Source: an uncultured Eubacteriales bacterium
GTDB taxonomy: Bacteria > Bacillota > Clostridia > Oscillospirales > Acutalibacteraceae
Reading direction: 5' to 3'
DNA length: 48,808 nt
Assembly (NCBI GenBank): GCA_900314795.1
Contig: OMWP01000019.1
Location: 1 to 48,808, forward strand
Part shown: positions 1 through 48,808 of the stretch, one piece after another
Numbering within the stretch: the first letter of the stretch is position 1
How the letters are laid out: each line of letters begins with the position of its first letter
Notes under the pieces: model-generated
The model's database searches: none
Told to the model about the DNA's origin: nothing
Seen by the model: the letters and a program-made list of their open reading frames with translations, nothing else
Position numbers and translations under genes: made by a program

Positions 1-240
1 GCGTCCTCGCGGGCTGCGCTTATTGGTAACGGTCAGGTATGACCGTTACCGTATCGCTTCGCCGCTCGTCCTTTCCCCAAAAAGCAGGCTTTTTGGGGAT
101 CCCGATCAACTTTCTGCACCGAAACTTGCTTGAAATCTTGCTTATTTTCAGTCCTTCGGAGTTTTGACGGAGCAGATTTTCGTCTGATCGCGGCAAAACC
201 GCAGGGAACCCTTGGCGGGTTCGCGAGGATTTTAACAAAG
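1..240. repeat. Non-coding repeat-like leader before thrC
   Basis: No convincing gene is seen here. Positions 25-35 and 40-50 form a perfect 11-bp inverted repeat around a GGTA loop. The two ends of the stretch share a short inverted sequence (TCCTCGCG near 5-12 and its complement near 223-230), and GTCTG/CAGAT-type small hairpins lie between. This is the look of a small non-autonomous element or interspersed repeat. A 72-codon minus-strand reading frame across it has no ribosome binding site and an Arg/Ser/Lys-rich composition typical of translated repeat DNA, so it is not called as a gene. Confidence 0.4.
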
Positions 241-286
241 AGTAGGCGGAAATCTGCCCGTCAAAACCACGGTTCGGATTATTAGT

Positions 287-306
287 GTCACCCTAAGGAG
301 GGTCAC
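287..306 (+). promoter_or_regulatory. Hairpin containing the thrC ribosome binding site
   Basis: GTCACCCT and AGGGTCAC flank a short loop two bases before the thrC ATG. They pair with one C-C mismatch. The AAGGAGG ribosome binding site (295-301) lies in the loop and 3' arm, so the hairpin could limit initiation. No T-box or other known riboswitch was recognised upstream. The regulatory role is inference. Confidence 0.35.
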
Positions 307-307
307 T

Positions 308-1822
308 ATGTTTTACAACTCTACTCAGGATAAAAGTAAGGCTGTTCTGTCCGCTCAGGCGATCGCGCAGGGCATTTCACAGGACGGCGGTTTATTTGTG
401 CCCGAGAGCTTCCCTCAGATCACCGAAGAGGAGCTTAAAGCGATGCTCTCGATGTCCTATCAGGACAGGGCAAAATGCATTATCGCAAAGTACCTGACCG
501 ATTTCACCGAGGAGGAGATCGCCGACTGCGTCGACAGCGCCTATACCGTCGAGAAGTTCGGCTCTGAGAATCCCGCTCCGATCGCGACGGTCGATTTCAA
601 CGGCGCTGAGCTGAATCTCTTGGAGCTTTGGCACGGCCCCACCTGCGCCTTCAAGGATATGGCGCTGCAGATTTTGCCGCATTTTCTCACCAAGTCGCTG
701 AAAAAGGCAGGCGGCGGCAAGGACGCGGTCATTCTGGTCGCGACCTCCGGCGATACCGGCAAGGCGGCGCTCGAGGGCTTCAAGGACGTTGATCATACCA
801 AGATCATCGTATTCTACCCGGTCAACGGCGTATCCGCGATGCAGAAGCACCAGATGAATACGCAGGAGGGCGACAACGTCTATGTCTGCGCCATCCGCGG
901 CAACTTCGACGACGCCCAGACCGCGGTCAAGAAGATCTTTACCGATACCGATACACAGGCGGTTTTGAACGAACACAACATGATGTTCAGCTCCGCGAAC
1001 TCCATCAACTGGGGTCGCCTGCTGCCGCAGATCGTCTACTATGTGTCCGCATACTGCGACATGGTGAACAAGGGCAAGGTCGCTTTCGGCGACAAGATCA
1101 ACATCACCGTACCCACCGGCAACTTCGGCAACATCCTCGCCGGTTACTATGCCTATCAGATGGGTCTGCCGGTCAAGAAGTTCATCTGCGCGTCCAACTC
1201 CAACAACGTACTCACCGATTTCATCCGAACCGGCGTTTACAATAAAAATCGTGATTTCTACACCACCGTATCTCCCTCGATGGATATCCTGGTATCCTCG
1301 AACCTCGAGCGCTTGCTCTACTGTATGTCGGGCAACAACGACGTCGAGACCAAGGGTTATATGGATCTCTTGAAGACTGAAGGCGTGTACACGGTATCGG
1401 CACCCCTGCAGGATAAGCTGCAGTCGATGTTCTGGGGCGGCTATGCCGACGAGGACGCGACCAAGAGAACGATCCACGATCTCTTTGAGCAGCAGCATTA
1501 TCTCTGCGACACCCATACCGCCGTGGCGGTCAGCGTGTGCGATGCGTACATCCGCGAGACAGGGGATAAGACTCCCGTCGTGATCGCCTCCACCGCCAGC
1601 CCCTACAAATTCTCTAAGGCGGTGCTCGGCGCGCTCGATCAGGGCAAGATGCCCGAGAGTGAATTCGACATGGTCGAACAGCTCCATAAGCTCACCGGCG
1701 CAGAGGTGCCCGCACCGCTCGCTTCCCTGCGCGGCAAGCAAACGCGTTTTTCCGATGTGACCGATAAGGAAGATATGCAGAGCGTCGTCCTCGGTGCACT
1801 GGGGATCGATACGAATCCTTGA
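308..1822 (+). CDS. thrC: Threonine synthase
   Basis: This is a 504-residue PLP enzyme that converts O-phospho-L-homoserine to L-threonine, the last step of threonine synthesis, in the cytoplasm. The family motif LWHGPTCAFKDMAL is present; its Lys (residue 116) is the expected Schiff-base lysine. A glycine-rich phosphate-binding segment (ATSGDTGKAAL) follows, and later PTGNFGNILAGYYA. The N-terminus (DGGLFVPE) and the length fit the long bacterial/yeast-like threonine synthase class (about 500 residues). The ATG start has AAGGAGG six bases upstream. The next gene follows after 55 bases on the same strand, so cotranscription is possible. The identification is firm; regulation is unknown apart from the hairpin over the ribosome binding site. 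Confidence 0.95.
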   Translation: MFYNSTQDKSKAVLSAQAIAQGISQDGGLFVPESFPQITEEELKAMLSMSYQDRAKCIIAKYLTDFTEEEIADCVDSAYTVEKFGSENPAPIATVDFNGAELNLLELWHGPTCAFKDMALQILPHFLTKSLKKAGGGKDAVILVATSGDTGKAALEGFKDVDHTKIIVFYPVNGVSAMQKHQMNTQEGDNVYVCAIRGNFDDAQTAVKKIFTDTDTQAVLNEHNMMFSSANSINWGRLLPQIVYYVSAYCDMVNKGKVAFGDKINITVPTGNFGNILAGYYAYQMGLPVKKFICASNSNNVLTDFIRTGVYNKNRDFYTTVSPSMDILVSSNLERLLYCMSGNNDVETKGYMDLLKTEGVYTVSAPLQDKLQSMFWGGYADEDATKRTIHDLFEQQHYLCDTHTAVAVSVCDAYIRETGDKTPVVIASTASPYKFSKAVLGALDQGKMPESEFDMVEQLHKLTGAEVPAPLASLRGKQTRFSDVTDKEDMQSVVLGALGIDTNP

Positions 1823-1877
1823 TAAAAAGATTGAATAAGATATCAGAGATAAAGGTTTTTATTAAGGAGTAGTATAT

Positions 1878-2570
1878 ATGAGCCTTTTTGCGATCGCAGA
1901 TCTGCATCTGTCGCTCGGCACCGACAAGCCGATGGATGTGTTCCGCGGCTGGACGGACTATGTCGATCGCCTCAAAGCGAACTGGGAGCGGCTCGTGACC
2001 GATGACGATACCGTTGTCGTCGCGGGGGATATCTCGTGGGCGATGAAGCTCGAGGAGTGTGACGCGGATTTTTCGTTCATCCACTCGCTTCCCGGTCAAA
2101 AGCTCTTTCTCAAGGGCAACCACGATTACTGGTGGCAGACCAAGAAGAAGCTCGACGATTACCTCGCCGACCGCGGCTTTGACACGATCAGGATCCTGTT
2201 CAACAACGCGTTCCTAATCGAGGGCAGAACCGTTTGCGGCACCCGCGGCTGGTATTACGACAAAGAGGGCGAGCACGATATCAAGGTCATCAACCGTGAG
2301 ATCGGACGGCTCAAAATGTCATATGCCGAAGCAAAGAAGCTCAGCGACGCGCCGCCCATCGTCTTTCTCCACTATCCGCCCGTATATGGCGATGTGGAAT
2401 GTGAGGAGATCATGCAAGCGCTCTTGGAGCTCGGCGTTAAGGAATGCTACTACGGTCATCTGCACGGTGAGCGTACCCATCAAAACGCCGTGATCGGTAA
2501 CTACAAGGGCATCAACTTCCATCTGATCGCCTGCGACTACACCAAATTCGTCCCCGTTTTGGTACGATGA
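1878..2570 (+). CDS. Calcineurin-like metallophosphoesterase
   Basis: This 230-residue protein has the ordered metal-binding motifs of the calcineurin-like phosphoesterase fold: ADLHL near the N-terminus, GDISW, GNHDYWW, HYPP and GHLHG near the C-terminus. Such enzymes bind two metal ions and hydrolyse phosphomonoesters or diesters; the substrate cannot be deduced. There is no signal peptide or membrane segment, so it is cytoplasmic. The ATG at 1878 follows an AAGGAG site. The gene lies between thrC and trigger factor, and a nested repeat begins three bases after its stop codon. It resembles YkuE/YfcE-type housekeeping phosphoesterases of Clostridia only in general layout. Confidence 0.85.
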   Translation: MSLFAIADLHLSLGTDKPMDVFRGWTDYVDRLKANWERLVTDDDTVVVAGDISWAMKLEECDADFSFIHSLPGQKLFLKGNHDYWWQTKKKLDDYLADRGFDTIRILFNNAFLIEGRTVCGTRGWYYDKEGEHDIKVINREIGRLKMSYAEAKKLSDAPPIVFLHYPPVYGDVECEEIMQALLELGVKECYYGHLHGERTHQNAVIGNYKGINFHLIACDYTKFVPVLVR

Positions 2571-2573
2571 TAA

Positions 2574-2757
2574 AGGCTCCCTTTGGTAAAGGTGAGTTGT
2601 TGTCCAAATCTTTTGAGGTGCTGTCAAAATCTTGATTTTGGTTACAGCACCCATTCGTTAGCTGATTTGGGGTACAACAACCATACACCGGAGAGCTGTC
2701 ACCAAAGGTGACTGAGGGATTGCACGGATTGTACGAGCGTTCAGCGAGTAACCAACA
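2574..2757. repeat. Triply nested hairpin repeat
   Basis: The outer element has the same ends as the copy at 36312-36390 (AGGCTCC...GGTAAA at the left, GAGCTGTC...GACTGAGG...GAGCG at the right). Its first hairpin is interrupted by a second element with stem GTTGTTGT/ACAACAAC and inner CCAAATC/GATTTGG. That element's loop is interrupted again by a third, with stem GGTGCTGT/ACAGCACC. The same double nest recurs near 45065-45155. It begins just after the metallophosphoesterase stop codon. Confidence 0.75.
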
Positions 2758-2872
2758 ATATAAACTTTACAAATTATACATAGTATTTTATTACCATGTG
2801 TGATATATTATTTGGCAGTACCGCCGAGCGGTGCGCTGAAAACGAAATGATTCATTCAGGAGGAATAGAATA

Positions 2873-4150
2873 ATGGCTTTAAAATCATCAAATTTAACTG
2901 CAACCAACACCTATGAGGTAGAGGTAGAAGTAGACGGCAAAACCTTTATGGAGGCTGTTGCGAAGGTATTCAAAAAACAGGCGAAGAAGCTCGCAGTCCC
3001 CGGCTTCCGCAAGGGTAAAGCGCCCCGCGCCATCATCGAGAAGATGTACGGCGAGGATGTTTTCTATGACGACGCCATGCAGGATTGCTATCCCGACGCG
3101 CTGGACGAGGCTTGTGAGGCGGCAGGCTTAAAGGTCATCACCGTCACCGGTCTTGAGGCGACCCACGTTTCCAAGGAAGGCTTTACCTTCAAGGCGACCG
3201 TCGTTGTTGAGCCCGAGATCGAGATCAAGGACTATGACGGCATCGAGGTCGAGAAGCTCTCCACCGAGGTCACCGACGAGATGATCGACGAGGAGATCGA
3301 CCGCGTTCGTGAGCGCAACAGCCGCATGATCACCGTTGAGGATCGCGCCGCAGAGAACGGCGACACCGTTGTCATCGACTTCGAGGGCTTCTGCGACGGC
3401 GAAGCGTTCGAGGGCGGCAAGGCGGAGGAATATAACCTCGAGCTCGGCTCCGGCAACTTTATCCCCGGCTTTGAGGAGCAGATCGTCGGTCACAACACCG
3501 GCGACGAATTCGATATCGACGTCAAGTTCCCCGAGGAGTATCAGGCTGAGAACCTCAAGGGCAAGGACGCTGTTTTCAAGATCAAGCTCCACGAGATCAA
3601 GACCAAGGAGCTCCCCGAGGTCGACGATGATTTCGTCAAGGATGTTTCCGAGAAGGATACCGTCGCCGAGTACCGCGACGAGCTCAAGGAGCAGATCGCA
3701 AAGCGCCTGGAGAGTGAATCCGAGCGCGATCTCGACGATAAGCTGACCAACGCGATCATCGAGAAGGTCGAGGGCGAGATCCCCGAGCAGATGTATGACA
3801 GAGAGGCACAGAACATGGTGCGCGAGATGGATATGCGTCTGCGTCAGCAGGGCATGGACTTCGACACCTACATGAAGTACACCGGCATGGACGCAAACGC
3901 CGTCCTCGAGATGTACAAGCCCGAGGCTCAGCGCAGAGTCAAGATGCGTTTAGCGCTCGAGAAGATCGCTGAGCTCGAGAAGATCGAGCCCACCGAGGAA
4001 GAGATCAATGCGGAGTATGACAAGATGGCTGAGGCTTACAACATGGAAGCCGACAAGGTCAAGGAGATCATCCCCGTTGACAGCATCAAGGAAGACCTCG
4101 GCGTCCAGCTCGCGATGAAGCACATCAAGGACAACGCGGTCATCAAATAA
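2873..4150 (+). CDS. tig: Trigger factor (ribosome-bound chaperone, PPIase)
   Basis: This 425-residue protein has the three trigger factor domains. Residues 1 to about 145 form the ribosome-binding domain with the signature GFRKGKAPR. Residues about 155-245 form an FKBP-type prolyl isomerase domain (GDTVVIDFEGFCDG, LGSGNFIPGFEEQIVG). The rest is the helical C-terminal chaperone domain, rich in Glu and Lys. It binds nascent chains at the ribosome exit tunnel. The ATG is preceded by CAGGAGGAATAGAATA. The order tig-clpP-clpX-lon-engB is the conserved Firmicutes protein quality-control cluster. The 240-bp gap to clpP holds a repeat element, so clpP may have its own promoter. Confidence 0.97.
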   Translation: MALKSSNLTATNTYEVEVEVDGKTFMEAVAKVFKKQAKKLAVPGFRKGKAPRAIIEKMYGEDVFYDDAMQDCYPDALDEACEAAGLKVITVTGLEATHVSKEGFTFKATVVVEPEIEIKDYDGIEVEKLSTEVTDEMIDEEIDRVRERNSRMITVEDRAAENGDTVVIDFEGFCDGEAFEGGKAEEYNLELGSGNFIPGFEEQIVGHNTGDEFDIDVKFPEEYQAENLKGKDAVFKIKLHEIKTKELPEVDDDFVKDVSEKDTVAEYRDELKEQIAKRLESESERDLDDKLTNAIIEKVEGEIPEQMYDREAQNMVREMDMRLRQQGMDFDTYMKYTGMDANAVLEMYKPEAQRRVKMRLALEKIAELEKIEPTEEEINAEYDKMAEAYNMEADKVKEIIPVDSIKEDLGVQLAMKHIKDNAVIK

Positions 4151-4169
4151 GTTACCCTAAGCGTATAAA

Positions 4170-4332
4170 AGCCTTCCCCTTGAGGGGAAGGTGTCACCGT
4201 TAAGGTGACGGATGAGGTGGAAACGCTTCCACCCCATCTCTTGTATTGCTTAATCGGATAGGTTTCCACCTCATCCGACCTTTTCGACTCTTCAGGAGCC
4301 GAAAAGCCCACCTTCCCCTCAAGGGGAAGGCT
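4170..4332. repeat. MITE-like element with 24-bp terminal inverted repeats
   Basis: Positions 4170-4193 and 4309-4332 are perfect 24-base inverted copies. Each arm is itself a hairpin (CTTCCCC..GGGGAAG). Internal segments (GTGTCACC..GGTGAC, GGATGAGGTGGAAA and its complement) also pair. A related 150-bp copy is at 9852-10001. No open reading frame lies inside and no clear target-site duplication is visible. It separates tig from clpP. Confidence 0.8.
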
Positions 4333-4391
4333 CCGGTGCATAATCACTGCAACTTTAACCATACTATAATACTGCGAAAGGAAGATCATTT

Positions 4392-4973
4392 ATGGCATTA
4401 GTACCTTATGTAGTAGAACAAACCAATCGCGGAGAGCGTTCCTATGACATCTTCTCCCGTTTGTTGAATGACAGAATTATCATGCTCAATGAAGAGGTCA
4501 ACGCGACGACCGCCAGTCTGGTCGTCGCCCAGCTGCTTTACCTCGAGGGTCAGGATCCCAACAAGGATATTTCCCTCTATATCAATTCCCCCGGCGGTTC
4601 CGTCACCGACGGCATGGCGATCTATGACACCATGCAGTATATCAAGTGTGACGTTTCCACCATTTGTATGGGCATGGCGGCTTCCATGGGCGCGTTCCTG
4701 TTGGCAGCCGGTACCAAGGGCAAGCGTTACGCACTGCCCAACGCCGATATCATGATCCACCAGCCCTCGGGCGGCGCACAGGGTCAGGCGACCGATATCG
4801 AGATCCATACCCAGCATATCCTGCATACCAAGCAGAAGCTCAACGAGATCCTTGCCAAAAACACCGGCCAGCCGCTCGAGACCATCAAGCAGGATACCGA
4901 GCGCGACAACTTCATGACCGCTCAGCAGGCGCTGGAATACGGCCTGATCGACAAGGTAATTGAACACCGCTGA
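4392..4973 (+). CDS. clpP: ATP-dependent Clp protease proteolytic subunit
   Basis: This 193-residue serine peptidase has the normal ClpP length. The catalytic triad is visible with standard numbering: Ser98 in [11 protein letters not shown], His123 in MIHQPSGG and Asp172 in ERDNFM. The oligomerisation motif [17 protein letters not shown] is intact. It forms the tetradecameric chamber that degrades proteins fed by ClpX, encoded next. The start has GAAAGGAAG upstream. A TATAAT at 4365-4370 could be a -10 box giving a short leader, but no good -35 was found. No CtsR-like operator was recognised. Confidence 0.97.
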
Positions 4974-4985
4974 TTGATATCATTT

Positions 4986-5010
4986 GTAGGGGAGGGGCTT
5001 GCTCCTCCCG
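4986..5010. repeat. Single copy of the GTAGGGGAGGGG...CTCCTCCC hairpin repeat
   Basis: This 25-base G-rich hairpin module sits between clpP and clpX. It is the simplest form of the family found in many gaps (for example 6505, 20278, 40980, 41182, 41380, 41671, 45413 and 48500). It has no T-tract, so it is not a classical terminator. Confidence 0.7.
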
Positions 5011-5076
5011 AATAGAATCGTATGCGGGTATCCGATAAAGACGATTCATGACAGGATATCAAGTAAGGAGATTCGT

Positions 5077-6372
5077 ATGTCAGGAAAAAGAAAAGACGAC
5101 AACGTATATTGCTCTTTCTGCGGCAAGCCGCAGGAGATGGTAGGGCGTCTGATCGCCGGCAACGGCGTGTATATCTGTGATCGCTGCATCGATCTGTGCA
5201 TGTCGATCTTGGAGGACGGTGAGCCCGAGCCGGTCGAGATGCCGAAGGAAACCACGGTTTCCAAAGACAAACTCTTAAAGCCGACAGAGATCAAAAAGAT
5301 CCTCGATGAATATGTCATCGGTCAGGATGTCGCCAAAAAGACGCTCTCGGTAGCGGTCTACAACCACTACAAGCGTGTGTTCAATCACGACGACAACGTG
5401 GAGTTCTCCAAGTCCAATGTGCTGATGCTCGGCCCCACCGGCGTGGGTAAGACCCTGCTCGCACAGACGCTTGCCAAGGCGCTCGATGTGCCCTTTGCGA
5501 TCGCGGACGCGACCACGCTCACCGAAGCGGGTTACGTCGGCGAGGATGTGGAGAACATCCTCTTAAAGCTGATCCAGGCGGCTGATTTCGATATCGAAAA
5601 GGCACAGCGCGGCATCATCTATATCGACGAGATCGATAAGATCGCCCGCAAGTCCGAGAACCCCTCCATCACCCGCGACGTCAGCGGCGAGGGTGTTCAG
5701 CAGGCGCTGTTGAAGATCGTCGAGGGTACCGTGGCGAACGTCCCTCCGCAGGGCGGCAGAAAGCACCCCCAGCAGGAGTTTTTGCAGATCGATACCAAGA
5801 ACATCCTCTTCATCTGCGCCGGCGCGTTCGACGGACTCGAAAAGGTCGTCAAAAAGCGCATGGGCTCCTCTGTGCTCGGCTTTGAGGCAGACGTTGTCGA
5901 TACCAACGAAGCACTCGAGAACGAGTGGATGAAGCACGTGACAGGTCACGACCTGATCAAATTCGGTATCATCCCCGAGCTGATCGGCAGACTGCCTGTT
6001 ATCGCGGCGCTTTCCGATCTATCTGAGGACGATATGGTGCGCGTGCTGACCGAGCCGAAGAACTCCGTCATCGCCCAGTATAAGCACCTGTTCAAGCTCG
6101 ATAACGTCGAGTTGCTCTTTGAGAAAGAAGCGCTCTACGCGATCGCGAAGAAGGCGAAGGATCAGAACACCGGCGCGCGCGGACTGCGCGGCATCATCGA
6201 AGGTCTGTTGATGGATCTGATGTTTGAAACGCCCTCCGATACCACGATCGAGAAGATCATCATCACCCGCGACGTGGTCGAGAACGGCGCCGAGGCGCAG
6301 ATCATCCGCAACGATTCCGCCTTCCCGCTCAAACACGAATTCGACGAAGAGGAACAGGACTCCGCTTCCTGA
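5077..6372 (+). CDS. clpX: ATP-dependent Clp protease ATP-binding subunit ClpX
   Basis: This 431-residue AAA+ unfoldase delivers substrates to ClpP. The N-terminal zinc-binding domain has Cys12, Cys15, Cys34 and Cys37 (CSFCGK and CDRCIDLC). Walker A is GPTGVGKT (119-126), the GYVG pore loop is at 152-155, and Walker B is IIYIDEID (about 180-187). The ClpP-docking loop reads LGF rather than the common IGF. The start at 5077 is chosen because AAGGAG lies seven bases before it and the protein then begins MSGKRKDD, as in homologues; an upstream in-frame extension to 4999 would translate repeat DNA. An acidic tail ends the protein. Confidence 0.97.
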
Positions 6373-6701
6373 TTTGATATCTCGCAATGTTTGATCATTT
6401 CTATTTTATCGCGAAGTAAATCACATTTTGTAGGGCGGGGGTTCACTCCCGCCGAATCCTTTCCGATAAACGGCATTTAACCGCGAAGCAAATCAATGCT
6501 TATTGTAGGGGAGGGGCTTGCTCCTCCCGTTACCCAAACCGATAAAAGGCTGTATGTAAAACGCATACAGCCTTATGCTGATTTTTAGAATACTGTGGAA
6601 ACACAGTACCGATCCAACTATCATTTACGAAACAAAATAAGGACGCGTGTCTATCCTGACTGATGATTAGCAAGAAAAAGACGCACGCGTCAAGGAGTAT
6701 T
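6373..6701. repeat. clpX-lon gap: two hairpin repeats, a long stem-loop and ACGCGT inverted repeats
   Basis: No gene is seen. GTAGGGCGGGGG..CCCGCCG (6430-6454) and GTAGGGGAGGGG..CTCCTCCC (6505-6529) are two copies of the hairpin family, joined by the usual AACCGCGAAGCAAATC linker. Near the lon start, GACGCGTGTC (6642-6651) and GACGCACGCGTC (6680-6691) form an imperfect inverted pair. The second, with its AAGAAAAAGACGC prefix, is shared with a repeat at 38900-38920. Whether these affect lon expression is unknown. Confidence 0.6.
6546..6574. terminator. Strong stem-loop between clpX and lon
   Basis: AAGGCTGTATG and CATACAGCCTT form an 11-bp perfect stem with a seven-base loop. On the plus strand, ATGCTGATTTTT follows at a short distance, so termination after clpX is plausible but not classical. 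Confidence 0.45.
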
Positions 6702-9122
6702 ATGAAAGACTTTACCGAAAGCCTGAATCTACCGGTTCTGCCGCTTAGGGGCGTTGTCATGTTCCCTAAGATGATGCTGAACTTTGATGTGAACCGTGCG
6801 CGTTCCAAGAGCGCCATCGATATGGCGGTCGAGGGTGAACAGCTCATCTTCGTCACCGCGCAGATGGACGCAGGCGTGAACGAACCGACGGTGAACGATA
6901 TCTTTAAGGTGGGCGTTGTCTGCCGCATCAAGCAGGTCGTCAAGGAAGACCGCAAAGCCACCCGTGTGGTCATCGAGGGTCTTTGGCGCGGCGCGATCAT
7001 CGAGAGCGTGCCCAACGACAGCTGTCTGTACGCGGCGATCGAACCCTTCGGCAACACCCGCAGACAATCTTTAACGACACGCGATATCGCCCTGATGCGT
7101 TCGCTCAAGGCGACCTTCGAAAGATACATAGAGCTCGCGCCCAAGCTGCCCGCCGACATCCTCTTTAAGATCGGCATGGCGAATGAGCCGGGCGAGCTGG
7201 CTGATTTTGTCGCGTCCAACGTCATGCTTGACGTTGAGATCAAGCAGATGATCCTCGAGACCGTCAACCTGTCCGACCGCCTGGAGGTGCTGATCGACGC
7301 GATGCAGAACGAGATCTTCATCATGAGCGTCGAACAGGACATCATGGAGAAGGCGAAGGAGCGTATTGACCAGAGCCAGCGTGATTACTACCTGCGCGAG
7401 CAGATGAATGTGATCCGCGACGAGCTGGGCGAGGGCGGCGAATTCAACGATATCGACGAGCTGCGCAAGAAGATCGCCGAGATGAAGCTGCCCGAAGAGG
7501 TCGAAAAAGCGCTGATGAAGGAGTGCTCCCGACTGGAGCGTCTGCCTGTCGGCACCAACGAATCCAGCGTGATCGAGACCTACATCGATACCGTCTTAGA
7601 GCTGCCGTGGAACACCATGACGGAGGAGACTATCGATCTGGAAGCCGTTCGTGAACAGCTCGACCGTGACCACTACGGACTCGACAAGGTCAAGAAGCGC
7701 ATCATCGAACAGCTTGCCGTGCGTAAGCTCAGCGATAAGGCGAAGGGGCAGATCATCTGTCTGGTCGGCCCTCCCGGCGTCGGCAAAACCTCCATCGCGA
7801 CCTCGATCGGTGAGGCGATCGGCAGAAAGAGCCACCGCGTCGCCTTAGGCGGCGTGCGTGACGAGGCTGAGATCCGCGGTCACCGCCGCACCTATATCGC
7901 CTCCATGCCCGGCCGCATCATCAACGCGATCCGCAAGTGCGGCACCCGCAATCCGCTGTTGATCCTCGACGAGGTCGATAAGCTCAGTGCCGACTACAAG
8001 GGCGACCCGTCCTCGGCACTGCTAGAGGTGCTTGACAGTGAGCAGAACTATGCCTTTGTCGATCACTATATCGACCTGCCGTTCGATCTGTCCGATGTGA
8101 TGTTCATCACCACTGCCAACGACGCCGACGCGATTCCCGCGCCCCTGCGCGATCGTATGGACGTCATCGAACTGCCGTCCTACACGCGCGTCGAAAAGTT
8201 CAATATCGCCAAAAAGCACCTGCTGCCCAAGCAGATGGAGCTCTGCGGCGTCAAGCGCAAGAACTTCCGCATGACCGACAAGGCGATCTATTCCGTGATC
8301 GATTTCTATACGCGTGAGGCGGGTGTACGTAATCTCGAGCGCGAGCTGATGGCGATCCTGCGCAAGGCGGCTGTCGCGATCCTCGCCGATCCCGAGACCG
8401 TTGTGCGCGTCAACGACAAGAATCTCGACGCTTATCTCGGCGTCAAAAAATATCTCGACGATATCTCCGCGAAGAAGGATGAGGTCGGTCTCGTGAACGG
8501 ACTGGCGTGGACGGCTGTCGGCGGCACACTCCTGCCGCTCGAATGCGTCGTGATGCCCGGTTCCGGCAAGATCGAGCTGACCGGCTCCCTCGGCGATGTG
8601 ATGCAGGAGAGCGCCAAGGCGGCGATCACCGCGATCCGCACCCGCTGTGAGCGCTATCAAATCGATGCGGATTTTTATAAGAACAACGATATCCACCTGC
8701 ACGCCTTAGAGGGCGCGATCCCCAAGGACGGCCCCTCCGCGGGTGTGACGATGGCGACCGCGCTGTATTCCGCTTTGACGGGATTGCCCGTCCGTGCCGA
8801 CGTTGCCATGACCGGTGAGATCGGCATCAGCGGTAAGGTACTGCCCATCGGCGGTCTCAAGGAAAAGAGCATGGCGGCGTATAAATCGGGCGTCAAGCAC
8901 GTCATCATCCCCAAGGAGAATGAGCGCGACCTGGCCGATTTCGATCCCGAGATCCGTGAGAACATCACCTATCATCCTGTCGAGACCATTGACGAGGTGC
9001 TCGCCCTTGCGATCGTATCAAAGAAGAAACCCGCCGCAAAGACTGCGAAAAACAGCAGAAAAAAAGCGGCAAAGCCCGCTTCCAAACGTGTGGAAGTGAC
9101 TGCAAAAGGCTCCCTTTTCTAA
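6702..9122 (+). CDS. lon: ATP-dependent protease Lon (LonA type)
   Basis: This 806-residue AAA+ serine protease is soluble. The N-terminal substrate-binding domain begins LPVLPLRGVVMFP. Walker A is GPPGVGKT (356-363) and Walker B is LLILDEVDK (about 419-427). The protease domain has the Ser-Lys dyad at Ser679 (PKDGPSAG) and Lys722 (GLKEKSMAA), which matches E. coli Lon numbering. The start at 6702 follows CAAGGAG; the longer frame from 6663 lacks a good site. The tail after residue 773 is Lys/Ala rich. The final codons GSLF and the TAA stop lie inside the repeat element at 9107-9261, so the C-terminus has been set by that insertion. No sign of truncation in the core. Confidence 0.97.
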   Translation: MKDFTESLNLPVLPLRGVVMFPKMMLNFDVNRARSKSAIDMAVEGEQLIFVTAQMDAGVNEPTVNDIFKVGVVCRIKQVVKEDRKATRVVIEGLWRGAIIESVPNDSCLYAAIEPFGNTRRQSLTTRDIALMRSLKATFERYIELAPKLPADILFKIGMANEPGELADFVASNVMLDVEIKQMILETVNLSDRLEVLIDAMQNEIFIMSVEQDIMEKAKERIDQSQRDYYLREQMNVIRDELGEGGEFNDIDELRKKIAEMKLPEEVEKALMKECSRLERLPVGTNESSVIETYIDTVLELPWNTMTEETIDLEAVREQLDRDHYGLDKVKKRIIEQLAVRKLSDKAKGQIICLVGPPGVGKTSIATSIGEAIGRKSHRVALGGVRDEAEIRGHRRTYIASMPGRIINAIRKCGTRNPLLILDEVDKLSADYKGDPSSALLEVLDSEQNYAFVDHYIDLPFDLSDVMFITTANDADAIPAPLRDRMDVIELPSYTRVEKFNIAKKHLLPKQMELCGVKRKNFRMTDKAIYSVIDFYTREAGVRNLERELMAILRKAAVAILADPETVVRVNDKNLDAYLGVKKYLDDISAKKDEVGLVNGLAWTAVGGTLLPLECVVMPGSGKIELTGSLGDVMQESAKAAITAIRTRCERYQIDADFYKNNDIHLHALEGAIPKDGPSAGVTMATALYSALTGLPVRADVAMTGEIGISGKVLPIGGLKEKSMAAYKSGVKHVIIPKENERDLADFDPEIRENITYHPVETIDEVLALAIVSKKKPAAKTAKNSRKKAAKPASKRVEVTAKGSLF

Positions 9123-9261
9123 GGGAGCTGTCTGCGGACACTTGTGTCACGCAGACTGAGGGTTGAAAGACGTAAGATTCGGATGACGTTTTCCGTTAGA
9201 CACACGGCAACCCTCCGACCTCGCCTTACGGCGAGCCCACCTCCCTTAGGAAAGGGAGGCT
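9107..9261. repeat. MITE-like element that supplies the lon stop codon
   Basis: Imperfect 24-base terminal inverted repeats (GGCTCCC..AAGGGAGC at the left, CCTCCCTT..AAGGGAGGC at the right) enclose smaller hairpins (GTCTGCG..CGCAGAC, CTCGCC..GGCGAG). The left arm contains the last four codons and the stop of lon (TAA at 9120-9122). The right arm ends 15 bases before the engB ATG. The arms match the size and plan of the elements at 4170-4332 and 9852-10001, with different sequence. Confidence 0.75.
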
Positions 9262-9276
9262 GAAAGGGAGATTCCT

Positions 9277-9864
9277 ATGCTGAATGTCACATTTACCTAT
9301 TCCGCGGGACTGAGCTCCCAGCTGCGCCCCGATGACCGCCCCGACGTGGTCTTTTCAGGTCGCTCCAATGTGGGCAAGTCCTCGCTGATCAATAAGCTTT
9401 GTAACCGCAAGGGACTGGCGCGCGTCAGCTCCAAGCCCGGCAAGACCGCGACCATCAACTTTTTTGACGCAGGTTCGTTCAATCTGGTCGATCTGCCCGG
9501 CTATGGCTACGCCAAGGTCAGCAAGGTCGAAAAGCTGAGATGGGCGGAGCTGGTCGAGGGCTACTTTGCCGCCGATCGCGACATCGCGCTGGTGGTGCAG
9601 ATCATCGATATGCGCCACAAGCCGACCGCCGACGATATGAACATGATCAACTTTCTCTATGACAGCAACATCCCGTTCATCGTCGTCGCCACCAAGGCGG
9701 ACAAGCTCAACAAGGGCGCGTATGCCGCGCAGCTCGAGCAGCTCTCCGGCATCATGGCGAATTACCCGAATGTCGGATTATACCCCTTTTCCGCGCTGAG
9801 GGGCGACGGCAAAGAGGCGATCTTAGACGCGATACAGGCGCATTTAAACTTGCCTTCCCCTTGA
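9277..9864 (+). CDS. engB: Ribosome biogenesis GTP-binding protein EngB/YsxC
   Basis: This 195-residue TrmE-Era-EngA-EngB-type GTPase is needed for 50S subunit assembly in Firmicutes. Motifs: G1 GRSNVGKSSL, switch region KPGKTATINFF, G3 DLPGYG and G4 TKADK. The length is normal for the family. The ATG follows GAAAGGGAG. Its place directly after lon is the conserved Bacillus/Clostridium order. The last residues (LPSP) and the TGA stop are encoded by the left arm of the repeat at 9852, so its exact C-terminus is probably variable between strains. Confidence 0.95.
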   Translation: MLNVTFTYSAGLSSQLRPDDRPDVVFSGRSNVGKSSLINKLCNRKGLARVSSKPGKTATINFFDAGSFNLVDLPGYGYAKVSKVEKLRWAELVEGYFAADRDIALVVQIIDMRHKPTADDMNMINFLYDSNIPFIVVATKADKLNKGAYAAQLEQLSGIMANYPNVGLYPFSALRGDGKEAILDAIQAHLNLPSP

Positions 9865-10001
9865 GGGGAAGGTGTCGCCGCCGACTGAGGCGGTGACGGA
9901 TGAGGTGGAAGCCTTTCCGTTTATCAATGTACAACATGAGGTGGACGCGTTTCCACCTCATCCACCGCAAAGCGGTTCCCCTTCCCCTCAAGGGGAAGGC
10001 T
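9852..10001. repeat. MITE-like element with perfect 21-bp terminal inverted repeats
   Basis: The left arm (9852-9872) and right arm (9981-10001) are exact inverted copies, each a self-complementary GCCTTCCCC..GGGGAAGG hairpin. Inside lie GGATGAGGTGGAAGCC and matching TTTCCACCTCATCC. It is the second copy of the family at 4170-4332. The left arm encodes the end of EngB; the right arm ends eight bases before the lysA ribosome binding site. Confidence 0.8.
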
Positions 10002-10021
10002 TTACTTTGGGAGGTATGAGT

Positions 10022-11302
10022 ATGAAAAAGACACCGTTTTTGACTAAGGCGATGGCAGAAGATATCATCAAGGATATCCCCACGCCGTTCCACATCTACG
10101 ACGAAAAGGGCATCCGCGAGAACTGCCGCCGTTTGTACAAGGCGTTCTCATGGAACAAGGGCTTCAAGGAGTATTTTGCCGTCAAGGCGACCCCGAATCC
10201 CTATCTGCTCAGCATCCTCAAGGAAGAGGGCTGCGGCGTTGACTGCTCGTCGCTCACCGAGCTCGTGATGAGTGAAGCGTGCGGCTTTTCGGGCGAGGAC
10301 ATCATGTTCTCCTCTAACGTTACGCCCGAAGAGGACATGAAAAAGGCGTATGAGCTGGGCGCGTATATCAACCTCGACGATCTCAATTTTGTGCCCTTCA
10401 TCGAGCGCGTCACCGGCGTTCCCGAGACGATCTGCTGCCGCTATAATCCCGGCGGCACCTTCGAGCTTGCCGCGTCACGCACCGGCGTTCAGGTCATGGA
10501 CAACCCCGGTGAGGCGAAGTACGGCATGAGCGAGGATCAGATGGCTGAGGCGTTCACTCAGCTCAAAAAGGACGGCGCGAAGCATTTCGGCATCCACGCG
10601 TTCTTAGCGTCCAATACCGTAAGTAACGAGTATTATGCGGAGCTCGCGTCCATCCTGTTCCAACTCGCCGTCCGTCTCAGAGACCGCTGCGGCGTGCATA
10701 TCAGCTTCATCAACCTTTCCGGCGGCATCGGCGTCGATTACCGCCCCGAGGAACCGACCAACGACATCATGATCATCGGTGATCTCGTCCGTCAAAAGTA
10801 TGAGGAGATCTTGACCCCCGCGGGCATGGACGACGTTGCGATCTTCACCGAGCTGGGTCGCTACATGATGGCGCCCTACGGCGCGCTGATCGCGACCTGC
10901 CTGCACACCAAGCACATCTACAAGGACTACATCGGTCTGGACGCTTGCGCCGCCAACCTCATGCGCCCCGCGATGTACGGCTCCTACCACCACATCACCG
11001 TGCTCGGCAAAGAGAACGACCCCTGCGATTTCAAGTACGACGTGACAGGCGGTCTGTGCGAGAACAACGATAAATTTGCCGTTGATCGCATGCTGCCCGA
11101 GATCCTGCCCGATGACCTGATCTATATCCACGACACCGGCGCTCACGGCTTCTCGATGGGCTACAACTACAACGGTAAGCTCAGATCGGCAGAAGTCCTG
11201 CTCAAGGAGGACGGCTCCCATCAGCTGATCCGCCGTGCCGAGACGATGGACGACTACTTCGCGACCTTCGACTTCTCGCCCTATCATTTCAACACAAAAT
11301 AA
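10022..11302 (+). CDS. lysA: Diaminopimelate decarboxylase-like PLP enzyme
   Basis: This 426-residue fold-type III (alanine racemase-like barrel) decarboxylase probably converts meso-diaminopimelate to lysine. The PLP lysine is Lys55 in FAVKATPNPYLL. The glycine-rich phosphate loop is INLSGGIGVDYRPE, and ELGRYMMAPYG is the usual ExGR segment. The active-site Cys region reads GGLCENNDKF where many LysA proteins have CESxD, so it belongs to a divergent Clostridia branch, and a different amino-acid substrate is possible. The start at 10022 is chosen for its GGGAGG seven bases upstream. A longer frame from 9872 would only translate the repeat element. Confidence 0.82.
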   Translation: MKKTPFLTKAMAEDIIKDIPTPFHIYDEKGIRENCRRLYKAFSWNKGFKEYFAVKATPNPYLLSILKEEGCGVDCSSLTELVMSEACGFSGEDIMFSSNVTPEEDMKKAYELGAYINLDDLNFVPFIERVTGVPETICCRYNPGGTFELAASRTGVQVMDNPGEAKYGMSEDQMAEAFTQLKKDGAKHFGIHAFLASNTVSNEYYAELASILFQLAVRLRDRCGVHISFINLSGGIGVDYRPEEPTNDIMIIGDLVRQKYEEILTPAGMDDVAIFTELGRYMMAPYGALIATCLHTKHIYKDYIGLDACAANLMRPAMYGSYHHITVLGKENDPCDFKYDVTGGLCENNDKFAVDRMLPEILPDDLIYIHDTGAHGFSMGYNYNGKLRSAEVLLKEDGSHQLIRRAETMDDYFATFDFSPYHFNTK

Positions 11303-11315
11303 TATGCATAAAACG

Positions 11316-11345
11316 ATCTCCCTCACCTGATCGGGTGGGGGAGAT
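11316..11345. terminator. Stem-loop after lysA
   Basis: ATCTCCCTCACC and GGGTGGGGGAGAT pair around TGATC. On the minus strand it is followed by CGTTTT, so it may stop the convergent minus-strand transcript as well as lysA. On the plus strand there is no T-tract. Confidence 0.55.
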
Positions 11346-11354
11346 TATGCATCA

Positions 11355-11384
11355 CAAAAGCGCCGCCACGATCGTGACGGCGCT
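11355..11384 (-). terminator. Terminator of the secreted-protein operon
   Basis: AGCGCCG, a C-A mismatch and CACGATCGTG give a long GC-rich hairpin. Read on the minus strand it is followed by TTTTG. It lies 46 bases after the small 54-residue gene. Confidence 0.7.
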
Positions 11385-11429
11385 GATGATTTTATAGGGA
11401 GCAGCTGTGCGCTCCTTTACAGCATTATA

Positions 11430-11594
11430 CTAATTCCAAGAGCGGGGAGGAGTTGGTACCTCTCTGGCAGTTGATGCTACATCTTCGAAAACCTTCTCTT
11501 CAACAGAAGCGTTGTTCCAGTCGGAGGTGGTGATGACGTCTTCATCCGAGAAGCGCGTGATGATCAAAATCGATTTCTCATATTTTTCTTTCAT
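11430..11594 (-). CDS. Small acidic 54-residue protein with DVITTS motif
   Basis: A short frame starts at an ATG with AGGAGG nine bases upstream, 14 bases after the stop of the large beta-helix gene, so it is very likely translated from the same message. The protein is MKEKYEKSILIITRF followed by SDEDVITTSDWNN and a Pro/Arg-ending tail. There is no signal peptide, Cys residue or membrane segment. Small proteins of the plan Lys/Tyr-rich start, hydrophobic ILxITxF, then EDVITTS are, to my recollection, widespread in Ruminococcaceae and of unknown role. The layout (charged leader, then a Ser/Thr/Asp core) resembles a modified-peptide precursor, but no maturation enzyme is nearby. Function unknown. 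Confidence 0.7.
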   Translation of the reverse strand: MKEKYEKSILIITRFSDEDVITTSDWNNASVEEKVFEDVASTAREVPTPPRSWN

Positions 11595-11608
11595 TTCCTT
11601 ACCTCCTC

Positions 11609-14600
11609 TTAGTTTCCTGCCATATCGGCAACGCGGTTGTAGTTGGTGTAGCAACCGCCGAGGACATTGGTTCCGGTGTATTCGCTGTACGCGACGCGCT
11701 CCAAGCCGTTGGCGTCTTTATACCGAATGTACGGACGGGCGAGCACATCTTTGCCCTTGTCTGATCCTGCGTCTTCATAGGTGATCACGAGGGAGTAGAG
11801 CAGATATTTGTCGAAATTCTGGTGGTCGCGTCTTACCACGCCGTTTTTGCTGTCGGTTACCTTTGACGTGCAGTTGACGTTCTTCGCAAAGCCGAAGTAG
11901 TTTTCATTAGTCGCTTCAGCGGACGATGTGTCGATACCGTTCGCAGTCTCGCTGACATATTTCAGCTTTTCGTCTGAACCGTGCTTTACGCCGTCGCAAT
12001 GATAATCGATCCAGCCTTTATGAGTTGCGGCGACATAGCCGTATTCGATGTTGTTGGGCTTGATCTTGTTGATCTCGTTGACGACGTCCATATTCAGCGA
12101 GGTGATGAAGCGCATACCGCCGGGCATTTTCGGTTTATCGTCAAAGTTGTAATCGCGCATTTCCTTGCGGATCTGCACACCCGCCAGGTCAAAGCCGCCG
12201 TAGGTGGTTTCGCCGCCGGGGAGGATACTCGGATCGTTCTCGTCCTTTTTGACGTTATCCACCTTGATCCAGTGCGCGTAGATGTCCTTCGCGTATTTGT
12301 CGGTACCGAACTGCACGGGACGGGTATCGTTGTCGTTCTCCCGATCGTAGTACCAGCCCTTGAAGATGTAGGGGCAGCTGTTAGTATCGGTCGGAACGAC
12401 CTCGGGAACGGTGTAGAATTCATCGATCGTCTCGCCGACCTTGACATCTTTTCCTGTCGCTTCAACATAGGAGGTGAAGATGTCGTTATTATTGTAATGA
12501 TCGTCGATCTCGGTGTTGTTGATATGGTAATCAGGCTTTTTGCGGACGAGCCGGACTTCGTCATCCGTTCCGGATTCTATCGTGGTTGTTCTAGTATGTT
12601 TTGTTTTAAAAGATATTGGTATTAGCTTTGCATTGATGTCGCCGGTTTCTATATCGTATTCATATAAAGTACCGTTTGGTGGATTGCTATTAACATAGTC
12701 TACAGTAGTTGTAGTAGTTGTAGTGGAATCAGTCGAAAATCTGTAGTAAGTATCATTTAGATAGTTTGTATAATCAGTTTTGTTTATATATAACAGTAAT
12801 TTCCCCTGATATGGTTGGTTTCGATAATCTGCTATAAATTCAAGACTTCCGCCTCTCTGCTGATCGGTCCCCACCTTTTGTTTTGCGGTGTAGGTTAAGT
12901 ATATGTTCCGCGAATCAGTAGGCTTCTTTTCAATAGTAATATTAGATAACGGACCGGATGCTAAGGTTGTGTTGGATTTTGGAGTGAAAGTATATTTTAT
13001 ATTATTTGTATTATACTGGTTGACTCCACCTGTAACATCGTAATTGTTCATATTCTCAAAACGATACTTTAACTCATTTAATATGTCTATTTGAGTTAAA
13101 GCAGTTTGATTTTTTAATTGAGGATTCTGGATTTCTATTATTTCATATTGACCCGTATTGTTGGCATAAGGTGCCAGATATCTCTTTAGATAGTTATTGT
13201 ATGTTCCTATACTTTCTACAGGATGTCTTTCAACTGTGTACACACGATATGCCGATGTCTCGTCCGGCTCTTCGATTACGGTTTTTACACTTCTGTCTAC
13301 GACCCATGTCTCGTGGTCGGAGGTGAAGTATTTGTTGGGGTGAACCTCGGGGTTATGTTCTTTGTAACCGCTTGTCAAAAGCTCTGCCGCGCCGTTGTCG
13401 GGAGCTTCGATATCGCTCATATTATCGTCCCAGAGTCTCGGGTCGGACAGACCGATCTGGGATCCGCTGAGGTCACCGTCAACATAAACCGGTAACAGTT
13501 CTTCTTGGGAACCGGTTGTCGATTTTTTACCGATCAGTACATTAAGATTGTTTGACGTTCCGTTGAAGGTATTGTTTTGGATGACATCCCTGCCGGAAAT
13601 ATGCAGTTCTGTATCTGCGATATAATAAACGCCTGCGCCGCGATCGCCGGAGGAGTTGCCGGTGATGGTTGTATCCTTAATTGTGGCTTTCGGCAAGTAG
13701 TACGTATTATCGTCTTTTTTAAATATTTTGTTTGCTAAATACACGCCGCCGCCGTTTCCATTGGCTATGTTGCCTGTGATCGTACAGCCGTCAATATCAG
13801 CGTTTGTCCAGTAATAGAATGATGCTACACCCGCGCCGTGATCCGCGTGGTTGGAAGAAATTGTTGCGTCGTGGATTTGAACGGGAGTACCTACGCCGTA
13901 TACAAGTACACCGCCGCCGATACCTTTTGCAAAGAGATCATCATCATTACTATAAGTTCCGGTAGCTTTGTTGTCTGTAATTGTACCGCCTTTGATATAG
14001 AGACCGGGATCGCTCGGTGCGGCGCCCAACAAAGCGTTCGTTGCGTTGCTGTACCCCGTGCTTGCGATGCCGTTTACTTCTGCGCCTGTTGCGATCGGGA
14101 TGGCATAAGCATAAACAAAACCGGAGGCGAAAACACCCGCGCCCCCCAGCGCTTCGTTACCGCTGATTATGCCGCCGTTAATCACGGCTTTGCTTGTGAG
14201 TTGTCCGTTTGCCGGTTTATTGTGACTTACTACAGCAACGCCGCCGCCAAAATTAGTTGCTCTGCAGTTGCTGATCGTACCGCCGTTCATAATGAAGGTA
14301 GAGCCGGCGGTAACAAATACACCGCCGCCCATAGCGGCATACTGTCTGGAGTAGTCTGCAACAGGATAATCCGATGTGGCATAACAATCTGTAATCGTGC
14401 CGTTTTCCATGATGAAATTACCGCCGTTAAATACCGCAACACCGCCGCCGTAGCAGACCGAACCGCCGTTGATACCGCAGCTTTGAATCGTACCGCCGTA
14501 CATATGGAAGGTGCCGCCATTTACAGTGACGCCACCGCCGAAGTAGTTGTTTCCGGTGCGATCGGTGAGTGTGACTTTGTCATACATATTGCATGTGGAA

Positions 14601-15043
14601 CCACGTAAAATATAGATCAAGCCTGGCTCGTCGTTGGCGACGTGTGTAAAGCCATCGTTGTTGCCTGATAAGGTCAATTTAGTATCTCCGTCTTCGACTC
14701 CGAGGTTGACTGTACCGCCGTTTTCAATGTAAACCGCAGAAGAACGGGTAGCAGTAATAGTATGACCGTTACCGAGTACCGTGACAACAGCGTCCTTGTG
14801 TGTGACATTGACCTGACCGCCTATGATATCACCGGTCAGGTTGATGGTGTAATTACCGCCGTTTGTATTGATTTCGTTACAGGCGGCTTTAAGCTCGTCC
14901 GCCGTGCCGACGTATTTGACGGTACCTTCCTCAGTCGCCGCCGTGTCAACATCCGCCGCGTTCACCGTGATCGGGAACGCCGTGAGCGTCATACCGATCA
15001 TCAGTACGGCAAGAAAAATACTCAACGTCCTTTTTAAAACCAT
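11609..15043 (-). CDS. Large secreted beta-helix surface protein
   Basis: This 1144-residue protein has a signal peptide (MVLKRTLSIFLAVLMIGMTL, cleavage probably after NAA near 30). Residues about 60-500 are a right-handed parallel beta-helix of repeated coils such as GGGVAV, FIMNGGTISNC, ATIKDTTITGNSS, as in polymorphic-membrane-protein and pectate-lyase-like adhesins. A less repetitive, AT-richer middle follows (bases about 12600-13200, Thr/Asn/Tyr rich). Next is an InlB/Listeria-Bacteroides-type repeat (YIFKGWYYDREND ... IYAHWI). A C-terminal domain of about 170 residues (GGMRFITSLN, YGYVAATHKGW, RPYIRYKDANG) has no function I can name. There is no sortase motif or dockerin. The start has AAGGAGGAAAGG upstream. 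Likely a host- or polymer-binding surface protein; partner unknown. Confidence 0.85.
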   Translation of the reverse strand: MVLKRTLSIFLAVLMIGMTLTAFPITVNAADVDTAATEEGTVKYVGTADELKAACNEINTNGGNYTINLTGDIIGGQVNVTHKDAVVTVLGNGHTITATRSSAVYIENGGTVNLGVEDGDTKLTLSGNNDGFTHVANDEPGLIYILRGSTCNMYDKVTLTDRTGNNYFGGGVTVNGGTFHMYGGTIQSCGINGGSVCYGGGVAVFNGGNFIMENGTITDCYATSDYPVADYSRQYAAMGGGVFVTAGSTFIMNGGTISNCRATNFGGGVAVVSHNKPANGQLTSKAVINGGIISGNEALGGAGVFASGFVYAYAIPIATGAEVNGIASTGYSNATNALLGAAPSDPGLYIKGGTITDNKATGTYSNDDDLFAKGIGGGVLVYGVGTPVQIHDATISSNHADHGAGVASFYYWTNADIDGCTITGNIANGNGGGVYLANKIFKKDDNTYYLPKATIKDTTITGNSSGDRGAGVYYIADTELHISGRDVIQNNTFNGTSNNLNVLIGKKSTTGSQEELLPVYVDGDLSGSQIGLSDPRLWDDNMSDIEAPDNGAAELLTSGYKEHNPEVHPNKYFTSDHETWVVDRSVKTVIEEPDETSAYRVYTVERHPVESIGTYNNYLKRYLAPYANNTGQYEIIEIQNPQLKNQTALTQIDILNELKYRFENMNNYDVTGGVNQYNTNNIKYTFTPKSNTTLASGPLSNITIEKKPTDSRNIYLTYTAKQKVGTDQQRGGSLEFIADYRNQPYQGKLLLYINKTDYTNYLNDTYYRFSTDSTTTTTTTVDYVNSNPPNGTLYEYDIETGDINAKLIPISFKTKHTRTTTIESGTDDEVRLVRKKPDYHINNTEIDDHYNNNDIFTSYVEATGKDVKVGETIDEFYTVPEVVPTDTNSCPYIFKGWYYDRENDNDTRPVQFGTDKYAKDIYAHWIKVDNVKKDENDPSILPGGETTYGGFDLAGVQIRKEMRDYNFDDKPKMPGGMRFITSLNMDVVNEINKIKPNNIEYGYVAATHKGWIDYHCDGVKHGSDEKLKYVSETANGIDTSSAEATNENYFGFAKNVNCTSKVTDSKNGVVRRDHQNFDKYLLYSLVITYEDAGSDKGKDVLARPYIRYKDANGLERVAYSEYTGTNVLGGCYTNYNRVADMAGN

Positions 15044-15105
15044 TCCTTTCCTCCTTAAAAACCTTCAATCAATGATTCGGACAATCTTTTGATTATTTAT
15101 GTGTA

Positions 15106-15126
15106 CAACGGTACGGTATACCGTTG
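15106..15126. promoter_or_regulatory. 21-bp inverted repeat upstream of the beta-helix gene
   Basis: CAACGGTA and TACCGTTG flank a five-base centre, 63 bases upstream of the start codon. The symmetry and size suit a dimeric repressor site, or it may be a small hairpin. No regulator gene is adjacent. Confidence 0.35.
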
Positions 15127-15155
15127 GCTGATACAATTTATCAATCATAGAAAAT

Positions 15156-15200
15156 GAAAAACCTCGATCGGCAGTGTGCATGCTTAGCAGCCGATCAAGG
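15156..15200 (-). terminator. Terminator after the dockerin gene
   Basis: CCTCGATCGGC (15162-15172) and GCCGATCAAGG (15190-15200) pair with one mismatch. On the minus strand the hairpin is followed by TTTTTC. It separates the lipoprotein-dockerin pair from the beta-helix gene, which therefore probably has its own promoter. Confidence 0.75.
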
Positions 15201-15258
15201 TCGTGAAGTGTTCTTGGCTGTTATTTGTAACAGTAATTTGTTGAAGTATCTGTCGGAA

Positions 15259-15651
15259 TCACGGCTTGAAGATGATCTGTCCCCAGCCCTCGTCGTCGGT
15301 CGGGAATACGGTCGGCGCCACCGTGGGAGCCGTTGTCGGCGCTGTTGTCGGTGCGTTGGGATCAAACGGGAGAGAGGGGATGAGCCCAGCCTTATAGCGC
15401 AGGATCAGCGTCGCGTCAGCGCTCGTGACAGCACCGTCCTGATCCACATCGCCTGTAGCGGCGTAATTGTCGTTTGGCGTTTGGATGTTTGCCAGCACAT
15501 TTTGGATCATGGTCGCGTCCTGTACGGTGATCGATCCGTCGCCGTCGACGTCGCCGATGATCGGCTTCTCTGCCGCGGTATTTGAGATCGCAAACGCGAA
15601 TAGGATCAGCACCGATGCGATCACAGCAAATGTTGATTTAACCAAGTTCAC
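15259..15651 (-). CDS. Free-standing secreted dockerin protein
   Basis: This 130-residue protein has an N-terminal hydrophobic signal (VKSTFAVIASVLILFAFAIS). A type I dockerin follows, made of two calcium-binding repeats, GDVDGDGSITVQDATMIQ and GDVDQDGAVTSADATLIL. It ends in a Thr/Ala/Pro linker (TAPTTAPTVAPT) and the short tail DDEGWGQIIFKP. Dockerins bind cohesins and normally attach to enzymes; here no catalytic domain is present. The start is a GTG at 15651 with GGAGGTGG upstream, inside the end of the lipoprotein gene (14-base overlap), so translation is probably coupled. Alternatives: a cell-surface calcium-binding repeat protein, or a remnant of a larger dockerin enzyme. Confidence 0.8.
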   Translation of the reverse strand: MNLVKSTFAVIASVLILFAFAISNTAAEKPIIGDVDGDGSITVQDATMIQNVLANIQTPNDNYAATGDVDQDGAVTSADATLILRYKAGLIPSLPFDPNAPTTAPTTAPTVAPTVFPTDDEGWGQIIFKP

Positions 15652-16147
15652 TGATATCCACCTCCGCGTTATCCCCGTCGCGTTCTATCTGCGGACTGAC
15701 TGCCCGCGAGGAACTTGACGAGCCTTTATTTGAGGAGCCCGAACCGCCGGAGCCCTGTTTGTATTCGCCGGATGCTTTACCGCTTTGTTGAGAACCGCCC
15801 GATGCGTAATTGCCGGAGCCGGCTTTGTCCTGTGCAGAGCCGTCCGACGATTCTCCGCTCTGTGCGGATTTCTCGGAAGAGGCGTCGTTGTTTGATGAGG
15901 CGCCCTCACGCGCGGGAGCACTGCCTCGATCCTTACTCTCTCCATCCTCGGCGGATGAAGCACTCTTGTTGTCCGCGGCGGCTGAAGCCGATGAACTCGA
16001 GGCTTTTTCGGCGCTGTCGGCAGTGTCGACAGTCGCCGCGCTTTGATCGGCAGTAGCGTCGGGATCGTTCTCCTTTTTGCCGCATCCGCAAAGCAGGATC
16101 AGTGACGCCGCAAATAATGCGGCAAGTCCTTTTTTATAATCAAACAT
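15638..16147 (-). CDS. Ser/Ala-rich low-complexity lipoprotein
   Basis: This 169-residue protein has a lipoprotein signal (LFAASLILLCGC, lipidated Cys probably residue 22). The mature part is almost entirely low complexity (Ser, Ala, Gly, Asp, Lys, Glu; for example SSSSASAAAD, GSGGSGSSNKGSSSSS). It ends QIERDGDNAEVDISELG. It looks like a flexible wall-spanning stalk, with no enzymatic domain. The start at 16147 follows AGGGAG; an upstream ATG at 16171 is less likely. The following dockerin gene overlaps its end, so the two may work together, with the lipoprotein as anchor. That role is inference. Confidence 0.75.
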   Translation of the reverse strand: MFDYKKGLAALFAASLILLCGCGKKENDPDATADQSAATVDTADSAEKASSSSASAAADNKSASSAEDGESKDRGSAPAREGASSNNDASSEKSAQSGESSDGSAQDKAGSGNYASGGSQQSGKASGEYKQGSGGSGSSNKGSSSSSRAVSPQIERDGDNAEVDISELG

Positions 16148-16193
16148 TATTTTTCTCCCTGAATAGTACAAATAGAATATATTTTTTTATTAT

Positions 16194-16222
16194 ATTATAA
16201 TACTTTTGTATAATATAGTCAA
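16194..16222 (-). promoter_or_regulatory. Sigma-A-type promoter of the lipoprotein-dockerin operon
   Basis: On the minus strand TTGACT (16217-16222) and TATAAT (16194-16199) are separated by 17 bases, a near-consensus vegetative promoter 47 bases upstream of the lipoprotein ATG. The region is very AT-rich and also serves the divergent SleC-like genes. Confidence 0.7.
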
Positions 16223-16292
16223 GCCGTCATTCTGTAGAAAACGGTCATAATGTTTATCTTTGCTTCGTATATTTTCACAGAGGAGGTTCATT

Positions 16293-16760
16293 ATGTATAG
16301 AGAGTATTTGAATTCCGGCAAAAATCCGGGCGAGATCTACGCGCCCGACAGGGTGCTTCCGCAGGGAGAAACACCCTTTCGCGATGAGTATGAGGCATAT
16401 ATCCGCGAGTATCCCGGGCGCGGTACCTTGAAGGTACAGATCAGCGTTGCGCGCGGCGCTTTTCCGCTGAAAAATGTGCTCGTCGATGTGTCCCAGATCT
16501 ACAACGGCGTGCGCTACAGCCTGTATAACGACGTCACCGATATCTCCGGCATCGTCGACAACATGGTGCTGCCCGCGCGGTCGCTCGAAAGCACCCTGAA
16601 TTTTGAATCGTCACAGATCCCCGAGGCGGAGTATCTGGTGACCGTGTTCCATCCCGATTTCCGCGAGATGAATGACTGCGCGGTGGTCATTCACGACAAG
16701 ACCGAGACCATCCTGCCCATCTCGCTGGTGCCGCTGACAGGGGAGAGAGAAGATGGCTGA
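16293..16760 (+). CDS. SleC-like prepro-region protein, stand-alone
   Basis: This 155-residue protein has no signal peptide. Its middle (GTLKVQISVARGAFPLKNVL ... YLVTVFHPDF ... ILPISLVPL) has the alternating pattern of a small beta-sandwich of the carboxypeptidase-regulatory type. It resembles the N-terminal prepro part of clostridial spore cortex-lytic SleC. The ATG follows AGAGGAGG. The next gene begins eight bases before this stop and carries what would be the rest of such a protein, so the two look like one split gene or a natural two-subunit form. Likely expressed in sporulation. The assignment rests on remembered family resemblance and needs a profile search. Confidence 0.65.
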   Translation: MYREYLNSGKNPGEIYAPDRVLPQGETPFRDEYEAYIREYPGRGTLKVQISVARGAFPLKNVLVDVSQIYNGVRYSLYNDVTDISGIVDNMVLPARSLESTLNFESSQIPEAEYLVTVFHPDFREMNDCAVVIHDKTETILPISLVPLTGEREDG

Positions 16761-18096
16761 GCTGCCCACCATTCCGTCCTACGTCACCGTCCACCTCAGC
16801 GCGCCGAACAGCAACGCCGAGAACATCACGGTGCGTTTTTCGGATTACATCAAGAATGTCGCTTCGTCCGAGATCTTTCCGAACTGGCCGGTGGAAGCCC
16901 TGCGCGCCAATATCCTCGCGCAGATCTCTTACACCCTCAACCGCGTCTACACCGAGTATTATCCCAGCCGCGGCTATGACTTTGACATCACCAACGACAC
17001 CCGCTACGACCACGCCTATACCAAGGACGGCGAGGTGTTCGACACCATCAGCCTGATCGTCGACGAGATCTTCAACAACTACATCCGCCGTAAGGGGGCG
17101 ATCGAGCCGCTTGCCGCCAAGTTCTGCGACGGCAGGATCACCATGTGCAGTGGGCTGTTGCAATGGGGCACGGTCGACCTCGCCAATCAGGGCTACACCG
17201 CCATGCAGATCTTGCAATACTACTACGGCGACGATATCGAGCTGGTCGAGAATGCGCCCCTGACCGATAAGACCCAGTCTTATCCCGGCGTCGCTCTGTC
17301 GCGCGGCTCCTTCGGCGACGATGTACGCACCATCAAAAACGAGCTCAACCGCATTCGCCGCAATTATCCCGCGATCCCGAACATCAACACTGCCACCTCG
17401 GTTTATGACGGCGAGACTGTTGAAGCGGTCAGAGAGTTCCAGCGTATCTTCAACCTCACGCCTGACGGCGTGGTGGGCAAGGCGACATGGTATAAGATCA
17501 AGCAGATCTACGCAGCGGTCAAGCGGCTGTCCGAGCTGACCAGCGAGGGGCTGACCATCCCCGAGGTGGAGCGTGTGTTCCGCACGGAGCTCTCGCTCGG
17601 CGACAGCGGCATCGAGGTCGAGGCGGTGCAGTATTATTTGGCATTCTTGGGCTATTTCTATCCCCAGCTCCCGCCGATCCCGATCACGGGATTTTACGAT
17701 GAGCTGACGCGTGACGCTGTTTTTACATTCCAGAATGAATATGATCTGCCTGTCACGGGCGTTGTCGATCTGAGCACCTTCTACACCATCGAGCGTGTGT
17801 ATAAAAACGCGGTCGCCGATCTTCCGGCGAACTATCAGAGCGCCATCGGCGAGCCGTACCCCGGGCGCTTTCTCGTGGAGGGCGACAGGGGAGAAGAGGT
17901 GCGTGTGATCCAGCAGTACATCAACCGCATCGCACAGTCCGACCCCGCTGTGCCCGAGATCACGGTGGACGGGATCTTCGGCGCGCAGACCAGGCGTGCG
18001 GTGATCGCGATCCAGTCACAGCTCGGTGTGGAGCAAAACGGCGCGATCGGCCCCGTAGAGTGGGTCGAGATCATCACCCGCGGCAATAATCTATGA
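16753..18096 (+). CDS. SleC-like peptidoglycan-binding protein
   Basis: This 447-residue protein has an N-terminal half (about 1-165: FSDYIKNVASSEIFPNWP, YTLNRVYTEYYPSRGYDFDI, QWGTVDLANQGYTAMQIL) that matches the SpoIID-like region of clostridial SleC-type cortex proteins. Three PG_binding_1 modules follow at about 185-255, 275-350 and 375-445, seen from repeated GxxGxxVxxIQ...Y and DGxxGxxTxxAVxxFQ patterns (VYDGETVEAVREFQ, GFYDELTRDAVFTFQ, DGIFGAQTRRAVIAIQ). No separate hydrolase domain or signal peptide is present. The ATG at 16753 has GGGGAGAGAG upstream and overlaps the previous gene by eight bases. A spore cortex or spore coat role is inferred. Confidence 0.75.
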   Translation: MAELPTIPSYVTVHLSAPNSNAENITVRFSDYIKNVASSEIFPNWPVEALRANILAQISYTLNRVYTEYYPSRGYDFDITNDTRYDHAYTKDGEVFDTISLIVDEIFNNYIRRKGAIEPLAAKFCDGRITMCSGLLQWGTVDLANQGYTAMQILQYYYGDDIELVENAPLTDKTQSYPGVALSRGSFGDDVRTIKNELNRIRRNYPAIPNINTATSVYDGETVEAVREFQRIFNLTPDGVVGKATWYKIKQIYAAVKRLSELTSEGLTIPEVERVFRTELSLGDSGIEVEAVQYYLAFLGYFYPQLPPIPITGFYDELTRDAVFTFQNEYDLPVTGVVDLSTFYTIERVYKNAVADLPANYQSAIGEPYPGRFLVEGDRGEEVRVIQQYINRIAQSDPAVPEITVDGIFGAQTRRAVIAIQSQLGVEQNGAIGPVEWVEIITRGNNL

Positions 18097-18108
18097 TTCG
18101 ATTCATGA

Positions 18109-18141
18109 CCCGATGATCTTTCACGGATTATCGGGCTTTTT
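18109..18141 (+). terminator. Intrinsic terminator of the SleC-like operon
   Basis: CCCGATGATC and GATTATCGGG form a 10-bp stem (one G-T pair) with a seven-base loop, followed by CTTTTT. Confidence 0.85.
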
Positions 18142-18269
18142 GCTGATCGGACAGGTTCTTGATTGCTTCGACAAAATATTACATGATTTTTCCATATTAG
18201 AAATATCCCTTTGATATTGTACTATATAATGTGTTTTGGATATATTGTATGGGTATATAGGGGATGGAT

Positions 18270-20000
18270 ATGGAAAACTTTAACGATGATTTCTTTATCG
18301 GCTTTGACGATGTCTCTGCCGAAGAACAAGAACGCCGTCGTGAGCAACGATCAACAGCATACAGACGGTCGCGTGACTTTGACAGGAACGAGTCGCGCTA
18401 TCCCGAGCGCCGTCAGGCGGATCCCGGCAGAACACGCCGATCCGCGAGCGAATATGATCGCCGCGACTATAACAGATTCAGAGATGACGACCGCCCCGGC
18501 TATCACAGGAACAGGATCGATAACCGCCGCGCTTACGAAAGGCGTCGGGATGATGACCGCCGCTATGACAGACAGCGGGACGCTTACCGCACCGAACGAT
18601 CGCAATCTCGCACTGATCCGCGATATCGTGATCGGACTCCCGAAAACAGAAGACGGAAAAAGCCGAATATGTTCCGCGTTGCGGTCATCTCGGTCGCGCT
18701 GCTGCTGGTGATCGTCATCATCGGCGGTGTCATCGCAGGCGTTTCGGCGGCAAGCAAGCCGGCGATCCATTCGCTGACCGTCTCTGAGGTCGCCGCCGAT
18801 CAGGTGCTTCTCAGCTGGGAAAAGGCCAACAAGGTGGACGGCTATCGTGTGATGATGGCAAAAGGCGACGCCGATTTAGAAGAATATCAGACGATCAACG
18901 ATCCCGATACCGTGACCGCTACCGTCACGGGCTTGGAGCAGGCGTCGAGCTATCGCTTTGCGGTGACGACGCTGCGCGGCAACAAAGCCGGTAAGCCGAC
19001 CGAAACCGATGTGGTTCATACCCTGCCATCGGCGCCCGAGATCACGACCATCCAATCGAACGATCCCGGTACCATTCATCTGGAGTGGTCAAAGAACGAT
19101 AGTGCGAACGGCTATCTCGTCGAGTATAAGAAGAACACAGAGAATTACAGCAGTGATTCGACGCTGACGATCAGCGATCCTTCGCAGTGCAGCGCGGATA
19201 TCACCGATTTGGCGGTCGATACCGACTACACGGTGCGCGTCTGTGCGACCGCCGACCTCGGCGGCTCCGTCAAGAGCGCTCCCTCACCGGAGCAGACGGT
19301 TACCGTCACAGCGAAAAAGGTCGAGCCCGTACCCAAGGCGGCGGATCAAAAGCCGGATACCGCCCTCGATCCCGACAAGCCGATGATCGCGCTCACCTTT
19401 GATGACGGCCCTGCCGTCAACACCGATTCCAGCGAGCGTATCCTCGATATATTGGAGAAATATAACGCGAAGGCGACCTTTTTCATGGTCGGCTACTACG
19501 CGTCGCAGAATCCCGATAACGTCAAGCGTAAGGCGGATCTGAAAATGGAGCTTGGCAACCACACATGGGATCATTCCCATTACGGCAACGCCGTTACCCC
19601 CGACGATATCCGTCGTGCGAGCAACCAGATCCACGACATCACAGGGCAGTTCTCAAGCTGTTTCCGCTCACCGGGCGGCGAGACGACCTCCGCGATCCTT
19701 AATGAATGTGCCACCGAGAATATGGCGGCGTACTACTGGTCGATCGATACCCAGGACTGGAACTCCCGCAACGCGGACGCGGTGTATCATTCGGTGATGG
19801 ACAACGTCAAGGACGGCGACATCATCCTGATGCACGAGATCTATGATTCGACTGCCGACGCGGTCGAGCGCATGGTGCCCGAGCTGATCGAGCAGGGGTA
19901 TCAGCTGGTGACCTGTCACGACCTGATCACCCTCAAGGGCGGCGCCGAGCCTGTCCCCGGAACGCAATATGTCAACGCGTTCACCCAATCCGAATTTTAA
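18270..20000 (+). CDS. Membrane-anchored polysaccharide deacetylase with two Fn3 domains
   Basis: This protein has about 576 residues. The cytoplasmic N-terminus (about 1-130) is a highly charged Arg/Asp/Tyr-rich low-complexity segment. One membrane helix follows (about 135-158, VAVISVALLLVIVIIGGVIA). Two fibronectin type III domains span about 165-255 and 258-345. A NodB-homology carbohydrate esterase 4 domain begins near 380: TFDDGP (metal Asp), NHTWDHSHYG (metal His pair), RSPGGE and LMHEIY. Such enzymes remove acetyl groups from peptidoglycan or chitin-like polymers; wall modification is most likely. ATG at 18264 or 18270 are both possible; 18270 is better spaced from GGGG. A TATAAT lies at 18225-18230. 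Confidence 0.88.
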   Translation: MENFNDDFFIGFDDVSAEEQERRREQRSTAYRRSRDFDRNESRYPERRQADPGRTRRSASEYDRRDYNRFRDDDRPGYHRNRIDNRRAYERRRDDDRRYDRQRDAYRTERSQSRTDPRYRDRTPENRRRKKPNMFRVAVISVALLLVIVIIGGVIAGVSAASKPAIHSLTVSEVAADQVLLSWEKANKVDGYRVMMAKGDADLEEYQTINDPDTVTATVTGLEQASSYRFAVTTLRGNKAGKPTETDVVHTLPSAPEITTIQSNDPGTIHLEWSKNDSANGYLVEYKKNTENYSSDSTLTISDPSQCSADITDLAVDTDYTVRVCATADLGGSVKSAPSPEQTVTVTAKKVEPVPKAADQKPDTALDPDKPMIALTFDDGPAVNTDSSERILDILEKYNAKATFFMVGYYASQNPDNVKRKADLKMELGNHTWDHSHYGNAVTPDDIRRASNQIHDITGQFSSCFRSPGGETTSAILNECATENMAAYYWSIDTQDWNSRNADAVYHSVMDNVKDGDIILMHEIYDSTADAVERMVPELIEQGYQLVTCHDLITLKGGAEPVPGTQYVNAFTQSEF

Positions 20001-20073
20001 AATTCATTATTACAAATTGTCATTGCAAGGGTTCGGCACAAAAACCGATGCCGCGGCAAACCTAACCGATCAT

Positions 20074-20106
20074 AAGGCGTTCACCGTATCAGTGAGCGCC
20101 TTTATC
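20074..20106 (+). terminator. Terminator after the deacetylase gene
   Basis: AAGGCGTTCAC and GTGAGCGCCTT pair (one G-T) around CGTATCA, then TATCGATT follows. The stem is strong but the T-tract is weak. Confidence 0.6.
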
Positions 20107-20126
20107 GATTATAATGTAACATTTAT

Positions 20127-20760
20127 CGTAGGGAATGGTACCGACACGCGTGTCCGACGTACCGAAACTTTTCCGATATATCTCATTTGTATGATAAACT
20201 GAAAATTGAAGACTGAAAACTGAATAATGAATAATAAACAATACCTCGATCATTCAATGCTCGGGGTATTGTTATGTAGGGGAGGGGCTTGCTCCTCCCG
20301 TGACCTTGCCGTCAAATGTCATCCACCGCGAAGCAAATCAACCCCTTTGTAGGGTACGGCGCTTGCGACGTACCGAGAATGACGGGCGTTTCCGTTATCG
20401 GGAGCATCAGATAGGATTACAATGTTTCAGCCATACGGTACGTCGACAAGCGCCGTACCCTACAAAACGAGCTTCTCCTCAACGGGCGTTGTGCTTTGAC
20501 CAACGCCCTACCGCGGGAGCAGCAAGCCGCTCCCCTACAAATCCGTTGATGCGTTTATCTGTAGGGGAGGGGCTTGCTCCTCCCGAAAACCTTTCCGTTC
20601 AAGGTCACCCAACCGCGGAGCATATCAAACTTTCCGTAGGGTACGGCGCCGACACGCGTGTCCGACATCCCGTAACTTTTCCGATGAATGCCATTCAACC
20701 GCGAAGCAAATCCATACCACCCCCTCCCGCAACTTTTTCGTGGATGGGGTAGATATCTTT
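20127..20760. repeat. Intergenic repeat cluster
   Basis: No gene is seen in this gap. It holds in order: a variant hairpin with ACACGCGTGT in its loop (20144-20153); the AAAACTGAATAATGAATAATAAAC module followed by an AATACC..GGTATT stem-loop (20205-20273); the G-rich hairpin (20278-20302); a GTAGGGTACGGCGC..CGACGTACC hairpin (20348 on); a linker with GACGGGCGTTTCCG; inverted copies of both hairpins (20440-20550); another G-rich hairpin (20561-20585); and a second ACACGCGTGT-bearing hairpin (20637-20671). The linker AACCGCGAAGCAAATC recurs between modules. Open frames across it are translated repeats. Confidence 0.75.
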
Positions 20761-20831
20761 TTATATTTGTGCTATGATAGAACGGTACGAAAAAATGATA
20801 CACGGCTCTATCCGTGTAAGAGGATGATGAA

Positions 20832-22631
20832 ATGAGTAAAAAATATGTCATGGGCAACGGCGCGATCGCGTTAGGCGCGTTGTCCGCAGGAGTGAATCTG
20901 GTCTCCGGATATCCCGGTACGCCCTCGTCCGAGATCATCGAAACGGTCTCCAAATTCCCGCATGAGGGTACCTATCTGGAATGGTCGGTCAACGAAAAAG
21001 CCGCCATGGAGGTCGCCGCGGCGGCGGCATACAGCGGCGCGCGCGCGATGGTGACGATGAAGCAGGTCGGGCTGAATGTCGCGTCCGATCCGCTGATGAG
21101 CCTTGCCTATGTCGGCGTCAAGGGCGGCATGGTCGTGGTATCGGCTGATGATCCCGGCCCCATCTCGTCCCAGACCGAGCAGGACACCCGCCGCTTTGCC
21201 GAATTTGCGCGGATCCCCGTGTTTGATCCCTGTTCCCCCGAAGAGGCGTTCGACATGGTGCAGGAGGCGTTCATTTGCTCCGAAACCTACAAAACACCCG
21301 TGATCCTGCGCCCCACCACCCGCGTCGATCACGCCTATGCGTCCATCGACGCGCCCGATTCCTTCACGGCGAAGGAGTATGAGGGCTTTGTCAAGGATTC
21401 GAAGAAGTGGGTCATTTTCCCGCGCTTATCCTATCAAAATCACGCGATGATCGAAAAGCGCAATGTCGAGATCGGCGAGGCGTTCTCCGACAGTCGCTTC
21501 AATACCGTCTCGGGCAGCTCCGCCAAGGCGGTCGTCGCTACAGGCGTGAGCTACGCCTACGCGAGCGAATTCCTCAAAGACCATCCCGATGTGCGCCTGA
21601 TCAAGGTCGGCACGCCGTATCCTACGCCCGAGCGCTTTTTGCTGGGTGCGCTCGACGGCGTCAGTGAAGTGCTCTGTTTTGAAGAGCTCAGTCCGTATAT
21701 CGAAGAGACATTGCTCCGCCTCGTCGGCAAGCATCATCTGAATATCGATATCCGCGGCAAGCTCAGCGGCGATGTGCCCCCCAGCGGTGAGAATGACACC
21801 GACAGCGCCAAGCGCATTATCAGCCGTTTTCTGGGGCTCGATAACGCCGAGAGCAGCGTTGATCTTACTAACGCTCCCCAGCCGCCCATGCGTCCGCCTG
21901 TCTTATGCGCAGGCTGTCCGCACCGCGCTTCCTTCTACGCGGTCAAGCGTGCAATGAAGGGCAAAAAAGCGTATTTCTGCGGCGATATCGGCTGTTATAC
22001 CCTCGGCAACGCCATGCCGCTCGACATGGTCGACACCTGCCTGTGTATGGGCGCGGGCATCACGATGGCGCAGGGCTTCAACCATATGGATCCCGATGCG
22101 GTCGCGTTCTCCTTTACGGGTGACTCCACCTTCTTTGCTTCCGGTATCACCGGTGTGGTCAACGCCGTCTACAACGCCGCCGACATGATCGTCTGCGTGC
22201 TGGACAATTCCACTACCGCGATGACGGGTCATCAGCCCCATCCCGGTACCGGCAGGAACATGATGGCAACGCCTGTCGAGAAGATCAGCATTGAAAAGAT
22301 CCTGCTTGCCGTCGGCGTGACGAAGGTCATCACGGTCGATCCGCTCGACCTCGACGCATCTGTTGCGGCGGTCAGGGAATGTGTGGAACTCAAGGGCGTC
22401 AAGGCGATCATCTTCAAATCGCCCTGCGTCGCCATCACCAAACCCGACAAAAAGCTGTGCGTTGACAGTGAGAAGTGCATCGGCTGTCTGCGCTGTATCA
22501 AAGAGATCGGCTGTCCCGCGCTGTCCGTCAGCGACGGCAAGGCTGTGATCGACGAGAATCTCTGTACCGGCTGCGGCTTGTGCGCGAAGCTCTGTCCTGT
22601 TGAAGCGATCGGAGGTGGCTCTCATGAATAA
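20832..22631 (+). CDS. iorA: Indolepyruvate:ferredoxin oxidoreductase, alpha subunit
   Basis: This 599-residue oxygen-sensitive enzyme subunit oxidatively decarboxylates arylpyruvates from aromatic amino acids to aryl-acetyl-CoA, passing electrons to ferredoxin. The N-terminal pyrimidine-binding domain starts GNGAIALGALSAGVNLVSGY. The thiamine diphosphate domain has GDIGCYTLG and GDSTFFASG ... VLDNSTTAMTGHQPHPG. The C-terminus carries two ferredoxin-type 4Fe-4S motifs (CIGCLRCIKEIGC and CTGCGLCAKLC). The length is normal. A -10-like TATGAT is at 20773-20778, without a clear -35. The beta subunit overlaps its end and an aryl-CoA ligase follows, forming one operon. Confidence 0.95.
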   Translation: MSKKYVMGNGAIALGALSAGVNLVSGYPGTPSSEIIETVSKFPHEGTYLEWSVNEKAAMEVAAAAAYSGARAMVTMKQVGLNVASDPLMSLAYVGVKGGMVVVSADDPGPISSQTEQDTRRFAEFARIPVFDPCSPEEAFDMVQEAFICSETYKTPVILRPTTRVDHAYASIDAPDSFTAKEYEGFVKDSKKWVIFPRLSYQNHAMIEKRNVEIGEAFSDSRFNTVSGSSAKAVVATGVSYAYASEFLKDHPDVRLIKVGTPYPTPERFLLGALDGVSEVLCFEELSPYIEETLLRLVGKHHLNIDIRGKLSGDVPPSGENDTDSAKRIISRFLGLDNAESSVDLTNAPQPPMRPPVLCAGCPHRASFYAVKRAMKGKKAYFCGDIGCYTLGNAMPLDMVDTCLCMGAGITMAQGFNHMDPDAVAFSFTGDSTFFASGITGVVNAVYNAADMIVCVLDNSTTAMTGHQPHPGTGRNMMATPVEKISIEKILLAVGVTKVITVDPLDLDASVAAVRECVELKGVKAIIFKSPCVAITKPDKKLCVDSEKCIGCLRCIKEIGCPALSVSDGKAVIDENLCTGCGLCAKLCPVEAIGGGSHE

Positions 22632-23202
22632 GGATATCATGATCTGCGGCGTCGGCGGTCAGGGCACCGTCCTCGCCTCGCGCATCATCGCGGCGTCCGC
22701 GATGGAGGAGGGCTACACCGCCCACTCCGCCGAGACTATCGGCATGGCGCAGCGCGGCGGCCCCGTCACCAGTCATGTCAGGATCGGAGAGAGCGCCTTC
22801 TCTCCGCTGATCCCCATCGGCGGCGCTGATCTGTTGATCGCGTTTGAGCCGAGCGAGGCGGTCAGAAATCTGAAATATCTCAAAAAGGACGGCTTTGTCA
22901 TCGTCAACCGTATCCCCGTCAAGCCTACATCATTGAACGGCGGCGCCGAGTATGACGGAAAAGCCGAGATCGATTTTATCCGATCAACATGCAGATGCCT
23001 CGTCGTCGATTCCGACGAGCTCTGCGCACCGTTCGGATCGTCCAAGTTCTTCAACGTGGCGGTACTGGGCGCGGCGCTCGGATCGGGTGAGCTCGGACTC
23101 AGGGAAGAGACTGTCCGCAACACCATCATCAAGATCGTCCCCGAGCGCTTTACCGAAAAGAACCTTGCTGCCCTCACGGCAGGCATGAACGTCGTATCAT
23201 AG
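22624..23202 (+). CDS. iorB: Indolepyruvate:ferredoxin oxidoreductase, beta subunit
   Basis: This 192-residue gamma-type domain is the partner of IorA and contributes the CoA-binding side of the enzyme. The start reads DIMICGVGGQGTVLASRII, the family hallmark, followed by AETIGMAQRGGPVTSHVR. The ATG at 22624 has GGAGGTGG upstream and overlaps the iorA stop by eight bases, which suggests coupled translation at equal dose. The longer frame from 22600 is inside iorA and has no site. Confidence 0.94.
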   Translation: MNKDIMICGVGGQGTVLASRIIAASAMEEGYTAHSAETIGMAQRGGPVTSHVRIGESAFSPLIPIGGADLLIAFEPSEAVRNLKYLKKDGFVIVNRIPVKPTSLNGGAEYDGKAEIDFIRSTCRCLVVDSDELCAPFGSSKFFNVAVLGAALGSGELGLREETVRNTIIKIVPERFTEKNLAALTAGMNVVS

Positions 23203-23212
23203 GAGGAATATC

Positions 23213-24454
23213 ATGCAAATCACAGAAAAACAACTTGCATTGGTCAACGATCGTCTGCAGGCGATCCTCAAATCCGACAACTATTTCGCACAGCTCTACA
23301 AGGAGCAGGGCATCACCGAGGTCAAGACCGTCGAGGATTTCAAAAAGCTCCCCTTTGTCGATAAGGCGGAGCTCCGCAACGCCTATCCCTTAGGCATTCA
23401 GGCGGCTCCGGATGACGAGATCGTCCGCATCCATTCGTCCTCGGGCACGACCGGCAAGCCCGTCATCATCCCGTATACCGCCAAGGACGTCGACGACTGG
23501 TCGACCATGTTCGCGCGCTGTTATGAGACCGCCGGTATCACCAAAAAGGATCGCATCCAGATCACCCCCGGCTACGGCTTGTGGACTGCCGGAATCGGCT
23601 TCCAGGCGGGCTGCGAAAAGCTCGGCGCGATGGCGATCCCGATGGGTCCCGGCAACACCGAAAAACAGCTCCAGATGATGCAGGATCTGAAATCCACTGT
23701 CATCTGCGCGACCTCCAGCTACGCGCTCCTGCTCGCTGAGGAGATCAACAAGCGCGGCATCAAAAAGGATATCTGCCTGAAAAAGGGCGTCATCGGCTCC
23801 GAGAGATGGAGTGATAAAAAGCGCGAGTATATCGCGAACGAGCTCGGCATCGAGCTGTACGACATCTACGGCTTGACCGAGATCTACGGCCCCGGTATCG
23901 GCGTCAACTGCGCCGACCAGACCGGCATGCACTATTGGGACGATTTCCTCTATATCGAGATCATCGATCCCGAGACAGGTGAGAATGTCGAGGACGGCGT
24001 GGAGGGTGAGATCGTCATCACCACCCTCGTCAAGGAAGGTGCTCCGCTGCTCCGCTTCCGTACCCACGACCTCTCGCGGATCATCCCCGGCGAGTGCTCC
24101 TGCGGCAGAGCCTACCCCCGACTGGACGTCATCAAGGGCAGATCGGACGATATGTTCAAGGTGCACGGCGTGAATATGTTCCCCAGCCAAGTCGAGGAGC
24201 TGCTCGGTACGGTCGACGGCGTATCGAGCGAGTACAAGATCGATATCGCCCATGACGAGGAAAAGAACCGCGACATCATCATGCTCACGGTCGAGGCGGA
24301 GGGTCGCGTCAGCTTTGACAAGACCGCCGAGACCATCAAGGTTCTCTTCAAGTCCAAGCTCAGCGTCACTCCCAAGGTCGTGGTCGTCTCCGTCGGCACC
24401 CTCCCGCGTTCGGAGAAAAAGACCAAGCGCGTCTTCGATCACCGCGATGACTAA
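23213..24454 (+). CDS. paaK: Phenylacetate-CoA ligase
   Basis: This 413-residue ANL-superfamily adenylate-forming enzyme joins phenylacetate (or a related aryl acid) to CoA with ATP, or releases it in the reverse direction. The AMP-binding P-loop is SSGTTGKPV; later motifs are YGLTEIYGPG and the hinge/C-domain start IKGRSDDMFKVHGVNMFPSQ. The size fits the short PaaK class. It starts ten bases after iorB with ATAGGAGGAATATC. Together with IorAB this suggests fermentation of aromatic amino acids: arylpyruvate to aryl-acetyl-CoA, then ATP gained as the CoA ester is opened. Known clusters of this kind occur in anaerobic gut bacteria and archaea. Confidence 0.93.
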   Translation: MQITEKQLALVNDRLQAILKSDNYFAQLYKEQGITEVKTVEDFKKLPFVDKAELRNAYPLGIQAAPDDEIVRIHSSSGTTGKPVIIPYTAKDVDDWSTMFARCYETAGITKKDRIQITPGYGLWTAGIGFQAGCEKLGAMAIPMGPGNTEKQLQMMQDLKSTVICATSSYALLLAEEINKRGIKKDICLKKGVIGSERWSDKKREYIANELGIELYDIYGLTEIYGPGIGVNCADQTGMHYWDDFLYIEIIDPETGENVEDGVEGEIVITTLVKEGAPLLRFRTHDLSRIIPGECSCGRAYPRLDVIKGRSDDMFKVHGVNMFPSQVEELLGTVDGVSSEYKIDIAHDEEKNRDIIMLTVEAEGRVSFDKTAETIKVLFKSKLSVTPKVVVVSVGTLPRSEKKTKRVFDHRDD

Positions 24455-24521
24455 TATTATTTGTCATTCCGAGGAGTAACCTTAGGTTACGACGTGGGAA
24501 TCTCAACCAATAAAAAACTAT

Positions 24522-24564
24522 AACGCCGAGCGGCTCCCAACGGAACTGCCCGGCGTTCTTCTTT
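24522..24564 (+). terminator. Terminator of iorA-iorB-paaK
   Basis: AACGCCG..GC and GC..CGGCGTT pair across a long loop, followed by CTTCTTTT. Confidence 0.65.
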
Positions 24565-24565
24565 T

Positions 24566-24730
24566 AAAAAATTGTCATTGCGAGGGGCGCAAAGATTAAG
24601 GTTGAGATTGCCACGTCGGAACCTGAGTTCCTCCTCGCAATGACAATCTGAAATGCGCCCCGCGGCAATCTCAACATACAAATCGTCATTGCGAGGGGCT
24701 CGACACGCGTGTCAGCCCTGTGGCAATCTC
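24566..24730. repeat. CATTGCGAGG-type repeats
   Basis: At least two copies of the GTCATTGCGAGG...GGCAATCTCAACC module lie here. One has ACACGCGTGT in its loop (24703-24712). A further half copy precedes the terminator (24463-24507). No gene seen. Confidence 0.7.
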
Positions 24731-24736
24731 AACCGA

Positions 24737-25195
24737 TTACCCCTCAACCAATACATGCACGACCCTGTCGAGCTCGATCTTCACGGTCGGCACGCGCTTA
24801 TCCTCGATATCCTCACTGCCGTAGAACACCAGCGTTTTTTCGAGCGCGTCGATCTTCTTCAGCCGTCCCTTGATCGTCTCATAACTGCCGCCCTTCTTAT
24901 ACGGATCGGGCTTGAAATACACCGCCGTGACCCTCGGGTGATCGCCGTCCTCGAGTCGGCGCTGCATCTCTCCGATCGTCGCGTTGATGATCTCGATCTC
25001 GTTGTCCGACAGCTCGATCCTGCCGTCCGTGTAGCGCGCTTCCTCGGCGATCATATCATCATAGCCCGTCAGCGCCTTAAACGGCGCAAACTGCGCGGCG
25101 CGGTCATAGCGGCTCATGTGCTTTCTTGTCGCACTCTGATGATGGGGGAGCGTGAAGATATCGGCGTATTTGATTTTTGCGTCATCCTGCTTCAT
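24737..25195 (-). CDS. YolD-like protein
   Basis: This 152-residue cytoplasmic protein has the motif MSRYDRAAQFAPFKALTGYD and a charged C-terminus (VPTVKIELDRVVHVLVEG). It belongs to the YolD-like family found beside Y-family polymerases in Firmicutes; its action is not well known, but a polymerase accessory role is assumed. The ATG overlaps the polymerase stop codon by four bases (ATGA), so the two are translated together. It ends the apparent SOS operon. Confidence in family membership is good; function remains inferred. Confidence 0.8.
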   Translation of the reverse strand: MKQDDAKIKYADIFTLPHHQSATRKHMSRYDRAAQFAPFKALTGYDDMIAEEARYTDGRIELSDNEIEIINATIGEMQRRLEDGDHPRVTAVYFKPDPYKKGGSYETIKGRLKKIDALEKTLVFYGSEDIEDKRVPTVKIELDRVVHVLVEG

Positions 25196-26769
25196 GCCTT
25201 GTGTCCTCCGACCTGTCCGTTGCGCTCGATCGTCGTCGCACCCTCTTTGAGGTTCATCCCCTTGAGCACGGCGTTCTTGCCGTAGCGATATTGCAGATCG
25301 AGCATCGTATTCTGGAGCTTCTTTTCCTTTTCCTCCGCCGCTTGCTCGGCGGCTTTTTTCTCTTTTGCCTCACCGTAATCGGAGAACAGGCTCAGCTGTT
25401 CTGAGGTGTCGGTGACCTCGTCCTCGTTCAGCAGTTGACACGCGGCGATGTTGACCTTGCGGATCAAGAGATCGGGGTCGACGATCCTGTCGTACAGCGC
25501 TGTCACAACGTCCATGATCTTGCGCGTCGAGCTGGTGTACTGCTCCAGATTCCCCGTGCCGTGGGCATATTTGGGCGCGACGCGTCCGTAGTAATCCTTA
25601 CCGACCTTGCCCTCAAACACCTTGCCCGTTGTGCGGACGGTATACACGGTGTCGTTGATGCTTTTGCCGGGTATCTGCACCGACAGGCTCTCGCGGTCAT
25701 AGTTGACAGTCAGCACCATCTGCTTGGTGACCAGCCGCTTTCTGACCAGATCGAGCACCAGCAGCTCCGTCATCTCGCGCACGATCAGCCGTCCCTTTTC
25801 ACAGTTGTACGGCTCCTTGAGCACCTGTCCCGACGAGAGGGATTTGGTGCTCGGACGGTACGCCTTGACGTCCGCGATCGTCGTCGGCTCCCAGCCCCAC
25901 GCGTGGTCGATCAACAGCTCCGCGTTGATGCCGAACAGCTTGTACAGCAGGTCTTCACCCGCCTGCGTCGTGGAGTAGCGCGCGACGTCGCCCATCGTGA
26001 ACATGCCGTAGGCCTCGAGCTTGGTGCTGTAGCCCCGTCCAATCCGCCAAAAATCCGTCAGCGGACGATGACACCACAGCTTTTCGCGGTATGTCATCTC
26101 GTTCAGCTCCGCGATACGCACGCCGTCCTTGTCCGCGGGCACGTGCTTTGCCACGATGTCCATCGCGACCTTGGCAAGGTACAGGTTGGTGCCGATGCCC
26201 GCGGTCGCGGTGATGCCCGTCGTATACAGCACCTCGCGGATCATGGTCATCGCCAGCTCATGCGCGGTCATTTTGTACAGATCGAGATAGTGGGTCGCGT
26301 CGATGAACACCTCGTCGATCGAATAGACCTGGATATCCTCGGGCGCGATGTATTTCAGATAGATGGAGAAGATCCGCGTGCTGTATTCCTCATACAGCCT
26401 CATGCGCGGCGGTGCGACGATATAGGACAGCTCCAGCGAGGGGTCGCTCTCGAGCGCGGGGGCGTGGAAGGATGAGGATACAAAGCGGTATTTGCCGTCC
26501 TCATTCTTGCGGAGTCTGCCGCTCTTGATCGCCCTGCTCAGGCGTTCGCTGTTCACTTCTTTGACGCGCTGTACGACCTCAAACAGTCGGGCGCGACCCG
26601 AGATCCCGTGCGCCTTCAATGACGGCGATACGGCAAGACAGATGGTCTTTTCCGTGCGCGAGGAATCCGCGACCACCAGATTGGTGGCGAGGGGATCCAG
26701 CTGTCGTTCCACACATTCCACACTCGCGTAAAAGCTCTTCAAATCGATCGCGATATAGGTCCGCTCCAT
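25192..26769 (-). CDS. Y-family (UmuC/UvrX-type) DNA polymerase
   Basis: This 525-residue translesion polymerase has the catalytic acidic residues at Asp9 (YIAIDLKSFYASVE) and Asp152/Glu153 (YSIDEVFID). SVECVERQLDPLATNLVV and the helix-hairpin-helix region after about 225 (DFWRIGRGYSTKLEAYGMFT) are typical. Compared with DinB it has an insertion of about 45 residues (about 73-118) seen in the UvrX-like branch. The C-terminal little-finger domain ends in a Lys/Glu coiled segment (GEAKEKKAAEQAAEEKEKK) that may bind partners. The ATG follows GGAGGGG. It probably lies on one transcript with the upstream 93-residue gene, although about 940 bases of repeats separate them, and with yolD downstream. 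Confidence 0.92.
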   Translation of the reverse strand: MERTYIAIDLKSFYASVECVERQLDPLATNLVVADSSRTEKTICLAVSPSLKAHGISGRARLFEVVQRVKEVNSERLSRAIKSGRLRKNEDGKYRFVSSSFHAPALESDPSLELSYIVAPPRMRLYEEYSTRIFSIYLKYIAPEDIQVYSIDEVFIDATHYLDLYKMTAHELAMTMIREVLYTTGITATAGIGTNLYLAKVAMDIVAKHVPADKDGVRIAELNEMTYREKLWCHRPLTDFWRIGRGYSTKLEAYGMFTMGDVARYSTTQAGEDLLYKLFGINAELLIDHAWGWEPTTIADVKAYRPSTKSLSSGQVLKEPYNCEKGRLIVREMTELLVLDLVRKRLVTKQMVLTVNYDRESLSVQIPGKSINDTVYTVRTTGKVFEGKVGKDYYGRVAPKYAHGTGNLEQYTSSTRKIMDVVTALYDRIVDPDLLIRKVNIAACQLLNEDEVTDTSEQLSLFSDYGEAKEKKAAEQAAEEKEKKLQNTMLDLQYRYGKNAVLKGMNLKEGATTIERNGQVGGHKA

Positions 26770-26819
26770 GCCGTTCCCCTCCTTTTTTATCCTATGTGTT
26801 GTCGATTTTATCTCGTTCG

Positions 26820-27700
26820 CATGATGAACTGAAAATTGAAGACTGAAAACTGAATAATGAATAATAAACAGCCCCGATCATCCAATGATCGGGCTGTTGT
26901 GTAGGTGAGGGGCTTTCTCCTCCCGAAAACCTATCCATTACATGCTACCCAAATGCGAAGCAAATCAATCTTTCCGTAGGGTACGGCGCTTGCGACGTAC
27001 CGAGCTTTTCCGCAACATGCCATCCAAACGCAAAGCAAATCCCTGTTTCCGTAGGGATGTTCCTCAGCCGGAGACGGCACCCCTCTGTCGCATTGGTCAT
27101 CCGCAGAATGACGGGTGTTTCTGTTAACGAAAACGTGAGATAGGAATACAATGCTTCAACCACGCGGACGATCGATGATCGTCCCTACGGAAACATACAT
27201 CTCCTCAACCGACGCGGTGTGTGATCCAACGCCCTATTGCGGTACGTCGACAAGCGCCGTACCCTACAAAACGCACATATTCTCAATGAACATCCATTTT
27301 ATCCAACGTCCTGCCGCGGGAGCACCAAGGCGCTCCCCTACAAATCCGCTGTAACGCCACTTGTAGGGGAGGGGTGCTCCCCGTTGGGGAGACGTCACGA
27401 AGTGACAGAGGGGGAGGCGTCTCCGCCGAGGAATGCTCCTCCCGAAAACCTATCCATTACATGCCATCCATACGCAAAGCAAATCAATCTTTCCGTAGGA
27501 TACGGCGCTTGCGACGTACCGAAACCTTTCCGTTATATCTCATTCGCAAGATGAACTGAAAATTGAAGACTGAAAACTGAAGAATGAATCATAAACAGTA
27601 CCCGATCATCCGATGATCGGGCTGTTGTGTAGGGGATGACGCCGACACGCGGGTCCGACATCCCGCACCATTCCGTTATATCAAATTTGCACGCGAAGCA
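26820..27700. repeat. Long repeat cluster upstream of the polymerase
   Basis: No credible gene is seen in 26770-27705. Modules in order: AACTGAAAATTGAAGACTG repeat plus CAGCCCCGATCA..TGATCGGGCTG stem-loop (26827-26898); a degenerate G-rich hairpin (26900-26924); GTAGGGTACGGCGC hairpin (26977 on); a linker with GACGGGTGTTTCTG; inverted hairpins (27160-27345); a G-rich hairpin with a nested insert of about 60 bases (27361-27443); another GTAGG.TACGGCGC hairpin; a second AACTGAAAATTGAAG plus stem-loop; and a GTAGGGGATGACGC..GACATCCCG element in its shortest form (27629-27665). Confidence 0.75.
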
Positions 27701-27705
27701 GATCA

Positions 27706-27987
27706 TCACCCTGCCATCGGCTGTTCCACGAACCACCGCCCGAACCGCGACGAGAACATGCCGCTCGTTTTCTCAAAGAACAGATACCGTTCCTCGCCGT
27801 GGATGACGATCGTGTAGCAGTCGCCGCCGTGGTGACCGCTCAGTGTGGACGCAGGTCGAAAATCCCTGACCGCCTCGATCTCAAACGTCCTGCCGTCCGC
27901 CCATGTGATGGTGCGCGGCATCATGTAGCCCGTCGCGTCAAAGTCGGAGTTCACCTTGACGTATACTTTTCTGTAATGCTGTATCAC
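27706..27987 (-). CDS. Unknown 93-residue protein, probable SOS operon member
   Basis: This small soluble protein begins MIQHYRKVYVKVNSDFDATG and continues with MMPRTITWADGRTFEIEAV, GGDCYTIVIHGEERYLFFE and GRWFVEQP. The beta-rich pattern and regular Trp/Tyr/Phe suggest a compact barrel or sandwich. No catalytic motif is recognised and it has no Cys cluster. The start is a GTG at 27987 with TAAGGAGG upstream; the longer frame would translate repeat DNA. The promoter upstream is overlapped by two LexA-like boxes. I recall similar proteins beside Y-family polymerases in Clostridia, which would fit a mutasome accessory role, but this is not proven. Confidence 0.75.
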   Translation of the reverse strand: MIQHYRKVYVKVNSDFDATGYMMPRTITWADGRTFEIEAVRDFRPASTLSGHHGGDCYTIVIHGEERYLFFEKTSGMFSSRFGRWFVEQPMAG

Positions 27988-28004
27988 GGCAACCTCCTTA
28001 CTCT

Positions 28005-28045
28005 TGATTGTCATTGCGAGGCACATTGATGTGCCGTGGCAATCG
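28005..28045. repeat. CATTGCGAGG-type hairpin in the leader of the SOS operon
   Basis: TTGTCATTGCGAGGCACA..TGTGCC..GGCAATC forms a two-level hairpin (ATTGC/GCAAT outside, GGCACAT/ATGTGCC inside). It lies between the promoter and the GTG start, so it would be in the mRNA leader. Confidence 0.6.
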
Positions 28046-28067
28046 CGCGACCGTTCGAGTCCTTATA

Positions 28068-28101
28068 GAACAAATGTACTACAAATTCGAACAAATGTCA
28101 A
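28068..28101 (-). promoter_or_regulatory. LexA-box-covered promoter of the mutagenesis operon
   Basis: On the minus strand TTGACA (28096-28101) and TACATT (28073-28078) are 17 bases apart. Two copies of GAACAAATGT (28068-28077 and 28089-28098, 21 bases apart, plus-strand reading) overlap the -10 and -35. They match most of the Gram-positive LexA/DinR consensus CGAAC-N4-GTTCG: the first as AGAAC AAAT GTACT, the second as CGAAC AAAT GTCAA. This is a classical repressor-over-promoter layout. Confidence 0.7.
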
Positions 28102-28140
28102 GAGCCGATTCGGATTTGTCAATTTTTTCAATTTTAACAC

Positions 28141-28168
28141 AACAAAAGGGCGACCCGACGAGCCGCCC
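28141..28168 (-). terminator. Possible terminator downstream of the ClC gene
   Basis: GGGCGAC and GCCGCCC pair with one mismatch. On the minus strand the hairpin is followed by TTTTGTT. It separates the GH13-ClC transcript from the SOS promoter. Confidence 0.55.
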
Positions 28169-28204
28169 GATTTTGTATTATCTTGGTAGAGTAGAATCTA
28201 TCGT

Positions 28205-28472
28205 TCAGTGTAGGGGAGGGGTGCTCCCCGTTGGGGAGACGTCACGAAGTGACAGAGGGGGAGGCGTTTCCGCCGAGGAATGCTCCTCCCGAAACGCTTC
28301 CATTAAATGTTGCCTATCGCGGAGCAAATCAAATGCTCCGTAGGGTACGGCGCTTGAACACGCGTGTTTGACGTACCGTAGAATGACGGGCGTTTCCGCT
28401 ATCGAAACCATAGATAGGATTACAAAGTTTCTGCCGTGCGGTACGTCATAAATGCCGTACCCTACAACCCTA
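28205..28472. repeat. Repeat cluster with nested G-rich hairpin
   Basis: The G-rich hairpin carries the same nested insert of about 60 bases as at 27361 (28209-28292). A GTAGGGTACGGCGCTTG hairpin with ACACGCGTGT in the loop follows (28340-28380), then the GACGGGCGTTTCCG linker and an inverted GCCGTACCCTAC arm. No gene seen. Confidence 0.75.
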
Positions 28473-28515
28473 TGCAATGTTTATCCATACGGGATATTTT
28501 ATCGTTTTCATAACC

Positions 28516-29742
28516 TTACTCCGCTATCTCCTTCGGCATCAACACCTTCGGCGTGGGGATGAACTTTGCCGCGGCAGCCGCCAACAGCATGGCGGGGATC
28601 AGCCGCAGGGGGAAGATCATCATCAGCAGCATCACTGTCGCCAATGGCTTTTTCATCGTGTGACCGACCAGCGTTGCCGTCACGACTGCGGTGCACAGCA
28701 CCACATCCGCGCCCAGCAGCAGGCTCATGCCGCAGCCGATGCTTACCCCGCTGAAGATCACGGGGAAGAAGTGCCCGCCCTTGAGCGCTGTGTCGATGCA
28801 CAGGTTCGTGAGCAGCAGCTTGACCACGCCGATCACCAACAGCAGGATCGCGCCGATGCTTTCGGGATCCTCCATCACCTCATTGATCTGATGCTCGCCC
28901 GAGAACATCGTCAGCGGCAGCAGGGTGCCGACTGCGCCCAGCAGGAATCCGCCGATTGTCGCACGCAGTACAACGTGATGTTTCATCTTCGCGCCCAGTG
29001 CGGCGGTCAGCTTCTTAAAGAGAAAATACAGGTAGCCCGCCGCGATGCCGACGACGATCAACAGCGGCACAAACAGATAGTTGCGCAGCCAAAAGCGTTC
29101 GCCGTCGATCCTGTCGATCCCGGTACTGCCGCCCAGCACCTTGGTCAGCACCATAAAGGACGCAAAGGAGCTCAGGATCGCCGCAATGTACAGCACCGTT
29201 TTGGATGTCTTGGGCAGGGAAGGCTCCCTGTCTGATTCGAGCGGCTCGACAAAGCCGAACATCGGCGAGCGGAAGATCGTGCCCAGTGTCGCGCTCAGCC
29301 CGATCGCGGTCAGCTCCGCGACCTCACTGCGAAAGCGCTTGAGCTTATCGCCGACCCAGGTGCACAGCCCCGCGATCACGCCCGAAAGCCCCGCCTCGGG
29401 GCCGACGGAAGCGCCGATCAGCAGCGGGAACATCGCCGCGCCCAATGTCGAAAATATGTTATTGTACGGATAACGTCCTGTTTGTTTGATCTGTCCCATC
29501 ACCGTGCGCAGCTCCTCGGGACGGTCGCCGAATTTGCGTTGGTACAGCCCGATCAGCAGACCGCCCACCGTGCACACGCACAGGGTATAATACGGGAACT
29601 CGATCTGTGAGGGGATGGTGTCCCAGATCAGCGTGATGCCCAGATTCATGACCCGCAAAAATCCCCAGATGATCGCGCCCACGATCGCGCCGAGGATGGC
29701 GGTGTACAGCAAAAACAGGATATTGTTTTTCAGATTCTTCAT
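28516..29742 (-). CDS. ClC-family chloride channel or H+/Cl- antiporter
   Basis: This 408-residue multi-pass membrane protein has about ten hydrophobic helices. The selectivity-region motif GASVGPEAGLSGVIAG is a variant of the ClC GxEGP signature, and GGHFFPVIFSGVSIGCGMS matches the later GxFxP segment. It probably moves chloride, fluoride or protons across the membrane. I could not confirm the gating glutamate with certainty. The ATG is only five bases after the stop of the GH13 lipoprotein gene, with GGAG overlapping that stop, so the two form one operon. No cytoplasmic CBS domains are present. Confidence 0.85.
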   Translation of the reverse strand: MKNLKNNILFLLYTAILGAIVGAIIWGFLRVMNLGITLIWDTIPSQIEFPYYTLCVCTVGGLLIGLYQRKFGDRPEELRTVMGQIKQTGRYPYNNIFSTLGAAMFPLLIGASVGPEAGLSGVIAGLCTWVGDKLKRFRSEVAELTAIGLSATLGTIFRSPMFGFVEPLESDREPSLPKTSKTVLYIAAILSSFASFMVLTKVLGGSTGIDRIDGERFWLRNYLFVPLLIVVGIAAGYLYFLFKKLTAALGAKMKHHVVLRATIGGFLLGAVGTLLPLTMFSGEHQINEVMEDPESIGAILLLVIGVVKLLLTNLCIDTALKGGHFFPVIFSGVSIGCGMSLLLGADVVLCTAVVTATLVGHTMKKPLATVMLLMMIFPLRLIPAMLLAAAAAKFIPTPKVLMPKEIAE

Positions 29743-29747
29743 ATTGA

Positions 29748-31226
29748 TTACTCCGCGTCGACCGTCAGGATGTAGAATTCATAAGGCTTGTAGCTCATCT
29801 TCGCAAAGTCGCTGTTCGACATCGTCGTTTCCTTGGTGTCGAGCGTTTCGCCGTCATAGTGAAGCACGCATTTTGCGTTCTCTACGCCCAGATCCACTGC
29901 CGCGTTACTGAGGGCCTTATCATATAGGTTGGCGACATAGATCACGGTGTTGTTATCTTTATTGCGCGAGAAAGAGAAGAGATAATCTTCGTCCTTGGTC
30001 AGCACCTTGAAGTCACGGTTGGTGGAGTTCAGCGCGGCATTTTCGGTCTTGACCTTTGACAGCGCCGCCATCAAGGGAGCGTACTTAGGTTTGTCATCCC
30101 ATTGGATCGTATCCTTTTCAAAGAACTCGATCATGTGATCGTAGCCCTCTTCATTGGAGGAGTAGATCATCGGCATACCGGGCGCGAGGAAGCTCATCGC
30201 CAACAGCGGCTCGTAGGTCTTGCCGTAATTTTCAACGATGGTGCCCTCATAGGAGTTCTTATCGTGATTGTCGAGGTAATTCATCGGGAAGCTCCCCTCG
30301 ACATAGAGATCACTCGGCTTCATGCCCTGCTGGATCGACGATACCGCTACACCATTGATAACGGACTTTGACTGACCGTACAGGGTGTCGTTGTAGCAGG
30401 CGTCGAACGCATACTGCGTCATGACAGTGTTGCCGCCCGCTTCCGCCAGCATCAAGATCTCACTGTTGATGGATTTGAGCTTATAGACGGCGGCGTTCCA
30501 GAATGACATCGAAACGCCCGAGGCGTGGTCGCATCTGAATCCGTCCACGCCCATTTCCTCGACCCAGTACTGCATGCACTTGATCATCTCGGCGCGCATC
30601 TCATAGTTATAGTAATTGAGCTGAGCGGTATCCGTCCAATCGTAGGGCGATACGATATCGCCGTTTTTATTGGTTTTGTACCAGTCCTTGTGCTCGGTGA
30701 TCCACGCGTTATCCCAGCCGGTATGATTGGCTACCCAGTCCAAAATGACCTTGAAGCCCTTTTTGTGAGCGGTGGTCATCAGGTGCTTGAAATCGTCAAG
30801 CGTGCCGAATTCGGGGTTCACGTCCTTATAATCGGTGACCGAGTAGTAGGAGCCCAGCGTACCCTTGCGTTTTGTCTTGCTGATCGGGTGGATCGGCATG
30901 AGCCACAGGGTGTTGATGCCCGTCTCCTTGAGTCGGTCGAGGTGCTTCTCAAAAGCCGCAAAGGTACCTTCCTCTGTATATTGTCGGATATTGACCTCAT
31001 ACAGTACACAGGTCTCGATCCACGAGGGCGTGGTGCGCTTGAGAATGGGATCATCATTCAGAATGTCCGTCATCACTCCGTCGATGACCGTCTCTTCCTT
31101 GACGTTATCGGACATGATGTATTCATTTGCCTTTGGCTCTTTCTGTTCCTCTTTTTTGTCGGAGGAACAGGCGACCAGTGTGCCGATCATACAAACGGCG
31201 AGTAATAATGCTAACAACCTTTTCAT
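29748..31226 (-). CDS. GH13 alpha-amylase family lipoprotein
   Basis: This 492-residue surface glycoside hydrolase has a lipoprotein signal ending LVAC (Cys20). All four GH13 regions are present: DWVANH (163-168), the nucleophile Asp233 in GVDGFRCDHASG, the acid/base Glu262 in LMLAEAGG, and Asp322 in YLDNHDKNS. The catalytic barrel begins YEVNIRQYTEEGTF, as in cyclomaltodextrinase/neopullulanase-like or oligo-glucosidase enzymes, and a C-terminal beta domain ends the protein. It probably cleaves alpha-glucans or maltooligosaccharides outside the cell. The start at 31226 has AAAGGAGC upstream. The ClC gene follows on the same message. Confidence 0.92.
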   Translation of the reverse strand: MKRLLALLLAVCMIGTLVACSSDKKEEQKEPKANEYIMSDNVKEETVIDGVMTDILNDDPILKRTTPSWIETCVLYEVNIRQYTEEGTFAAFEKHLDRLKETGINTLWLMPIHPISKTKRKGTLGSYYSVTDYKDVNPEFGTLDDFKHLMTTAHKKGFKVILDWVANHTGWDNAWITEHKDWYKTNKNGDIVSPYDWTDTAQLNYYNYEMRAEMIKCMQYWVEEMGVDGFRCDHASGVSMSFWNAAVYKLKSINSEILMLAEAGGNTVMTQYAFDACYNDTLYGQSKSVINGVAVSSIQQGMKPSDLYVEGSFPMNYLDNHDKNSYEGTIVENYGKTYEPLLAMSFLAPGMPMIYSSNEEGYDHMIEFFEKDTIQWDDKPKYAPLMAALSKVKTENAALNSTNRDFKVLTKDEDYLFSFSRNKDNNTVIYVANLYDKALSNAAVDLGVENAKCVLHYDGETLDTKETTMSNSDFAKMSYKPYEFYILTVDAE

Positions 31227-31379
31227 CTTCAAGCTCCTTTGCACTTTGATTTTTTACAATAGGATTCCAAGCATCCTTTTTTTGAAGCAAGGTGGGGCGG
31301 ACATATCGTTCGACCCGAGGGGTTGTATGATTGACCGAGCATCAGCAAGATGCTTTTCTTGCTTTAAATCACTACCTTT

Positions 31380-31408
31380 ACAATACCCTAACAGTGTCCC
31401 GATGTCAA
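31380..31408 (-). promoter_or_regulatory. Promoter of the GH13-ClC operon
   Basis: On the minus strand TTGACA (31403-31408) and TATTGT (31380-31385) are separated by 17 bases. The leader of about 150 bases to the start codon contains a GCATC..GATGC hairpin (31340-31353). In the rest of this divergent region (31227-31533) no further gene was found. Confidence 0.65.
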
Positions 31409-31533
31409 TAAAAAGCAACATCTGATTCACAGAAAATTTTTATTTATTTCTAATTGATCATTATGCCGCGGTGTTATATGGTACAATTCAATTATCATAT
31501 TGTTCATTAACAAAAACGGAGTTGGAGCAAGCA

Positions 31534-32319
31534 GTGAAAATCCTATCAGTTTCTAAAAAAACACAGATCGCGCTGGTATCTGTCGCTCTTGTTATCCTGT
31601 TTGCGGCGGGTATCATTCTCGGTAATGCCTTTACGACGCGGGCAAAGTCGCTGTCTGTTGATCCCGCAGCTGCTGAGGAAGTCGAGATCACACCGCATCA
31701 GATACAGGGAGTCAAGGCGACTTTGCAGGACACCCTGATGGCGGGTTGCGAGACCCACGCGTGTACCAGCCTGCTCCAAGCCTTGGGCTATGATATCGAT
31801 GAATTTCAGTTCGCCGACCGGTATCTCGACTGCCACTATGTGACCGAGGATCCCGACACCGGCATCAAGCTCGGCCCCGACATGAACTCGGGCTTTGCGG
31901 GTACCGCCTACGCGGGCTACGGTATCTATGCCCCCGCGATGGCGAAGTGCATGAACCGCTACCTCGCCGACGTCAAGTCTGAGAAAAGGGCGTATGTCCT
32001 CGAGGATTACACCCTGCAGGGCTTATGCGACGAGTACATCGTCAACGACGTTCCCGTGATGATCTGGGCGACCACCAATATGACCGAGCCGCAGGAATGG
32101 GAGGCATGGCGCGTCAACTACGTTGATGAAAACGCCAAGTATAAAGAGGGCGAGATCTTCAAATGGATGCTCCACGAGCACTGTCTGGTGCTTTGCGGCT
32201 ATGACCAAAAGGATTATTTCTTCTCGGATTCCGTCGTAGGCGATATCTCCCACTTCGAACGCCAACTCAGCGAACTGCGTTTTGAACAGCTCGGCAGACA
32301 GGCGATCGTTGTCAAATGA
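31534..32319 (+). CDS. Membrane-anchored C39-like cysteine peptidase family protein
   Basis: This 261-residue protein has one N-terminal membrane helix (about 11-32, IALVSVALVILFAAGIILG), with the rest outside the cell. The C39-like papain-fold pattern is present: Cys72 in MAGCETHACTSLLQALGYDI as the likely nucleophile, and a His in HEHCLVLCGYDQKDYFFSDS before the GYD motif. Stand-alone proteins of this type (Peptidase_C39_2) occur widely in gut Firmicutes; substrates are unknown. The GTG at 31534 follows GGAGTTGGAGC. The frame continues upstream to 31471, but that start would put polar residues before the membrane helix and lacks a site. Confidence 0.8.
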   Translation: MKILSVSKKTQIALVSVALVILFAAGIILGNAFTTRAKSLSVDPAAAEEVEITPHQIQGVKATLQDTLMAGCETHACTSLLQALGYDIDEFQFADRYLDCHYVTEDPDTGIKLGPDMNSGFAGTAYAGYGIYAPAMAKCMNRYLADVKSEKRAYVLEDYTLQGLCDEYIVNDVPVMIWATTNMTEPQEWEAWRVNYVDENAKYKEGEIFKWMLHEHCLVLCGYDQKDYFFSDSVVGDISHFERQLSELRFEQLGRQAIVVK

Positions 32320-32324
32320 AATGA

Positions 32325-32720
32325 AAATTGAAGATTGAAAACCGAATCATGAATCATAGAAAAGATCCCCGATCATTCGATGTTCGGGGATTTTTTGCGT
32401 AGGGCGGGGGTTCACTCCCGCCGAAATGTTTGTTAAGATGACAACCAAACGCGAAGCAAATCCAACGCTCTGCTACGGGGCGTCATAAATGTCGCCCCCT
32501 ACAAATCCGCCGCAACGTCTACTGTAGGGGAGGGGTGCTCCCCGTTGGGGAGACGTCACGAAGTGACAGAGGGGGAGGCGTCTCCGCCGAGGAATGCTCC
32601 TCCCGTAACTTTTTTATTATATCTCATTTGCGTGATAAACTGAAAACTGAAAACTGAAGACTGAAAACTGAATAATGAATCATAAACAGCACCCCGAGTA
32701 TACAACGCTCGGGGTGCTGT
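32325..32720. repeat. Repeat cluster
   Basis: Holds AAATTGAAGATTGAAAACC plus a CCCCGA..TCGGGG stem-loop followed by TTTTTT (32364-32396), which may terminate the C39 gene. Then GTAGGGCGGGGG..CCCGCCG (32399-32424), GGGGCGTCAT..GTCGCCCCCTAC (32476-32502), and the G-rich hairpin with the nested insert (32523-32605). Last is another AACTGAAAACTG run with a GCACCCCGAG..CTCGGGGTGC stem-loop (32638-32722). Confidence 0.75.
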
Positions 32721-32907
32721 TGCGTAACTGTCGGTTTTGCGATAGAGAAAAAAGGATGCGCGCATCCGCATCCGATTGCATAAAAAGATGCAACTTTTCG
32801 GGCAATCTCGTCATAGGTGGAGAGGTGAATACAGAAAAGGGCTGAACGTATGAATATCAAAGGCAAATTCAACCGCCCCGATATCATTGCCCGAGGGGCG
32901 GTGCGGG
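32721..32907. other. Short gap with two small palindromes
   Basis: GGATGCG-CGCATCC (32754-32767) is a perfect palindrome, and TTGCAT..ATGCAA (32776-32793) is a small hairpin followed by CTTTTC. A 28-codon frame from the ATG at 32850 has no good ribosome binding site. The stretch may be leftover prophage DNA. Confidence 0.35.
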
Positions 32908-33207
32908 ATGCAGATCGACGTTATCAAAACCGCTGAGCTGATCGGCGCCGTATCGGTGATCCTCGGCGTCATCATCGGCGGCTATCAACTCTACGCAAAA
33001 TTGCTCGGTCGCATTGACACGCTCGAGCGACAGCTGAATGAACAGCAACGGGAGCTTGATAAGATGAAAAAAGAGGATACCCTTGTCATCTACGCCCTGC
33101 GCGCCTGTCTGGACGGACTGCATCAAAAGGGCTGTAACGGCAGGGTGACCGAGGCGATCTCCCGACTCGACAAGCATATCAACAAGGCCGCCCACGATCA
33201 GGATTGA
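32908..33207 (+). CDS. Prophage membrane/coiled-coil protein preceding a holin
   Basis: This 99-residue protein has one N-terminal membrane helix (about 5-27, AELIGAVSVILGVIIGGYQL) and a coiled coil (RIDTLERQLNEQQRELDKMK). Its tail, ALRACLDGLHQKGCNGRVTEAI then LDKHINKAAH, is characteristic of small proteins found just before holin genes in Firmicutes phages. The start at 32908 is chosen because an upstream TTG frame has no support; the ribosome binding site is weak (GAGGGGCGG). Together with the next gene it forms a lysis-module remnant. It ends 21 bases before the holin. Confidence 0.75.
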   Translation: MQIDVIKTAELIGAVSVILGVIIGGYQLYAKLLGRIDTLERQLNEQQRELDKMKKEDTLVIYALRACLDGLHQKGCNGRVTEAISRLDKHINKAAHDQD

Positions 33208-33228
33208 GCGGCAGAAAGGAAGGATCAT

Positions 33229-33435
33229 ATGAACGGTGTATTTACCAAGGAATGGTGGATCGCGGCAGGCGTCCGCGCGTTAAAGACCTTCGCCGAGGGC
33301 GCGCTCGCGGTCATCGGCACCCAGGCGGCGTTCATCCACGAGGTCAACTGGTTGATGGTGCTCTCCGGCGGTGCGCTGGCGGCAGTCGTCAGCTTACTGC
33401 TCGCGATCAAGGGCTTGCCCGAGGTCGGCGAGTAG
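33229..33435 (+). CDS. Phage holin, r1t-like
   Basis: This 68-residue protein has two hydrophobic helices (about 12-32 and 42-62). FTKEWWIAAGVRALKTFAEG and VNWLMVLSGGALAAVVSLL match the r1t-type holin family, which makes membrane lesions to release endolysin. The ATG follows AGAAAGGAAGG. No endolysin, tail or integrase gene lies nearby; repeats begin right after the stop. So this is a small prophage remnant, or a domesticated holin. Confidence 0.85.
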   Translation: MNGVFTKEWWIAAGVRALKTFAEGALAVIGTQAAFIHEVNWLMVLSGGALAAVVSLLLAIKGLPEVGE

Positions 33436-33444
33436 CGAAAGGTA

Positions 33445-34170
33445 ATCGTCATTGCGAGGAGGCGGTAAAGCCGCCGACGTGGCAATCTCAACCAAAAAAA
33501 CAATCTGAAAATTGAATAATGAATCATAAACAGCACCCCGATCATTCAATGCTCGGGGTGCTGCTGCGTAGGGGAGGGGCTTGAGGAGTTGTCCAAATCT
33601 ATGATTTGGCGTACAACTCCCATGCAACAGCGCTCCAAGAGCGGATTTATCCGTGATTGGCTAAGCGCCACTGCTGCTCCTCCCGAAACCCTTCCAATCA
33701 ATGCCGCCTATCGCGGAGCAGATCAATCCTTCCGTAGGGTACGGCGCTTGCGACGTACCGCAACCTTTCCGTACCATGTCACCCAAACGCGGAGCAAATG
33801 AAACGCCCTGCCGCGGGAGCACCAAGGCACTCCCCTACAATTTCACTGCAACGTCTCTTGTAGGGGATGACGCTTTGAGGAGTTGTCCAAATCTATGATT
33901 TGGCTAACAACTCCCATGCAAGGCTCTCCCAAGAAGCGGAGCATACTTGCGAACGCTGATTGGCTGAGAGCTATCGGTAGGCATATCCGGTTGGTATGCT
34001 TTGATCTCGTGGAACACGCGTGTTCGCGGCTCCTCCTCTCCCCATAACTCGGGGCGTTATGGGGATCCTGTGTTCGTGATTGGTTAAGCGCCACTGTGCG
34101 ACATCCCGAAGCCTTTTCGTGATATCTCATTTATGTGATGAACTGAAAACTGAAAACTGAAGAATGAATA
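33445..34170. repeat. Repeat cluster with nested elements
   Basis: No gene is seen between the holin and the tRNA. Contents: CATTGCGAGG module (33449-33492); AAATTGAATAATGAATC run and CACCCCGATC..GGGGTG stem-loop; G-rich hairpin whose loop holds a whole GGAGTTGTCCAAATC element (33568-33685); GTAGGGTACGGCGC hairpin (33736 on); inverted G-rich arm (33812-33840); a GGGGATGACGC..GCGACATCCC element (33860-34108) whose interior holds another GGAGTTGT element, further modules and ACACGCGTGT (34014-34023); and an AACTGAAAACTG run. Confidence 0.75.
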
Positions 34171-34208
34171 ATACAAAAAGACCTGCCACATTTGTGACAG
34201 GTCTTTTT
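34170..34208 (-). terminator. Terminator of tRNA-Val
   Basis: AAAAAGACCTG (mismatch) CACA and its complement form a long stem-loop with T-tracts on both strands, immediately 3' of the tRNA on the minus strand. Confidence 0.85.
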
Positions 34209-34210
34209 GA

Positions 34211-34287
34211 TGGTGGAGACTGCTGGACTTGAACCAGTGACCTCCTGCGTGTGAAGCAGGCGCTCTCACCAGCTGAGCTAAGCCTCC
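34211..34287 (-). tRNA. tRNA-Val (anticodon CAC), CCA encoded
   Basis: Read on the minus strand the gene begins GGAGGCT and ends AGTCTCC-A-CCA. The acceptor stem pairs fully with one G-T. The anticodon stem-loop CCTGC-TTCACAC-GCAGG gives anticodon CAC, for GTG valine codons. The T-arm CTGGTTCAAGTCCAG is standard. It is flanked by a good promoter upstream and a terminator downstream. Confidence 0.95.
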
Positions 34288-34358
34288 GTATTGTTTTGAT
34301 CTTCATTACGAGGCACATTTGTGTGCCGTGGTAATCTCAACCGATCTCAACTGTCCCT

Positions 34359-34387
34359 TATTGTACTCCAATGTTTTTGTGATGTCA
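34359..34387 (-). promoter_or_regulatory. Promoter of tRNA-Val
   Basis: TTGACA (34382-34387) and TACAAT (34359-34364) on the minus strand, 17-base spacing. A CATTACGAGG-type repeat (about 34303-34341) lies between this promoter and the tRNA, within the primary transcript. Confidence 0.7.
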
Positions 34388-34557
34388 AGCCCTATGTGCA
34401 GAAACCGATCTTCCCAAAAATCCTCTCTGATTCGATGCCTTCTCGCCTAAAATGAGCAAACTTGAGCAAACGCCCGTGAATCCGCTTGTACATTATATAT
34501 AAAATATTTCAACATCTTTTAGAACAAGTCACAAATCGTAGTTTTCGTGATAATAAA

Positions 34558-34605
34558 TGATTGAATTTGCTTGACTTTGATTGAGCTAGTGGTATAATTC
34601 AATCA
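34558..34605 (+). promoter_or_regulatory. fru operon promoter with three TGATTGA half-sites
   Basis: TTGACT (34571-34576) and TATAAT (34593-34598) are 16 bases apart, 15 to 45 bases before the fruR start. TGATTGA occurs at 34558 and 34578 and, inverted (TCAATCA), at 34599, so copies are 20-21 bases apart, on one face of the helix. The outer two extend to a perfect 10-base inverted repeat (TGATTGAATT / AATTCAATCA) around the promoter. This suits binding by the DeoR-type regulator encoded next. Confidence 0.65.
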
Positions 34606-34619
34606 GAGAGGTGAGACAG

Positions 34620-35369
34620 ATGCTGACCGAGGAAAGATACCAGAGGATCCTACAGATTTTGGATGACCGAAACGCGGTCACCGTAGCGGAGCTTTCCCGA
34701 CAGCTGAGCATCTCCGAATCCACGATCCGCCGCGACCTCAACGCGCTCGCCGAGATGGGCAAGCTCAATAAGGTTTTCGGCGGCGCAACCGCGTTGACGC
34801 GCAGCTCCGGTATCTTTGAAACGGACGTCGCGAACCGCATGAACACCATGGGGGAGGAGAAGACGGCGATCGCGCAGTATGCCGCGACCCTGATCCACGA
34901 CGACGACTTTGTGTTCATCGACGCCGGCACCACCACCGCGCGGCTGATCGACTTCATCGAAAACAACAAAGCGACCTATGTGACCAACGGCATCATCCAC
35001 GCGCAAAAGCTCACCAATAAGGGCTTTGAGACCTACATCATCGGCGGCAGGATCAAGCCGCTGACCGAGGCTGTCGTCGGCACCAACGGCATCAAGAGCC
35101 TTGAGGGCATGAATTTTACTAAAGCGTTCATGGGCACCAACGGCATCGACGTTACCGCGGGCTTCACCACCCCCGATATCGATGAAGCCCGCCTCAAGGA
35201 AGCGGCGGTGCACAACAGCTACATGACCTTTGTCCTCGCGGATCATACCAAATTCCGCAAGGTGTGCGCCGTGACCTTTGCTCCGTTAAGAGTCGGATGT
35301 ATCATCACCGATGACTGTCCGGATAACAAATACAGTGAGATAACCATCGTCAAGGAGGTAAAGAAATGA
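34620..35369 (+). CDS. fruR: DeoR-family transcriptional regulator of the fructose operon
   Basis: This 249-residue repressor has an N-terminal winged helix (about 5-55: RYQRILQILDD, VTVAELSRQLSISESTIRRD) and a C-terminal sugar-phosphate sensor of the DeoR type (DAGTTT, FITNGI-like TYVTNGIIHA, IGG and TDDCPDN). Members in this position respond to fructose 1-phosphate or fructose 1,6-bisphosphate. The ATG at 34620 is better spaced from AGAGAGGTG than the GTG at 34611. It overlaps fruK by four bases (ATGA). Self-regulation through the half-sites upstream is inferred. Confidence 0.9.
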   Translation: MLTEERYQRILQILDDRNAVTVAELSRQLSISESTIRRDLNALAEMGKLNKVFGGATALTRSSGIFETDVANRMNTMGEEKTAIAQYAATLIHDDDFVFIDAGTTTARLIDFIENNKATYVTNGIIHAQKLTNKGFETYIIGGRIKPLTEAVVGTNGIKSLEGMNFTKAFMGTNGIDVTAGFTTPDIDEARLKEAAVHNSYMTFVLADHTKFRKVCAVTFAPLRVGCIITDDCPDNKYSEITIVKEVKK

Positions 35370-36271
35370 TTTATACCGTAACGCTCAGCCCGTCGATCGA
35401 CTATATCGTGCGTATGTCGAGCATGCGTTCCAACACCACCAACCGTACCGACAGCGAGGAGTTCTATTTCGGCGGCAAGGGTATCAACGTGTCCCAGGTG
35501 TTGGCGGAGCTGGATCTGGACAGCACCGCATTCGGATTTTTAGCAGGCTTCACCGGTGAGGCGATCGAAAAGGGTCTGCGCAATAACCGCATCCACACCG
35601 ATTTCATCCATCTGGACGAGGGCTTCACTCGTATCAATATCAAGATCAAAGCCGGCGGCGAGACCGAGATCAACGGTCAGGGCCCCGATATCCCCGACGC
35701 AGCCCTTGAACAGCTGATGCAAAAGCTCGATCAGATCAAGGACGGCGATACCTTAGTCCTCGCGGGCAGTATCCCCAAGACCTGTCCCGACGATATTTAT
35801 GAGCGGATGCTCGAGCGCGTCAAGGATAAGAAGATCATGATCGCCGTTGACGCAACCCGCCAGCTGCTGGTCAACTCGCTGAGCAAGCACCCCTTCCTGA
35901 TCAAGCCCAACCGTCTGGAGCTCTCCGAGATCTTCCATGCGGAGGTGGAGACCGCCGCCGACGTCGAGAAGTACGCCGGCAAGCTGCAGGAGATGGGTGC
36001 GCGCAACGTCATCGTCTCCCTCGGGCGCAAGGGCGCGTTCCTGCTCGATGAAACAGGCGCGACACATACCTGCGGCGTGTTAAAGCAGCCGGTCATCAAC
36101 ACGGTCGGCGCGGGCGACAGCATGGTAGCGGGCTTTATGGCAGGCTACCTTAAGACCGGCGATTACGGCTATGCGCTCAAGCTCGGCTCCGCCTGCGGCA
36201 ACGCAACGTCGTTCCTGCCGGGTCTGGCAACAAGAGCGAAGATCGACGAGGTCTTTGCCCAGCTCAAGTAA
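35366..36271 (+). CDS. fruK: 1-phosphofructokinase
   Basis: This 301-residue PfkB/ribokinase-family enzyme phosphorylates fructose 1-phosphate to fructose 1,6-bisphosphate. The substrate-binding start is MIYTVTLSPSIDYIV with GGKGINVSQVLAEL. The catalytic C-terminal motif is VNTVGAGDSMVAGF, where the Asp is the base. The length is normal. Its overlap with fruR and position before fruA distinguish it from tagatose-6-phosphate kinases of the same family. Confidence 0.93.
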   Translation: MIYTVTLSPSIDYIVRMSSMRSNTTNRTDSEEFYFGGKGINVSQVLAELDLDSTAFGFLAGFTGEAIEKGLRNNRIHTDFIHLDEGFTRINIKIKAGGETEINGQGPDIPDAALEQLMQKLDQIKDGDTLVLAGSIPKTCPDDIYERMLERVKDKKIMIAVDATRQLLVNSLSKHPFLIKPNRLELSEIFHAEVETAADVEKYAGKLQEMGARNVIVSLGRKGAFLLDETGATHTCGVLKQPVINTVGAGDSMVAGFMAGYLKTGDYGYALKLGSACGNATSFLPGLATRAKIDEVFAQLK

Positions 36272-36309
36272 ACTCTAAAAAAGTCATTCGTTTATCAATG
36301 TCATTAAGT

Positions 36310-36395
36310 GAAAGGCTCCTTTTGGTAAAAGGAGCTGTCGCCCGTTGGCGACTGAGGAATTGTATCAATTGTTCGAGCGTTGGCGAGATACTATT
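36310..36395. repeat. GGCTCC...GGAGC element, unnested form
   Basis: GGCTCCTTTTGGTAAAAGGAGC hairpin-type left end, GTCGCC..GGCGAC, then GACTGAGGAATTGTATC..GTTCGAGCG. It is the uninterrupted version of the element that is triply nested at 2574-2757. Located between fruK and fruA. Confidence 0.7.
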
Positions 36396-36511
36396 TTAAC
36401 TTAATGATACTGATATCATCACTCAGGTAATTATTGTCATTCATTACGGAAATACTCCGGATGGCACTGATAACGACATAAATCTCAAAATAAAATGAAA
36501 GGAGAATTTTT

Positions 36512-38455
36512 ATGCGAATCACAGATTTGTTGAAAGCTGACGCGATCCAACTGGGCGCGAAGGTTTCATCAAAAAGCGCGGCGATCGACACGCTGGTTGC
36601 TCTGCACGAAAAGAGCGGCAACTTAAAGGACGCCGCCGCGTACAAGGAAGGTATTCTCAAGCGTGAACAGATGGGCACCACCGCCATCGGTATGGAGGTA
36701 GCGATCCCTCACGCGAAGAGCGAAGCGGTCAAGGCGCCGGCTCTGGCGGCAATCACAGTCCCCGACGGCGTCGATTATGAATCTCCCGACGGCGCACCCT
36801 GCAAGCTGATCTTCATGATCGCGGCTACCATGGACGGCGACGTTCACCTGGAGGTGCTCGCGCGACTCATGCAGATGCTGATGCACGAGGATTTCACCGC
36901 GAAGCTCAAGGCGGCAAAAACTCCCAAGGAGTTCCTCGACATCATCGACAAGCAGGAAGCGGCTCAGTTCCCCGAGGAGGCGGCTGCTCCCGCCCAAAAG
37001 AAAGACGGCTATCAGGTTCTCGCCGTCACCGCATGCCCCACCGGTATCGCGCATACCTACATGGCGGCGGAAGCCCTGCAGAAGGCAGGCGACGAGATGG
37101 GTATCTCCATCAAGGTCGAGACCAACGGCTCCGGCGGTGCAAAGAACGTGCTGACCGCTGACGAGATCGCCAACTGCGACGGTATCATCATCGCGGCTGA
37201 CAAGACCGTTGAGACCGCTCGTTTTGACGGCAAGCCCGTCTATTCCACCAAGGTTGCTGACGGCATCCATAAGCCGCAGGAGCTGATCAACAAGATCGTC
37301 AACAAGGAAGTTCCCGTATTCCACAGCGACAAAAAGGCTGAGGGCGGCTCCTCCTCCGTCGGCGATGAAAGCTTCGGCAGAAAACTCTATAAGCACCTGA
37401 TGAACGGTGTTTCCCATATGCTTCCGTTCGTTGTCGCAGGCGGTATCTTTATCGCGATCGCGTTCCTGATCGACGCCCTTTCCGGCGCTCCGCAGGACGG
37501 CAACTTCGGTTCCGTTACTCCCGCGGCTGCATGGTTCAAGACCATCGGCGGCGTGGCATTCGGCTTCATGCTCCCGATCCTCGCGGGCTTTATCGGACAG
37601 TCCATCGCTGACCGTCCCGGTCTGCTCGTCGGTTTCGTCGGCGGTTCGCTGGCGGCTACCGGTTCCACCTTCGCTGCTCCCGGCGGCGACGGCACTGCCG
37701 TATCCGGCTTCCTCGGCGCTCTGCTCGCAGGCTTCCTCGCAGGCTGGCTGATGAAGATGATCGAAAAGGCTTGCGACCATCTGCCGCGTGCTTTGGAGGG
37801 TATCAAGCCCGTTCTGATCTACCCGCTCGTCGGTCTCGGCGTTGTCGGCATCATGATGTGCGCTGTCAACCCGATCGTCGGCTGGCTCAACGGCAAGCTG
37901 ACTGAGGGCGTATCCGCTATGGCTCAGAATCCCGCGCTCATCGTTCCCGTATGCGCACTGCTCGCCGGCATGATGGCGATCGACATGGGCGGCCCCTTCA
38001 ACAAGGCTGCTTACGTCACCGCTACCGGTCTGTTGGCTTCCGGTGCGATCGGCACCAACGAAGGCCCCTTCATGATCATGGCTGCTGTTATGATCGGCGG
38101 TATGGTTCCTCCGATCGCGATCGCGCTGTCCACCACCTTCTTCAAGAAGAAGTGGACTGCTGAAGAGAGAAAGAACGGCCCCGTCAACTACATCATGGGT
38201 CTTAGCTTCATCACCGAGGGTGCGATCCCTTACGCTGCGGGTCATCCGTGGCCGGTCATCCCCGCTTGCATCGTTGGTTCCGCTGTCGCAGGCGCGCTGT
38301 CCGCTCTGTTCGGCTGCACCCTGATGGCTCCTCACGGCGGTATCTTCGTACTGCCCACCATCGGCAAGCCCCTCATGTACTTCCTCGCTCTGGTCATCGG
38401 CGCGGTAGCAGGCGGTCTGCTCCTCTCCATCCTCAAGAAGCCCGTAGAAGAATAA
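36512..38455 (+). CDS. fruA: PTS fructose transporter, fused IIA-IIB-IIC
   Basis: This 647-residue permease takes up fructose and phosphorylates it to fructose 1-phosphate. IIA (about 1-150) has the phospho-accepting His67 in AIPHAKSEA. IIB (about 165-265) has Cys175 in TACPTGIAHTYMAAEAL. IIC (about 290-640) is a multi-helix membrane domain with GGIFIAIAFLID and the conserved FITEGAIPYAAGHP. All domains look complete. The ATG follows GAAAGGAG. It receives phosphate from HPr and Enzyme I, encoded just downstream. Confidence 0.96.
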   Translation: MRITDLLKADAIQLGAKVSSKSAAIDTLVALHEKSGNLKDAAAYKEGILKREQMGTTAIGMEVAIPHAKSEAVKAPALAAITVPDGVDYESPDGAPCKLIFMIAATMDGDVHLEVLARLMQMLMHEDFTAKLKAAKTPKEFLDIIDKQEAAQFPEEAAAPAQKKDGYQVLAVTACPTGIAHTYMAAEALQKAGDEMGISIKVETNGSGGAKNVLTADEIANCDGIIIAADKTVETARFDGKPVYSTKVADGIHKPQELINKIVNKEVPVFHSDKKAEGGSSSVGDESFGRKLYKHLMNGVSHMLPFVVAGGIFIAIAFLIDALSGAPQDGNFGSVTPAAAWFKTIGGVAFGFMLPILAGFIGQSIADRPGLLVGFVGGSLAATGSTFAAPGGDGTAVSGFLGALLAGFLAGWLMKMIEKACDHLPRALEGIKPVLIYPLVGLGVVGIMMCAVNPIVGWLNGKLTEGVSAMAQNPALIVPVCALLAGMMAIDMGGPFNKAAYVTATGLLASGAIGTNEGPFMIMAAVMIGGMVPPIAIALSTTFFKKKWTAEERKNGPVNYIMGLSFITEGAIPYAAGHPWPVIPACIVGSAVAGALSALFGCTLMAPHGGIFVLPTIGKPLMYFLALVIGAVAGGLLLSILKKPVEE

Positions 38456-38473
38456 TCAATTGCAAATATCGGT

Positions 38474-38499
38474 ATACGGAGGGGGCAACCCCTCTGTAT
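38474..38499 (+). promoter_or_regulatory. Stem-loop between fruA and ptsH
   Basis: ATACGGAGGGG and CCCCTCTGTAT form an 11-bp stem (one G-T) with a GCAA loop and no T-tract. It may be a processing or stability hairpin that sets ptsH level relative to fruA. That is inference. Confidence 0.45.
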
Positions 38500-38524
38500 G
38501 CCTGACCCCTAAAGGAGAACAATT

Positions 38525-38788
38525 ATGGTATCAAAAAAAGTAACGATCGTTAACGCGCAGGGCTTCCATATGCGTCCTGCCAATGTATTTGCCGCCGCGA
38601 TGATGAAGCATCCGTGCGACGTAACGCTCAGAGTCAACGGTAAAGACGTCAACGCAAAGAGCCTGATGAATATCATCGCTGCCTGCATCAAGTGCGGCAA
38701 CGAAGTCGAAGTTATCTGCAACGGCGCTGATGAAGACGCGGCGCTGGCTGAAGCAGTCGAGATGATCGAGAGCGGCTTCGGCGAATAA
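38525..38788 (+). CDS. ptsH: Phosphocarrier protein HPr
   Basis: This 87-residue PTS phosphocarrier has the phosphorylation site His15 in GFHMRPAN. The Gram-positive regulatory Ser46 (NAKSLMNI) is present in the standard position, so control by HPr kinase and CcpA-type carbon regulation is possible. The ATG follows AAAGGAG. It sits between fruA and ptsI, whereas many Firmicutes keep ptsHI apart from the fructose genes. Confidence 0.96.
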   Translation: MVSKKVTIVNAQGFHMRPANVFAAAMMKHPCDVTLRVNGKDVNAKSLMNIIAACIKCGNEVEVICNGADEDAALAEAVEMIESGFGE

Positions 38789-38799
38789 GATTTGAATTA

Positions 38800-38937
38800 T
38801 TTGTCATTGCGAGGACGCGCGCGTCTTTTTCCGTCATAATTTCAATCGTTGATCGGATGGATGCATGCGCCTCGCAATATTTATTTAAACTTGTCATTGC
38901 GAGAAAAAGACGCACGCGTCCAATCTCAACCAATTAT
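38800..38937. repeat. Two CATTGCGAG-type repeats between ptsH and ptsI
   Basis: TTGTCATTGCGAGGACGCGCGCGTC and TTGTCATTGCGAG, AAAAAGACGCACGCGTCC, AATCTCAACC. Both carry ACGCG-type palindromes. An in-frame upstream extension of ptsI would only translate them. Confidence 0.7.
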
Positions 38938-38952
38938 AATAAAGAGGTGATA

Positions 38953-40656
38953 ATGATGATGAAAGGATTAGGCGTTTCCGATGGCTACGGTATCGGCAGA
39001 GTGATGCTGATACTCGACCAGAAGCTGGATTATACGCCTCGTGAAATAGCCGACGTAGACGCTGAGATCGCGCGTTTCCATGACGCGATCGATCAGTTTA
39101 CCAAGAACACCCTCGAACAGGCGGACGCCGTCCGCAAATCCACCGGCGATAAGGAAGCCGAGATCTTAGAGGGTCATATCGCGATCATCGCCGATCCCTT
39201 TATGAAGGGCGAGATCGAGAACCTGATCAAGGCGCACCAGTGCGCTGAGGCGGCTGTCGAGCAGATCTGCCAGATGTTCATCGATATGTTCACGGCGACG
39301 GGTGACGACCTGACCATGCAGCGTGCCGCCGACGTCAAGGATATCCGCGACAGTCTGCTCGCGATCCTCCTCGGCGTGCAGGAGGTCAAGATCAGCGACG
39401 CGCCCGAGGGCACCGTGCTGGTCGTTCGCGAGCTCACCCCCTCGATGACCGCCGGTATCAAGAAGGAGAATATCGTCGGTATCATTGCCGAGACCGGCTC
39501 CCAGACCTCTCATTCCGCGATCTTAGCGCGCGCGATGGAGATCCCCGCCGTGCTCAGCGTACCGAACGCTTTGGCTCAGCTGAGCTCCGGCGAGCAGATC
39601 ATCGTCGACGGCTTCAACGGCGACGTCATCACCGCTCCGAGCGAGGAGATCATGGAGGAGTATGTCGCCAAGCGCGATACCTTCCTCAGAGAAAAGCGTG
39701 AGCTCGAGCTCTATCGCGGTAAGCCCACCGTATCTGCGTCGGGCGAGACCTATGAGCTGTGCTGTAATATCGGCACCCCCAAGGACGCCGCCAAGGCGAT
39801 GGAAAAGGACGGCGAGGGCGTCGGACTCTTCCGCACCGAATTCCTGTTCATGGATCGTACCGCTCTGCCTACCGAGGACGAGCAGTTTGAAGCATACAAG
39901 ACAGCCGCCGTCGTGCTCAAGGGCAAGCCCCTCATCATCCGCACGCTGGATATCGGCGGCGATAAGGAGATCCCGTATCTGGGTCTCGAAAAAGAAGAGA
40001 ACCCCTTCATGGGCTTCCGCGCGATCCGCTATTGCCTGAAGCACCGCGATATGTTCAAGTCACAGATCAAGGCGATCCTGCGCGCGTCCGCGTTCGGCGA
40101 CGTCCGCATCATGTTCCCGCTGATCACCGCTGTTGAGGAACTGCGCGAGGGCAAGGCGCTGGTGGAAGAGGCAAAATCCGACCTGCGCGCCTCGGGTATC
40201 GAATTCAACGAGAATATCCCCGTCGGCGTGATGACCGAGACCTCCGCCTCCGGCGTGATCGCCGATCTTTTGGCAAAGGAAGCGGACTTCTTCTCCATCG
40301 GCACCAACGATCTGACCGGCTATACCATGGCATGTGACCGCGGCAACTCTGATGTCGGCTACCTCTATTCTCCGTTCCAGCCGTCTGTCCTGCGCCTGAT
40401 CAAGAGCATTATCGAAAACGGCGTGCGCGCCGGTATCCCTGTCGGCATGTGCGGCGAGGCTGCCGCCAACCCGATGATGGTGCCGCTGCTGATCAGCTTC
40501 GGCCTGACCGAGTTCTCGGTCTCCGCCGTGTCGGTACTCAAGGTGCGCAAGTGCATCGCTAACTGGACAAAGGACGAGGCAGACAAGGTTGCCGAAAAGG
40601 TCATGTCCATGGCAACGGAAAAAGAGATCACGGACTACCTCAAAACCGTTATCTGA
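38953..40656 (+). CDS. ptsI: PTS Enzyme I (phosphoenolpyruvate-protein phosphotransferase)
   Basis: This protein has about 567 residues and starts the PTS phosphate chain from PEP to HPr. The active-site His is at about 187 in GSQTSHSAILARAMEIPAV. The PEP-binding barrel has LFRTEFLFMDR, MFPLIT, the signature DFFSIGTNDLTGYTMACDRG and the C-terminal GMCGEAA. Three ATG codons in a row (38953, 38956, 38959) follow AAAGAGGTGA; the true start is one of these. A strong terminator follows, so the fru-pts cluster probably ends here. Confidence 0.95.
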   Translation: MMMKGLGVSDGYGIGRVMLILDQKLDYTPREIADVDAEIARFHDAIDQFTKNTLEQADAVRKSTGDKEAEILEGHIAIIADPFMKGEIENLIKAHQCAEAAVEQICQMFIDMFTATGDDLTMQRAADVKDIRDSLLAILLGVQEVKISDAPEGTVLVVRELTPSMTAGIKKENIVGIIAETGSQTSHSAILARAMEIPAVLSVPNALAQLSSGEQIIVDGFNGDVITAPSEEIMEEYVAKRDTFLREKRELELYRGKPTVSASGETYELCCNIGTPKDAAKAMEKDGEGVGLFRTEFLFMDRTALPTEDEQFEAYKTAAVVLKGKPLIIRTLDIGGDKEIPYLGLEKEENPFMGFRAIRYCLKHRDMFKSQIKAILRASAFGDVRIMFPLITAVEELREGKALVEEAKSDLRASGIEFNENIPVGVMTETSASGVIADLLAKEADFFSIGTNDLTGYTMACDRGNSDVGYLYSPFQPSVLRLIKSIIENGVRAGIPVGMCGEAAANPMMVPLLISFGLTEFSVSAVSVLKVRKCIANWTKDEADKVAEKVMSMATEKEITDYLKTVI

Positions 40657-40706
40657 TTTTGTTGCAAGGCTTTGTGATGCATATCAACATAACAATCTGA
40701 ATCAAC

Positions 40707-40740
40707 AAAGGCGCAGGAACCCCTGCGCCTTTACTGTTTT
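40707..40740 (+). terminator. Terminator of the fru-pts cluster
   Basis: AAAGGCGCAGG and CCTGCGCCTTT form a perfect 11-bp stem with loop AACC, then ACTGTTTT. Confidence 0.85.
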
Positions 40741-40760
40741 ATCAGCGTTGTAAAACAACC

Positions 40761-41045
40761 GTAGGGGATGACGCTTTGAGGAATTGTCCAAATCTTTGAT
40801 TTGGGTAACAATTCCCATGCAACAGCGCTCCAAGAGCAGATTTATCTGCGATTGGTTAAGCGCCACTGTGCGACATCCCGAAACCTTCCCGATATATCCC
40901 ATTTGCGCGCGAAGCAAATCAAGCGTACTGAGTCGGGGCGTCGTGAACGTCGCCCCCTACAAATCTACTGCAACGTCTCTTGTAGGGGAGGGGCTTGCTC
41001 CTCCCGTCACCTTTCCGTCAAACGCCATCCAAATGCGAAGCATAG
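40761..41045. repeat. Nested element and hairpin cluster
   Basis: GGGGATGACGC..GCGACATCCC ends (40761-40880) enclose a GGAATTGTCCAAATC..GATTTGGGTAACAATTCC element plus its ATGCAACAGCGCTCC tail. Then an inverted GGGGCGTCGTGAACGTCGCCCC arm and a G-rich hairpin (40980-41005) follow. Confidence 0.75.
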
Positions 41046-41485
41046 CATTCCCTCCGTAGGGTACGGCGCTTGTCGACGTACCGAACCTTTCCATACCATG
41101 TCACCCAAACGCGGAGCAAATGAAACGCCCTGCCGCGGGAGCGCCAAGGCACTCCCCTACAAATCCGCTGTAACGTCTATCGTAGGGGAGGGGCTCGCTC
41201 CTCCCGAAACCTTTGGCACGATGTTATCCAAATGCGAAGCATAGCATTCCCTCCGTAGGGTACGGCGCTTGCGACGTACCGCAACCTTTCCGTACCATGT
41301 CACCCAAACGCGGAGCAAATGAAACGCCCTGCCGCGGGAGCGCCAAGGCACTCCCCTACAATTTCACTGCAACGTCTACTGTAGGGGAGGGGCTCGCTCC
41401 TCCCGTCACCTTTCCGTCAAACGCCATCCGAATGCGAAGCATAGCATTCCCTCCGTAGGGTACGGCGCTTGCGACGTACCGCACG
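41046..41485. repeat. Tandem duplication of a 199-200 bp repeat block
   Basis: The block CATTCCCTCCGTAGGGTACGG ... GCGAAGCATAG starts at 41046, 41245 and 41445 (third copy partial, to about 41485). Each full unit contains the GTAGGGTACGGCGC hairpin, an ACGCGGAGCAAATGAAACGCC linker, an inverted G-rich arm and a forward G-rich hairpin (41182, 41380). Copies differ by scattered substitutions, so the duplication is not very recent or has been subject to exchange. Confidence 0.8.
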
Positions 41486-41514
41486 TTTGGTCACGCACTC
41501 ACCCAAGCGCAAAG

Positions 41515-41700
41515 CAAATGCCTGTTTCCGTAGGAATGACCATTGGACACGCGTGTCCGACCACCTCTTTTTTGCACAAAAAACGCCGCATAAAACAGCC
41601 GAAATCCCATAGAGTAACAATGGACAACACGCGGCAAATGTATTATACTGGAACTATAAAATCCTTTATAGTAGGGGAGGGGCTTGCTCCTCCCGATAAT
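41515..41700. repeat. End of repeat cluster and leader of the BMP-like gene
   Basis: ACACGCGTGT (41547-41556) in a GTAGGAATGACC hairpin, a non-repeat segment with the promoter, an ACTATAAA..TTTATAGT stem-loop (41654-41673) and a G-rich hairpin (41671-41695). Confidence 0.6.
41621..41649 (+). promoter_or_regulatory. Promoter of the BMP-like operon
   Basis: TGGACA (41621-41626) and TATACT (41644-41649), 17-base spacing. The transcript would carry the ACTATAAA stem-loop and a G-rich hairpin before the start codon at 41747. Confidence 0.6.
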
Positions 41701-41746
41701 CATCAGGTGCGGGGTGAGCCCGCCCTTTTACGAAAGGATGATCCGT

Positions 41747-43795
41747 ATGTCAGAAATCAATTACAAAGACGCATTAAAGCTGGGTCAAAAGGAAGCCCAA
41801 AGCCGCAAGGCGAACGGCGAATCCCCCTCGCTGCCCGTGCTGGATGATCTTCTTCCCGAGGACAAGCCCACCACGGTCGTTAATCTCGGTCTGGTGCCCA
41901 TCCCGATCAAGCAGATCGTCGGCACCAAAACGGGTGGTCGATCCTCTGCTTTTGCGGCGAACTTCATGCCCATCCTCGAGGAGGACAGCGAGTTCGCCAC
42001 CAAGTGGAAGCACCTGTGCGAGGCGCACATCAACGAGGGTATCCACGACCCGATCAAGGCGTATGAATATATGAACCGCTTCTATGTCCTCGAGGGCAAC
42101 AAGCGCGTCAGCGTGCTCAAATTCTTCGGCGCAGACACCATCGAGGGCGTCGTCACCCGCATCCTTCCCGAGCGCGACGGCTCCGATGAGATCGAGCTTT
42201 ACTACGAATTCGTCGCGTTCTATCAGTACAGCAAGGTCAACTTCATCGAGTTTTCCAAGCGCGGCAGTTATACCGAGCTGCAGACCGTGTTGGGCAAGGA
42301 GGTCGACGAGGAGTGGACGATCGACGAACAGCGCACCTTTGCGGCGGCGTATCATAAATTCGACAAGGCGTATGCCGCCAGCGGCGGCGAAAAGCTTTCG
42401 TCCACCATCGGCGACGCCATGCTCAGTTATCTGAAGATCTACGGCTATGAGGAGCTGATCGCCTCCGATGTCGATGAGATCAAAAAGAACCTCGGCAAGA
42501 TGTGGGAGGACGTCAAGCTCAAGGCTTCCGACGAGCAAATTGAGCTCAAGACCGAGCCGCCGGAGGAGAAGACTCAGCATCAGGGCTTGATCTCGCGCGT
42601 TCTCTCCCAGACGCACTCTCCTCACGCCTTGCAGGTGGCTTTTGTCTATGACGGCACACCCGCTAAATCCGGCTGGGTGCATGAGCATGAGGAGGGCCGT
42701 ATCTACGTCCAAAAGATCTTTGAGGACAAGATCGATACTGTCGCCTATCCCAACGCGCTCGACGGCGACCCCTACGAGACCATCGTACAGGCGATCGAAG
42801 ATGGATGCGAGGTCATCTTCACCACCTCGCCGCGTCTGATCCGCGCGAGCGTCAAGGCGGCGGTGGAGCACCCCGACGTCATCATCATGAACTGCTCGCT
42901 CAACCTCAGCTCCCGCTATATCGCGACCTACTACGCGCGCATGTATGAGGCAAAATTCATCCTCGGCGCGGTAGCGGGCTCGCTCTCCCACAGCGGCAAG
43001 CTCGGCTATGTCTGCGACTACCCGATCTACGGTCAGATCGCCGGCATCAACGCCTTTGCCATCGGCGCACAGCTCACCAATCCGCACGCGCATGTCTACC
43101 TCGAGTGGTCATCCGTCAAGGGTGCCGACGGCGCGGCAAAAGCGCTCGCCGAGCAGGATATCCACTTCATCTCCTCGCAGGATACCGCTAAGTTCCTCGA
43201 GGATGACCGCGACACCTACGGCCTGTCCTGTGTTGTGGATGATCACCGTGAGGTGCTGGTGGATTCCGTTTGGTGCTGGGGCAAATACTACGAAGAGATC
43301 CTCAACCGTATTTTTGATAAATCCTTGCAGGCGGAGTACAACAAGACCGATAAGGCGCTCAACTACTATTGGGGCATGGCGACCGGCGTGGTCGATGTGT
43401 GGTGCAGTGAAACGCTGAAAGCACCCTCCCGCAAGCTGGTCGACTTCCTCAAGGAGAGCATCCGCCAGAATATCTGTATTCCGTTTTTGACCCCGCTCAC
43501 GACCCAATTGGGCGAGGTGATCGGGGAAGATCAAAAGTCCCTTACCCTCGAGCAGATCATCAACATGGATTATCTGGTGGACAACGTCATCGGCGAGATC
43601 CCGAAGTATGACGAGCTAAGCCCGATGGGTAAGGCGACGGTCGATACCGCCGGCATTGAAAAATCGCAGAACGATATCGTCAAGGAGGTTGAGAAAAAGA
43701 TCTCCGAAAAGGAAACTGCCGATGAACCCGCTGCCGATGAAAAGGTCGGTGAGGATAACGAACAAGGTGATGAGAAAGCCGGTGATGATCAATGA
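41747..43795 (+). CDS. Cytoplasmic BMP/PnrA-like protein with ParB-like N-terminus
   Basis: This 682-residue protein has no signal peptide or lipobox. Residues about 45-145 look like a ParB/sulfiredoxin-type fold (VPIPIKQIVGTKTGG ... YVLEGNKRVSVLKFFGADTIEG). A linker of about 150 residues follows. Residues about 295-610 resemble the BMP/PnrA nucleoside-binding lipoproteins (LQVAFVYDGTPAKSGWVHEH, IFTTSPRLIRASVKAA, KFILGAVAGSLSHSGKLGYV). The last 50 residues are acidic (Glu/Asp/Lys). Without export signals it cannot be a normal transporter receptor; it may sense a nucleoside-like ligand inside the cell. The start at 41747 follows AAAGGATG. It overlaps the next gene by four bases. Confidence 0.8.
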   Translation: MSEINYKDALKLGQKEAQSRKANGESPSLPVLDDLLPEDKPTTVVNLGLVPIPIKQIVGTKTGGRSSAFAANFMPILEEDSEFATKWKHLCEAHINEGIHDPIKAYEYMNRFYVLEGNKRVSVLKFFGADTIEGVVTRILPERDGSDEIELYYEFVAFYQYSKVNFIEFSKRGSYTELQTVLGKEVDEEWTIDEQRTFAAAYHKFDKAYAASGGEKLSSTIGDAMLSYLKIYGYEELIASDVDEIKKNLGKMWEDVKLKASDEQIELKTEPPEEKTQHQGLISRVLSQTHSPHALQVAFVYDGTPAKSGWVHEHEEGRIYVQKIFEDKIDTVAYPNALDGDPYETIVQAIEDGCEVIFTTSPRLIRASVKAAVEHPDVIIMNCSLNLSSRYIATYYARMYEAKFILGAVAGSLSHSGKLGYVCDYPIYGQIAGINAFAIGAQLTNPHAHVYLEWSSVKGADGAAKALAEQDIHFISSQDTAKFLEDDRDTYGLSCVVDDHREVLVDSVWCWGKYYEEILNRIFDKSLQAEYNKTDKALNYYWGMATGVVDVWCSETLKAPSRKLVDFLKESIRQNICIPFLTPLTTQLGEVIGEDQKSLTLEQIINMDYLVDNVIGEIPKYDELSPMGKATVDTAGIEKSQNDIVKEVEKKISEKETADEPAADEKVGEDNEQGDEKAGDDQ

Positions 43796-44388
43796 GGATC
43801 TTAGCGGTAGCGGACAAGGAGTCAAAATCGCTCTATGATTATTACCGCCCCGGCAAGCTCGACGGCTATGATCTGATCCTCGCCTGCGGCGATCTGAGCG
43901 TAGAGTATCTCGAGTTCCTCGTGACGATGGCGGACTGTCCGCTCGTGTATGTCCACGGCAATCATGATGAAAAGCATAAGCGTCTGCCCACCGGCTGTAT
44001 CTGCGCGGACGACAAGATCGTGGTCGTGAACGGACTGCGCATCTTCGGACTCGGCGGCTCCTACAAGTACCGCGACGGAAAGTACATGTATACCGAGAAT
44101 CAGATGAAGCGCCGCGTCCGCAAGCGTTGGTTGAGTCTCAGGCTGCACGGCGGCTTTGATGTGTTGCTCACCCATGCGCCCGCGCGCCATCTCAACGACC
44201 TCGAGACCATCCCGCACCGGGGCTTTGAGTGCTTCAACACCCTGCTCGATAAGTACCATCCGCGCCTGTTTGCCCACGGGCATGTCCACCTCTCCTATAA
44301 CCATCGTATCCCGCAAAAGTGCAAGCACGGCGACACTACCGTCGTCAATGCCTACGAATCCTGCGTGATCGATCTGGAAGATACATAA
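43792..44388 (+). CDS. Calcineurin-like metallophosphoesterase
   Basis: This 198-residue phosphoesterase has motifs CGDLS, VHGNHDEKH, LTHAPARH and FAHGHVH in the family order. The first motif reads VADKES, where D-x-H is expected: Asp is present but His is replaced by Glu, so metal site 1 may differ. No signal peptide. It starts inside the last codon of the BMP-like gene (ATGA) and so is co-translated with it. The pairing suggests a phosphoesterase acting on a nucleotide-like molecule linked to the upstream protein; this is inference. Confidence 0.82.
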   Translation: MRILAVADKESKSLYDYYRPGKLDGYDLILACGDLSVEYLEFLVTMADCPLVYVHGNHDEKHKRLPTGCICADDKIVVVNGLRIFGLGGSYKYRDGKYMYTENQMKRRVRKRWLSLRLHGGFDVLLTHAPARHLNDLETIPHRGFECFNTLLDKYHPRLFAHGHVHLSYNHRIPQKCKHGDTTVVNAYESCVIDLEDT

Positions 44389-44392
44389 TGAA

Positions 44393-44435
44393 AGCCACCC
44401 GATGCAGTTTGCACTGTAACAGGTGGCTGTTTTTG
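44393..44435 (+). terminator. Terminator of the BMP-like operon
   Basis: AGCCACC and GGTGGCT, with an inner GCAGT..ACTGT pairing, followed by GTTTTTG. A CATTGTGAGG-type repeat with ACGCGTGCG follows (44435-44480). Confidence 0.8.
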
Positions 44436-44496
44436 TCATTGTGAGGACGCGTGCGCCTTTTTTTGATTGATAATCTCAACCTCATACCATAGCATT

Positions 44497-44802
44497 TTAT
44501 CCCATCCGATACGACACACACTGTGACATCGGCTTGTCCGCAGCGGCATAGAATCCCGCTCTCGCCGTCGAGAGCAGTCTGCCGCTTTTCACCGTCAGCA
44601 GTACGGCGTATTCCATCATCGGCTCGATCACCGTGTGCAGGGAGCACCTCATCGTATCAGACGACATCCTGATCCGCTCTATGACCGAGCCGCCCTGTAT
44701 CAGGAACAGCTCAAAGGCGGATTGATCGCCGCCGGTCAGCTGCCATGATATGTCCAGCTGTTTCGCATCGGTCTTGTTGATGATGAGTTCTTTGATCCTC
44801 AT
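44497..44802 (-). CDS. Orphan 101-residue beta-sandwich-like protein
   Basis: The start ATG at 44802 has AGAAGGAG eight bases upstream, which supports a real gene. The protein (MRIKELIINKTDAKQLDISW ... FELFLIQGGSVIER ... AVLLTVKSGRLLSTARAGFY) has the strand pattern of a fibronectin-III-like domain. It resembles the N-terminal domain of family 78 rhamnosidases, but all catalytic domains are missing. It may be a truncated enzyme or a small independent binding domain. There is no signal peptide. It is flanked on both sides by repeats. Function unknown. Confidence 0.6.
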   Translation of the reverse strand: MRIKELIINKTDAKQLDISWQLTGGDQSAFELFLIQGGSVIERIRMSSDTMRCSLHTVIEPMMEYAVLLTVKSGRLLSTARAGFYAAADKPMSQCVSYRMG

Positions 44803-44844
44803 GATGATTCTCCTTCTTTGTTTTATGCGAAGCAAATCACATCC

Positions 44845-45311
44845 GTAGGGGATGACGCTTTGAGGAGTTGTCCAAATCTCTGATTTGGCTTACAACTCCC
44901 ATGCAAGGCTCTCCCAAGAAGCGGAGCATACTTGCGAACGCTGATTGGCTGAGTGCTACTGCGGAGGAGTTGTCCAAATCTTGATTTGGCATACAACTCC
45001 CTTGCAAGGCTCTCCCAAGAAGCGGAGCATACTTGCGAACGCTGATTGGTTGAGAGCTACTGCGGAGGAGTTGTCCAAATCTGTTGAGGTGCTGTCAAAA
45101 TCTTGTTTTTGGTTACAGCACCCATGCGTTAGCTGATTTGGCTAACAACTCCCATTCAACAGCGCTCCATCGTCGTCGCGCGCTTTACTCGGTAGGCATA
45201 TCCGGTTGGTATGCCTTGACCTCGCATTGCGGCTCCTCCTCTCCCCATAACTCGGGGAGTTATGGGGACCCTGTATTCGCGATTGGTTAAGCGCCACTGT
45301 GCGACATCCCG
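44845..45311. repeat. Largest nested repeat: 467-bp multi-level element
   Basis: The outer ends are GTAGGGGATGACGC (44845 on) and GCGACATCCCG (to 45311), the same ends that span only 37 bases at 27629-27665. Inside are three successive GGAGTTGTCCAAATC..GATTTGG..ACAACTCC elements, each with an AGGCTCTCCCAAGAAGCGG tail. The third holds a nested GGTGCTGTCAAAATC..ACAGCACC element in its loop. A GGCATATCCGG..GGTATGCC hairpin and a CCCCATAACTCGGG..GTTATGGGG hairpin are also inside. Confidence 0.8.
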
Positions 45312-45610
45312 AAACCTTCCCGATATATCCCATTTGCGCGCGAAGCAAATCAAGCGTACTGAGTCGGGGCGTCATAAATGTCGCCCCCTACAAATCCGCT
45401 GCAACGTCTATCGTAGGGGAGGGGCTTGCCCCTCCCGAAACCCTTCCAATCAATGCCGCCTATCGCGGAGCAGATCAATCCTTCCGTAGGGTACGGCATT
45501 CATGACGTACCGAGAATGACGGGCATCTCTATTCTCGAAAACGTGAGATAGGAATATAACGCTCCTGCCGCGGGTTGTCGAACACGCGTGTTCAAATATC
45601 GACCCCTACA
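45312..45610. repeat. Hairpin repeat cluster
   Basis: GGGGCGTCAT..GTCGCCCC, G-rich hairpin (45413-45438), GTAGGGTACGGCATTC hairpin (45487 on), the GACGGGCATCTCTATT linker, and a final arm with ACACGCGTGT (45582-45591). The stretch 45611-45796 is AT-rich and non-repeat, probably the promoter region of the next gene, though no clear promoter was found. Confidence 0.7.
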
Positions 45611-45796
45611 CTTTTGCGATACTTGCGATTCCATCATACGCCAATCGATACGCACAATTTGTCGATATTTAAAAGAAATCGTTAATTTTTTTGAAAAATT
45701 GCGTGCAATGTTTACAATAATATGCTATACTGATTTCAATACAATCAAACGCTGTGGCAAACGGCATGTTTTTTTCAATGCTTTGGGGTGATCTGA

Positions 45797-48121
45797 ATGA
45801 AAAAAGATTTTGAATTTATCATGGATATACTGACAAACAAACACAAACCGCCGCAGAATACGGAGAAGGGATCTGACAAGACGGCTGAGAATACCGCGCC
45901 GCAGAATGCAGACAAGGCTGAGGATCAAGCGCCTGTCGCATCCAAACCCGAGGAAGCGGTATCGGTTGAAAAAGCACCCGAAGATACTGCGTCCGCAGAC
46001 ACTGCCCCTATGGCAGAAACTCCTGCCGAGAAGGTGCCCGAGGATACCGCGGCTCAGAAGGACGCTCCTGTCGAGACAGCACCCGGGGACACTGCGCCTA
46101 CAGATGAAACAGCCGAGGAAGATCGTTCCAAAGAATTCGCGACAACGGACAGTGCACCTGCCGAACCAACATCCACAGATGCCGCGGATGCCGCGGGTGA
46201 CATGAAAAAATCCAACAAGAAGCCGATCGTCATCACAGCGGCGGCAGTCGTGATCATCGCGCTCATTGTCGGCATCATCATTGCCGTCATCGCCAATGCC
46301 AATCCGCTCAAGGCGGTCGAGCTGCCCGGTGATCTGACGCTCAGACAGTTTGAATCACGCGATCAGGTGACCGAGGAACTCTCCCGTCTCCAAAAGAAGA
46401 ACAATCAGGAGGCGCAAAAGCTGTATGACGACACCGTGGGCAAATATGCCACCGACGCCGGGCTTTCCGAAGAGGGCGATTCCAAGGCCGAGATCCCCAA
46501 TATCGCCGGCATCGGCGAAGAGCTCGTCGAAGCCTTCAGCGATACCTTCAATCAGGTGATGGGTGTTGATGAAGCGGATACCGTCAAGACTGACGGTAAG
46601 TATATCTACTGCATCGACAGCGACTATTCCGACAAAGACGTCGTCGAGATCTTCAAAGCAGACGGCAAGGATTCCAAAAAGGCGGCACAGATCAACATAT
46701 TCACAGATGACGCTGCCGCTACGCCTGATTCCGCCGCCAAAAAGGATGAAGCCGACAGATGGGATTATTACGCGGCGTACCGCAGTATCAACGATATCTA
46801 TGTCAAGGACAACCGCCTGATCGTGATCGGCAGTGATTCAACGCCGCAAAACGGCAGTACCGCTACGAGAACCGTCACAAAGATCTATGACGTCAGCGAT
46901 ATCGACAACATCAAACTGCTCGATACCATTACCCAGAGCGGTAAAAGCAAATCGACCCATATGATCGACGACACGCTCTATCTGGTCAGCACCTACACTC
47001 CTTTCGACAGCGCGAGTCTGCCCTTCTGCGGCAGGGGAGAAGCTCCCGATGAGCTGGCCGCCGACAGCATCTATACCCTGCAGGATAACAAAACGGAGCG
47101 CTTCATCGTGCTCAGCGCCGTCAACACCCGTGACCTCAAAGCAAAAACAGAGTCAAAAGCCATCCTCGGCGACGTCAAGGACGTCTATTGCAATGAGGAC
47201 AACATGTATCTCTATGCCGATTTCGGCGAGAAGAAAAAGCAATCCTTCCTCTTCGGTCTGTTCAATTCCGAGGTTGCAGTGAAGTCCCAGATCCTCAAGC
47301 TCGACATGGCAGACGGCGTCAACTTCATCGCCTACACCAAGCTCGACGGCGTGATCGACAGCTCGTACTCCCTCGATGAGTACGACGGCAACCTGCGTGT
47401 CGCGACAACAACGTCGAACGGCGACAGTGAGACCGATTACCTGTATGTGCTCGATAAGGAGCTGACCACGATCGGATCACTGAATAACTTTGCCCCGGAT
47501 GAGTACCTCGCGGCGATCCGTTATGTCGGCGATACCGCATATGTCGTTGCCTATGATCTGGTCAACCCGCTGTTTACGATCGATCTGAGCACCCCCGAAC
47601 AGCCCGTACTCAAGGGCAAAACGGATCTCGGCGGATTTGCCGCCATGCTCGTGCCCGTTGACGATCATACCCTCCTCGGACTGGGCTACGAGAGCATGGG
47701 CGTCGGCGATCTCGTTTCGGAGGACGCGACGAAGGAAGGCTTCAAGCTCGTGCTGTTTGATGTGACCGATCCCTCTAATCCCATGCTGATCGACGCCATG
47801 GTCTATGAGAATTGCAGCTCTGCGGTACAGACCAACCCCAAGGCGCTGGTCTATAACCCCGACCGCAAGGATTACATCCTACCGCTCAACGAAGAGTACT
47901 GGGGCAATATCGACATGGATAAGGGCGAGTATACAGAGAGCGAAGATAACCGCGGCGGCGCGCTCAACTTCAAGGTGGAAAACGGCAGGCTCAAAGAGAT
48001 CAAACACATTGAGACGGATCACAAGTCGGTCGAGCGCAGCACCTATATCGGCAACTATATCTATATGACCTACCGCGATCAGGACGACAATATGCAGATC
48101 GATTCCGCAGAATACAAGTAA
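45797..48121 (+). CDS. Membrane-anchored beta-propeller protein
   Basis: This 774-residue protein has a cytoplasmic N-terminus with a Pro/Ala/Glu/Thr-rich low-complexity stretch (about 20-135, repeated motifs like APEDTA and AETAPGDTAPT), one membrane helix (about 144-166) and a large outer domain. NQVMGVDEADTVKTDGKYIY is the hallmark of the bacterial beta-propeller domain family (secreted proteins with the C-terminal beta-propeller of copper amine oxidase-like Clostridia/archaeal proteins). Repeated blade patterns such as DRLIVIGSD-like NRLIVIGSD, TKIYDVSDID and LVLFDVTDPSNPMLIDAM follow. The ligand is unknown. The ATG follows GGGGTGATCTGA. Confidence 0.85.
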   Translation: MKKDFEFIMDILTNKHKPPQNTEKGSDKTAENTAPQNADKAEDQAPVASKPEEAVSVEKAPEDTASADTAPMAETPAEKVPEDTAAQKDAPVETAPGDTAPTDETAEEDRSKEFATTDSAPAEPTSTDAADAAGDMKKSNKKPIVITAAAVVIIALIVGIIIAVIANANPLKAVELPGDLTLRQFESRDQVTEELSRLQKKNNQEAQKLYDDTVGKYATDAGLSEEGDSKAEIPNIAGIGEELVEAFSDTFNQVMGVDEADTVKTDGKYIYCIDSDYSDKDVVEIFKADGKDSKKAAQINIFTDDAAATPDSAAKKDEADRWDYYAAYRSINDIYVKDNRLIVIGSDSTPQNGSTATRTVTKIYDVSDIDNIKLLDTITQSGKSKSTHMIDDTLYLVSTYTPFDSASLPFCGRGEAPDELAADSIYTLQDNKTERFIVLSAVNTRDLKAKTESKAILGDVKDVYCNEDNMYLYADFGEKKKQSFLFGLFNSEVAVKSQILKLDMADGVNFIAYTKLDGVIDSSYSLDEYDGNLRVATTTSNGDSETDYLYVLDKELTTIGSLNNFAPDEYLAAIRYVGDTAYVVAYDLVNPLFTIDLSTPEQPVLKGKTDLGGFAAMLVPVDDHTLLGLGYESMGVGDLVSEDATKEGFKLVLFDVTDPSNPMLIDAMVYENCSSAVQTNPKALVYNPDRKDYILPLNEEYWGNIDMDKGEYTESEDNRGGALNFKVENGRLKEIKHIETDHKSVERSTYIGNYIYMTYRDQDDNMQIDSAEYK

Positions 48122-48136
48122 ATAATCGGTACGATC

Positions 48137-48410
48137 GTCATTGCGCGGATCGATTCCGCAACGATTTCAATCGAATCCATCGTCATTGCAAGGGCATGAC
48201 ATGTGTGTCAGTCCGTGGCGATCCCAGACGAATCCATATTGTCATCGCGAGGGCATAACATGTGTGTCAGCCCATGGCGATCCCGACCGAATCCATATTG
48301 TCATCGCAAGGGCATGACATGTGTGTCAGCCTGTGACAATCTCAACCGAATCCATATTGTCATTGCGAGGGCATGACATGTGTGTCATCCCGTGGCAATC
48401 TCAACTGATA
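48137..48410. repeat. Tandem 59-bp CATTGCGAGG repeat array
   Basis: GTCATTGC/GTCATCGC units begin at 48182, 48241, 48300 and 48359, a constant 59-base period, with a shorter related unit at 48137. Each has GGGCAT(G/A)ACATGTGTGTCA in the centre and GGC(A/G)ATC at the right. The stem ATTGC/GCAAT in the last unit appears as ATCGC/GCGAT in the second, a paired change. Almost the whole unit is conserved, so it is not a CRISPR. Confidence 0.85.
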
Positions 48411-48414
48411 ACAC

Positions 48415-48449
48415 AAAAGCCGTAACGACCGAAATCGTTACGGCTTTTT
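48415..48449 (+). terminator. Terminator after the beta-propeller gene
   Basis: A perfect 14-bp stem (AAAAGCCGTAACGA and its complement) with a six-base loop, followed by TTTTTA. The tandem repeat lies between it and the gene. Confidence 0.85.
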
Positions 48450-48479
48450 ATCATTGTCACGGGGAAGAAAACCCCTACA

Positions 48480-48808
48480 AATCCACTGTAACGTCTATCG
48501 TAGGGGAGGGGCTTGCTCCTCCCGAAACCCTCCGAAAAATCTCACCCAAATGCGAAGCAGATCTCTGCTTCCGTAGGGTACGGCGCTTGCGACGTACCGA
48601 ACCTTTCCGCTCCATCCCGTTTGCACGCGTAGCAAATCAATCCCACCGTAGGGTACGGCGATTTTAGTTAGGAGTGAGGAGTTAGGAGTGAGGAGTTACC
48701 AAACGATGCAACGTCTATCGTAGGGGAGGGGTGCTCCCCGTTGGGGAGACGTCACGAAGTGACAGTGGGAGATTCCCCTGTTAGGGGAAATGTCCGCAAA
48801 GCGGACAA
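48480..48808. repeat. Repeat cluster at the window end
   Basis: G-rich hairpin (48500-48525), GTAGGGTACGGCGC hairpins (48573 and 48647), a short tandem run of GAGTTAGGAGTGAG units (48667-48697), then a G-rich hairpin with the nested TGCTCCCCGTTGGGG insert (48719 on) that runs into a different sequence, GGGAGATTCCCC, near the end. No gene seen. Confidence 0.7.

What the first reader, a model, noticed from the sequence alone, without database searches (positions are those of the whole stretch)
44845..45311. Nested hairpin repeats: elements inserted inside the loops of other elements
The ends GTAGGGGATGACGC and (G/C)CGACATCCCG enclose 37 bases at 27629, 120 at 40761, 249 at 33860 and 467 at 44845. 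In each enlarged copy the extra DNA lies in the hairpin loop and contains whole GGAGTTGTCCAAATC-type elements. The same element also sits in the loop of a G-rich hairpin (33568-33685). The TGCTCCCCGTTGGGG insert sits in four other G-rich hairpins (27361, 28209, 32523, 48719). Insertion into loops again and again suggests a mechanism that targets single-stranded or hairpin DNA, for example an IS200/REP-type Y1 transposase acting from elsewhere. No enzyme is seen here.
Basis: partly seen in the sequence, partly recalled or inferred. Interest (0 to 1): 0.8.

Follow-up and report, generated by a model that had tools for sequence, protein, structure and literature searches.

The report
Tiny mobile hairpins nested in hairpins
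An uncultured Ruminococcus-like bacterium carries dozens of roughly 90-base mobile DNA hairpins without any enzyme gene of their own, many of which have jumped into the very tips of other hairpin repeats and so build nests, which gives a concrete, testable case of mobile DNA that aims at hairpin tips.

Summary
The nests are real and lie exactly at the stated coordinates. The GGAGTTGTCCAAATC unit is a genus-restricted, transposase-less mobile element (84 model matches in this genome, 79 in a sister species): TGAGG-hairpin-linker-hairpin-CACTG(C)(T); one-hairpin versions of 43 and 50 bases exist. Comparison with the sister species gives four readable empty/filled pairs of the main type (A): three at the centre of a resident GTAG-type REP hairpin, one within 3 bases of the axis of a MITE hairpin; none requires a target duplication. 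In one orthologous REP the two species carry different inserts. Distinct type-A sites are at the apex of a 6-bp or longer palindrome in 24 of 38, against 5.9% of intergenic CT sites and 14.3% of sites with the loop motif. Best mechanism: single-strand mobilisation by a HUH Y1 enzyme, perhaps a resident RAYT (three of four junctions follow CT, where RAYTs cut). No enzyme is proven, and RAYT presence does not track the element across the genus. Precedents exist (SMR-A elements of Haloquadratum; REPs and ISs inside palindromes): a new variant of a known kind.

The parts
44845..45311 (+). 467-base nest: GTAG-REP (GTAGGGGATGACGC...GCGACATCCCG) with two type-B copies and one type-A copy in its loop
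44861..44960 (+). type-B element copy (left hairpin plus GGCTCTC/GAGTGCT right hairpin)
44963..45061 (+). second type-B element copy, head to tail (foot CGGAG instead of TGAG)
45067..45299 (+). type-A element copy with inserts in both of its own hairpin tips
   Evidence: read
45085..45127 (+). 43-base one-hairpin element (TGAGGTGCTGTC...) in the tip of the left hairpin of the type-A copy; absent in a similar (paralogous) nest of G012, L161
45170..45279 (+). about 110-base cassette (TCGTCGTCGC...) in the tip of the right hairpin; such a cassette is absent/present between orthologous copies elsewhere
33568..33685 (+). GTAG-REP (GTAGGGGAGGGG...CTCCTCCCG) with a type-A element (from 33582) at its apex
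33860..34108 (+). 249-base nest: GTAG-REP enclosing a type-B left part fused to a type-A right part with cassette; in sister species G012 (L153) the matching stretch holds a type-A element with the cassette
40761..40880 (+). 120-base nest: GTAG-REP with one type-A element (from 40777) at its apex
27629..27665 (+). GTAG-REP with the same arms and only a small palindrome-like loop (element-free)
27240..27267 (-). empty GTAG-REP (GTAGGGTACGGCGCTTGTCGACGTACCG); the orthologous REP in G012 (L153) is filled by a type-A element
28210..28291 (+). GTAG-REP with the TGCTCCCCGTTGGGG insert; the orthologous REP in G012 (L153:7929-8140) carries a type-A element instead
27363..27445 (+). GTAG-REP with the TGCTCCCCGTTGGGG insert
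32524..32605 (+). GTAG-REP with the TGCTCCCCGTTGGGG insert
48720..48808 (+). GTAG-REP with a longer, further nested TGCTCCCCGTTGGGG insert, cut by the window end
2596..2690 (+). one-hairpin element nested in the tip of another one-hairpin element inside a MITE-like repeat; L001 holds the same outer unit without the inner one

Best explanation
The GGAGTTGTCCAAATC unit is a short, transposase-less mobile element. The two-hairpin type A runs TGAGG...hairpin-CATGCAACA-hairpin-CACTG(C)(T), about 85-110 bases; one-hairpin versions are 43 and 50 bases. Shown: sister species differ by clean presence/absence at orthologous sites, so it is mobile. Shown for type A: it often goes in at the apex of resident palindromes (GTAG-type REPs, a MITE hairpin, other palindromes), and its own tips are hit in turn; that makes the nests. 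Shown for the four readable pairs: no target duplication is required; in three of them the left junction follows CT, and the right end reads CACTGC or CACTGCT. Inferred: both ends are cut as folded single strands by a HUH Y1 enzyme that recognises an (N)NAG-plus-hairpin signal, and the excised strand is joined into a CT exposed in the unpaired tip of an extruded hairpin, for example on the lagging-strand template. The most likely enzyme is a resident RAYT (TnpA_REP), which would then move the GTAG-REPs and this element alike.
For: Empty/filled pairs between G000 and G012: GGCGCT[TGAGG..CACTGCT]TGCCGACG (L015 filled / L159 empty), GGCGCT[..]TGTCGACG (L153 filled / window 27240-27267 empty), GGGGCT[TGAGG..CACTGC]GCTCC (L007 filled / L148 empty), CCTTCCTTTGGGA[..CACTGCT]AAGGAAG in a MITE hairpin (L138 filled / L126 empty). 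One orthologous REP (window 28210) carries a different insert in each species. Type A at an apex in 18 of 31 distinct unnested sites against 0.059 of 13,538 intergenic CT sites and 0.143 of 1,743 CT|TG or CTT|G sites (binomial P 8e-15 and 2e-8, too small if copies are not independent); 24 of 38 when nested copies and more of G012 are included. In 80 further loci 22 of 41 type A, 20 of 37 without the G012 records, some in palindromes that do not look like GTAG-REPs (L235 twice, L276). Five stem pairs with a change on both sides, 0 of 500 shuffles. Bases left of type A: CT in 8 and CTT in 13 of 31; type T CT in 4 of 7. RAYT-like ORF of 169 aa on contig C33 directly downstream of a GTAG-REP (NF047646 71.6 bits; nearest PDB chain TnpA_REP 4er8, E 4.7e-4). 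Purified RAYTs cut ssDNA at CT, modelled as chosen by A3G4 of GTAG (PMC8266576); the element starts TGAG.
Against: No enzyme was linked to the element. RAYT-family hits do not track it: 9 of 16 element-bearing and 23 of 44 element-free genomes (the model also picks up some IS200 genes). G051 (32 copies), G056 and G064 (11 each) have no RAYT-family hit and no Y1_Tnp hit; G060 (28) has no RAYT-family hit and one Y1_Tnp fragment. Type B has the same TGAGG left end, but 0 of 17 sites follow CT and 2 follow CTT, and B alone is at an apex in 0 of 20. 13 of 31 type-A sites have no 6-pair apex (11 of 31 at 5 pairs), 14 of 38. L138 follows GA, not CT. L015 and L153 can also be read as a 4-5 base duplication of (G)CTTG. 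Right ends vary by 1-3 bases, which a precise Y1 reaction would not predict. A structure slid by 3 columns also gives 4 pairs with change on both sides, and the number of pair types is not above the shuffles (117 of 500). The own RAYT scores below the curated cut-offs (71.6 against 80 bits; 21.7 against 23). IS200 ends in G012 do not resemble the element's hairpins (by eye). Orientation against GC skew was uninformative.
Confidence: 0.5

Rival explanations
1. Same element and same tip targeting, but moved by another HUH enzyme (a canonical IS200/IS605 TnpA, or one not caught by these models), with RAYT a bystander.
For: Full-length IS200-type tnpA genes in G012 (2 identical frames of 170 aa) and G050, and a tnpA fragment at a contig end in G000. 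The architecture (near-terminal hairpins, no inverted ends, no target duplication needed) is the IS605/PATE pattern described in PMC3119063.
Against: The ends of the G012 IS200 copies differ from the element's hairpins (by eye). G009, G010 and G011 carry full-length tnpA but no element. G051, G056 and G064 carry the element but no Y1_Tnp hit.
Confidence: 0.2
2. Host repair, not transposition: extruded hairpin tips are nicked or broken (for example by SbcCD, recalled) and patched by template switching or capture of single-stranded repeat DNA, so that any abundant hairpin can be grafted onto any tip.
For: Several unrelated sequences lie at tips: the GGAG element, the TGCTCCCC insert, a small palindrome (12-base TGAACACGCGTG present/absent), and a roughly 110-base cassette that differs between orthologous copies. 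End points vary by 1-3 bases.
Against: Type-A inserts keep the same right end: CACTG in 29 of 31 sites (list; the left end TGAGG is fixed by my search motif). 19 of 31 distinct sites are in GTAG-REPs and all of these in the same orientation, though L232 in the wider set reads as the opposite orientation. Repair capture should give scattered end points.
Confidence: 0.17
3. Few insertions, then co-amplification or gene conversion: a REP already carrying the element was copied around, so that tip insertion was rare.
For: Many filled REPs share the same arms; some T-type copies sit inside a MITE with ACTAAGTA-type inverted ends (L083, L101), which can carry them along.
Against: Empty/filled pairs keep the resident flanks and loop variant (GCTTGCCGACG in L015/L159, GCTTGTCGACG in L153/window). 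Hosts include unrelated palindromes.
Confidence: 0.08
4. An IS110-type (DEDD) recombinase guided by a bridge RNA targets the REP core, as IS621 does in E. coli; CT would be its core dinucleotide (recalled).
For: CT on both sides of the insert in L015 and L153; IS110-family elements are known REP-targeting ISs (PMC1525189, passages).
Against: No IS110-type transposase hit in G000, G012, G058, G051, G056 or G050 (6 of 8 genomes tested; hits only in G060 and G064). L138 has no CT at its left junction.
Confidence: 0.03

Closest known systems
SMR-A short mobile repeats of Haloquadratum walsbyi (PMC3119063, passages seen)
   Same: About 110 bp, no enzyme gene, no target duplication, tens of copies, strong preference for insertion within palindromes of other mobile elements; their mobilisation is called enigmatic by the authors.
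   Different: SMR-A have prominent inverted terminal repeats and hit the near-terminal palindromes of IS605-type elements and PATEs. This element has no inverted ends, is itself one or two hairpins, and hits REPs, MITE hairpins and its own tips in a bacterium.
PATEs, palindrome-associated transposable elements (PMC3119063, passages seen)
   Same: Transposase-less, near-terminal palindromes, no inverted terminal repeats, no target duplication.
   Different: The palindromes of PATEs are related to those of resident IS605-type transposons; no such parent was found here.
GTAG-type REPs and their RAYTs (PMC3733652, abstract, passages, sections 7 and 16; PMC8266576, passages and introduction)
   Same: Short hairpins with a tetranucleotide at the foot, in genomes with RAYT genes; the enzyme cuts at CT. 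Di Nocera et al. report REP families of three organisms inserted inside other palindromes (section 7).
   Different: The foot is TGAG, not GTAG. The GTAG-REPs are the hosts here, and the element is their guest.
Insertion sequences that target REPs (IS1397, IS621, ISKpn1, ISRm22; PMC1525189, passages seen)
   Same: Insertion into REPs; for ISRm22 at the palindrome axis.
   Different: Those are full IS elements with their own transposase.

Membership tests
SMR-A (Haloquadratum) | prominent inverted terminal repeats | tested here: not met
   Ends TGAGGAG.. and ..CACTGCT are not inverted copies (read)
SMR-A (Haloquadratum) | no target duplication | tested here: met
   Four type-A pairs can be read without duplication; two of them also allow a 4-5 base duplication
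SMR-A (Haloquadratum) | preference for palindromes of IS605-type elements or PATEs | tested here: inconclusive
   Preference for palindromes shown for type A, but the hosts are REPs and MITE hairpins
PATE | near-terminal palindromes, no inverted ends, too short for an enzyme gene | tested here: met
PATE | palindromes related to those of an IS605-type transposon | tested here: not met
   G012 IS200 ends compared by eye; only a tnpA fragment at a contig end in G000, so its own IS200 ends were only partly seen
GTAG-REP | GTAG (or near variant) at the foot of the hairpin | tested here: not met
   Foot is TGAG in all 19 rows; later copies of head-to-tail arrays have CGGAG
REPIN | two REPs in inverse orientation | tested here: not met
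   Both hairpins have CCAA on the 5' side, TTGG on the 3' side and three unpaired bases on the 3' side, i.e. the same orientation
RAYT (enzyme, L002 ORF) | match to the REP-associated tyrosine transposase family | tested here: inconclusive
   NF047646 E 6.1e-20, 71.6 bits, curated cut-off 80; 4er8 TnpA_REP E 4.7e-4
RAYT system | cuts element ends at CT as folded single strand | not testable with these tools
   needs purified enzyme; only agreement of junction bases was seen
IS110-type target system | DEDD transposase in the genome | tested here: not met
   PF01548 without a match in G000 and in 5 of 7 other element-bearing genomes tested

The most novel reading that the evidence does not exclude
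A self-nesting mobile system: a HUH enzyme joins excised single-stranded hairpin elements into the unpaired tips of any extruded hairpin, so that every insertion supplies new tips as targets. REPs, one-hairpin elements, two-hairpin elements and tip cassettes would all be substrates of the same reaction, and subfamily B would have drifted to another target.
Probability: 0.3. Interest if true: 0.8.

Novelty: new variant of a known kind. Interest (0 to 1): 0.62.

Why it matters
How REPs spread is unresolved (stated in PMC8266576), and the mobilisation of the palindrome-seeking SMR-A elements is called enigmatic (PMC3119063). Here empty and filled sites at base resolution, an element with near-constant ends, candidate RAYT genes and a clear hairpin-tip target come together in one genus, so that the reaction can be tested directly in vitro. 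If confirmed, hairpin tips would be a target class for single-strand transposition, and nested repeat clusters would have an explanation.

Tried and rejected
Autonomous parent: no Y1 gene flanked by the element's hairpins among 30 loci checked by motif (one chance motif match in L001), and no Y1-like ORF by motif in 80 loci around copies. A model hit about 400 bases upstream of the G000 tnpA fragment (C39:9364) is a one-hairpin unit inside the MITE also seen at window 2596, not an IS end. IS200 ends in G012 are unrelated by eye. IS110: no match in six of eight element-bearing genomes. Viral contigs, phages, plasmids: no match (single queries). Rfam: only a tRNA in the window. Orientation against GC skew as a test of lagging-strand use: skew too weak, no clear pattern. 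RAYT presence against element presence: no association. A first apex score with threshold 7 separated poorly (3 of 65) because the commonest REP has an internal mismatch; I replaced it by the longest uninterrupted run of at least 6 pairs, applied equally to the null sites. In one search five of the 17 type-B sites had the next element copy as right flank, which biases the test against B; repairs this by taking the outer end of arrays: B alone 0 of 20, B-headed arrays 1 of 3, A 24 of 38, T 1 of 8, 69 distinct sites in all. The nests at 44845 and 33860 share flank letters with 40761 and were merged with it there.

Automatic empty/filled calls: of 92 copies 45 had no partner, 15 were called empty, 12 filled, 20 other. 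On reading, most of the 15 were paralogous or short-flank matches or nested copies, and I count only L015 and L153 from them. L007 was called filled there but is empty in the alignment; L138 was missed by the motif but is. The T-type pair L035/L165 (cut after CT) is not counted because paralogy is not excluded. Type-B copies L045 and L178 have partners without the element in tandem GAGGAGT arrays (L139, L130). The nest at 44845 has no alignable empty site in G012; in G058 the orthologous intergenic region is short and has neither REP nor nest, which shows absence but not an exact junction.

Limits: one search uses 55 distinct sites left from 65 unnested copies with 30-base flanks; copies at contig ends and diverged copies are not in it; the left motif TGAGG was required. 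Intergenic means outside ORFs of at least 330 bases. Copies sharing REP arms are not proven independent. One search was spoilt by the word mite.

After the one check of the report I softened the type-B claim, mended identities and counts, and left the odds as they were.

Full report
What is there. The four REP copies with ends GTAGGGGATGACGC / (G/C)CGACATCCCG are exactly as stated: 37, 249, 120 and 467 bases at 27629, 33860, 40761 and 44845. They belong to a larger set of hairpins that begin GTAGGG and end CCCG or CCG; in the window plus 400 kb of three other contigs frequent empty forms are GTAGGGGAGGGGCTTGCTCCTCCCG and GTAGGGTACGGCGCTTGCGACGTACCG. These fit the GTAG-tagged REPs of Di Nocera et al. 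2013 (PMC3733652; abstract, passages and sections 7 and 16 seen). A RAYT-like gene of 169 aa lies on contig C33 directly downstream of such a REP (NF047646 E 6.1e-20 but 71.6 bits against a cut-off of 80; 4er8 TnpA_REP E 4.7e-4). A second RAYT-like ORF is on C39. The Y1 search of the own genome gave two hits, neither on the window contig.

The element. Aligning 19 and then 26 copies gives TGA-GGAGTTGTCCAAATC-n-GATTTGG-nnn-ACAACTCC-CATGCAACA-GCGCT-CCAA...TTGG-CTA-AGCGC-CACTG. Both hairpins share a lower stem, a CCAA/TTGG upper stem and three unpaired bases on the 3' side. In 25 distinct rows 95.0% of the pair cells are paired and 5 pairs change on both sides, each reached by 0 of 500 shuffles; the number of pair types is not above the shuffles (117 of 500), a slide by 3 columns also gives 4 pairs changed on both sides, the outer right stem is paired in only 81.6% of cells because type B differs there, and the row from L045 is misaligned. 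So the covariation is support, not proof. Three subtypes differ in the right hairpin: A (..GCCACT), B (..GCTACT, stem GGCTCTC/GAGAGCT) and T (..GTCACT). One-hairpin versions of 43 and 50 bases occur in the tips of left hairpins (the 43-base one against a paralogous nest), and one nested in another is at 2596-2690; L001 holds the same outer unit without the inner one. A covariance model finds 84 copies in this genome and 79 in G012, the element in 16 of 60 genomes of the genus (stricter filters gave 70 and 68 for these two), and in 1 of 147 genomes of the order, the own one. An exact 18-base scan, capped at 80 loci, names hosts as uncultured Ruminococcus, Oscillospiraceae or Clostridia MAGs, several with rumen or abomasum in the title; one is labelled Flavobacteriales, perhaps mis-binned.

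It moves, and where it lands. G012 is mostly 91-96% identical to this genome in the longer aligned blocks, 83% in one, and covers part of the window. Four type-A copies have a readable empty partner: L015/L159, L153/window 27240-27267, L007/L148, L138/L126. Three are inserted at the centre of a resident GTAG-REP (CT|TG between the arms; L007 is two bases short at its right end) and one within 3 bases of the axis of a MITE hairpin. The surrounding bases are the resident ones, so the REP was there before the element. None needs a target duplication; L015 and L153 could also be written as a 4-5 base duplication of (G)CTTG. At window 28210 the REP carries the TGCTCCCC insert, while the orthologous REP of G012 carries a type-A element with a tip cassette. 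The tips of the element itself are hit too: in L010/L136, L006/L157 and L011/L165 both species have the element, but the right tip is short in G000 and holds a TCGTCGTC cassette in G012.

How strong is the tip preference. Among 55 distinct unnested sites, type A is at the apex of a palindrome with at least 6 uninterrupted pairs in 18 of 31, type B in 0 of 17, type T in 0 of 7 (2 of 7 at 5 pairs). The same test on intergenic positions gives 5.9% of 13,538 CT sites and 14.3% of 1,743 CT|TG or CTT|G sites; binomial P 8e-15 and 2e-8, too small if copies are not independent. Five of the 17 B sites had another copy as right flank. With arrays taken to their outer end, nested copies included and more of G012, the counts are A 24 of 38, B alone 0 of 20, B-headed arrays 1 of 3, T 1 of 8. 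In 80 loci from 15 record sets, 22 of 41 type A and 2 of 13 type B are at an apex; without the G012 records 20 of 37 and 1 of 10. Some hosts there (GTGGGC/GCCCAC and GCGGAC/GTCCGC in L235, GTGGAC/GTCCAC in L276) do not look like GTAG-REPs.

How it may work. RAYTs cut folded single-stranded REPs at CT, modelled as selected by A3 and G4 of the foot GTAG (PMC8266576, introduction and passages seen). The element's foot is TGAG, and the left junction follows CT in three of four pairs; over all sites CT in 8 and CTT in 13 of 31 type A, CT in 4 of 7 type T, but CT in 0 and CTT in 2 of 17 type B. This fits excision of CT|TGAG...CACTGCT| and joining into a CT exposed at a hairpin tip. It is an inference. 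Against it: RAYT presence does not track the element (9 of 16 with, 23 of 44 without; the family model also picks up some IS200 genes), G051 with 32 copies has no RAYT-family and no Y1_Tnp hit, right ends vary by 1-3 bases, and the L138 junction follows GA. The copies of such genomes may be relics, may have been carried by other repeats (T-type copies lie in an ACTAAGTA-ended MITE in L083 and L101), or may use another enzyme.

What is known. Haloquadratum SMR-A elements are the nearest: about 110 bp, no target duplication, inserting within palindromes of PATEs and IS605-type elements, mobilisation 'enigmatic' (PMC3119063, passages); they have inverted ends, this element does not. PATEs match in architecture, but the link to a resident IS605-type parent was not met here. 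REPs inside other palindromes are reported for three organisms (PMC3733652 section 7), and an IS at a REP axis in PMC1525189 (passages). The listings of my paper searches showed nothing on this element, but they were few, one search was poorly worded, and the library holds open-licence papers only. I file it as a new variant of a known kind: it works like SMR-A, PATE and REP elements, and is a member of none on the features tested.

Noticed in passing
L370, L195, L367 (one site); L002 and L371 (second site); L369, L368 and L116 (third site): RAYT-like genes sit at the same chromosomal sites in G000, G012 and G058 but differ in kind: at the first site three different RAYT proteins end in NNPAHWAxDKYxQ, and two share the N-terminus. 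At the third site G000 has none. This looks like in-place exchange or loss of RAYT alleles.
   Followed up: partly
L369 and L368, RAYT genes; L371, 3' part: REP-like hairpins lie within RAYT genes (in frame in L369), and the G012 gene in L371 is interrupted by a repeat near its end.
   Followed up: no
window 28356, 34012, 45580, minus-strand positions 3216 and 14784; L153 against L015: A small palindrome GAACACGCGTGTT (and GACACGCGTGTC) sits in loops of several unrelated hairpins, and a 12-base TGAACACGCGTG is present/absent at the tip of one REP between two aligned stretches.
   Followed up: partly
L177/L132, L125/L138, L010/L136: A 110-150 base cassette (TCGTCGTCGC...GGGGACC) occurs in tips of the element's right hairpin and in loops of CGTC-type REPs, with presence/absence between species.
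   Followed up: partly
window 26824, 27551, 32316, 48660-48700: Short tandem repeats (TGAAAACTGAAAATTGA..., GTTAGGAGTGAGGA), like those known from cyanobacteria (recalled); type-B elements lie in such GAGGAGT arrays elsewhere in the genome.
   Followed up: partly
L118 against L161: A 32-base stretch with a REP (GTAGGGTACGGCGCCCGTCGACGTACCGC) is present in G012 and absent in G000 at one site, a REP-level insertion or loss.
   Followed up: no
L281 (DDJR01000006): A contig labelled Flavobacteriales UBA2619 carries the 18-base left end, possibly a mis-binned contig.
   Followed up: no
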